Assembly: GCF_002931235.1 (NCBI RefSeq)
Contig: NZ_PSTT01000074.1
Coordinates: forward strand, 1 to 35,936
Length of the DNA: 35,936 bases
Direction of reading: 5' to 3'
DNA from: Subtercola sp. Z020
GTDB lineage: Bacteria > Actinomycetota > Actinomycetes > Actinomycetales > Microbacteriaceae
Shown: one piece after another, positions 1 through 35,936 of the stretch
Layout of the letters: each line of letters opens with the position of its first letter
Numbering within the stretch: the stretch's first letter is position 1
Notes under the pieces: model-generated
Database searches by the model: none
Told to the model about the DNA's origin: nothing
Seen by the model: the letters and a program-made list of their open reading frames with translations, nothing else
Translations under genes and position numbers: made by a program

Positions 1-920
1 CCCGGGGGCGTCGTCGGCGGTGCCGTTGTCGCGGGCGGTGTCGTCGGGCCCACGGCCACGGCGGCACCCACGAGTGGCACGGCAACGACGAGGTTGCTCG
101 ATTCAGCCCCACCGGTCACGGGAAGTCCGCTGACAACAGCCCTGCCCGCCAGCGACCCGGCAGCCGTCGGTGCGTAGGTGAGCTCGAAGGTGGCCGTCGA
201 TCCGGGATTGGTCAGCGCACCGGCGTCACCGAACGAGGATGAGGTGAGACTCACGCCTGCCAGTGGCTGGTTGGCTCCGTCCACGAGTGCGATCGTGCCG
301 TTGGAGAATCGAACGGGAACGACGCCATCCACGGTCAGGGTGACGACTCGTTTCGCGGTCTGGCCCACAGTGACCGAACCGAAGTCGGCGGTCGCGCCAC
401 TGTCGGTCGTCGCGGTGAAATGGGCCGGATCGGTGGCGGTCGAAACAGCCTTGAAGTTGATGGCCAGGCTCTTCTTCTCGAGATCGAGTTGATCCGTCGC
501 GACGAGCGTCACCGTCTGGTTCCCGACCAACCCGGGAACAGGCTCGGAATAGGTGACATCAAAGGTCACCCTTCCGTTCTTGGGAATTACCGTCGTCGTT
601 GTGAAGCTGACCGCGCCAGCCGTAAAGGGTGCATTCAGCGTGAACAGCGGTGCCGGGTCGATGGCGATCGCGTTGTCGCCGTCGTTGAGGAGAGTGAAGG
701 TGCGGGTCACCGGCGAGCCTGCCTTCACGAAGCCGAAGTCGGGTTGTCCACCTGACAGCGCGAACGAGAAGGGTGCCGCCATCGCGGGCGCTGCCGCGCC
801 CGCTCCGAGGGCGGCACCGCCGACCACGACAGCAGCGGCGACGACCAGTCGCGCCAAGCGGGAGAGGCGGGAGCGCGAGAGGCGGGAGCGCGAGAGACCG
901 GAGGGGGTACGCAGAGACAT
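1..920 (-). CDS. Secreted protein with Ig-like/ASH-type repeats (3' end outside window)
   Basis: The frame is open from an ATG at 920 to the left edge, so the protein is truncated at its C-terminus here. It starts with an Arg/Ser/Leu-rich stretch, then a hydrophobic Ala/Val/Gly segment ending in APAMA, a good Sec-type signal peptide with cleavage near residue 49. Two beta-rich repeats follow, with phrases such as PDFGFVKAGSPVTRTFTL and ADFGSVTVGQTAKRVVTL, typical of Ig-like or ASH/choice-of-anchor-type domains in surface proteins. The visible end is rich in Pro and Thr (GPTTPPATTAPPTTPP), like a wall-spanning linker before an anchor. It is probably cell-envelope associated; no enzymatic motif is seen. 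The exact domain name is inferred from pattern, not from a search. Confidence 0.75.
   Translation of the reverse strand, partial: MSLRTPSGLSRSRLSRSRLSRLARLVVAAAVVVGGAALGAGAAAPAMAAPFSFALSGGQPDFGFVKAGSPVTRTFTLLNDGDNAIAIDPAPLFTLNAPFTAGAVSFTTTTVIPKNGRVTFDVTYSEPVPGLVGNQTVTLVATDQLDLEKKSLAINFKAVSTATDPAHFTATTDSGATADFGSVTVGQTAKRVVTLTVDGVVPVRFSNGTIALVDGANQPLAGVSLTSSSFGDAGALTNPGSTATFELTYAPTAAGSLAGRAVVSGLPVTGGAESSNLVVAVPLVGAAVAVGPTTPPATTAPPTTPP
866..895. repeat. 15-bp tandem duplication in signal-peptide coding region
   Basis: Two perfect copies of GGCGGGAGCGCGAGA lie head to tail (866-880, 881-895). They are in frame and produce a repeated five-residue Ser/Arg/Leu unit at the positively charged start of the signal peptide of the gene on the minus strand. 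Confidence 0.8.
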
Positions 921-940
921 GGGGCCAGCTTTCGAGACGA

Positions 941-955
941 CTCGGCCGTGCCGAG
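941..955. other. Short GC-rich hairpin between two genes
   Basis: CTCGGC, a 3-base loop (CGT) and GCCGAG form a 6-bp perfect stem in the 76-base gap between the saccharopine dehydrogenase-family gene and the secreted-protein gene. It could help terminate the upstream transcript, but there is no T-tract. It is weak evidence only. Confidence 0.3.
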
Positions 956-996
956 AAGATGAGTTCCCGTCACAGTAGCCGATGCTCGAGCAAACC

Positions 997-2271
997 TCAA
1001 ATAGCGCGGTCCTCCAGCCCCCAGGCCTGCCCGTACCCGCCCTCGGCGACCGGCAGCGCCATCAACTCGAGGAACGGCAGCGCATCGAACGCCTCCGGCC
1101 CCAGCACCCCGACCCCGCCCCACACGCCGAGCGCCAGCAGCTCCAGCGCGATGACGGGGTTCAGCGCCGTCTGCCACACCACGCACTGCGACTCGTACTC
1201 CGCCATCGTCCACTCGTTGTCGGCCACGTGGTAGAGGTACACCTCGCGCGGCGCACCGTCGATGCCCGTGCCCGTCACCCACAGCCCGGCGCAGGTCTTG
1301 CCGGTCATCCGGGGCCCCAGCGTCGCCGGATCGGGCAGCCCCGCCGCGACGACGTCGCGCGGCGCGACCTGAACGGGGCCGGCAGCCGAGCGCACGGTCA
1401 GCGGCGCTGTCTTGTCGAGGCCGAGCTGGTGCAGGGTCTTCAGGATCGAGATGAACTCGTTGCCGAGGCCGTACTTGAAGGTGACACGTTTCGCGTCGAC
1501 CCAGCGCGGCATCAGCAGCACCTCTTCGTGCTCGACGTTGACGCATTCGACAGGCCCGATGCCGTCGGGGAAGTCGAAGACCTCCGGCTCGCTGAACGGC
1601 GGCGTCGTGTACCAGCCGCGATCCTTCTCCCAGATCACAGGCGGATTGAGGCACTCCTCGATCGTGGTCCAGATACTGAACGAGGGCGCGAAGATCTCGG
1701 CTCCCGAGTCATCCCGCACGACCAGGTTCGCGCCGTCGCGGGTGCCGAGCTCGTCGATCTCACTGAACAGGTGGTCGGCGGCGTAGCGGGCGAACACGTC
1801 GCTGAGGCCGGGCTCCACCCCCATGCCGACGAGCGCGAGGGTGCCCGCCTTCTCCCAGTCGGCGGCCTGAGCGAACTGGTCGTCGCCGAGCTTGATGCCG
1901 GTCTCCGCGTAGGGATCGGCGGGATGCGGCTCCGACAGGCTCATCGCCATGTCGAGGTAGTTGGCTCCGGCCGCGAGCGCCCCGGCGAAGATCGACTGCA
2001 CGAAGCGCGGTTCGACGGCGTTCATCACGTGGGTGGAACCGTGGCGACGCGCGACCTCCTCGACGTTGGCGGGGTCGGAGGCGTCGATGCGGTCGGCGAT
2101 GAACTTTCGGGCGATCTCCGGCCCGTGCTTCGCCTGGATCCACGACACAGTCGACTCCGCGCGCGTGAGGTCGTAGTCCGTCACGACGATCGTGTCGAAG
2201 AATGTGCGCCTGGCGGCGATCTTCGCGATCGAGTCTCCGACGCCCCCTGCACCAACCAACAGAATCTTCAT
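997..2271 (-). CDS. Saccharopine dehydrogenase-family oxidoreductase
   Basis: The 424-residue protein opens with a Rossmann nucleotide-binding motif (MKILLVGAGGVGDSIAKIA). Features typical of the saccharopine/carboxynorspermidine dehydrogenase family follow, including an AGANYLDMA segment and a GMGVEPGLSDVFARY segment around residues 170-185. Family members act on amino-acid or polyamine adducts using NAD(P)H; the substrate cannot be told from sequence. The length is normal. The gene lies 32 bases downstream of the ROK regulator on the same strand, so they may be co-transcribed. That does not by itself tie it to xylose. Confidence 0.85.
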   Translation of the reverse strand: MKILLVGAGGVGDSIAKIAARRTFFDTIVVTDYDLTRAESTVSWIQAKHGPEIARKFIADRIDASDPANVEEVARRHGSTHVMNAVEPRFVQSIFAGALAAGANYLDMAMSLSEPHPADPYAETGIKLGDDQFAQAADWEKAGTLALVGMGVEPGLSDVFARYAADHLFSEIDELGTRDGANLVVRDDSGAEIFAPSFSIWTTIEECLNPPVIWEKDRGWYTTPPFSEPEVFDFPDGIGPVECVNVEHEEVLLMPRWVDAKRVTFKYGLGNEFISILKTLHQLGLDKTAPLTVRSAAGPVQVAPRDVVAAGLPDPATLGPRMTGKTCAGLWVTGTGIDGAPREVYLYHVADNEWTMAEYESQCVVWQTALNPVIALELLALGVWGGVGVLGPEAFDALPFLELMALPVAEGGYGQAWGLEDRAI

Positions 2272-2303
2272 GGGCAGAGACTACCGCTCCGCGCGCCGGC
2301 CGC

Positions 2304-3500
2304 TCAGAACACCGTGCCCGCGGGATCGGCGAGCAGATCGGCGAACACCAGCTCTGCGGCCCCCGTCGTGAGCAGCCGCGAGCGGAGTTGCGCCCGTTCC
2401 AGCCGCACGGGATGCGACAGCCCCGTGAACGAGAGCGCGTCGACCGCCGCCCGCAACCGGTCGGGGTCTGCCTCGAAGAGCGACCCGAGAAACCCCCCGA
2501 GAACGATCGATTCGGGGTTGAAGATGCTGACGAAGGTGCCGATGGCCAGCGCCAGAACGTCGAGCTGCCGCTCGATCTCCCTGCGGGCATCCGGAACCCC
2601 GGCGATCAGCGCGTCGATCTCGTCGGGCCCCGACGTCTCGCGCCCGACGACCGCGAGCAGTCGCCCGAGATTGACCTCCGTCTCGAGGCAGCCGCGTTTA
2701 CCGCAGTGGCACTGGATGCCGGAGCTGTTCACGAGCGTGTGACCGAGTTCGGCGGCATACCCCTGGGTGCCGCGCAGCATCACTCCGCCCGAGAGCACGC
2801 CCCCACCGATGCCGCTCGCGCTGCCGTTGAGGTAGACCAGGTCGGTGACGCCACGGCCGGCCCCGAACAGGCTCTCGGCGATGGTCGCGAGGGCCGCGTC
2901 GTTGCCGACACGCACCGGCAGGCCGAGCGCATCGGCGAAGGGCTCGACGAGGGGTTCGTCGTGCCAGCCGAGGTGCGGGGCGAGCGCCACGACACCCTCC
3001 CGCGAGTTCACGAGCCCCGGTACGGCGATGCCGACACCGACGATGCGAACGGAGGCGCCGAGTTCGGTGCGGAAGGCGCCGACGACCGAGCCGACCAGCG
3101 CGACCGCGTCGGCGACCGTCGGCACCGCGCTGAGTTCGTGCCGCTCGAGCCGGTGCAGCGCGCCGCCGAGGCCGACGACCCCGATCGTTATCGCGTCGAC
3201 ATCGGGATTCACGGTGATCGCGACGACGTCTTCGTTGGCGTGCACGACAGGACTCGGCCGACCGACGCGACCGGAGTCGAACGGCTCGGTCTCGTAGGCC
3301 AGGCCCCGGTCGGAGAGCTCGGCGACCAACGCTCCGATCGTGGACCGGTTGAGCACCGTCAGGCCCGTCAGCTGGGCGCGGGTCTGGGCGCCGTTGTGGT
3401 GCAGCAGCGTCAGGATCGTCGAGAGATTGTGGCGGCGCGTCTGGTCATTGCTGTTGCCGACGCCCGCCGAGAGGCGCCGCGGAACGTTCTCCAGAACCAT
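2304..3500 (-). CDS. xylR: ROK-family transcriptional repressor, XylR type
   Basis: The 398-residue protein has an N-terminal winged-helix region (about residues 18-75, with NRSTIGALVAELSDRGL as the likely recognition helix area) followed by a ROK sugar-binding domain. The ROK zinc signature is visible as CHCGKRGCLE near residue 270. Proteins of this layout repress xylose genes and are relieved by xylose. The gene is divergent from xylA-xylB with 106 bases between start codons, the usual xylR arrangement. The ATG at 3500 is supported by GAGGTGG seven bases upstream. The role in xylose control is inferred from context and family. Confidence 0.88.
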   Translation of the reverse strand: MVLENVPRRLSAGVGNSNDQTRRHNLSTILTLLHHNGAQTRAQLTGLTVLNRSTIGALVAELSDRGLAYETEPFDSGRVGRPSPVVHANEDVVAITVNPDVDAITIGVVGLGGALHRLERHELSAVPTVADAVALVGSVVGAFRTELGASVRIVGVGIAVPGLVNSREGVVALAPHLGWHDEPLVEPFADALGLPVRVGNDAALATIAESLFGAGRGVTDLVYLNGSASGIGGGVLSGGVMLRGTQGYAAELGHTLVNSSGIQCHCGKRGCLETEVNLGRLLAVVGRETSGPDEIDALIAGVPDARREIERQLDVLALAIGTFVSIFNPESIVLGGFLGSLFEADPDRLRAAVDALSFTGLSHPVRLERAQLRSRLLTTGAAELVFADLLADPAGTVF

Positions 3501-3522
3501 GCCACCACCTCGTTTCTGCCCT

Positions 3523-3551
3523 TTGACAGATGCAGACTATCGGAATATGTT
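3523..3551 (+). promoter_or_regulatory. Likely sigma-70-type promoter of xylAB
   Basis: A perfect -35 hexamer TTGACA (3523-3528) is followed by a 17-base spacer and the -10 hexamer TATGTT (3546-3551). It points toward xylA and lies in the xylR-xylA intergenic region, about 55 bases before the xylA ATG. Confidence 0.7.
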
Positions 3552-3583
3552 GGGCGTGGTAACTATTTCGGTTTCTCACCAAC
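3549..3583. promoter_or_regulatory. Candidate XylR operator (imperfect inverted repeat)
   Basis: GTTGG at 3549-3553 and CCAAC at 3579-3583 are the ends of an imperfect inverted repeat whose inner parts include GGTAAC and GTTTC. It overlaps the -10 element and start-point region of the xylA promoter, where a repressor would block transcription. The match to any known XylR operator was not tested. Confidence 0.4.
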
Positions 3584-3606
3584 GATGCTGACTGGAGCAC
3601 ACTCGC

Positions 3607-4797
3607 ATGTCTCTGACGCCCACCCGCGCTGACAAATTCTCTTTCGGACTCTGGACGATCGGGTACAACGGCTCCGACCCCTTCGGTGGCCCCACCCGCT
3701 CGCAGCTCGACGTGGTCGAGGCCGTCGAGCGCCTCAGTGAGCTCGGCGCCTACGGGCTGACCTTCCACGACGACGACCTCTTCGACTTCGGCTCGACCGA
3801 CTCCGAGCGCCAGACCCAGATCGACCGCCTGAAGGGCGCTCTCTCGAGCACCGGCCTCGAGATCCCGATGGTCACCACCAACCTGTTCAGCGCGCCGGTC
3901 TTCAAAGACGGTGGCTTCACCTCGAACGACCGGGCCGTGCGCCGGTTCGCGCTCCGCAAGGTGATCCGCAACATCGACCTCGCCGCCGAGCTCGGCGCCA
4001 AGACCTTCGTCATGTGGGGCGGGCGCGAGGGCGCCGAGTACGACGCCGCGAAAGACATCCGTTCGGCACTCGAGCGCTACCGCGAAGCGGTCAACCTCCT
4101 CGGCGACTACGTGACCGACAAGGGCTACGACATCCGGTTCGCGATCGAGCCGAAGCCCAACGAGCCCCGCGGCGACATCCTGCTGCCCACCGTAGGTCAC
4201 GCCATGGCCTTCATCCAGACGCTCGAGCGCCCTGAACTCGTCGGTGTGAACCCCGAGGTCGGGCACGAGCAGATGGCCGGACTCAACTTCGCCGCCGGCA
4301 TCGCGCAGGCGCTGTACCAGGGCAAGCTCTTCCACATCGACCTGAACGGCCAGCGCGGCATCAAGTACGACCAGGACCTCGTGTTCGGCCACGGCGACCT
4401 CTACAACGCCTTCGCGCTCGTCGACCTGCTCGAGAACGGCTCGCCCGAGGGCGGCCCGGTCTACGACGGTCCGCGTCACTTCGACTACAAGCCGTCGCGC
4501 ACCGAAGACATCACCGGCGTCTGGGACTCGGCTGCGGCCAACATGCGCACCTACCTCCTGCTGAAGGAGCGCGCGGCGTCGTTCCGTGCCGACCCCGAGG
4601 TGCAGGAGGCGCTGGCCGCATCCCGCGTGCCCGAGCTCTCGCAGCCCACGCTCAACGAGGGCGAGAGCTACGACGACCTGCTCGCCGACCGCAGTGCCTA
4701 CGAAGACTTCGACCCGAGCGTCTACTTCGACGGCAAGGGCTTCGGCTTCGTGCGGCTCAACCAGCTCGCGCTGGAGCACCTGACCGGCGCGCGCTGA
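3607..4797 (+). CDS. xylA: Xylose isomerase (actinobacterial ~390-residue type)
   Basis: It converts D-xylose to D-xylulose in the cytoplasm. At 396 residues it matches the shorter actinobacterial class. The catalytic His lies in LTFHDDD (His54, with Asp57). [10 protein letters not shown] carries the metal-binding Glu181 and Lys183, matching classical family numbering. Further metal-site segments are [14 protein letters not shown] and [16 protein letters not shown]. The ATG at 3607 has GGAG about ten bases upstream. The xylB start codon follows two bases after the stop, so the two are one operon, driven by the promoter at 3523-3551. Confidence 0.98.
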
Positions 4798-4799
4798 CG

Positions 4800-6491
4800 A
4801 TGACGCTGGTCGCCGGGGTCGACTCCTCGACCCAGAGTTGCAAGATCGTCATCCGAGACGCGGAGACGGGTGCCCTGGTGCGCTCGGGCCGCGCCACGCA
4901 TCCCGACGGCACGTCGGTCGACCCCGCAGCGTGGTGGAGTGCGCTGCAGTCGGCCATCCGCGATGCCGGTGGGCTCGACGACGTCTCCGCGATCTCGATC
5001 GGCGGCCAGCAGCACGGCATGGTCGTGCTCGATTCCGAGGGGCGAGTCATCCGTGACGCGCTGCTCTGGAACGACACGCGGAGTGCCGAGGCGGCTGCAG
5101 ACCTGCTCCGGGAGGTGGGAGCCGAGGGCTTCGCCTCCCGGGTCGGGTCACTGCCGGTCGCGTCGTTCACGGCGACCAAACTCCGCTGGCTGCGCGACGC
5201 CGAGCCCGAGAACGCTGCCCGCGTGGCCGCGGTGGCGCTTCCGCACGACTGGCTGACCTGGCGACTGCTGGGGTACGGCCCCGCCGAGGAGAGTCCCCTC
5301 GGTCCGGTTCTGGATGCTCTGGCCACCGATCGGTCGGATGCGAGCGGTACCTCCTACTGGAGTCCGGCGGCAGAGGCCTATGACCTCGACCTCTTCGAGC
5401 TGGCCCTCGGCCGGCCGGGCGTGGAGGCCCTCGGTGTCGCCGAGGCCGAAATCGAAGCCGAACTCGAGGCCGACTTCGTGGGTGAACTGCTCGCCGACGT
5501 CGACGCGGGCGACACGGGCTTCGACGGCGAACCGGTGAGCGATGGTTCGACGACCAGCGAGCCGGCCGCGCCCGGCGCCGCCGGCAACGACAGCGACGTC
5601 GGCAACGGCATCGAGCCGGTCATCCTTCCGCGGGTGGTGCAGACCGGCCACGTCGTCGGGGTCACCGTCGCCCACGGCGGCGATGAGACGTACGACAGCT
5701 CAAACCGCCCGGAAGGTGCCGACGCGGCCGGGGTCATCCCGGCCGGCATCCTCGTCGGTGCGGGCATGGGCGACAACGCCGGCGCCGCACTCGGTCTCGA
5801 CGCGACAGCCGGAGACGTCGTCATCAGCATCGGAACGTCGGGCACCGCCTTCGCAGTGACCGATCATCCGGTATCCGACCTGACGGGCACGGTGGCGGGC
5901 TTCGCCGACGCGGCGGGCGGGTACCTGCCGATCGTCGTGACACTGAACGCGGCCCGCATCCTGGCCTCGGTCAGCGCACTGCTCGGCGTCGACTACGACG
6001 AGTTCGCGCGGCTTGCGCTGGCGGCAGCGCCCGGCTCGGGGGGCGCGGTGCTCGTGCCCTACTTCGAGGGCGAGCGTACGCCGAACCTGCCCGAGGCCAC
6101 GGCGACGCTGGCCGGGCTCACCATCGCCTCGACCACCCGCGAGAACCTGGCCCGGTCGGCGATCGAGGGCATGCTCCTCGGGCTGGCCGACGGTGTGGGT
6201 GCGATCCGTGCACTCGGCGTCGATACCCGGCGCGTGCTGCTCGTCGGCGGGGCGGCGCAGAACGCCGCTGTGCAGGCGGTCGCCGCGCAGGTGTTCGACG
6301 TACCGGTCTCAGTTCCGACTCCAGGTGAGTATGTGGCCGACGGCGCCGCGCGCCAGGCCGCGTGGACCTTGAGCGGAACCCGCCCCACCTGGCCGCTCTC
6401 GTTCGTGGCCGAGCTCGAGGTCGCCACGGTTCCCGGGATCGCGGAGCAGTACCGCCGAGCCCAGGCTCTCGGGCAGGTGCCACGCTCCTGA
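4800..6491 (+). CDS. xylB: Xylulokinase with an acidic insertion
   Basis: It phosphorylates D-xylulose to xylulose 5-phosphate for the pentose phosphate pathway. The FGGY-family fold is clear. [10 protein letters not shown] near the start is the phosphate-binding loop, GGQQHGMV and LLWNDTRS bind substrate, [13 protein letters not shown] holds the likely catalytic Asp325, and LLVGGAAQN is in the ATP domain. At 563 residues it is longer than the usual 460-500. The excess is an acidic, low-complexity stretch at about residues 210-275, rich in Glu, Asp, Ala and Gly. The gene follows xylA by two bases. The conserved motifs flanking the insertion are intact, so it is probably active. Confidence 0.95.
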
Positions 6492-6507
6492 CCGGGAGCG
6501 CCCGCCG

Positions 6508-6586
6508 GCGCCGTGGGCTCAGTCACCGCGGCGTCGGCCAGCGGCGACGGCCCTCACCCTCCTGGGGCTAACGTGAGCCACGGCGC
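6508..6586. terminator. Possible shared terminator between convergent genes
   Basis: GCGCCGTGGGCTCA (6508-6521) can pair with TGAGCCACGGCGC (6574-6586) with one bulged base. A smaller CGTCG/CGACG hairpin lies in the loop. It sits in the 128-base gap between the ends of xylB and the sulfurtransferase gene. The long loop and lack of a T-tract make the assignment tentative. Confidence 0.35.
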
Positions 6587-6619
6587 AGAGCGACGGATGC
6601 CGGCAGCGGGAAGTTTCGG

Positions 6620-7585
6620 CTACTCCCCCGTCGCCAGCGGGCGGTCGGTGTTCGACCACGCCGACCACGAGCCGGGGAACACCCGCGGCTCGAACCCCGC
6701 GATCGTCAGGGCCACCGCATCGGCAGCGGCCGTCACACCCGAGCCGCAGTAGACGCCGACCGGAGCATCCCGAACCGCACCCGCCGCCTCGAAACGAGCC
6801 CGTAGCTCGGCGGGGCTGAGGAAGCGGCCGTCTGCATCCAGATTGCCGGTCGCGGGCGCGTTTCGGGCGCCCGGAATGTGACCGGCACGCGGGTCGATCG
6901 GCTCGACCTCGCCGCGGAACCGCTCCGGCGCACGCGCGTCGAGCAGCACACCGCTCTCCCCCAGCGCGGCCGCCTCGTCGATGTCGAGCCACGGGAGCGA
7001 TCCGTAGGCCAGCGTGACCGAGCCAACAGGGTTGCCCTCGGGTTCGCCTGTCTCGAGAGCGAGGCCCGCAGCCTTCCACGCGTTCAGTGCTCCGTCGAGC
7101 AACCTGACATCCGCAATACCCGCGCTCTTCAACAGCCACCAGGCACGGGCCGACGACAGGTTGCCCAGGTCGTCGTAGACCACGACCGTGTCGCCGTCGT
7201 CGAGGCCCCAGCTGCGGGCCGCCGCCTGCAGGTCGGCGATGGCGGGCACCGGATGCCGCCCCTCAGAAGGTTCGCCGTGCCGCGCGAGCTGCGTGTCGAG
7301 GTCGACGAAACGCGCTGTGGGAATGTGGCCTTCGAGGAACAGGGGATGCCCGTGGGGGCCGCCGAGCTTCCACCGCACGTCGAGCACCCGCACCCGCGGC
7401 CGGTCCGCGACCTCGACCGCACCAGCACCAGCACCAGCACCAGCACCAGCACCAGCACCAGCATCAGCGTCAGCACCTGCATCGGCGTCGGCGTTCGCGC
7501 CTGCATCCGCATCCGCATCCGCCGAGCCCGCGACGCCCAACAGCTCGGCAAGCTCCTCCGCCGTGATCAGAACCTCTGCCGTCAT
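6620..7585 (-). CDS. Two-domain rhodanese-type sulfurtransferase with N-terminal Ala-Gly/Ala-Asp repeat
   Basis: This 321-residue protein has two rhodanese domains, as in thiosulfate and 3-mercaptopyruvate sulfurtransferases. The first is a degenerate domain (RVLDVRWKLGG, VVVYDDLGNLSSARAWW). The second carries the active-site loop YCGSGVTAA near residue 278, whose Cys would carry the persulfide. The start is ATG at 7585, preceded by GGAGAGGTG. Residues about 21-58 are a low-complexity tract of alternating Ala-Asp and Ala-Gly, inserted between the first helix (ITAEELAELL) and the first domain; typical family members lack it. Thiosulfate versus mercaptopyruvate specificity is uncertain. The gene lies 85 bases after the glycerate kinase gene on the same strand. 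Confidence 0.9.
   Translation of the reverse strand: MTAEVLITAEELAELLGVAGSADADADAGANADADAGADADAGAGAGAGAGAGAGAVEVADRPRVRVLDVRWKLGGPHGHPLFLEGHIPTARFVDLDTQLARHGEPSEGRHPVPAIADLQAAARSWGLDDGDTVVVYDDLGNLSSARAWWLLKSAGIADVRLLDGALNAWKAAGLALETGEPEGNPVGSVTLAYGSLPWLDIDEAAALGESGVLLDARAPERFRGEVEPIDPRAGHIPGARNAPATGNLDADGRFLSPAELRARFEAAGAVRDAPVGVYCGSGVTAAADAVALTIAGFEPRVFPGSWSAWSNTDRPLATGE
7419..7521. repeat. Hexanucleotide microsatellite in sulfurtransferase gene
   Basis: Seven perfect GCACCA units run from 7419 to 7460. They are followed by decayed units (GCATCA, GCGTCA, GCACCT, GCATCG, GCATCC and similar) up to about 7521. The 6-base unit keeps the frame, so slippage would change protein length by two residues per unit. 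Confidence 0.93.
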
Positions 7586-7670
7586 TGCCCCCACCTCTCC
7601 GCGTCGCAACCCGTGACCGCCCGAACGGCGAGCACCGGCATCCATTCGTCCATCTGCCGGCGCCTGCCGC

Positions 7671-8837
7671 TCAACCCTCAGGCGGCTCGGCGCCACCGTT
7701 GGCCAGCGCCCTGCCCGCCGCCCACAGGAACGCCAGCGCGTTCTCGATGGCCGCATGCGAGCTGCCCGCCAGGTCGCTGAGCGACACCGACGCCGCAAAA
7801 TCCTCGGGGTCGGCGCCGATATTGCCCGCCACCAGCAGCGGGAACGTCTCGTGCTTCCGGGCCAGGGCCAGCACGAACGAGGGCACCTTGCCGGCGGCGG
7901 ACTGCGCATCGAACCGGCCTTCCCCCGTGATGACGACGTCGGCTTCGGCGATGTCGCGGTCGAGCCCCACCGCGTCGGCGACCGTCTCTGCACCGCTCCG
8001 GATGATCGCGCCCCAGAGCGCCAGGCCGAACCCCGTTCCCCCGGCCGCTCCCGCACCGGGCGCCTCGGGGTCGGCCAGCAGTGTGCCATCGGATCGCTCG
8101 CTGCGATGCGCGGCCGCGCCGACGACGCGCACCAGGCTCGCGAGCCCCCGATCGAGCTCCGCGACCTGGTGCATGTCGGCGCCCTTCTGCGGACCGAAGA
8201 CTGCGGCGGCGCCATTCGCGGCCAGAAGCGGGTTGGTGACATCGGTGACGATCTCGGCACCGCCCTCCGGCAGCGGGCGGAGGGCGCTGAAGTCGACGCT
8301 CACCAGCTGGGCGAGCCCGGCGCCGCCGTCGGCGATGGGCCGACCGTCTGCGTCGAGAAAGCGGCCACCGAGCGCACGGAGGGCGCCGACTCCGCCGTCG
8401 GTGGACGCACTGCCCCCGATCGCGAGCAACAGGCGTTCGACGCCGTGGTCGAGGGCGGCGGCGATGGCCTGCCCGAAGCCGGTGGTCTGGGCATCCATCG
8501 GCCGGAGTTCGGGCATCAGGGTGAGGCCGCTGGTGTTCGCCAGCTCGACGATGCCGGTAGTGCCGACGCTGTGCTCGCCCGGAACCAGCAGCCACTCGGC
8601 CTGCACAGGTTCACCGACAGGGCCGGTCACGGTGATCGGCATGCGCTTCGAGCCGGGAATGGCGAGGGCGAAGGCGTCGATGGTGCCCTCGCCGCCGTCG
8701 GCCATCGGCCGGAGAACGACGGTGTCGCCCGGGCGAGCTTCGCTCCACCCGCCACCGATGGCGGAGGCGACCTCAGAGGCGGTGGCGCTGCCTTTGAACG
8801 AGTCGGGGGCGACGACGACCTGCAACTTCGGGCTCAT
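7671..8837 (-). CDS. Glycerate kinase (GlxK/GarK family)
   Basis: It phosphorylates glycerate with ATP, feeding lower glycolysis from glyoxylate or serine-type substrates. The N-terminal signature VVVAPDSFKGSATASEVA, the GDTVVLRPMADGGEGT segment and the LAIGGSASTDGGVGALRALG segment are hallmarks of this family. The 388 residues from the ATG at 8837 match the usual length of about 380; a longer frame upstream adds only a non-conserved stub. Whether the product is 2- or 3-phosphoglycerate is not visible. The sulfurtransferase gene is downstream on the same strand and may share a transcript. Confidence 0.94.
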   Translation of the reverse strand: MSPKLQVVVAPDSFKGSATASEVASAIGGGWSEARPGDTVVLRPMADGGEGTIDAFALAIPGSKRMPITVTGPVGEPVQAEWLLVPGEHSVGTTGIVELANTSGLTLMPELRPMDAQTTGFGQAIAAALDHGVERLLLAIGGSASTDGGVGALRALGGRFLDADGRPIADGGAGLAQLVSVDFSALRPLPEGGAEIVTDVTNPLLAANGAAAVFGPQKGADMHQVAELDRGLASLVRVVGAAAHRSERSDGTLLADPEAPGAGAAGGTGFGLALWGAIIRSGAETVADAVGLDRDIAEADVVITGEGRFDAQSAAGKVPSFVLALARKHETFPLLVAGNIGADPEDFAASVSLSDLAGSSHAAIENALAFLWAAGRALANGGAEPPEG

Positions 8838-8924
8838 GCCTCCATCTTGCCGCACCCCCGCCGCCGCCATCCCGCTCCTCAGGTGCGAGACGTCATCACT
8901 CGACTGCAGCGGAACACGCGTCGC

Positions 8925-9917
<993 letters not shown>

Positions 9918-9949
9918 TTACAAACGAAAGGCAAGCGGATGCTCGAACC

Positions 9950-12097
9950 TTACAAAGTGCAGCTGACACAGCCCTCTACCTCGGTGCCCTCCAGCGCCAT
10001 CTGGCGCAGGCGGATGTAGTAGATGGTCTTGATGCCCTTGCGCCACGCGTAGATCTGCGCCTTGTTGATGTCGCGGGTCGTTGCGGTGTCGCGGAAGAAC
10101 AGCGTCAGCGAGAGACCCTGGTCGACGTGCTGGGTCGCGGCGGCGTAGGTGTCGATGACCTTCTCGGCACCGATCTCGTACGCGTCCTGGTAGTACTCCA
10201 GGTTGTCGTTCGTCAGGAACGGCGCGGGGTAGTAGACGCGACCGATCTTGCCTTCCTTGCGGATCTCGATCTTCGAGGCGATCGGGTGGATGGATGCCGT
10301 GGAGTTGTTGATGTACGAGATCGAGCCGGTCGGCGGCACCGCCTGCAGGTTCTGGTTGTAGATGCCGTGCTCCATGACCGAAGCCCGAAGCGCCTCCCAG
10401 TCGGCCTGCGTCGGAATGTGGATCGACGCATTGTCGAACAGTGACGCGACCTTCACGGTCGACGGGGTCCATGACGAGGAGGTGTACTTGTCGAAGAAAG
10501 TACCCGACGCGTAGGTCGAGTCGGCGAACCCGTCGAACACCTCGCCACGCTCGATGGCGATGCGGTTGGAAGCCCTCAGCGCGTGGAACAGCACCGTGTA
10601 GAAGTAGATGTTCGTGAAGTCGATGCCCTCTTCAGAGCCGTAGAACACCCGCTCACGAGCGAGGTAGCCGTGCAGGTTCATCTGGCCGAGGCCGATGGCG
10701 TGCGAGCGGTCGTTGCCGGCCTCGATCGAGCGCACCGAGGTGATGTGGCTCTGGTTCGACACCGAGGTGAGGCCGCGGATCGCGGTCTCGACGGTCAGGC
10801 CGAAGTCGGGCGAGTCCATGGTGAGCGCGATGTTCAGCGAACCCAGGTTGCAGGAGATGTCCTTGCCGATCTCGTCGTACGACAGGTCTTCGTTGTAGGT
10901 CGTCGGCGTGTTGACCTGCAGGATCTCCGAGCAGAGGTTCGACATGTTGATGCGGCCCTTGATCGGGTTCGCCTTGTTCACGGTGTCTTCGTACATGATG
11001 TACGGGTAGCCGGATTCGAACTGGATCTCGGCCAGCGTCTGGAAGAACTCGCGCGCCTTGATCTTCGACTTGTGGATGCGCGGGTCGTCGACCATCTCGC
11101 GGTACTTCTCCGAGACGCTGATGTCGCCGAACGGCACACCGTAGACCTTCTCGACGTCGTACGGCGAGAAGAGGTACATGTCTTCGTCGTTCTTGGCGAG
11201 CTCGAACGTGATGTCGGGCACGACGACGCCGAGGGAGAGCGTCTTGATGCGGATCTTCTCGTCGGCGTTCTCACGCTTCGTGTCGAGGAAGCGCAGGATG
11301 TCGGGGTGGTGCGCCGAGAGGTACACCGCGCCCGCGCCCTGGCGGGCACCGAGCTGGTTGGCGTAGCTGAAGGAGTCTTCGAGCAGCTTCATCACGGGGA
11401 TGATGCCCGACGACTGGTTCTCGATCTGCTTGATGGGCGCACCGGCCTCGCGGATGTTCGACAGCAGCAGCGCAACGCCGCCGCCGCGCTTCGAGAGCTG
11501 CAGCGACGAGTTGATCGCCCGCGAGATCGACTCCATGTTGTCTTCGATGCGCAGCAGGAAGCAGGAGACGAGCTCGCCGCGCTGCGCCTTGCCGGTGTTC
11601 AGGAACGTCGGAGTGGCCGGCTGGAAGCGGCCGCCGATGATCTCCTCGACGAGGTTGATCGCCAGGGCTTCGTCGCCGTCGGCGAGGCCGAGGGCCGTCA
11701 TCACGACGCGGTCTTCGAAGCGCTCGAGGTAGCGCTTGCCGTCGAAGGTCTTGAGCGTGTACGAGGTGTAGTACTTGAACGCCCCGAGGAACGTCTCGAA
11801 CCGGAACTTCTTCGAGTAGGCGAGGTCGTTCAGCTTCTGGATGAACTCGAACGAGTAGCGCTCGATGAGCGCGGCCTCGTAGTACTCCTTCTCGACCAGG
11901 TAGTCGAGGCGCTCACGCAGGTTGTGGAAGAAGACCGTGTTCTGGTTGACGTGCTGCAGGAAGTACTGCTTCGCCGCCTCTTTGTCTTTGTCGAACTGGA
12001 TGTTGCCGTCGGCGTCATAGAGGTTCAGCATCGCGTTCAGCGAGTGGTAGTCGAGCGCCGACACCGCCGCCGGCGACTCAATCAGTGTGCTTTCCAA
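9950..12097 (-). CDS. nrdE: Class Ib ribonucleoside-diphosphate reductase, alpha subunit
   Basis: This is the catalytic subunit that reduces ribonucleoside diphosphates to deoxy forms. Active-site pieces are visible: [30 protein letters not shown] and [10 protein letters not shown]. The C-terminal EGCVSCTL has the shuttle cysteines that NrdH re-reduces. There is no N-terminal ATP cone, as expected for class Ib. I chose the TTG at 12097 (protein start [18 protein letters not shown], 715 residues) because it matches the family N-terminus and has GGAAGC just upstream. The longer frame has an Arg-rich, non-family start. It overlaps the end of nrdI by 16 bases, suggesting translational coupling. 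Confidence 0.96.
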
Positions 12098-12483
12098 AAT
12101 GCTTCCAATCCTGTTGATACGGCCTCGACGTCGTCGGGCGTACCGAAGACTTCGAATCGATAGAGCGTGTCGACGTTGCACTTCTGCGCGACGATGTCAC
12201 CGGCGAGGCAGTAGGCCTCACCGAAGTTCGTGTTCCCTGCGGCGATGACGCCCTTGATCAGCGAACGGTTGTGCGGGTCGTTCAGAAACCTGATGACCTG
12301 CTTGGGTACTGCTCCCCCGGTCACCCCGCCCCCATAGGTGGGCAACACGAGAACGTACGGCTCGTCGACCTTCAGCGGAGCTTCGGTCGCGTAGAGCGGG
12401 ATGCGATGGGCCGGTTTGCCGAGCTTCTCGACGAACCGGTGGGTGTTGCCTGAGACGCTCGAGAAGTAGACGAGGTCTGTCAT
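12082..12483 (-). CDS. nrdI: Class Ib ribonucleotide reductase assembly flavoprotein NrdI
   Basis: The 133-residue flavodoxin-like protein has the FMN phosphate loop [14 protein letters not shown] near the start and the [17 protein letters not shown] segment typical of NrdI. It supplies the oxidant used to build the manganese-tyrosyl cofactor of NrdF. It starts 15 bases after nrdH ends. The bases before its ATG read CTTCTTCTTC, with no Shine-Dalgarno match, so it probably relies on coupling to nrdH translation. Confidence 0.96.
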
Positions 12484-12498
12484 GAAGAAGAAGTCAGA

Positions 12499-12732
12499 TC
12501 AGGCCACGCGGGCGGCGAGCTCGGCGATCTTGTCGGGGCGGAAACCGCTCCAGTGGTCGTCGTCGGTGATGACGACGGGAGCCTGCAGGTAGCCCAGCTC
12601 CTTGACGGCGGCGAGCGCCTTCTCGTCGACGGAGACGTCGAAGATCTCGTACTCGAGACCCTTGTTCTCGAGGGCGCGGTAGGTTGCGGTGCACTGGACG
12701 CAGGAGGGCTTCGTGTAGACCGTGATTGCCAT
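12499..12732 (-). CDS. nrdH: Glutaredoxin-like electron donor NrdH
   Basis: This is a 77-residue thioredoxin-fold protein that re-reduces NrdE using thioredoxin reductase. The redox motif is CVQC at Cys11-Cys14 in YTKPSCVQCTAT. The C-terminal WSGFRPDKI segment is the NrdH signature. ATG at 12732 has AAAGG eight bases upstream; an in-frame upstream start adds seven unconserved residues and was rejected. It is the first gene of the nrdHIEF operon. Confidence 0.96.
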   Translation of the reverse strand: MAITVYTKPSCVQCTATYRALENKGLEYEIFDVSVDEKALAAVKELGYLQAPVVITDDDHWSGFRPDKIAELAARVA

Positions 12733-12772
12733 GGTGAGCGCCTTTCTCTTCAAAGTCTTGGTCGGGAGTACA

Positions 12773-12820
12773 ACACTACATCTAGTTGTCTTCGTGAGAA
12801 CAGACCCCTAGATGAAGTAG
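12773..12820 (-). promoter_or_regulatory. Tandem NrdR-box-like sites upstream of nrdH
   Basis: Box 1 (12773-12788) reads ACACTACATCTAGTTG and matches the known NrdR consensus ACACTATATATAGTGT at 12 of 16 positions. Box 2 (12805-12820) reads CCCCTAGATGAAGTAG and matches at 9 of 16. Their starts are 32 bases apart, about three helical turns, which is the spacing known for paired NrdR boxes. Box 1 lies about 40 bases before the nrdH start, so NrdR would repress nrdHIEF when dATP is abundant. nrdR itself is not in this window. Confidence 0.75.
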
Positions 12821-12834
12821 TTACACGGCTGTAA

Positions 12835-12957
12835 TTATCCACAGGTCGCGGTGAGTTTCCACAGTCGTTAAACACCCCGAGTGCACAGGTAATTCCGCGG
12901 AAAACCGGCTCTGGCGAGCCGATCTGTGCATAACTCCGAGGTCTGGCCTGAGGATAA
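12835..12957. promoter_or_regulatory. Cluster of DnaA-box-like sequences in nrdH 5' region
   Basis: TTATCCACA at 12835-12843 is a perfect DnaA box. GTTTCCACA at 12855-12863 is a weaker relative. TGTGCATAA at 12925-12933 is a perfect box on the minus strand, and TGAGGATAA at 12949-12957 is a one-mismatch box on the minus strand. Four sites within 123 bases directly upstream of the NrdR boxes suggest DnaA-linked control of the nrd operon. An origin is unlikely because no dnaA, dnaN or rpmH is nearby. Confidence 0.55.
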
Positions 12958-12995
12958 CTTCGACCGCCGACACCGAGACAGTCGGGCGTGTCGCG

Positions 12996-14387
12996 TCACG
13001 CACCCGTGGTGGTCGCAGGCCGCACCCGTCGGGTCACGACGAGGGCCGCCAAGCCCAGGATGCCCGACAGCACGAAGCACCCGGTGAAGCCGAGCACGCT
13101 CGCGTCGCCGAACGTCGCGAAGACACCCGCCGTCAGCGCCAGAGCCAGAGCCGCGACCGTGGAATCGGAGATGGCGAGGGCCGAAGAGTTGAATCCCTGG
13201 TTCGACGGCGTCGACAACCGCAGTGTCGCCACGGACAGTCGCGGATAGACCACCCCCATGCCGGCACCCGCGAACACCCACCCCACGATGACGACCGCGG
13301 CAGGCAGGCCGAGGATCGAGCATCCGAGAGCCGACAGAACGGCCACCAGCACCAGCCCGACGCCGAGCCTCAGGCTCGCGGTGTCGCTCCAGCCTGCGGC
13401 GAACCGGGTCATCGCCCACGACGCAGCCGCCCACGACACCCCCGACACCGAGAGCGACAGGCCCGCCATCGTCGGCGAGAAGTCGTACTGGCTGGTGAAG
13501 AGGTAGGGCAGGTAGGTGTCTGAGGAGAAGTAGGCCGCCGACATCAGCCCGCGCAGCACGATGACGGAGGGGAGCCCGCGCGCCAGCGTGAGCGAGCCGC
13601 GGGGTAGCAGCGGGCGGAGCGCCCAGACCGTCACCACGATCGCAGCGCCCGACACCAGCCACACGGCGACACCGCTCAGCTGCCCCACGAGGCTGGCACC
13701 GAGCACCGCCACGGCGGCGACGATCGACCACAGGATGGGCGCAGCCTTCCACGGCACACCGTTCTGCGCCGTCGGGAAACCGCGCATCACCGGCACGACC
13801 ATGAACATCGCGAGCAGCACGAGCACGACGACCCCGAGGAACACCCAGCGCCAGCCGACGGTCTGCGCCACGGCGCCCGCGACCAGCGGCCCGACCAGCG
13901 ACGGAATCACCCAGGCCGCAGCGAACGCCGCGAAGATCTTGGGGTGGAGCGCGAGTGGGTAGACCCGCGCCACGAGCACATAGAGGGCGACGGTCAGCCC
14001 GCCGCCGCCCAGACCCGAGACGAGGCGACCGGCGACGAGCATCGGCATGCTGGTGGCCAGCCCCGCGACGAGCAGACCACCCGCGAAGGAGAAGACCGCC
14101 GCGAACAGGGCGCGCTTCGGCCCGGCCCGGTCTGACCAGTTGCCGGCGACCACCATGCCCACGACGCCGACCGCGAGCGGTCCGGAGAACGCGAGGGCAT
14201 AGAGCGACTCGCCGTCGAGCTCGCGGCTGATCGTCGGCATGACCGTGGTCACCGCGAGCGCTTCGAAGGCGGCGAGCAGGATCATCGCGAGCATCCCGAC
14301 GGTCACCCATCGGTAGGCACGGTTCAGGATGCCCGCAGCCGAGTCGCTCGGCCGGGCATCCTGACCCGTTGCCGACTCTGTGCTCAC
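12996..14387 (-). CDS. MFS transporter
   Basis: The 463-residue polytopic membrane protein has the start of an MFS drug/metabolite transporter. The first membrane segment is followed by AFEALAVTTVMPTISREL. The motif-A-like loop is GNWSDRAGPKRALF, and GRLVSGLGGGG and VGWRWVFLGVV follow. About 12 to 14 membrane segments are expected. Substrate cannot be inferred; exporters of the DHA type look like this. The start is GTG at 14387 with GAGGGA very close upstream. It follows the cyclase gene by 54 bases on the same strand and may be the last gene of that group. Confidence 0.9.
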   Translation of the reverse strand: MSTESATGQDARPSDSAAGILNRAYRWVTVGMLAMILLAAFEALAVTTVMPTISRELDGESLYALAFSGPLAVGVVGMVVAGNWSDRAGPKRALFAAVFSFAGGLLVAGLATSMPMLVAGRLVSGLGGGGLTVALYVLVARVYPLALHPKIFAAFAAAWVIPSLVGPLVAGAVAQTVGWRWVFLGVVVLVLLAMFMVVPVMRGFPTAQNGVPWKAAPILWSIVAAVAVLGASLVGQLSGVAVWLVSGAAIVVTVWALRPLLPRGSLTLARGLPSVIVLRGLMSAAYFSSDTYLPYLFTSQYDFSPTMAGLSLSVSGVSWAAASWAMTRFAAGWSDTASLRLGVGLVLVAVLSALGCSILGLPAAVVIVGWVFAGAGMGVVYPRLSVATLRLSTPSNQGFNSSALAISDSTVAALALALTAGVFATFGDASVLGFTGCFVLSGILGLAALVVTRRVRPATTTGA

Positions 14388-14441
14388 TCCCTCAGGCTAC
14401 GGGAGACCACTGACACCGGCCGGCCCGGCCACAGGCCTCGG

Positions 14442-15170
14442 TCAGGCCGGCCCGTCGACCGTGGCGAACGCCCGCACCGGGAAGGTGCCGAACCCGGCGA
14501 CCTTCGGCGGCACCGCCGTGAAGCGCGCACCCCGGAACGGCAGCGAACCGAGGTTCGTGAGGTGCTCGACGACGTGGATGCCCGCATCGAGCAACAGCGT
14601 GTGCGCCGGTCGTTCGCCACCCGACTCGGTGTCATCGATGTTCAGCGAGTCGATTCCGACCAGCGCGACCTCCCGTTCGATGAGCAGGCGCGCGCCGTCC
14701 TCGGTGAGGAACGGTGCACCGCTGGCATAGGAGGGGGTGCCGAACAGCGTGTCCCAGCCGGTCGCGAGCAGCACGGCCGTGCCGCGCAGGTCTTCGGTGC
14801 CGAAGGCGTCGGCGGTGATGCCGCGACCGTCGAATGCCGGCTCCGACTGGTCTTCGGGCGAGGGTCCGTCTGCACTGTCGCCGGCGATCGCGGGGAAGGA
14901 GAAGACCACCGCGGGAAGCTCGGCCAGCGTCTCGAGCTCCAGCGTCGACAGATCGCCGCCGTCGGCGTACCGGTGGAACGGGCTGTCGAGGTAGGTGCCC
15001 GTGTTGCCGATCATGGTGATGATGTCCATCGCGAACTCCGTGCCGGGCGCGTACTTCCCCCGCGAGTCCTCCCGCGTCAGGTGCGGCGTGAACGTGGGTG
15101 CCGGCAGACCGGGGTAGGTGACGAGCCCTTCGGTGATCGTGTGGCTGAGGTCGATGAAACGGCGGCTCAT
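14442..15170 (-). CDS. Cyclase-family metal-dependent hydrolase (kynurenine formamidase-like)
   Basis: This 242-residue protein begins RRFIDLSHTITEGLVTYPGLP, the standard start of the cyclase / kynurenine formamidase family. The metal-binding region reads GNTGTYLDSPFHRYADG. Compared with the usual HxGTHxDxPxH pattern, the second His is Tyr and the first is Asn, so metal binding may differ. Family members hydrolyse aryl formamides or related amides; the substrate here is unknown. The ATG at 15170 overlaps the permease stop as ATGA, implying coupled translation. The pairing suggests the permease may import a precursor of this enzyme's substrate. Confidence 0.87.
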   Translation of the reverse strand: MSRRFIDLSHTITEGLVTYPGLPAPTFTPHLTREDSRGKYAPGTEFAMDIITMIGNTGTYLDSPFHRYADGGDLSTLELETLAELPAVVFSFPAIAGDSADGPSPEDQSEPAFDGRGITADAFGTEDLRGTAVLLATGWDTLFGTPSYASGAPFLTEDGARLLIEREVALVGIDSLNIDDTESGGERPAHTLLLDAGIHVVEHLTNLGSLPFRGARFTAVPPKVAGFGTFPVRAFATVDGPA

Positions 15171-16465
15171 GCGAGGGCCTTCCTCTTCTTCTGCAGGTCG
15201 CCCTGCCGACGGTGACTTTCGCGGCGTCGCCGCCTGACTACGGTAACAACGAGAGCGGCCACGGCGAGCAGCGCCGGCGGAACGAGGGTGCCCCCAGCGA
15301 GCACGAGCAACCCGGCGACGAGCACGGCCGACACCAGCGACATCCACCAGCCCACCGAGAACCGCTCGAGCAACCGCATCGCCGCGACCGCGACCATGCA
15401 ACTCGTGTGCACGAGGATGAACGGGGTGAGCTGGCCGCCCGAGATCACCATGAGCGTGAAGTCGGCCCCAACCAGCCCGCCCACCAGCAGCAGCGCGCGG
15501 CGCGGCAGCCCGCCGGATTCGGCGCCGCGGCCGAACCAGCGCGGCAGGTCGCCGTCGCGCCCGAGCGAGGCGCCCAGCTTCGCGAAGGCACCGACGTAGG
15601 CGTTCAGGACCCCGAGCGCCACCACCGCGGCGATGGCGGCGACGGCATACCGGGCCCCCGACCAGCCGGCCGCCTCGACGAGCGAGAGCAGCGGCACGGC
15701 GCTCATCGGCCCGGATCCGGCACGCTCGCCCAGCACGGCGACCGTGATCCACTGCAGGGCGAGGTAGGCGGCTCCGACCACCACGATCGCGACGGCCGTG
15801 GCGAGCGGGATGGTGCGTCTCGGGTTCACGAACTCGCCGGCGATGTGCGTGACGGCCTCCCACCCCGCGAACGCCCAGACGAACAGGCTGATCGCCGTGC
15901 CGACTCCGGCCCAGCCGTGCGGCAGGAACGGCTCGAAGTTCGCCGCCTGGCCCGACGGCGCAGCGAGAGCGACCACGCCGACCACCACGACCACCAGGAG
16001 CGCGGAGAGCACGAGCTGCACGCGACCCGACAGCTTCAGCCCGAAGGCGTTCAGCGCGAAGCTCGGCGCGAGCAGCACCGGCGCGACGACGAACGCGACC
16101 CAGCCGGGCGCACCCAGCACCGCGACGACGTACTCGGCGCCGAGCATCGCGACCACGGGAGCGCCGAACGAGACGCCGAAGAAGAACCAGTAGCCGGTCA
16201 TGCGCGCCGCCGTCTGGCCGAGCGCGAGCCGCACGAACGTCGCGACGCCGCCCGCATCGGGGTGGCGCGCCGCGAGCGCAGCGAAAGTGCCCGCGAGGGG
16301 AACCGACAGCACGATCAGGGCGCCGACGGCCAGCAGCGAGGCCGGCCCGGCGACCTGGGCGGCGAGGGCGGGCAGCACCAGGATGCCCGTTCCGAGCACG
16401 GCGGCGATGTAGAGGGCCGAGCCCTGGGCGAGCCCGACGGTGGGCGCCGGCTGAGGTGAGGTCAT
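15167..16465 (-). CDS. APC-family amino-acid/amine permease
   Basis: The 432-residue membrane protein is very hydrophobic with about 12 predicted segments. The first segment has the APC signature GSALYIAAVLGTGILVLPALAA, and GWEAVTHIAGEFVNPRRTIPLA is typical of segment 6 in amino-acid permeases. The start at ATG 16465 is chosen because the longer frame adds an unconserved polar stretch, and GGAG precedes this ATG. It overlaps the cyclase-family gene by four bases. Substrate is unknown. Confidence 0.92.
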   Translation of the reverse strand: MTSPQPAPTVGLAQGSALYIAAVLGTGILVLPALAAQVAGPASLLAVGALIVLSVPLAGTFAALAARHPDAGGVATFVRLALGQTAARMTGYWFFFGVSFGAPVVAMLGAEYVVAVLGAPGWVAFVVAPVLLAPSFALNAFGLKLSGRVQLVLSALLVVVVVGVVALAAPSGQAANFEPFLPHGWAGVGTAISLFVWAFAGWEAVTHIAGEFVNPRRTIPLATAVAIVVVGAAYLALQWITVAVLGERAGSGPMSAVPLLSLVEAAGWSGARYAVAAIAAVVALGVLNAYVGAFAKLGASLGRDGDLPRWFGRGAESGGLPRRALLLVGGLVGADFTLMVISGGQLTPFILVHTSCMVAVAAMRLLERFSVGWWMSLVSAVLVAGLLVLAGGTLVPPALLAVAALVVTVVRRRRRESHRRQGDLQKKRKALA

Positions 16466-16528
16466 GACTCCATCGTGGCCTGGCGCACCGCCGTGCAGAA
16501 TGGCAGAAGAGACAACCTGCGTCTGATT

Positions 16529-16551
16529 CCTGCCAGTGCGCACCAGTCAGG
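16529..16551. promoter_or_regulatory. Palindromic motif between divergent permease and ROK kinase genes
   Basis: A 23-base imperfect dyad has the perfect core GTGCGCAC with CCTG and CAGG at the ends. It lies in the 145-base divergent intergenic region and could bind a regulator controlling either gene. No matching regulator gene adjoins it. Confidence 0.35.
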
Positions 16552-16610
16552 AGAGAAGGGGCGCGATAGAGTCTCCCTGTTCCAGTGTCGACCCGAAAGC
16601 CAGGCCACCC

Positions 16611-17636
16611 GTGACCGAACTCCCTCACCGCCAGCGTGTGAACGTCGCCGACATCGGGGGCAGCCACATCACGGCGGCCGTCGTCGAACTGGTCGGCGGG
16701 CCGGATGCCGCGGGCTCCGCGTCGCTCACCGCCCGTGTGCTCAGCTCCGTCGGCGCCGACACCGACCCGCACGGCTCGGCCGACGAGATCCTCGGCGCGT
16801 GGACGCAGGCGTGCCTCGGTGCCGTGGCGGAGGCCGACGGCGCTGCGGCCGGTGCGGCGGAGGCCGGCGGCGAGACGTCGGAGGCGGCATCCACTGTCTT
16901 CCCCGGCTGGGCCTTCGCGATGCCCGACCCCTTCGACTTCGAGCGCGGAATCGGCACCTTCGAGAACGTCGCGAAGTTCGAGAACCTCTCGGGCCTCGAC
17001 CTGCGAGCCGCCCTCGCCGAACGCCTCGACGCGCCGCCGCCAGCCGTGCGTTTTCTGCACGATGCTGCGGCATACGGCATCGGCGAGTGGATGTTCGGAG
17101 CAGCCGCCGGCCACGACCGCGCGGTCGTCATCACCCTCGGCACGGGCGTCGGCTCGACGTTCCTCGACCACGGAATCCCTGTCGCTCACCGGGAGGACGT
17201 GCCCACCAACGGAACCGTGCACCTCCTGCAGATCGACGGCGCACCCCTCGAAGACACGGCGTCGACCCGCGCGATCCTCGCCGCCTACGAGCGGGCCGCG
17301 CTGCCCTCCGACCCCGGCACGGGCGCTGCGCCCGTCACCGTCAAGCAGATCGCAGAGCGCGCGCGGGCCGGCGAGGCTGCCGCCGCCCAGGTGCTCGATC
17401 ACGCTCTCTTCGAGCTCGGGGCCGCCCTCGCCCCGTGGCTCGCCGCGTTCGAGGCCACCGTGCTCGTGGTCGGCGGATCCATGTCGCGCTCGTGGGATCT
17501 GCTGGAGCCGCCCTTCCGCGACGGCATCGAGGGCGCCCGGCCCGAGCTGGCCGCCTCCCTCACCCTCGCGGCGTCGCCCCTGCTCGACGACGCCCCCCTC
17601 CTCGGTGCCGCCGCCTGGGCTGCCCGCCGCCCCTGA
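16611..17636 (+). CDS. ROK-family sugar kinase lacking the zinc motif
   Basis: The 341-residue protein begins VNVADIGGSHITAAVVEL, the phosphate loop of ROK kinases. The sugar-binding and catalytic region has RFLHDAAAYGIGEW and the ATP-binding VITLGTGVGSTFLDHG. VLVVGGSMSRSWDLL lies near the C-terminus. The usual ROK zinc motif CxCGxxGCxE is absent; at that point the sequence reads HLLQIDGAPLEDTAST. There is no HTH region, so it is an enzyme rather than a repressor. The GTG at 16611 is used because the longer frame is unconserved. The specific sugar is not known. It is divergent from the permease. Confidence 0.85.
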   Translation: MTELPHRQRVNVADIGGSHITAAVVELVGGPDAAGSASLTARVLSSVGADTDPHGSADEILGAWTQACLGAVAEADGAAAGAAEAGGETSEAASTVFPGWAFAMPDPFDFERGIGTFENVAKFENLSGLDLRAALAERLDAPPPAVRFLHDAAAYGIGEWMFGAAAGHDRAVVITLGTGVGSTFLDHGIPVAHREDVPTNGTVHLLQIDGAPLEDTASTRAILAAYERAALPSDPGTGAAPVTVKQIAERARAGEAAAAQVLDHALFELGAALAPWLAAFEATVLVVGGSMSRSWDLLEPPFRDGIEGARPELAASLTLAASPLLDDAPLLGAAAWAARRP

Positions 17637-17656
17637 CGCGCAACCGAGAGCCGCGG

Positions 17657-18460
17657 TCAGAGTCCGATCGACGAGAGCTCAGCTTCCTGAGCCTCGACCC
17701 GTTTCGCTGCCCGACGATCATGGAGTGTCGCGATGAGAGCCGCCGTGTAGAACAGAACGATCATAGGGATCGCGAGAAGGAACATCGATGCGACATCGGC
17801 AGCCGGAGTTGCAATCGCCGTGAAGAGCACGATGACCAGAATCGCAATGCGCCAGCTCTTCAAGATGGCCCTGCCCGAGATGACGCCTGCAAAGTTCAAC
17901 AGGACAAGCAGAACCGGGAGAACGAACGCAACACCAATCGCGACGACGAGTTTGAGCACGAAGTCGTAATAGGGGCGCGCGTCGATGATCGACGTCGAGC
18001 CTGACGGGGCAAACCCCGTCAGCAAACCGACCATATGCGGAAGCACATACCAGCCCGCCGTCGCACCTGCGAGGAAGAGCGGAACGGCCGTGAGCACGAA
18101 CCCGATGGCGTACTGCTTCTCTTTTCGCGTCAGCCCGGGTACCAGGAACGCCCAGAGCTGATAGAGCCAAACGGGTGAGGAGATCACTATTCCCACGGTG
18201 AAGGCGATCTGTAGTCGAAGGTCGAACGCACTCGACACATCCGTGAAGTTCAGCGACGCCGTACGGCCCTGGGAGTCGACAATGTCGCTCACAGGTTGAC
18301 GTAGAGCAGTGAGAACCGGGTCGGAGACGATCCACCCCACGACCGCACCGATCACTATTCCCAGAGCCGCCCGGAACAACCTGCGGCGGAACTCCCGGAG
18401 ATGCGAACCGAGAGTCATTCGACCCTCGCTGTTACGAGCCTTCTCCTTGACCGAGGTCAT
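17657..18460 (-). CDS. tatC: Sec-independent (Tat) translocase subunit TatC
   Basis: This 267-residue protein with six predicted membrane segments is the receptor for twin-arginine signals. Family marks are the N-terminal LGSHLREFRRRLFRAALGIVIG, the FTVGIVISSPVWLYQLWAFLVPGLTR region (first periplasmic loop and second segment) and an Arg/Lys-rich cytoplasmic tail. The ATG at 18460 lies 7 bases after the tatA stop, so tatA and tatC form one unit. The paf proteasome-accessory genes that flank tatA-tatC in many actinobacteria are missing here, suggesting a second, specialised Tat locus. Confidence 0.95.
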   Translation of the reverse strand: MTSVKEKARNSEGRMTLGSHLREFRRRLFRAALGIVIGAVVGWIVSDPVLTALRQPVSDIVDSQGRTASLNFTDVSSAFDLRLQIAFTVGIVISSPVWLYQLWAFLVPGLTRKEKQYAIGFVLTAVPLFLAGATAGWYVLPHMVGLLTGFAPSGSTSIIDARPYYDFVLKLVVAIGVAFVLPVLLVLLNFAGVISGRAILKSWRIAILVIVLFTAIATPAADVASMFLLAIPMIVLFYTAALIATLHDRRAAKRVEAQEAELSSIGL

Positions 18461-18467
18461 GGTGTGA

Positions 18468-18740
18468 TCAGCGGGTCGGAGTGGTCTCTGACGCCGGAAC
18501 ATCGGCGGGAACACTGGCCCCGGCGGGTGCGTGGGCTGCAGCAGCGGGAGACGCGGCGCCGGGAGCAGCAGATGAATCAGAAGCCGATTCATCGCTCTGC
18601 AATGTCTTCACTTCGCTCTTGAAGATGCGCATCGACTGACCGACGCTGCGTGCGAGACCGGGGAGCTTCGGTGCTCCGAAGAGCAGAAGCACGATGGCGA
18701 GGATGACAATCATGTGCCATCCCTGAAGATTTCCGAGCAT
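18468..18740 (-). CDS. tatA: Tat translocase pore subunit TatA
   Basis: The 90-residue protein has one N-terminal membrane helix (GWHMIVILAIVLLLFGAPKLP) with the conserved FG hinge and then an amphipathic helix (LARSVGQSMRIFKSEVK). This is the TatA layout, and the FGxxKLP form favours TatA over TatB. The tail is Ala/Pro/Ser rich and probably disordered. AAAGGA seven bases before the ATG at 18740 supports the start. It leads the tatA-tatC unit and is divergent from the ferritin-like gene. Confidence 0.93.
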   Translation of the reverse strand: MLGNLQGWHMIVILAIVLLLFGAPKLPGLARSVGQSMRIFKSEVKTLQSDESASDSSAAPGAASPAAAAHAPAGASVPADVPASETTPTR

Positions 18741-18853
18741 GTCGAGTCCTTTGCGAGAGTGAGTGGAGTACCACGTTCAGCGTGACGGACTGCGACCGAG
18801 CACAGGTGAACCATACACAGCTTCCAGATGAATGCCCACCCATCGTTTGTAAA

Positions 18854-18875
18854 GAGAAATTTCTCAGAAATTTCC
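18854..18875. promoter_or_regulatory. Tandem palindromic AGAAATTTC motifs (candidate operator)
   Basis: GAGAAATTTCTC (18854-18865) is a perfect 12-base palindrome, and AGAAATTTCC repeats directly after it with an 11-base period, one helical turn. The motifs lie in the 199-base divergent region between tatA and the ferritin-like gene, just upstream of a possible -10 element CATACT (18886-18891). Position and symmetry suggest a repressor site; the binding protein is unknown. Confidence 0.45.
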
Positions 18876-18939
18876 AATCCGATGACATACTGGCCCCGAG
18901 GGGCTACTGCATCACTTTTACCAAACGAAGGATGACCAA

Positions 18940-19038
18940 TTGTTTGAGAAGAAATTCATTGCGAACGCGATTGACCGCAGTTCGCAGTCCGAGCTGGACC
19001 GCCGACTTCTGCTGAAGGGCTTCGGACTCGCCGGGCTC
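18940..19038 (+). repeat. 99-bp direct repeat, copy 1
   Basis: The first 33 codons of the ferritin-like gene are identical, base for base, to 35838-35936. The match begins exactly at the TTG start codon. The upstream flanks are unrelated apart from the shared CGAAGGA ribosome-binding region. Confidence 0.97.
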
Positions 19039-19878
19039 GGCGTCGGGGCATCAGTGCTGATCCCGACCGTCGGCGCACAGGCCGCCGAAGACCCCAACGC
19101 TGCAGCAACAGACGCTGCCGTGCTGAACTTCGCCCTGAACCTCGAATACCTCGAAGCCGAGTTCTACCTCCGCGCCTCGACCGGTACCGGTCTGGTCCCC
19201 AACGACATCTCCGGAACCGGCACCGCCGGCGCTGTCACCGGCGGCCGCCAGGTGCAGTTCAAGGACTACAACATCCGCCAGTACGCCCGTGAGATCGCTC
19301 AGGACGAGAAGAACCACGTGCGGTTCCTCCGGGCAGCGCTCGGCAAGTCCGCCGTCGCCCGCCCCGCGATCAACCTCGACGCCGCGTTCACCGCAGCAGC
19401 AACCGCCGCCGGACTGATCAAGCCCGGCCAGACCTTCGACGCGTTCGGCAGCGACGAGAACTTCCTCCTCGCCTCGTACATCTTCGAAGACGTCGGAGTC
19501 ACCGCCTACAAGGGCGCCTCCCCCCTCATCACGAACAAGACGTACCTGGAAGCCGCCGCAGGCATCCTCGCGGTCGAGGCGTACCACGCCGGTATCATCC
19601 GCACGACCCTGTACGCCAAGGGTCTCGCCGATGCCGCCAACGCGATCTCCGACGCCCGCGACAGCCTCGACGGACCCACCGACGACGACCAGGGCATCAC
19701 CGACAAGGCCGCTGGTGGCGCCTTGAACCTCGTACCCACCGACGCGAACGGTATTGCCTTCAGCCGCTCACCCGGCCAGGTACTCAACGTCGTCTACCTC
19801 AACAACAAAGCCGTCACCAAGGGCGGGTTCTTCCCCTCCGGCGTCAACGGCGCCGTCAACACCAGCGCCGCCAACTAG
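18940..19878 (+). CDS. Exported ferritin-like domain protein with Tat-type signal
   Basis: The 312-residue protein begins with a twin-arginine signal: RRLLLKG at residues 21-27, then a hydrophobic stretch and a GAQAAE cleavage region near 46-50. The rest fits a four-helix ferritin-like domain with metal ligands in order: LEYLEAEFY (Glu69-Glu74), DEKNH (Glu123, His126), [11 protein letters not shown] (Glu183) and VEAYHAG (Glu213, His216). It probably binds a di-iron or di-manganese centre outside the membrane; its reaction is unknown. The TTG start is fixed by GAAGGA 7-10 bases upstream. tatA-tatC lie on one side and tatB on the other. Its first 99 bases recur exactly at 35838. Confidence 0.9.
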
Positions 19879-19917
19879 TTCCAGGGCTCGCTTCAACAGA
19901 ACAGCACCAATCCGTTT

Positions 19918-19958
19918 GGCGGGCCGTCTCGAATTCGCAGTGTTCGAGACGGCCCGCC
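19918..19958. terminator. Strong hairpin after ferritin-like gene
   Basis: A perfect 16-bp stem pairs GGCGGGCCGTCTCGAA (19918-19933) with TTCGAGACGGCCCGCC (19943-19958) around a 9-base loop. It lies 40 bases after the ferritin-like stop and about 56 bases before tatB. The following CGGTCTTTAC is only weakly T-rich. It could terminate the ferritin-like transcript or reduce read-through into tatB. Confidence 0.75.
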
Positions 19959-20014
19959 ATCGGTCTTTACAACCTCACGCACCACTCGCCCGACACGAGA
20001 AACACTGTGAATCC

Positions 20015-20350
20015 ATGTTCGGTCTGACTTTCGAGAAACTCATCCTCATCGGTGTCGTTGCGGCTTTCATCATTGGTCCGACGAAGCTGCCGCTCTATGC
20101 GGGGCGCCTCGGCCAGCTGGTTCGCCAACTGCGCGGATACACTGCCACGGCTAAAGAGCGCGTCAGGGAGGAAATGGGGCCTGACTTCGACGATGTCGAG
20201 TGGAAGAAACTCGACCCCCGCCAATACGACCCGCGACGCATCATTCGGGATGCACTGCTCGAGGACTCCCCGTCAGTAGCGGTAGCGCCCGCCGTCCCGG
20301 CACAACCCGTCTCGCTCGACAAAGCCGAGAAGCCGATCATGCCCGAATGA
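20015..20350 (+). CDS. tatB: Tat translocase subunit TatB
   Basis: This 111-residue protein has one N-terminal membrane helix (FEKLILIGVVAAFIIGPTKLP) with the GP hinge typical of TatB, then a long charged amphipathic helix (YAGRLGQLVRQLRGYTATAKERV). WKKLDPRQYDPRRIIRDALLED follows. TatB works with TatC to bind twin-arginine signals. It lies downstream of the ferritin-like gene on the same strand, while tatA and tatC are on the other side, so all three components flank one cargo gene. The ATG at 20015 is the only sensible start. Its end overlaps the end of the convergent polymerase gene by 14 bases. Confidence 0.9.
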   Translation: MFGLTFEKLILIGVVAAFIIGPTKLPLYAGRLGQLVRQLRGYTATAKERVREEMGPDFDDVEWKKLDPRQYDPRRIIRDALLEDSPSVAVAPAVPAQPVSLDKAEKPIMPE

Positions 20351-21821
20351 GCGCCGGCGGCTTCTTCCCGGGTGCCAGCGGCGCCCGCTCGGGTGTATAG
20401 GGCCGCGACACCACCAGGTACATCACGGTGGCGAGGAGAACTGTCGCGATCGTGAGAGACCCACCCTGGTAGGCGTCTCCACGAATGAGTGAGAACAGGA
20501 TGGGCGTCAGGCTCACACTGATCGTGAGACCCAGCACGCCGCGCTCCCGGAGCCGACTGCGCGTCAACGTCGACGCGAGCAGCGCCATCAGCGCCCCGGC
20601 CACGGCCACCCCGCCATGACCGAAGTTGCCGTAGGCCTCACCAACAGCAGAGAGGCTGGTCTCGACCTTGGTCGTACCGTAGAAGCGAGGAACGTACGTG
20701 CTGGTGAACCACGTGTTCCCACCGCCGCTCGGCTTGTTCGCCCAGACCGCCCGAGGTACGAACCAAGCCGGCACAGCCGCATAGGTCGCCCCTCGCTGGA
20801 ACTCGAAGTCGGGATCCTGGGCGACCACTTCGTTCAGTCGTATCAGACTGTCGAAGGGCCTGGTCTCGGCACCACTGGTGACTTGGTCGAGCAGCACACC
20901 GACCGGGTCGCTCGCGAGCTGGTTCAACGAGCGCCCCTGGTCGAAGTTCGCGTTCCGCACGACGATGCTGTACGAAATGGCGATGATGACGAGCGCCAAC
21001 CCGAGAGTCGCGATGGTTCGGAGCTTGAACGGTTTCGGACCGATCTGCTTCAGCAGCACGAGCGGCAGCACGACTCCGACGACGAGCGGGCCACGGCCGC
21101 CAGCCGCGACTCCGCAGATGGCAAGACTGATCAGCCCCACCAGGTTGACCCAGTTGTGCCAGACAGGCAGCCCCGCCTGCCGCCGGTGCACCACGTTTGC
21201 AACGAGTGCGATCTGCACGGGAACATAGCCCAGAACAAGGAACGACTTGCCCGAGAGGAAGTCGCTCCGGTTCGCCAGCCCAGCAAAGTATGCCCCAGGC
21301 CCGCCCGAACTGAGCACGAGATAGCCGAGCGCGCCGACGGCCACCGCAGAGGCGATGATCACGACGGCCTGAAGTGCGTTCGAGTCGACGGAGCGTCGGC
21401 GCCGGGGCATCCCGAAGTCTGCCAGCGCGTTGCGCTCCCGGTTCACGGTGATGAAGTAGTAGACCAGGAAGAACGCGCAGAAGAAGATGAGGCACTCGAC
21501 GAGCGCCGCACTGCCCGCAAGAATCAGGGTCGGAGTGAAGTCGCGGGAATCGGCTATGGCGCCCGGACTGGTGACCCGGTTCCACATGATGGTGAGGGGG
21601 CGGAGCACGAACAGCAGCAGCCCGGTGATCGCAACGACACCAGCCGGTGTCAGCGGGTCACGGAAGACGACCAGTTCGCGTGTCAGAGCTGCGAGAAGCA
21701 CGACCGCGAGGATCGCGATCATCGTCGGGTACGAAACGGCCTGGTCGAGGAGGGAGACTGCCGCCAGGGAGGCGAGTATTGCCACGACAGCGCCCGCGGC
21801 GAAGATGATCACCGATTTCAT
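20337..21821 (-). CDS. Putative polysaccharide polymerase (Wzy/O-antigen ligase-like membrane protein)
   Basis: This 494-residue, very hydrophobic protein has about ten or more predicted membrane segments and a long extracellular loop (about residues 310-400) with RPFDSLIRLNEVVAQDPDFEFQRGATY. The pattern resembles oligosaccharide repeat-unit polymerases. A GGRGPLVVGVVLPLVLL segment with conserved Arg is typical. It would join repeat units outside the membrane. It is the last gene of the exopolysaccharide operon; its ATG overlaps the pyruvyltransferase stop as ATGA. Sequence conservation in this family is low, so the call rests on topology and context. Confidence 0.75.
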   Translation of the reverse strand: MKSVIIFAAGAVVAILASLAAVSLLDQAVSYPTMIAILAVVLLAALTRELVVFRDPLTPAGVVAITGLLLFVLRPLTIMWNRVTSPGAIADSRDFTPTLILAGSAALVECLIFFCAFFLVYYFITVNRERNALADFGMPRRRRSVDSNALQAVVIIASAVAVGALGYLVLSSGGPGAYFAGLANRSDFLSGKSFLVLGYVPVQIALVANVVHRRQAGLPVWHNWVNLVGLISLAICGVAAGGRGPLVVGVVLPLVLLKQIGPKPFKLRTIATLGLALVIIAISYSIVVRNANFDQGRSLNQLASDPVGVLLDQVTSGAETRPFDSLIRLNEVVAQDPDFEFQRGATYAAVPAWFVPRAVWANKPSGGGNTWFTSTYVPRFYGTTKVETSLSAVGEAYGNFGHGGVAVAGALMALLASTLTRSRLRERGVLGLTISVSLTPILFSLIRGDAYQGGSLTIATVLLATVMYLVVSRPYTPERAPLAPGKKPPALIRA

Positions 21822-22840
21822 CGCGCTCCTCCCAGATACGTCATCAGGCCCGACTTCGCCGCCTCCAGAGCGGCAACGGCGGCCTCGACAGCAGCGGTGT
21901 CGACCCGCCCGGTTCGTTCTGTCGCCTCTCCGATGGTAGCTGCCGTCTCGACGTGGAAGTCCGAAGCGAAGGCATCCACCTTCGCGAAGCCCGAGATGGC
22001 CACCACGGGAACCGCCGAGAGAACACCCATGTACAGGGCGTGCATCCGTGAAGCTATGACGACATCTGCCTGCGAGATCGTCGAGCGCACCGTTTGCCAC
22101 GAGTGACCCTCGTCGTCGGCCCCGAGCAGGGCGGAAACAGGTGCGCTCAGGCTCCGGCCATCCCAATCCTCGCCCTGATCCATCGAAACGAACTGCACGG
22201 CGCCCCACCGCGTGCGAAGCGCACCGATCTGCTCAATCGTGAGGGATGCCGCCTCGCGGCGGTTCAAGGCGAGAAGGGCGCCCGTCCCCGGCCTCTCGAG
22301 CGCGGTGCCGGGTTCGCGGGGGCTGTAGTCGAAGAGACTGACGTCTCCGCTGACTTCCGGATGCCGCGACATCAGCGCTGCGGCACGCGCCTGTGAGGCG
22401 GAATCCCGCACCCACACGCGCGCCAGTCGAAGGGTGAGGGAGATGGCCGAGCGGGCTCTTCTCCGACGAACCGGATCGACGCCCACGCCGAAGACGACGA
22501 ACTTCTTGCCGAGCGCTCGTGCGAGTACCGCGGCCGTCAGGCAGAGCCGCGGCAGCCCGGCGAAAGGCCGATCGGGCTGGTCGTCCTGAAGCAGCGTTCC
22601 ACCGCCCACGAGAACGGCGTCCGCCCCGCGGATCACTCCGGCGAGCCCCCTGATGCCGCCCACTCGCATTCGAGTCTCGGTCGAACCGACGCGATCGGCC
22701 ACACCGAAGTCGGCGATGACGACCTCATAGCCCGACCGGCGGAGTGACGCCGAGAGAGCGTCGGTCAGGAATGCATCGCCGATGTTCTGCGGATGCCCTG
22801 ACGACGTGGTGCGGTCGGCGGAGATGATCAGGATTTTCAC
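21818..22840 (-). CDS. Polysaccharide pyruvyl transferase family protein
   Basis: The 340-residue protein has NIGDAFLTDALSASLRRSG at the start, VLVGGGTLLQDDQPDRPF, KKFVVFGVGVDPVRRRRAR and a C-terminal ISQADVVIASRMHALYMGVLSAVPVVAI. These are the hallmarks of the CsaB/WcaK family, which transfers pyruvyl from phosphoenolpyruvate onto sugars as a ketal. It would give the polymer a negative charge. The GTG at 22840 overlaps the flippase stop as GTGA. The sugar acceptor is not known. Confidence 0.88.
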   Translation of the reverse strand: MKILIISADRTTSSGHPQNIGDAFLTDALSASLRRSGYEVVIADFGVADRVGSTETRMRVGGIRGLAGVIRGADAVLVGGGTLLQDDQPDRPFAGLPRLCLTAAVLARALGKKFVVFGVGVDPVRRRRARSAISLTLRLARVWVRDSASQARAAALMSRHPEVSGDVSLFDYSPREPGTALERPGTGALLALNRREAASLTIEQIGALRTRWGAVQFVSMDQGEDWDGRSLSAPVSALLGADDEGHSWQTVRSTISQADVVIASRMHALYMGVLSAVPVVAISGFAKVDAFASDFHVETAATIGEATERTGRVDTAAVEAAVAALEAAKSGLMTYLGGAR

Positions 22841-24024
22841 GATACGACGACTTTTCTTGACCGGGCCCGGATAAGCAGAGAGAGGACAGCGGCGAGCGTC
22901 AGCTCGCTCACGAGGGTGACCGTAGCGAGCGCGGTGTTGCCGAACAAAAGGCAGGCCACGAGCGTGAGGGTGACGGCGATGATACCGACGGTGATCGTCG
23001 CGATGAGACGTTGCCGAATGTATCCCGACCCCATCGAATAGGCGACAAGAGCGTAATTGCCGAACTTCGGACCCATCGACAGCACGATCAGAACGAACAC
23101 CAGGCTGTCGAAGTGTTCACTGCCGAGCACGGCGCGCACCAGATCCTGCGCCACGATGAGCACGGCGGCGCAGGCCAGCCCGAGCCCGACGAAGAGAAGC
23201 CAGTAACGCACGAACGAATGCCCGAGGGTGCGTACGCGCGGAATCAGCTGCTGCGAGATGGTGGCCGGGATGACTTCCAGCGGTTGCGCGACCCGGTAGG
23301 CGACGGCAAGCGGCGCAATCGCGTCAACGCCGAGCAGCGCGGTCCCGATGACCAGCGGAGCCTGGGAATAGAGTGCGCTCAGCGATCCGGAGAGCCCGAA
23401 CTCGGCAATCGACCGGAACACACGCTGCGGTTCGGCCTCGACGGGTTCGAGCGCGCGACGATTGGCCGCGTAGGTCACGAGCACGATGATGAGTGACGGA
23501 ACAGCCAGCAGGGCGAGCAGCTCGACCCGGTCGAACACCACAGCGAGCACGAGCACGGGTGCCTTCGCGAGCACCAGCGCGACGTCTGGCACGGCGTAGT
23601 GGGCGTCACGCCGGTGTACCAGCTGCGGTGCACGTGTCGTACGCGTGACGCTGTCACAGATCTGACTGACGCCCAGTCCACTGAGCACGAGCACCACAGC
23701 CGTCGTGACAGCAGAACCCGACGAACTCAGGGTGATCGCAACGGCGGCCAGCGCTCCCAGGGTCGAGAGGAGGATGTGAACCCCCGTCGCCTGCCCGTGC
23801 ACGATGCGCCCGAGCTGGTGCTTGGGCACGGAGAGCAGGTAGCTCGACGCACCGGAGTCGGTGAAGATGGCGAACGAACTGAGAAGCGCGAAGCCAGCCA
23901 CGAGAGTGCTCTGCTCGGAGCCCGAACTCAGAGCCAGAAGCACCACGAGCACGATGAGCTGGATGACTCGCGTCAATCCGGCCGCCATCACGGGCAGGAG
24001 CAGTCTGAGTCGGTGCCAGCTCAC
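22837..24024 (-). CDS. Putative lipid-linked oligosaccharide flippase (Wzx-like)
   Basis: The 395-residue membrane protein has about 11-12 predicted segments and is slightly shorter than the usual 410-480 of MATE/MOP-type flippases. Between the polymerase and glycosyltransferase genes, it most likely moves the undecaprenyl-linked repeat unit across the membrane. It starts GTG at 24024, overlapping the upstream stop as GTGA. Sequence alone is weak; the call relies on topology and operon position. Confidence 0.75.
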   Translation of the reverse strand: MSWHRLRLLLPVMAAGLTRVIQLIVLVVLLALSSGSEQSTLVAGFALLSSFAIFTDSGASSYLLSVPKHQLGRIVHGQATGVHILLSTLGALAAVAITLSSSGSAVTTAVVLVLSGLGVSQICDSVTRTTRAPQLVHRRDAHYAVPDVALVLAKAPVLVLAVVFDRVELLALLAVPSLIIVLVTYAANRRALEPVEAEPQRVFRSIAEFGLSGSLSALYSQAPLVIGTALLGVDAIAPLAVAYRVAQPLEVIPATISQQLIPRVRTLGHSFVRYWLLFVGLGLACAAVLIVAQDLVRAVLGSEHFDSLVFVLIVLSMGPKFGNYALVAYSMGSGYIRQRLIATITVGIIAVTLTLVACLLFGNTALATVTLVSELTLAAVLSLLIRARSRKVVVS

Positions 24025-25085
24025 TGTGAGGCGACCCGCCGGCTCGCCTCACTGATCGTGGCGGCGCTCTGGTCCCAGTCGAAGCGGGCCCGGATGTCGG
24101 CTCCGAACGACTCGTCGATGTCGTCGTCTGCCTCAATGAGGCCGAGCAGAGCACCGGCTATCGCCTCCACCGAGGTTGGGTCGAAGTACGACACGGCGTC
24201 CCCGGCGATCCATCGGAAGACTCCGATATCAGAGACGGACAGCCTCGCGCCTGAGACGGCAGCCTCGACCATCGGCAGTCCGAAACCCTCTGCCAGGCTC
24301 GGGAAGACGACGCCGCGCGCAGAGCGATACAGGGCGGCGAGCTCCGGATCGCTCACGTACCCCGCGAGGATCGTCTCTGTCGGCCACTCGATACCGACCG
24401 AGGCGAACACCGTCGCATTCACCCCTCCGACGACGACGAGCGGGCACTCCGCACGCACGGCCGGATCAAGGCTCGCGAAAGCTCGCGCGAGCCTGTCGAA
24501 GTTCTTGCGTGGATCGAGGTTGCCCACGGCGAGGAGGAAGCGGTCGGCCGTGATGCCGAGCCGCCCGAGCAGTGGCTGGTCGACTGCGTCGGGCGCATCC
24601 AGGAACTGCGCACTCGGCGCGTTGGGCGCAACGACGATCCGGGCTCTGGTGAGCCCGGACTCCGCTACTTGACGGGCCACAGGTTCACTCACGACGGCCA
24701 CGGTCTTCGCAGACCGCAGCTGAGCCTTCAGGAGGGGGGCGTGCGAGAGCACATACTTGCGGGAGTACCACTCGGGATTGGTGATGACGAACAGATCGTG
24801 CACCACGACGACCTGGCGCGGGTGCGCGAGCGGACCGCGGCTCGTGAGCGTCACCAGAACGTCGCTGCGCCGCCGGATCGGAAGAACGCCGAAGACCCAG
24901 GCCCATGTCCGGAGGGCGCTCCTCGCGAACCAACCGGAGGGCGACGCTTCCGTCACACCGGCCTCGCCGACAAGCCGATCGGCGATCTCGCGGGCATAAC
25001 GCTGCTGGCCGCTGACGGCCTGAGGCCGGAATGCACCATTGACGACGATCGGACGGGACGCCGCCATCAGGTCTGGTCGATCCAT
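24021..25085 (-). CDS. Glycosyltransferase, GT4-like
   Basis: The 354-residue protein is a GT-B fold enzyme. The acceptor side shows VVVHDLFVITNPEWYS, and the donor side shows LLAVGNLDPRKNFDRLARAF and FPSLAEGFGLPMVEAAVSG with the EX7E pattern. It would add one sugar to the lipid-linked repeat unit at the cytoplasmic face. Two starts are possible: ATG at 25085 with GGAA upstream, used here, or ATG at 25067, which overlaps the upstream stop as TGATG. The sugar is unknown. Confidence 0.92.
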   Translation of the reverse strand: MDRPDLMAASRPIVVNGAFRPQAVSGQQRYAREIADRLVGEAGVTEASPSGWFARSALRTWAWVFGVLPIRRRSDVLVTLTSRGPLAHPRQVVVVHDLFVITNPEWYSRKYVLSHAPLLKAQLRSAKTVAVVSEPVARQVAESGLTRARIVVAPNAPSAQFLDAPDAVDQPLLGRLGITADRFLLAVGNLDPRKNFDRLARAFASLDPAVRAECPLVVVGGVNATVFASVGIEWPTETILAGYVSDPELAALYRSARGVVFPSLAEGFGLPMVEAAVSGARLSVSDIGVFRWIAGDAVSYFDPTSVEAIAGALLGLIEADDDIDESFGADIRARFDWDQSAATISEASRRVASQ

Positions 25086-26179
25086 GCGAGGTATTCCGAT
25101 CGGAAGCGACTGACGTCGAACTCGCGGGCTCTGTCGACGGCGACCGTATGGTCCAGCAAGGCGGCCTTGGAGACCGCCTCGCCAAGTGCCCTCCCGGTCC
25201 AGTCGTCGACATGAACGCCGGTGACACCGTCGAGCACGGATTCCGTCGCCCCGCCGACACTGCCGACCAGCACGCGCGCACCCGCCGCCATGGCTTCAAC
25301 CGGCATGATGCCGAAGTCCTCGATGCCCGGGAAGACATAGACGGTCGCTGCCTGGTAGAGGGAGTAGAGCAGCTCGTCCGATGGTCGCCCGACGAAGATG
25401 ACCGGCACACGTGCCGAGGCCGCCAACGCCTCCAGGTTGGGTCGGTCGGGCCCGTCCCCGGCCAGCACGACGGGCAGACCGGCCGCCTCACCGGTGGCAA
25501 TGACGACATCCAGAGCCTTATAGGGAACAAAGCGCGAGGCACCGAGCACGAATTCGTCGGGCAGGCTGTCGAAGATCGCGCGGTCGGCGTCTCCCAACCG
25601 CGTCGACCAAGCCGGCTCTGCGGCGATGTGAGCGACATTGACCGGCGGGTAGATGACGACAGAGTCGCGCCCCCAGGTCTCTGCAATGCGCTCCTTCACG
25701 AATTCGCTGTTTGCCGCGAGTGCCGTCGCCCAGCCGGATGCCCGACGGTCGTAGGGCTTCAGCACCGCCGCGGCCGCCTTGACCAACGGGCTCGACCCGC
25801 GCTTGTCGAGTTCGGGGGTCCAGACGTAACGGGCTGGCGTGTGCACATACACGAAGGTCTTGTCGGCACGCCGCTTCGACGACGCACCGCCGACCTGGTG
25901 GGCGAACAGATGAGAACTCACCAGCGCCCTGTCGTAGTCCGAGGTGTCTGTTCGCGCCCAGGTGGGCGGCATCACGGGGAGGGACAGTGCCTTCGACCGA
26001 CGCAGAGGGGTACGGGCGATCCAACTTTCCTTCAGTCGACGATCCGTATATCGAGCCGAATCGTCTTTCCACAGACAGAAGATGTCGGCGTCGGGTAGAG
26101 CCGCCACCATCGCATCGAGAACGACCTCGGATCCCCCGGACTTCTCTATCCACTCATGCACAATCAGATCTCGCATCAC
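25067..26179 (-). CDS. Glycosyltransferase, GT4-like (WbaZ-type)
   Basis: The 370-residue GT-B enzyme begins DLIVHEWIEKSGGSEVVLDAM, a start seen in WbaZ-type mannosyltransferases. TFVYVHTPARYVWTPELD, VLGASRFVPYKALDVVI, VLAGDGPDRPNLEALA and FPGIEDFGIMPVEAMAAG (EX7E pattern) follow. It probably adds the second sugar of the repeat unit. The start could be GTG 26179 or ATG 26176, one codon later; both overlap the upstream stop. The donor sugar is inferred only weakly. Confidence 0.93.
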   Translation of the reverse strand: MMRDLIVHEWIEKSGGSEVVLDAMVAALPDADIFCLWKDDSARYTDRRLKESWIARTPLRRSKALSLPVMPPTWARTDTSDYDRALVSSHLFAHQVGGASSKRRADKTFVYVHTPARYVWTPELDKRGSSPLVKAAAAVLKPYDRRASGWATALAANSEFVKERIAETWGRDSVVIYPPVNVAHIAAEPAWSTRLGDADRAIFDSLPDEFVLGASRFVPYKALDVVIATGEAAGLPVVLAGDGPDRPNLEALAASARVPVIFVGRPSDELLYSLYQAATVYVFPGIEDFGIMPVEAMAAGARVLVGSVGGATESVLDGVTGVHVDDWTGRALGEAVSKAALLDHTVAVDRAREFDVSRFRSEYLAWIDQT

Positions 26180-27645
26180 TCTGCCCCCTCAGGTAGTACA
26201 ACTTGCCGAACGGTTCGCAGCAGGATCGAAATGTCCCCGAATATCGACCAATTCTCGACGTAGTAGAGATCGAGCCGTATGGCATCTTCCCACGACAGGT
26301 TCGATCGTCCGCTCACCTGCCAAAGCCCGCTCATCCCTGGCTTGAGGAGCAGCCGGCGGCGAGCCACCGAGTCATAGAGTGCCACCTCAGGCTCACGCTG
26401 GGGGCGTGGTCCGACCAGACTCATCTCGCCCAGAAACACGTTGATCAGCTGCGGGAACTCGTCGATCGAGTACTTGCGCAGCACGCGACCCACCGGCGTC
26501 ACCCGCGGATCGTCCTTCACCTTGAACAGTGGCACGTCGCTCGTGCCCTGAGCTTCGAGCAGCTGCTTCAGCTGCTCATCGGCTCCGTCGGTCATCGAAC
26601 GGAACTTGAACATGGAGAAGGGCTGGCCGTTCAACCCGATCCGTTCCTGTCCATAGAAGACAGGCCCTCTGCTGGAAAGCTTCACCAGCAGACTGACGAT
26701 CACGAACGCCGGCAGCAGGATGATCAGCAGCAGAGAAGAGGCGACGATGTCGAACAGTCGCTTGACGATCCAGCGGCCTCCATCGAAGCGTGGAATCTCG
26801 ACGTGGATCAGGGGAAGCCCAGCGACAGGACTGGAGTGGATGCGCGGGCCACTCACTCCGGTGAGGCTGGGGGCCATCACCAAGTGGTGGCGCCCCGGTT
26901 CGAGGCTCCACCCGAGTTCCCGCATTCCGTCCGGCGACAACACGGCGCTGTCGGTGACCACGAGAGTGTCCGCAGCCGTTGTCTCCAGTGCTATCAGGGC
27001 AGACTCGATTCCTCCGAGCACAGGAATGTCCGTTCCCGAGACGACGGAAAGCGACCCGTTCTCGACGAGGCAGGCCCCGACGATTCGGTAACCCGCCGCC
27101 GGAGCCCGGAGCAATTGCCGCGCCACATGGCTGGCGGTGTCATCCGAACCCACAAGGATCACACCCGACGACAGTCGACCTTTCTTACGCTGGGACTGCA
27201 GCCATTCCCGATGAAACCAGCGGGAGAGAACGAGAACGAGCGTGCCAGCAGGCACTGTGATCAGCAGATACCCTCGCCCGAGGTCCGCCTTGAAGAATAC
27301 GGCCACCACAGCGACGACGCCGAAGAGGGCCACGCCCGCGTGGAACACCGCTTTGTACTCGGGCGCACCCGAACCGAGCACGCGAGGCTCCCGGGTGCCA
27401 TAGAGCACCAGCAGCAACGACCAGGCAATGACCAGAATGATGGAGACGATCGGGTAGTCGAGGTCAAAACCGTCCCTGTCGCCGACCGGCGCGACGGGGG
27501 TCGACTCCCAGCCGAACTGCACCAGCTGAGCGACGATGACGGTGAGCACCACGAGAATCGTGTCACTCACTCGCAGACGCCGGGCGTAGAGCTGCTGCCA
27601 CCGCTGACGGTAGGTTTTCGGTCCCGAACCGCTCGGACCGCTCAC
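26176..27645 (-). CDS. Exopolysaccharide polyprenyl glycosylphosphotransferase (WbaP/CpsE type)
   Basis: This 489-residue initiating enzyme moves a sugar phosphate onto undecaprenyl phosphate. It has four to five N-terminal membrane segments, a CoA-binding-like middle part (SGVILVGSDDTASHVARQLL, about 160-260), then the catalytic half after a membrane helix at about 296-322. FYGQERIGLNGQPFSMFKFRSM, the Asp-Glu pair in KYSIDEFPQL (Asp395-Glu396) and MSLVGPRPQREPE are hallmarks. The N-terminal part and length match the long WbaP form. It starts GTG at 27645, overlapping the phosphatase stop as GTGA. Confidence 0.96.
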   Translation of the reverse strand: MSGPSGSGPKTYRQRWQQLYARRLRVSDTILVVLTVIVAQLVQFGWESTPVAPVGDRDGFDLDYPIVSIILVIAWSLLLVLYGTREPRVLGSGAPEYKAVFHAGVALFGVVAVVAVFFKADLGRGYLLITVPAGTLVLVLSRWFHREWLQSQRKKGRLSSGVILVGSDDTASHVARQLLRAPAAGYRIVGACLVENGSLSVVSGTDIPVLGGIESALIALETTAADTLVVTDSAVLSPDGMRELGWSLEPGRHHLVMAPSLTGVSGPRIHSSPVAGLPLIHVEIPRFDGGRWIVKRLFDIVASSLLLIILLPAFVIVSLLVKLSSRGPVFYGQERIGLNGQPFSMFKFRSMTDGADEQLKQLLEAQGTSDVPLFKVKDDPRVTPVGRVLRKYSIDEFPQLINVFLGEMSLVGPRPQREPEVALYDSVARRRLLLKPGMSGLWQVSGRSNLSWEDAIRLDLYYVENWSIFGDISILLRTVRQVVLPEGAE

Positions 27646-28304
27646 GCTCGCGCACCGCCGATCTGTTCCAAGGCGGCAACGATCACTTTCGTCGCCTGCG
27701 TGATCTGCTGCGCCGACAGGTCGTAACTCTGCTGCGACCGCCGGTACGGATCGAGCACGTCGTCGCTCTCGGGATCTGCCGGAGATCCGACGACACCACG
27801 GAAGCGCGACGCTCGTTCGACCAGATCCCTGAGAAGCCCGGGTAGCGCATCGGGCTGCGGCTCGGAGTCCATTCGAAAATCGAGCGACGCTGCCTGAAGA
27901 AGGCGCGCGAACTCGATCAGGGTGAACGTGCGGGAGGCAGCGCGAGGGACCATCTGCACAACCGCGCCGCGGTGTTCCCTCGCCAGCGCCAGAACGATAT
28001 CAGCGTCCTGGACCATTTCGGGCGAGATGTCGCGGGCCTGGTGGTGCTCCGGATGCGCGCCGAGCGCGGTGGAGAGGGCGGCCGCCTGAGCGGGCATTCC
28101 CTGTCCGGTCAGCGCAGACGTTCCCGCACTGTGCACGCGTATCCGCTCCGAGAGCCCGACCGTGTCGATGCCGGCTGCGAAGAGCTGCTCAGCGAGCGGA
28201 GACCGACAGATGTTGCCGGTGCAGACGAAGAGGATGACGAAGGGTTCAGAGTTGGCTTTGCGGGCACGAGCTTTGGCGCGGTCTCGCAGACTGAGTTCAG
28301 CCAC
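27642..28304 (-). CDS. Low-molecular-weight protein-tyrosine phosphatase
   Basis: The catalytic loop VCTGNICRS (Cys28 to Arg34) and the general-acid Asp185-Pro186 in DVLDPYRRS identify a LMW-PTP. At 220 residues it is longer than the usual 150-160, with an extra N-terminal basic stretch and an insert around 115-170. In polysaccharide operons this enzyme dephosphorylates the neighbouring tyrosine autokinase, here the gene five bases upstream. It starts GTG at 28304 without a clear Shine-Dalgarno, so it is probably coupled to the kinase gene. Confidence 0.95.
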   Translation of the reverse strand: MAELSLRDRAKARARKANSEPFVILFVCTGNICRSPLAEQLFAAGIDTVGLSERIRVHSAGTSALTGQGMPAQAAALSTALGAHPEHHQARDISPEMVQDADIVLALAREHRGAVVQMVPRAASRTFTLIEFARLLQAASLDFRMDSEPQPDALPGLLRDLVERASRFRGVVGSPADPESDDVLDPYRRSQQSYDLSAQQITQATKVIVAALEQIGGARA

Positions 28305-28309
28305 GGGCT

Positions 28310-29734
28310 CTAGGTTTTGGCCACCGGCGCATCATTCACCGGCTGAACTGGCTCTGCGCTCGCTGACGATGTCTCGTCTTCGGCGTAGGCGTAACTGTAG
28401 TGTCCATAGCCGTACGCGTCAGCCCCGCGCGTCGGAAGCATGGTCAGGACGAGACCGAGCACCGTAGCGCCGACATTGTCGAGAATGTCGATTGCACTTC
28501 GTAGCTGAGCCTTGTGCACCTTCCCTGCGGATGCCACGACAATGGCGCCGCGAGTGGCTTTCGCCAGGATCGCTGCGTCGGTGACAGGAAGGAGCGGTGG
28601 AGCGTCGATGATGACGGTGTCGAACTCGGATTCCAGAGTAGCCAGGAGCTTCTTCATCGCCGGGCCGCCGAGCAACTCGCTGGGGTTCGGCGGAATCGAA
28701 CCCGCTGGAAGCACATACATCTCGCGTTCACCCCACTGCTGCAGAGCATCCGCGAGCTCGACCCGTCCGATGAGGACATCCGTGAGTCCGACCGCGCCCT
28801 CGAGCCCCAAGTAGGAGGCCAGTCGCGGACGTCGAAGGTCGGCGTCGATGACGATGACGCTGGAGTTCGCGTCGGCAAGAGCGATCGCCAGATTGGAACT
28901 CACACTCGACTTGCCCTCAGCAGCAACGGACGACGTGATGACGATCGTGTGTGGGAGGTCGGCGAACTCCAAGAACTGCAGGTTCGTTCGGAGGGAACGG
29001 TAGGACTCGGCCTGTGGACTCTTGGGTTCGGCGTGCACGACCAGAGGTCGCTCTGCAGCGCGGGGATCGAAGAAGATCGCACCGAGCACGGGAGCCGTCG
29101 TGATCAGCTCGGTATCACGCTGGCTGCGGATACGGTTGTCCAGGGCTTCACGCAGGAAGGCCAGCCCGAGACCGACGAGCAATCCGACGATGAGGCCGAG
29201 GGCGATGTTCAGCGGAACGTTCGGCGACGTCGGCTTCAGCGGCGCTGTTGCAGCCTTCACGCTGGAGATCTTCACCTGGGGCGTACCATCGGCGGCTTCG
29301 GGCACGAGAGCCGGAACGTTGGTGGAGAAGCTCGTGGCCACCGCGTTGGCGATGGTCGCGGCATCGGCCGCGGAATCGCTGGTCACAGTGATCTCGATGA
29401 TCGTCGTGTCGAGGGGCGCAGTAGCCGTGACCGACTTCGCGAGTTCGTCAGAGGTGGCGGCGAGGCCGTACTGCGCAATGACCGGATCGAGCACAATGGG
29501 AGTCGAAACAAGGTCGGCGTAGGTCTTCACTGCCTGCTGGGTGAAGGTGTTGCCCTGCTGCAGTTCCGCCGTGGTCGCCGACGACGATGTCGATACGTAG
29601 ACCTTCGTCGAGGCTTGGTAGAGCGGCGTCTGCACGATGGCGTATGTCGCCGATGCGGCAACCGAAACCAGAATGATTCCCGCAATCAAGATCCAACTGC
29701 GTTGCAGAACCCTCAGATAATTTCGAATGTGCAC
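28310..29734 (-). CDS. Chain-length regulator fused to tyrosine autokinase (BY-kinase)
   Basis: In 474 residues a Wzz-type region is followed by a kinase. Membrane segments lie at about 14-34 and 176-195. The ATP site shows SSVAAEGKSSVSS (Walker A, about 268-280), VIVIDADLRRPR (A', about 293-304) and VIIDAPPLLP (B, about 374-383). The C-terminus has a cluster of five tyrosines at 441, 443, 446, 448 and 450, the usual autophosphorylation site. It controls polymer length and export. GTG at 29734 opens the eight-gene operon, preceded by GAGGG ten bases upstream. Confidence 0.96.
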   Translation of the reverse strand: MHIRNYLRVLQRSWILIAGIILVSVAASATYAIVQTPLYQASTKVYVSTSSSATTAELQQGNTFTQQAVKTYADLVSTPIVLDPVIAQYGLAATSDELAKSVTATAPLDTTIIEITVTSDSAADAATIANAVATSFSTNVPALVPEAADGTPQVKISSVKAATAPLKPTSPNVPLNIALGLIVGLLVGLGLAFLREALDNRIRSQRDTELITTAPVLGAIFFDPRAAERPLVVHAEPKSPQAESYRSLRTNLQFLEFADLPHTIVITSSVAAEGKSSVSSNLAIALADANSSVIVIDADLRRPRLASYLGLEGAVGLTDVLIGRVELADALQQWGEREMYVLPAGSIPPNPSELLGGPAMKKLLATLESEFDTVIIDAPPLLPVTDAAILAKATRGAIVVASAGKVHKAQLRSAIDILDNVGATVLGLVLTMLPTRGADAYGYGHYSYAYAEDETSSASAEPVQPVNDAPVAKT

Positions 29735-29951
29735 GGTGGTATTTCCCTCAATAGACAGCCGTCTGGCCCCCGGGGCCGACGATGGCCAGTGTTTTAGTAT
29801 CTTTACATACCAAGAGGGATGCTCGTTGCTGCCGGCACATTATGCCGCCGCGAAAAGCGGCCTTGCAACTGCGCTCATTCGGAGCGTTCGACTGCCTCAA
29901 GTATGATCTGATCGAAACTGGCGCGTACTGTGCCGTACGGGGAGCACGCAC
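29735..29951. promoter_or_regulatory. Divergent regulatory region of polysaccharide operon and acyltransferase gene
   Basis: This 217-base gap separates two oppositely transcribed genes. The minus-strand leader holds a hairpin, CTGGCC paired with GGCCAG (29763-29768 with 29784-29789), with a GC-rich loop. On the plus strand TATGAT (29902-29907) is a good -10 element 44 bases before the acyltransferase ATG, though no clear -35 precedes it. A 5-bp GCCGC/GCGGC hairpin with a GAAAA loop lies near 29848-29862. No transcription factor site was recognised. Confidence 0.45.
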
Positions 29952-32180
29952 ATGACCACATCCACTTCGACGTCTTCGAGAGCAGAACCGGTTCCCGGAG
30001 TTCCGCGAAAGTACTTCCGTGGTGACATCGAAGGCCTTCGGGCCATCGCCGTCACTCTTGTCATTCTCGACCACCTGATCGGGTGGCCGATCGGCGGATT
30101 CATCGGTGTCGATGTCTTCTTCGTGCTGAGCGGATTCCTCATCACCGGTCTGCTGCTGCGCGAATACCAGAAGTCGCAGACCATCTCGTTCCTCGATTTC
30201 TACGCGCGCCGCGTTCGCCGAATCGCCCCGGCGGCCATTCTGGTCATCGTCGTCACCGTCGTCGTCGGATTCTTCGTGCTGAGCCTGCCGCGCGCCCAAG
30301 AGATTCTGAGCGATGGCCTCTGGGCCGTCTTCTTCTCGGCGAACTGGCATTTCGCATCGGTCGGCACAGACTACTTCCAGGCCACCGGCGCCATTTCCCC
30401 TCTGCAGCACTACTGGTCTCTGTCGGTCGAGGAGCAGTTCTACCTCGTCTGGCCTTGGTTGACGCTCGCTCTTCTCGTCGCCTTCCGCTCGCGAAAGCGC
30501 ATCAAGCTTTCGACGTCGACGGCGCGGGACCACAAGAATCGCCAGTCCGAACTGGTCGGCGTCATCTTCGTGCTCGTCGTGGCGCTGTCCTTTGCCTTCG
30601 GCGTCTACTCCTCCATCACCAACCCGGCCGTAGCCTACTTCGACACCTTCAGCCGCACGTGGGAACTCGCGGCGGGAGCCGCCATAGCCGCATTCGCCAC
30701 CCAGCTGGGAAAGCTCCCGGCCGCCCTCCGTCCGGTACTCGCCTGGCTCGGCATCCTGGGGATCGTCGCGTCAGCATTCCTGATCACTCCCGAACAGCTG
30801 TTCCCCGCTCCCGGAGCAGCGCTCCCCGTGATCTCCACGTGCTTGATCGTCGCCGCCGGCATCACCGGCCCGCGCCGATTCCTGGCGCCGATCGACAATC
30901 CGGTCATGCGCTACGTCGGTCGTATCTCCTACTCGCTCTACCTGTGGCACTTCCCGGTCATCATCTTCATGGCGGTCTTCCTCGGCTCCTCCAGCGTGCT
31001 GTACATCGTGCTGTCGCTCGCGATCATGCTCGTGCTCTCCGTGCTCTCGTTCCACTTCATCGAAGACCCGATCCGACGCTCGTCGTTCCTGCGTATCTCG
31101 CCGAAGAAGAGGAACGGTCACCGCCGTCGCGTCGTCCCGGCCGGCACGAAAATCAGTGTCGGAGCCCTCATTTTCATCGCTGCGGCATCACTGGCCATCA
31201 TCGTTTTCGCTTTCGGCAGGGTTTCCCCAGTCGGAACCTCCCAACCGCTGACGGCTCCCCAGGCCATCTCCTCGACCGGCGTCGCCGCCGACTCCAGCGC
31301 AACGGACGCCCGCAAGGCCGCGATCCAGGAAGCGCTTCGCGCCGAATCCTGGCCCGAACTGTCTCCGTCGGTGAATGACTTCGGCACCAACGGCCGGTCG
31401 GTCATCGCGACAGAATGGCTCACAGACGGCTGCCTCGGTGAAGACGCAGCGCGTGAGACAGACAACAAGGCGAACACGGAGCACTGTGCCTACGGCAACG
31501 CCAGCGCAGACGCGGCGCACACGGCCGTCATCTTCGGCGACTCGCTCGCGATCAGCTACGCGCCCGCCATTCGCGAAGCGCTCGGCAGCGACTGGAAGGT
31601 ACAGATTCTCGCCCTGGCCGCCTGCCCTGTGTCGAACGTTCAGACGAACAAGCCCGGCGGAGCCGGGTTCCCCGAGTGCGGGGACTTCCGCAGCTGGGCG
31701 ATCGGCCAGATCACGACGATCAACCCGGCCCTGGTCTTCCTCTCCGAAGCGGAGGATGACGTGCGTCTGGCCAGCGGAGCAACCGGCGAGGCCGCCGACA
31801 CCGAGTGGCGAACCGGGGTCACGTCGACGCTCACTGCCCTGGCGCCGGTGCAGGGCAAGGTCATCATGCTCAATCGCCCCCCGGCAGGCGTGACGCTCTA
31901 CACCTGCCAGACCCCGCTCAGCAAGCCGTCGGACTGCGTCTCCGCAGTGCCCCAGGGCTACCAGAACAGGGACGCCCTGCTGAAGTCGGCCTTCACCGCC
32001 GTCGGCGGAAACGCCCGCTTCGTCGACACCACAACGTGGTACTGCAGCGCGAATCAGTGTCCGTCTTTTGTCGGCAGTGCCCCCTTGCTCGCGGACGGGG
32101 TGCACCTCACGAACTCGGCCTCCATCGCCTTGGCTCCGCTCGTCTCGGTGGCCGTGGCGGCCGCTCAGGCGCCACAGTAG
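29952..32180 (+). CDS. OafA/YrhL-type acyltransferase with SGNH domain
   Basis: The 742-residue protein is an acyltransferase-3 membrane domain (about residues 20-370) joined to an extracellular SGNH domain (about 500-740). RAIAVTLVILDHL and FIGVDVFFVLSGFLITGLLL are acyltransferase-3 start motifs, and the catalytic His is in the first. In the SGNH part, IFGDSLAISYA (near 526) has the Ser nucleophile, and DGVHLT (near 714) has the Asp and His. Such fusions O-acetylate or O-acylate surface glycans. GGAG eight bases before the ATG supports the start. Confidence 0.94.
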   Translation: MTTSTSTSSRAEPVPGVPRKYFRGDIEGLRAIAVTLVILDHLIGWPIGGFIGVDVFFVLSGFLITGLLLREYQKSQTISFLDFYARRVRRIAPAAILVIVVTVVVGFFVLSLPRAQEILSDGLWAVFFSANWHFASVGTDYFQATGAISPLQHYWSLSVEEQFYLVWPWLTLALLVAFRSRKRIKLSTSTARDHKNRQSELVGVIFVLVVALSFAFGVYSSITNPAVAYFDTFSRTWELAAGAAIAAFATQLGKLPAALRPVLAWLGILGIVASAFLITPEQLFPAPGAALPVISTCLIVAAGITGPRRFLAPIDNPVMRYVGRISYSLYLWHFPVIIFMAVFLGSSSVLYIVLSLAIMLVLSVLSFHFIEDPIRRSSFLRISPKKRNGHRRRVVPAGTKISVGALIFIAAASLAIIVFAFGRVSPVGTSQPLTAPQAISSTGVAADSSATDARKAAIQEALRAESWPELSPSVNDFGTNGRSVIATEWLTDGCLGEDAARETDNKANTEHCAYGNASADAAHTAVIFGDSLAISYAPAIREALGSDWKVQILALAACPVSNVQTNKPGGAGFPECGDFRSWAIGQITTINPALVFLSEAEDDVRLASGATGEAADTEWRTGVTSTLTALAPVQGKVIMLNRPPAGVTLYTCQTPLSKPSDCVSAVPQGYQNRDALLKSAFTAVGGNARFVDTTTWYCSANQCPSFVGSAPLLADGVHLTNSASIALAPLVSVAVAAAQAPQ

Positions 32181-32198
32181 AACGGCTCCCGGGGAGGG

Positions 32199-32912
32199 CT
32201 ATTCCTCGAGGAACGTCTGGCGAATGAACTCACCCATGTCGCGTCCGAAGACTCCGTAACCGGCTTTGGTGGTGTGGATGCCGTCAACCTTGTACTGGGT
32301 CGACCACACCCCGTCCGCCGTGCGCAGATTGCCCCACCCGTCATGGAAGAACCAGCCGTTCTTCGCGGCAAGTGCCTCGAGGTCGGCATTCGCCTCGACC
32401 GCATAGTCCGCTCGCAGAGTGATGGGCGGGATGGCGGCGAGTACGACGTTCTTCGCGCCGACCGTGGAGACGATCGATGTGATGTCGTCGTCGAGCTGTT
32501 CGAGCGTCAGACCGGCAGCCAGATCGTTGGTGCCTGCCATGATCACCACGACATCCGCATCGGGAACGGGCTGCACCTGCGAAGCCATCAGCGCGCTTGT
32601 GGCGCCATCTCTCGCCCATCCGCCTGCGTACTCGATGTCATCGGTGCCCACCTGCGCGATCCACGCCGTTTTGGCAGCTATGCCCGTGTCGATGTCTCCG
32701 AGGTGGCCCGTCGAGTTCGAGTCTCCGACGACGGCCACCCGCACAGGAGGCTCTACCCGCACGGCGGTACCCGCTGAGGAGCCGGAACCGGCGGAGCTGG
32801 AGGACGAAGGCGCCGGGGAGGCAGGGTCGCCCGAGCAGGCGGCGAGACTGACGAGAGCGAGTACCGTCGCAACCGTGGCAAGTGCTGTCGGCACGCGTCG
32901 TCGTACAGTCAT
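32199..32912 (-). CDS. SGNH/GDSL-hydrolase lipoprotein
   Basis: The 237-residue protein has a lipoprotein signal ending LVSLAAC with the lipidated Cys26, then a Ser/Ala/Pro linker. The catalytic domain carries VAVVGDSNSTGH (Ser nucleophile, block I), IMAGTNDLAAG (block III) and VDGIHTTKAGYG (Asp and His, block V). Such lipoproteins remove or transfer acyl groups on surface polymers. The start at 32912 is preferred over upstream frame starts because of GAAAGG and the lipoprotein signal. It converges with the OafA-type gene, 18 bases between their ends. Confidence 0.92.
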   Translation of the reverse strand: MTVRRRVPTALATVATVLALVSLAACSGDPASPAPSSSSSAGSGSSAGTAVRVEPPVRVAVVGDSNSTGHLGDIDTGIAAKTAWIAQVGTDDIEYAGGWARDGATSALMASQVQPVPDADVVVIMAGTNDLAAGLTLEQLDDDITSIVSTVGAKNVVLAAIPPITLRADYAVEANADLEALAAKNGWFFHDGWGNLRTADGVWSTQYKVDGIHTTKAGYGVFGRDMGEFIRQTFLEE

Positions 32913-33042
32913 TTCGGCCTTTCGGGGAAGGGTCAGAAGTGGTTGGGCGAAGCTGAGTGCCAATCTTAGGCGACTCCTGTGAACCTTCTTTGCGGGAAGG
33001 ACCAGCTTCGTAGTGACATACTGGGGCTGTTCCGGGGGGAAA

Positions 33043-34119
33043 ATGAACGCTGACTTATCGCAGAGAAGGCATCGTATGCGGGCATCTGAGCAGATGGCTC
33101 AGCCAGCTGCGACCGCACAGAAGAAGATCGCTTTTCTCGAGGCGGTGCGCGGAGTCGCGGCCGTCATCGTGGTGCTGCAGCACATACTGGCAGCCCAGGT
33201 TCCGATGTTCGAGACGTGGAGCCGAGAATATCTCGATCTCGGGCGTGTCGGGGTGGTCGCTTTCTTCGTCGTGAGTGGGTACGTCATCCCTCTCAGCCTC
33301 GAACGACAATCGGCCCGTGTATTTGTGCTTCGGCGTGTATTTCGGCTCTTTCCGCTGTACTGGGTCAGCCTGGGCGCATTCCTTCTCCTGGCCGGGCTGG
33401 CTCCGCAGACCGGCGCCGTCGATCCCACGCCTGTGGTGCTCATTGCGAACGTCCTGATGATCCAAGGGCTGACACCTCTGCTGACCATCGTCCCCACCGC
33501 GTGGACCCTCGGCATCGAACTTCTCTTCTACGTTCAGGAGCTGACCGCCGCGATGGCCAGACGCCTGGCAGCAGCGGTCTACCTCGGATACGTCTGGCTG
33601 GGAATCTTCGTTGTCGCCGAGCTCGTGTGCCGCATCCAACAGGTCGATCTCCCCACGACGCTACCTTTGCTGCTCTACACCGCTGCGATCGGCCAGGCAC
33701 TGTATCTCCGCGACAAGCACGGCCGACGTGCCTGGCAGGCACTGGTGGCCTCCGGACTGATACTCGTTCCGATCTTCACTTTCGTCGGCGGAAAGCACGA
33801 TCCGGAGTGGCCTCCGTTCAACTATTCCCTCTCGTTTTTGGTCGGGTTGCTTCTCTTCGCCGTTTTCTACATTTTCACCAGGGGGCAGTTGCATCCGATA
33901 CTGGTGTGGCTCGGAGCCGTGAGTTATGCGCTCTATCTCATCCACCCCCTCGTCTACCGGCTTGTTGCCCTCACCGGCGTGAACCCCGTAGTCTGCATTG
34001 CGGGGAGCGTCGTGCTGAGTCTCGGCGCAGCCTGGGTGTTGCACCGCACCATCGAATTACCGTTCATAGCGATCGGCCGACGAGTTTCCGGCCGCCACTT
34101 GACGACGTCGTCCGCATAG
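33043..34119 (+). CDS. Membrane acyltransferase (acyltransferase-3 family)
   Basis: The 358-residue integral membrane protein has the family motif KKIAFLEAVRGVAAVIVVLQHIL with the catalytic His, then RVGVVAFFVVSGYVIPLSLE. There is no SGNH tail. About ten membrane segments are expected. The ATG at 33043 has a strong GGGGGGA Shine-Dalgarno just before it; an upstream start adds ten residues with no such site. It probably acylates glycan units; the acceptor is unknown. The beta-helix gene follows 24 bases downstream. Confidence 0.9.
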   Translation: MNADLSQRRHRMRASEQMAQPAATAQKKIAFLEAVRGVAAVIVVLQHILAAQVPMFETWSREYLDLGRVGVVAFFVVSGYVIPLSLERQSARVFVLRRVFRLFPLYWVSLGAFLLLAGLAPQTGAVDPTPVVLIANVLMIQGLTPLLTIVPTAWTLGIELLFYVQELTAAMARRLAAAVYLGYVWLGIFVVAELVCRIQQVDLPTTLPLLLYTAAIGQALYLRDKHGRRAWQALVASGLILVPIFTFVGGKHDPEWPPFNYSLSFLVGLLLFAVFYIFTRGQLHPILVWLGAVSYALYLIHPLVYRLVALTGVNPVVCIAGSVVLSLGAAWVLHRTIELPFIAIGRRVSGRHLTTSSA

Positions 34120-34143
34120 GTACTCACTACACCGAGGACTCTC

Positions 34144-35706
34144 ATGTCACGACGATCCGCAGGAGACAACACCCCCCAGGAGCCGCCCGCGCCGGAAGGG
34201 CCGCCCCTCTTCGACCGGCGTCTCATCATCGCCGGAACGGTTGCCGCCTCCATCGCCGGAGCCCGCCTCTCTCTCCGCGCCGACGACAGCGTCATCTCGC
34301 ATCCCGAGCAGAGTGCGGCAGCTGCGCCGGCTGTACCACTCACGGTCGCCGCCGAGCCTTCAGCGCAGCCCGGCACTCTTCCGCCCGCGACGCCGGCAGA
34401 CGTACTGGCAATCACCCCGTACGATTTCGGTTTCGTCGATGGAGCACCAGATGCGACCGCGTCCATCCAGGCGATGTTCGACACCCTTGTTCTGAACCCC
34501 GGAGCTCGCGCCATTCTCCCGGGCGGCACGATCAACGTCACGAATCTTCGCATCGACTACGCCGGAGTCCAGGCACAACCTTCCTCGGGTGCGCCGTACG
34601 GATACCCGGGACCGCACATCGAAGGTAGCTCGAAGCGTGGCACGATCATCCGGCAACTCGAAGGGTCCACAGGCGACGTTCTCACCATTCAAGGCAAGGT
34701 GGGTGTCGCCGCCGGCCCTGCGAACAACAACAAGATCTCCGGGCTCTCGCTGTCTAATCTGCAGATCCAGGGCGCAGATACCGGCGGCCACGGACTCTAT
34801 ATCCGGTCGGTGGTCGACTCGACATTCGATGAACTCACCATCACCAACACGCAGTCGGGCGTCTATCTCGCCCGCGAGGCCTTTCTCTCGGGCGTCTACG
34901 ACGAGTATTCGTACAACAACCGCTTCACCCACCTGAAGGTGTTGACCAACAGGGCCTGGGGAATCGAATGTTCGGGAACCAACGCCATCGCTGCTTCTTT
35001 CTACGACTGCGAAGCGACCGGCAACATCGCCGGCGGCTACCGGCTTGCGCCGTCGGGCATGATCCTGGTGCACTGCCTCGCCGTTGGCAACGGCGTGAAG
35101 AACGCCGATGGCCGAGGCCTCTGGTCGGTCACCAACTCGAACAACTTCTCGACGAACAACGGTCTCACACTCGTGGGCTGCCGCTTCGAAGGCAACTCGG
35201 CGCCGGGGGGCTACGAGATCGAGATCGAATCGGGATATGGCCACGTCATCTCGGCCCCGCAGTTCTTTGCGACAACAGGGGCCACGCCGCTCGGCATCGG
35301 GCTCCGTCAGGTCGATGATTCGAAGAAGGTGCGCAACCTCATCGTCACAGGAGGCTACTTCGGGGGAGATCGATCCACTTCCTCGCAACGCCTCGCCATT
35401 CTCGGCGGCAACGCGATGAACACCCTGTTCGACAACCTCGGGATCGATCCGCAGCAGTGGGCTGGCGGCACCCGCGTCAGTGAACTCATCGATGACGAGT
35501 CGATCGCACTTTCTGTCAACGACCCCAGCCGCTTCCGCATCGACTCCAGCGGGTACATCGCTCTCGAGGCCGTCTCGGGCGGTCTTCCCACACCCTCGGC
35601 CTCCGGTCAGGCAAACCTCGCCGTTGTCACGGATGCCAGTGGCAGGCAGTCGCTCGTGGTTCAATTCGCCGGAGGTGATGCTCAGGTGATCGCGCGTCAG
35701 CCGTGA
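34144..35706 (+). CDS. Exported right-handed beta-helix (pectate-lyase-like fold) protein
   Basis: The 520-residue protein has an N-terminal signal or anchor: RR at 25-26 in LFDRRLIIAGTVAAS, then a hydrophobic stretch and an Ala/Pro-rich linker. The rest is repeats typical of parallel beta-helices, with phrases such as SGLSLSNLQIQGADTGGHGLYIRSVVDSTFDELTITNTQSG. PDATASIQAMFD near 100 is a pattern seen in pectate-lyase-like proteins. Such proteins often lyse, epimerise or bind polysaccharide. No catalytic residues can be named. It follows the acyltransferase gene by 24 bases, so they are probably co-transcribed. Confidence 0.85.
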   Translation: MSRRSAGDNTPQEPPAPEGPPLFDRRLIIAGTVAASIAGARLSLRADDSVISHPEQSAAAAPAVPLTVAAEPSAQPGTLPPATPADVLAITPYDFGFVDGAPDATASIQAMFDTLVLNPGARAILPGGTINVTNLRIDYAGVQAQPSSGAPYGYPGPHIEGSSKRGTIIRQLEGSTGDVLTIQGKVGVAAGPANNNKISGLSLSNLQIQGADTGGHGLYIRSVVDSTFDELTITNTQSGVYLAREAFLSGVYDEYSYNNRFTHLKVLTNRAWGIECSGTNAIAASFYDCEATGNIAGGYRLAPSGMILVHCLAVGNGVKNADGRGLWSVTNSNNFSTNNGLTLVGCRFEGNSAPGGYEIEIESGYGHVISAPQFFATTGATPLGIGLRQVDDSKKVRNLIVTGGYFGGDRSTSSQRLAILGGNAMNTLFDNLGIDPQQWAGGTRVSELIDDESIALSVNDPSRFRIDSSGYIALEAVSGGLPTPSASGQANLAVVTDASGRQSLVVQFAGGDAQVIARQP

Positions 35707-35781
35707 CCGACTCAAACCTGAGAATAGTTTTCCCGCAATTCAGGGCACATTCCCAATCTGATCGCGGCTCTCTCTCGAATA

Positions 35782-35818
35782 GCACTTCGTATGGGCCGTT
35801 TGGCCACTGTTGCAGTGC
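35782..35818. other. Hairpin just upstream of the second ferritin-like gene start
   Basis: GCACT (35782-35786) can pair with AGTGC (35814-35818), with an inner GGCC/GGCC pair (35794-35797, 35802-35805). It lies about 20 bases before the TTG start of the truncated gene at the right edge and may be a terminator or leader structure. It was found by eye only. Confidence 0.35.
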
Positions 35819-35837
35819 CGAATCGAAGGAAGATCCC

Positions 35838-35936
35838 TTGTTTGAGAAGAAATTCATTGCGAACGCGATTGACCGCAGTTCGCAGTCCGAGCTGGACCGC
35901 CGACTTCTGCTGAAGGGCTTCGGACTCGCCGGGCTC
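35838..35936 (+). CDS. Start of a second ferritin-like Tat-signal protein (3' end outside window)
   Basis: The 33 visible codons encode the same N-terminus as the gene at 18940, including the RRLLLKG twin-arginine motif, and are identical in every base. The TTG start is supported by GAAGGA upstream, spaced as in the first copy. The gene runs out of the window, so it is not known whether the rest is a full duplicate, a diverged paralogue or a fragment. It lies downstream of the beta-helix gene with a 131-base gap. Confidence 0.85.
   Translation, partial: MFEKKFIANAIDRSSQSELDRRLLLKGFGLAGL
35838..35936 (+). repeat. 99-bp direct repeat, copy 2
   Basis: Identical to 18940-19038 over all 99 visible bases, and the match may continue past the window. 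Starts of the two copies are 16898 bases apart in direct orientation, with the polysaccharide genes between them. Confidence 0.97.

Follow-up and report, generated by a model that had tools for sequence, protein, structure and literature searches.

A Tat gene cluster surrounding a ferritin-like gene

The window analyzed here is the whole of contig C88 (35,936 bases) from Subtercola sp. Z020, whose genome assembly comprises 3.53 Mb and is 98.7% complete. Profile searches agree with the original prediction that tatC and tatA on the reverse strand, a gene for a ferritin-like protein with a twin-arginine signal on the forward strand, and tatB, also on the forward strand, are clustered at positions 17,657 to 20,350. 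The features of this locus, together with a related fragment at the contig end, are as follows:

17,657–18,460, reverse strand: tatC, accessory copy, 267 amino acids (PF00902 profile positions 1–208 of 208, E = 1.8e-60)
18,468–18,740, reverse strand: tatA, accessory copy, 90 amino acids, upstream of tatC (PF02416, E = 3.9e-18; TatA model NF001854 above cut-off)
18,940–19,878, forward strand: Ferritin_2 gene, 312 amino acids, TTG start, twin-arginine signal peptide (PF13668, E = 2.8e-45)
19,000–19,005, forward strand: twin-arginine codons R21 and R22 of the ferritin-like gene (from the translation)
19,917–19,959, forward strand: hairpin between the ferritin-like gene and tatB (RNA fold of 19,905–19,975)
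20,015–20,350, forward strand: tatB, accessory copy, 111 amino acids (PF02416, 21.1 bits; cut-off 21)
35,838–35,936, forward strand: truncated second ferritin copy, of which 33 codons of the 5′ end precede the end of the contig (99 bases, all matching copy 1)

The set encodes a full-length TatC, a TatA and a distinct TatB, such that all TatABC components are present. The tatC gene had been identified correctly, with a start at 18,592 that corresponds to the longest open reading frame; the likelier start is the ATG at 18,460, seven bases past the tatA stop codon. The TatB product falls under the NCBIfam TatB cut-offs (69 bits against a cut-off of 96 for NF002377, the actinobacterial TatB model) and barely exceeds that of PF02416, and it aligns with 12 other TatB proteins at 48–61% identity.

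The RNA downstream of the ferritin-like gene has a predicted folding energy of −42.2 kcal/mol (z = −7.15), and none of 200 shuffled sequences folds as stably. Hairpins also follow other ferritin copies, namely those on contigs C34 (z = −5.4) and C93 (z = −2.8) and one from Subtercola boreus (z = −2.5). The hairpin carries no clear T run, and a terminator scan gave no match on the forward strand. It is possibly a partial terminator or a stabilizer of the mRNA 3′ end, with a potential role in curbing read-through to tatB or in protecting the message. A promoter scan of the locus found nothing. When ranked by codon usage against a reference of only two genes, the ferritin-like gene is 18th and tatC is 93rd of 94 genes.

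The Tat set of the window is accessory

The genome carries four tatC genes, on contigs C76, C93 and C145 and in the window, and the TatB profile detects three tatB genes, in the window and on C145 and C135 (the window and C145 copies are themselves rows of the profile used). The C76 tatC belongs to an ordinary pafB-pafC-tatA-tatC-helicase locus. The C135 tatB lies in a region of ∼2.1 kb that is collinear (79%) with the region around tatB in a sister genome possessing a single tatC, and thus represents the housekeeping copy; this rules out the window tatB for that role. Given four tatC and three tatB genes, the window set is accessory. The arrangement cited in the original prediction as the actinobacterial norm, with tatA and tatC linked to paf genes and tatB elsewhere, also occurs in both respects in this genome, and the search that it proposed for a second Tat set shows that the window is not the only Tat locus.

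The window TatC shares 72% amino acid identity with the housekeeping TatC of the same genome, whereas the C93 TatC shares 93%. On C145, tatA, tatC and tatB come after a twin-arginine gene of lipoprotein type whose product has a Dioxygenase_C domain.

Among the matches listed, the closest named ones to the window are contigs of S. boreus P27979. In this genome the four genes are all retained, on two contigs, which provides a recurrence of the arrangement of the kind that the original prediction had asked about. One contig ends with tatC-tatA-ferritin (L011), and the start of the other, a fragment carrying tatB (L194), aligns with window positions 19,522–21,835 at 79%. The window TatC is 85% identical in amino acids to the S. 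boreus copy-1 TatC, with dN of 0.103, dS of 1.36 and dN/dS of ∼0.08 (NG86; dS is near saturation). The window tatC is under purifying selection.

Ferritin copies 2 and 3 of S. boreus have no tat genes alongside within the DNA at hand, the contig of copy 3 being only 6.1 kb long. Linked and unlinked copies in this genome differ at one residue among the first 58. At the position of the TTG start of the window gene, copy 3 has a Met encoded by ATG.

A Pfam search had indicated a single ferritin gene in the window's genome, a result overturned by copy fragments at contig ends. Subtercola sp. Z020 has at least two more copies: C88 and C76 each end in the 5′ part of one, and C34 and C93 each begin with a 3′ part. 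Synteny with S. boreus, which has a full ferritin gene at the place matching the C88 end fragment, joins the end of C88 to C34. By elimination, the C76 fragment may pair with that on C93; weak support comes from 191 matching bases (75%), roughly half of which fall inside the gene. Past the fragment on C93 lie tatA and tatC. The three copies of the genome are identical over their 5′ 99 bases (counted from the TTG start) and 98.5–99.3% identical over their 3′ 135 bases, compared to 84–91% identity to the S. boreus copies. This suggests that the copies, of which the middle parts of copies 2 and 3 are unassembled, have been homogenized by gene conversion.

The cargo is a predicted di-metal protein related to DRB0118

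The presumed Tat cargo matches PF13668 with 154.3 bits (cut-off 24.7), and Ferritin_2 is its sole Pfam match. The expected twin-arginine motif is present as DRRLLLKG, and DRR is found in all of the best 80 of at least 556 relatives. The n-region of the signal is unusually conserved: actinobacterial relatives share a long n-region before DRR, and a Thermus relative also has the twin arginine. Likewise, the ferritin-like ligand pattern that had been recognized in the product proved invariant in 34 aligned sequences (E69, E72, E123xxH126, E183 and E213xxH216). Helices predicted at residues 58–81, 110–137, 172–196 and 200–226 form a confident four-helix core in a model whose mean pLDDT is only 68.9, and the cargo is predicted to be a di-metal four-helix bundle. 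A Foldseek search with this model gave no match under E = 0.001; entries 8kce and 8w9k for RvY_06210 ranked 6 and 9, and cage ferritins and bacterioferritins appeared as weak matches only. A sequence search of solved structures with the cargo yielded nothing relevant.

The cargo is 46% identical, with aligned ligands kept, to a PF13668-type protein encoded on Deinococcus radiodurans plasmid pMP1, which we take to be DRB0118. At the position of Asp135 in the tardigrade protein RvFeMP-1, the cargo has Gly. According to the accessible part of one report, DRB0118 matters for desiccation survival, and both DRB0118 and RvFeMP-1, as members of PF13668, were assayed as metal-dependent phosphatases (PMC11616004). 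The function of the exported protein, originally described as unknown, is thus not wholly so. Its role is likely to be surface stress protection, as a di-metal enzyme of the metabolite-phosphatase type.

An Nramp gene lies near the ferritin-like gene in 10 of the 80 loci (the best 80 of at least 556), representing five genera; the PF01566 assignment was tested on one Nocardioides member. Nramp is the next gene after ferritin in Friedmanniella, Actinosynnema, Actinoplanes and Kineosporia. Among Nocardioides loci, the tat genes stand between ferritin and Nramp in five, and Nramp is on the other side in one. This linkage in other genera ties the cargo family to divalent metal supply.

Ferritin-tatC linkage recurs across genera

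Within the best 80 of at least 556 relatives, taken as loci, 22 have a tatC within 7 kb. These fall in six genera, namely Cryobacterium (11 of 12 loci), Nocardioides (5 of 6), Pseudonocardia (3 of 7), Subtercola (1 of 6), Arthrobacter (1 of 3) and Naasia (1 of 2), with none in the remaining 23 labels. By number of loci, TatC is the commonest neighbor cluster of ferritin in this set; two large generic clusters (ligase-like and ABC-ATPase-like) also occur in six genera, with six loci each. Chance is a poor explanation for 22 loci with tatC in the ∼0.99 Mb of flank searched. The DNA at hand is shorter than 14 kb for 21 of the 80 loci; the other 59 reach at least 14 kb and comprise 18 linked and 41 unlinked loci. 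Gene order varies between genera, such that the linkage takes other forms in five more genera beyond Subtercola, as well as in a further genus of the family, that of genome G014 in the sample described below.

Whole-genome tatC counts cover 40 of the 80 loci, 22 linked and 18 unlinked. Every genome with a linked locus (22 of 22) has two or three tatC genes. A single tatC is present in 16 of the 18 genomes with unlinked loci; Herbiconiux and Rhodococcus have two, and in both the extra tatC adjoins another gene with a twin-arginine (RR) signal. The unlinked group includes L068, rejected as a linked locus since it has only a weak TatA-like match (34%, positions 8,033–8,362) without tatC, in a genome with one tatC.

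In a family sample of 149 genomes, PF13668 is present in 18. Linkage is found in four of these (G000, G014, G072 and G130), and the other 14, which include three sister Subtercola genomes, are unlinked with one tatC. One genome with a single tatC (G089) has a second tatB ∼0.4 kb after the ferritin gene, without tatC. Locus retrieval left out three full or large family-sample matches (G050:C31, G091:C1:1367733 and G113:C230), a fragment (G113:C76) and two matches below cut-off (G050:C94 and G091:C1:2008749). A plasmid search revealed relatives in other phyla; among its 132 records, the four regions read, from D. radiodurans, T. thermophilus, Sphingomonas and an Arthrobacter plasmid, contained no annotated tat gene.

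Linked TatC proteins have several origins

A TatC tree was built from 115 matches, reduced to 93 rows by removal of short and identical ones. Twenty-four rows are ferritin-linked (C93 was labeled by hand), ten of them from Cryobacterium. Well-supported branches force at least eight changes of the ferritin-linked label, which are not separable into gains and losses, and the tree program warned of long branches that meet. A single clade of ferritin-linked TatC proteins is rejected (AU test, p = 0.00065), which rules out one inherited ferritin-Tat cassette. The window TatC and its S. boreus ortholog adjoin the Subtercola housekeeping TatC proteins, and the C93 TatC falls among the latter. The Cryobacterium, Arthrobacter and two Pseudonocardia rows cluster with paf- or helicase-linked TatC proteins of their own genus, and the Nocardioides rows with other TatC proteins of the same genomes. 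The remaining Pseudonocardia row joins other TatC proteins of that genus, including an accessory one, and the placement of the Naasia and G014 rows is poor. Because the linked proteins do not form one clade and mostly group within their own genus, duplicated Tat genes seem to have been captured repeatedly.

Other accessory tatC genes tend to adjoin other cargo genes

We examined 19 accessory tatC loci of the family sample, chosen without regard to ferritin and with the ferritin-linked G014 locus set aside, alongside 22 housekeeping loci, 17 of them from the same sample. An RR-signal gene lies within two genes of tatC at 15 of the 19 accessory loci (one, L143, is probably spurious), a count weakened by the fact that the RR rule was relaxed after misses were seen, versus 1 of 22 housekeeping loci; the background among more distant genes is 11 of 349. 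The first rule, which missed lipoprotein signals, gave 10 of 19, 1 of 22 and 10 of 349, respectively. With 14 of 19 accessory loci, the difference from housekeeping loci has a Fisher p of 4e-6. The sample includes two pairs of near-duplicates (L131/L132 and L150/L152) and one locus cut by a contig end (L158); dropping one of each pair and L143 leaves 12 of 17 (p = 1.7e-5).

At all ten loci with lipoprotein-type cargo, two of which are outside the 19 (C145 and one from Rhodococcus), Dioxygenase_C scores above cut-off. The TatC proteins of these ten form one group in the tree, which marks the Dioxygenase_C-Tat pair as an inherited cassette, in contrast to the ferritin-Tat pairing. Further cargos beside accessory tatC genes include a GH32 enzyme, a protein of the short-chain dehydrogenase type and one whose Ig-like match stays below cut-off.

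A probable gain in export capacity for one cargo

We favor, with a probability of roughly 70%, the reading that an accessory TatABC set was captured beside a secreted DRB0118-like ferritin-like protein and adds export capacity. The cargo would fold in the cytoplasm, where its di-metal center can be loaded, and metal would be bound before export. From work on a cyanobacterial manganese protein, metal choice can reportedly depend on folding before Tat export. The folded cargo would leave through Tat by virtue of its DRR signal, with its export raised or timed by the additional tatA, tatC and tatB, whose origin would lie in Tat genes of the housekeeping type. The linked Tat set likely serves mainly the ferritin cargo, which the housekeeping Tat should also be able to export, the accessory set then being added capacity. 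Since linked and unlinked copies carry near-equal signals, capacity or timing is a better fit than a private code, and the benefit is, on balance, one of capacity or co-expression. In favor of capture are the additional tatC and tatB genes of the genome, conservation of the locus in S. boreus, the frequency of the linkage, the separate origins of the linked TatC proteins, the RR-signal genes beside other accessory sets, the second tatA-tatC next to a ferritin copy on C93 and the codon usage ranks. Several observations count against it: tatC-tatA lies on the strand opposite ferritin in the window, which leaves co-expression a conjecture; 58 of the 80 ferritin loci have no tatC within the DNA at hand; 14 of the 18 ferritin-bearing family genomes are unlinked with one tatC; S. 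boreus copies 2 and 3 carry nearly the same signal as the linked copy; and in G089 a tatB follows ferritin in the absence of tatC.

The original prediction envisaged a specialized export system resembling the TatAyCy-YwbN pair. Neither of the outcomes that it named as refuting was observed, and the prediction is supported in part: a specialized export set is well supported, the exclusivity of that pair is not. An orthogonal translocase, in which the accessory TatBC is restricted to the ferritin signal and export of the cargo is beyond the housekeeping Tat, has a precedent in Bacillus subtilis, where, in the part of the source available, TatAyCy-YwbN is strict at low salt (PMC3068169), and the unusually conserved n-region would fit it as well. 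Nonetheless, the one-residue difference between S. boreus linked and unlinked signals, the single tatC in 14 of 18 ferritin-bearing family genomes and the lack of a common clade for linked TatC proteins make strict dedication unlikely. Somewhat less doubtful, if still improbable, is a general Tat set induced by cold, drying or oxidative stress, with ferritin just one of many substrates. The tat genes are divergent from the cargo gene in the window and thus need not serve it alone, and the PF13668 family is linked to stress in the accessible part of PMC11616004. Such a set is harder to reconcile with recurrent linkage to one cargo family across six genera that differ in gene order, and with other accessory cassettes adjoining other cargo genes. 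It is far less probable still that chance alone placed an additional Tat set next to a gene with which it has no connection: the 58 unlinked loci among the best 80 of at least 556 would suit a bystander, whereas 22 linked loci in six genera and ∼0.99 Mb of flank (a raw count), several TatC origins and purifying selection on tatC oppose it.

The recurrence of ferritin-Tat pairing thus probably means that the pairing matters. We lean slightly toward a broader proposal, that actinobacterial accessory Tat sets are as a rule one-cargo machines and that DRB0118-like ferritins have repeatedly drawn duplicated Tat genes alongside. If so, evolution would have run repeatedly into a bottleneck in the Tat capacity available to a single folded metalloprotein. 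The loci amount to a natural repeat experiment, with one cargo family and translocases of separate origin, in which one can test whether it is signal specificity or capacity for which Tat paralogs evolve. An export partner and a metal-transport partner are assigned to a family of secreted metalloproteins with a possible tie to desiccation. The pattern also suggests the neighbor of an actinobacterial accessory tatC as a promising candidate for a Tat cargo gene.

Comparison with known Tat systems

Additional Tat systems have been proposed for specialized secretion in Actinobacteria, with five species reported to have two tatC genes; the word ferritin is absent from the accessible part of that source (PMC3827258). 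A ferritin-Tat link is likewise absent from the part of PMC9425974 available, and we found no description of the linkage in the open-access literature at the level of titles and abstract beginnings, subscription journals being outside this scope.

Extra tatAC genes near a Tat cargo gene are likewise present in the Gram-positive B. subtilis, as TatAyCy-YwbN/EfeB and TatAdCd-PhoD; phoD and ywbN are described, in the part available, as part of or close to tatC loci (PMC3827258). The window matches the TatAyCy-YwbN kind in that a Tat-type cargo gene has a second Tat set as its physical neighbor. According to the portion of PMC3068169 at hand, YwbN has a role in iron acquisition. It is a Dyp-type peroxidase exported by a minimal translocase of TatAy and TatCy, whereas the window has TatB and a PF13668 cargo. 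Strict cargo dependence has been demonstrated in B. subtilis, whereas for the Subtercola locus the evidence speaks, indirectly, against exclusivity, and the ferritin linkage of the Subtercola type has several TatC origins, unlike TatAyCy-YwbN.

A similar arrangement exists in Listeria monocytogenes, where, in the accessible part of the report, tatAC is near fepCAB with the iron-related Tat cargo FepB, Fur co-regulation and effects of tatC mutation are reported, and a ferritin-like protein is treated separately (PMC4481299). FepB belongs to a different cargo family than the Subtercola protein, which shares PF13668 with the desiccation-related ferritin-like proteins DRB0118, RvFeMP-1, PCC13-62 and Rds1. 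The D. radiodurans gene, unlike that of the window, has no annotated tat gene within 6 kb in an incomplete gene table. Compared to the housekeeping actinobacterial Tat system (pafB-pafC-tatA-tatC-helicase, with tatB elsewhere), the window contains the same three components, but at a separate place, beside a cargo gene and with a local tatB.

Additional ferritin copies

At least two more copies of the gene for the RR-signal Ferritin_2 (PF13668) protein are present in the Subtercola sp. Z020 genome, each broken at contig ends. The assembler apparently collapsed the middle common to the copies.

Window 35838-35936; C76:167803-167955, C34:1-135 and C93:1-135 of the same genome: ferritin copy pieces
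Window 34144-35706: protein of 520 aa whose N terminus contains RR, immediately upstream of copy 2
Loci L186 9983-11604 and L086 6148-6807: DUF4397 protein and sortase, immediately upstream of copy 3

A Pfam search gave no match for the 520 aa protein, and S. boreus (L009) also has this protein. A cluster in which the member tested is a sortase occurs near ferritin at six loci in four genera.

Accessory Tat genes and their neighbors

A second accessory Tat cassette of Subtercola sp. Z020, whose type recurs at nine further loci, carries a Dioxygenase_C cargo.

L007 (contig C145) 8232-10795: Tat cassette whose lipoprotein-type cargo has Dioxygenase_C
Genome G089, C3:640611-641799: ferritin gene followed by a tatB match, ~0.4 kb apart

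The single tatC of G089 is located away from this pair, and the tatB is possibly a remnant or reflects a tatB-only linkage. At L121, L125 and L160, small proteins (151-207 aa) adjoin accessory tatAC; their signal is of the RR..AWxVPVIAVA type, and one has an Ig-like match below cut-off. At L136, where ~4.3 kb separates accessory tatC from tatB, no RR-signal gene lies within two genes of the accessory tat genes, and one neighbor looks like a glycosyltransferase.

Nramp-type metal transporter genes lie close to ferritin in five genera (L022, L028, L032, L033, L035, L038, L074, L078, L080 and L087), with tat genes between the two in five Nocardioides.

Among N termini from the 80 loci of the best ferritin relatives, many share the n-region MFxKxFIxxAIxRSAENxxDRR, a conservation unusually high for a signal peptide and found in tat-linked and unlinked copies alike.
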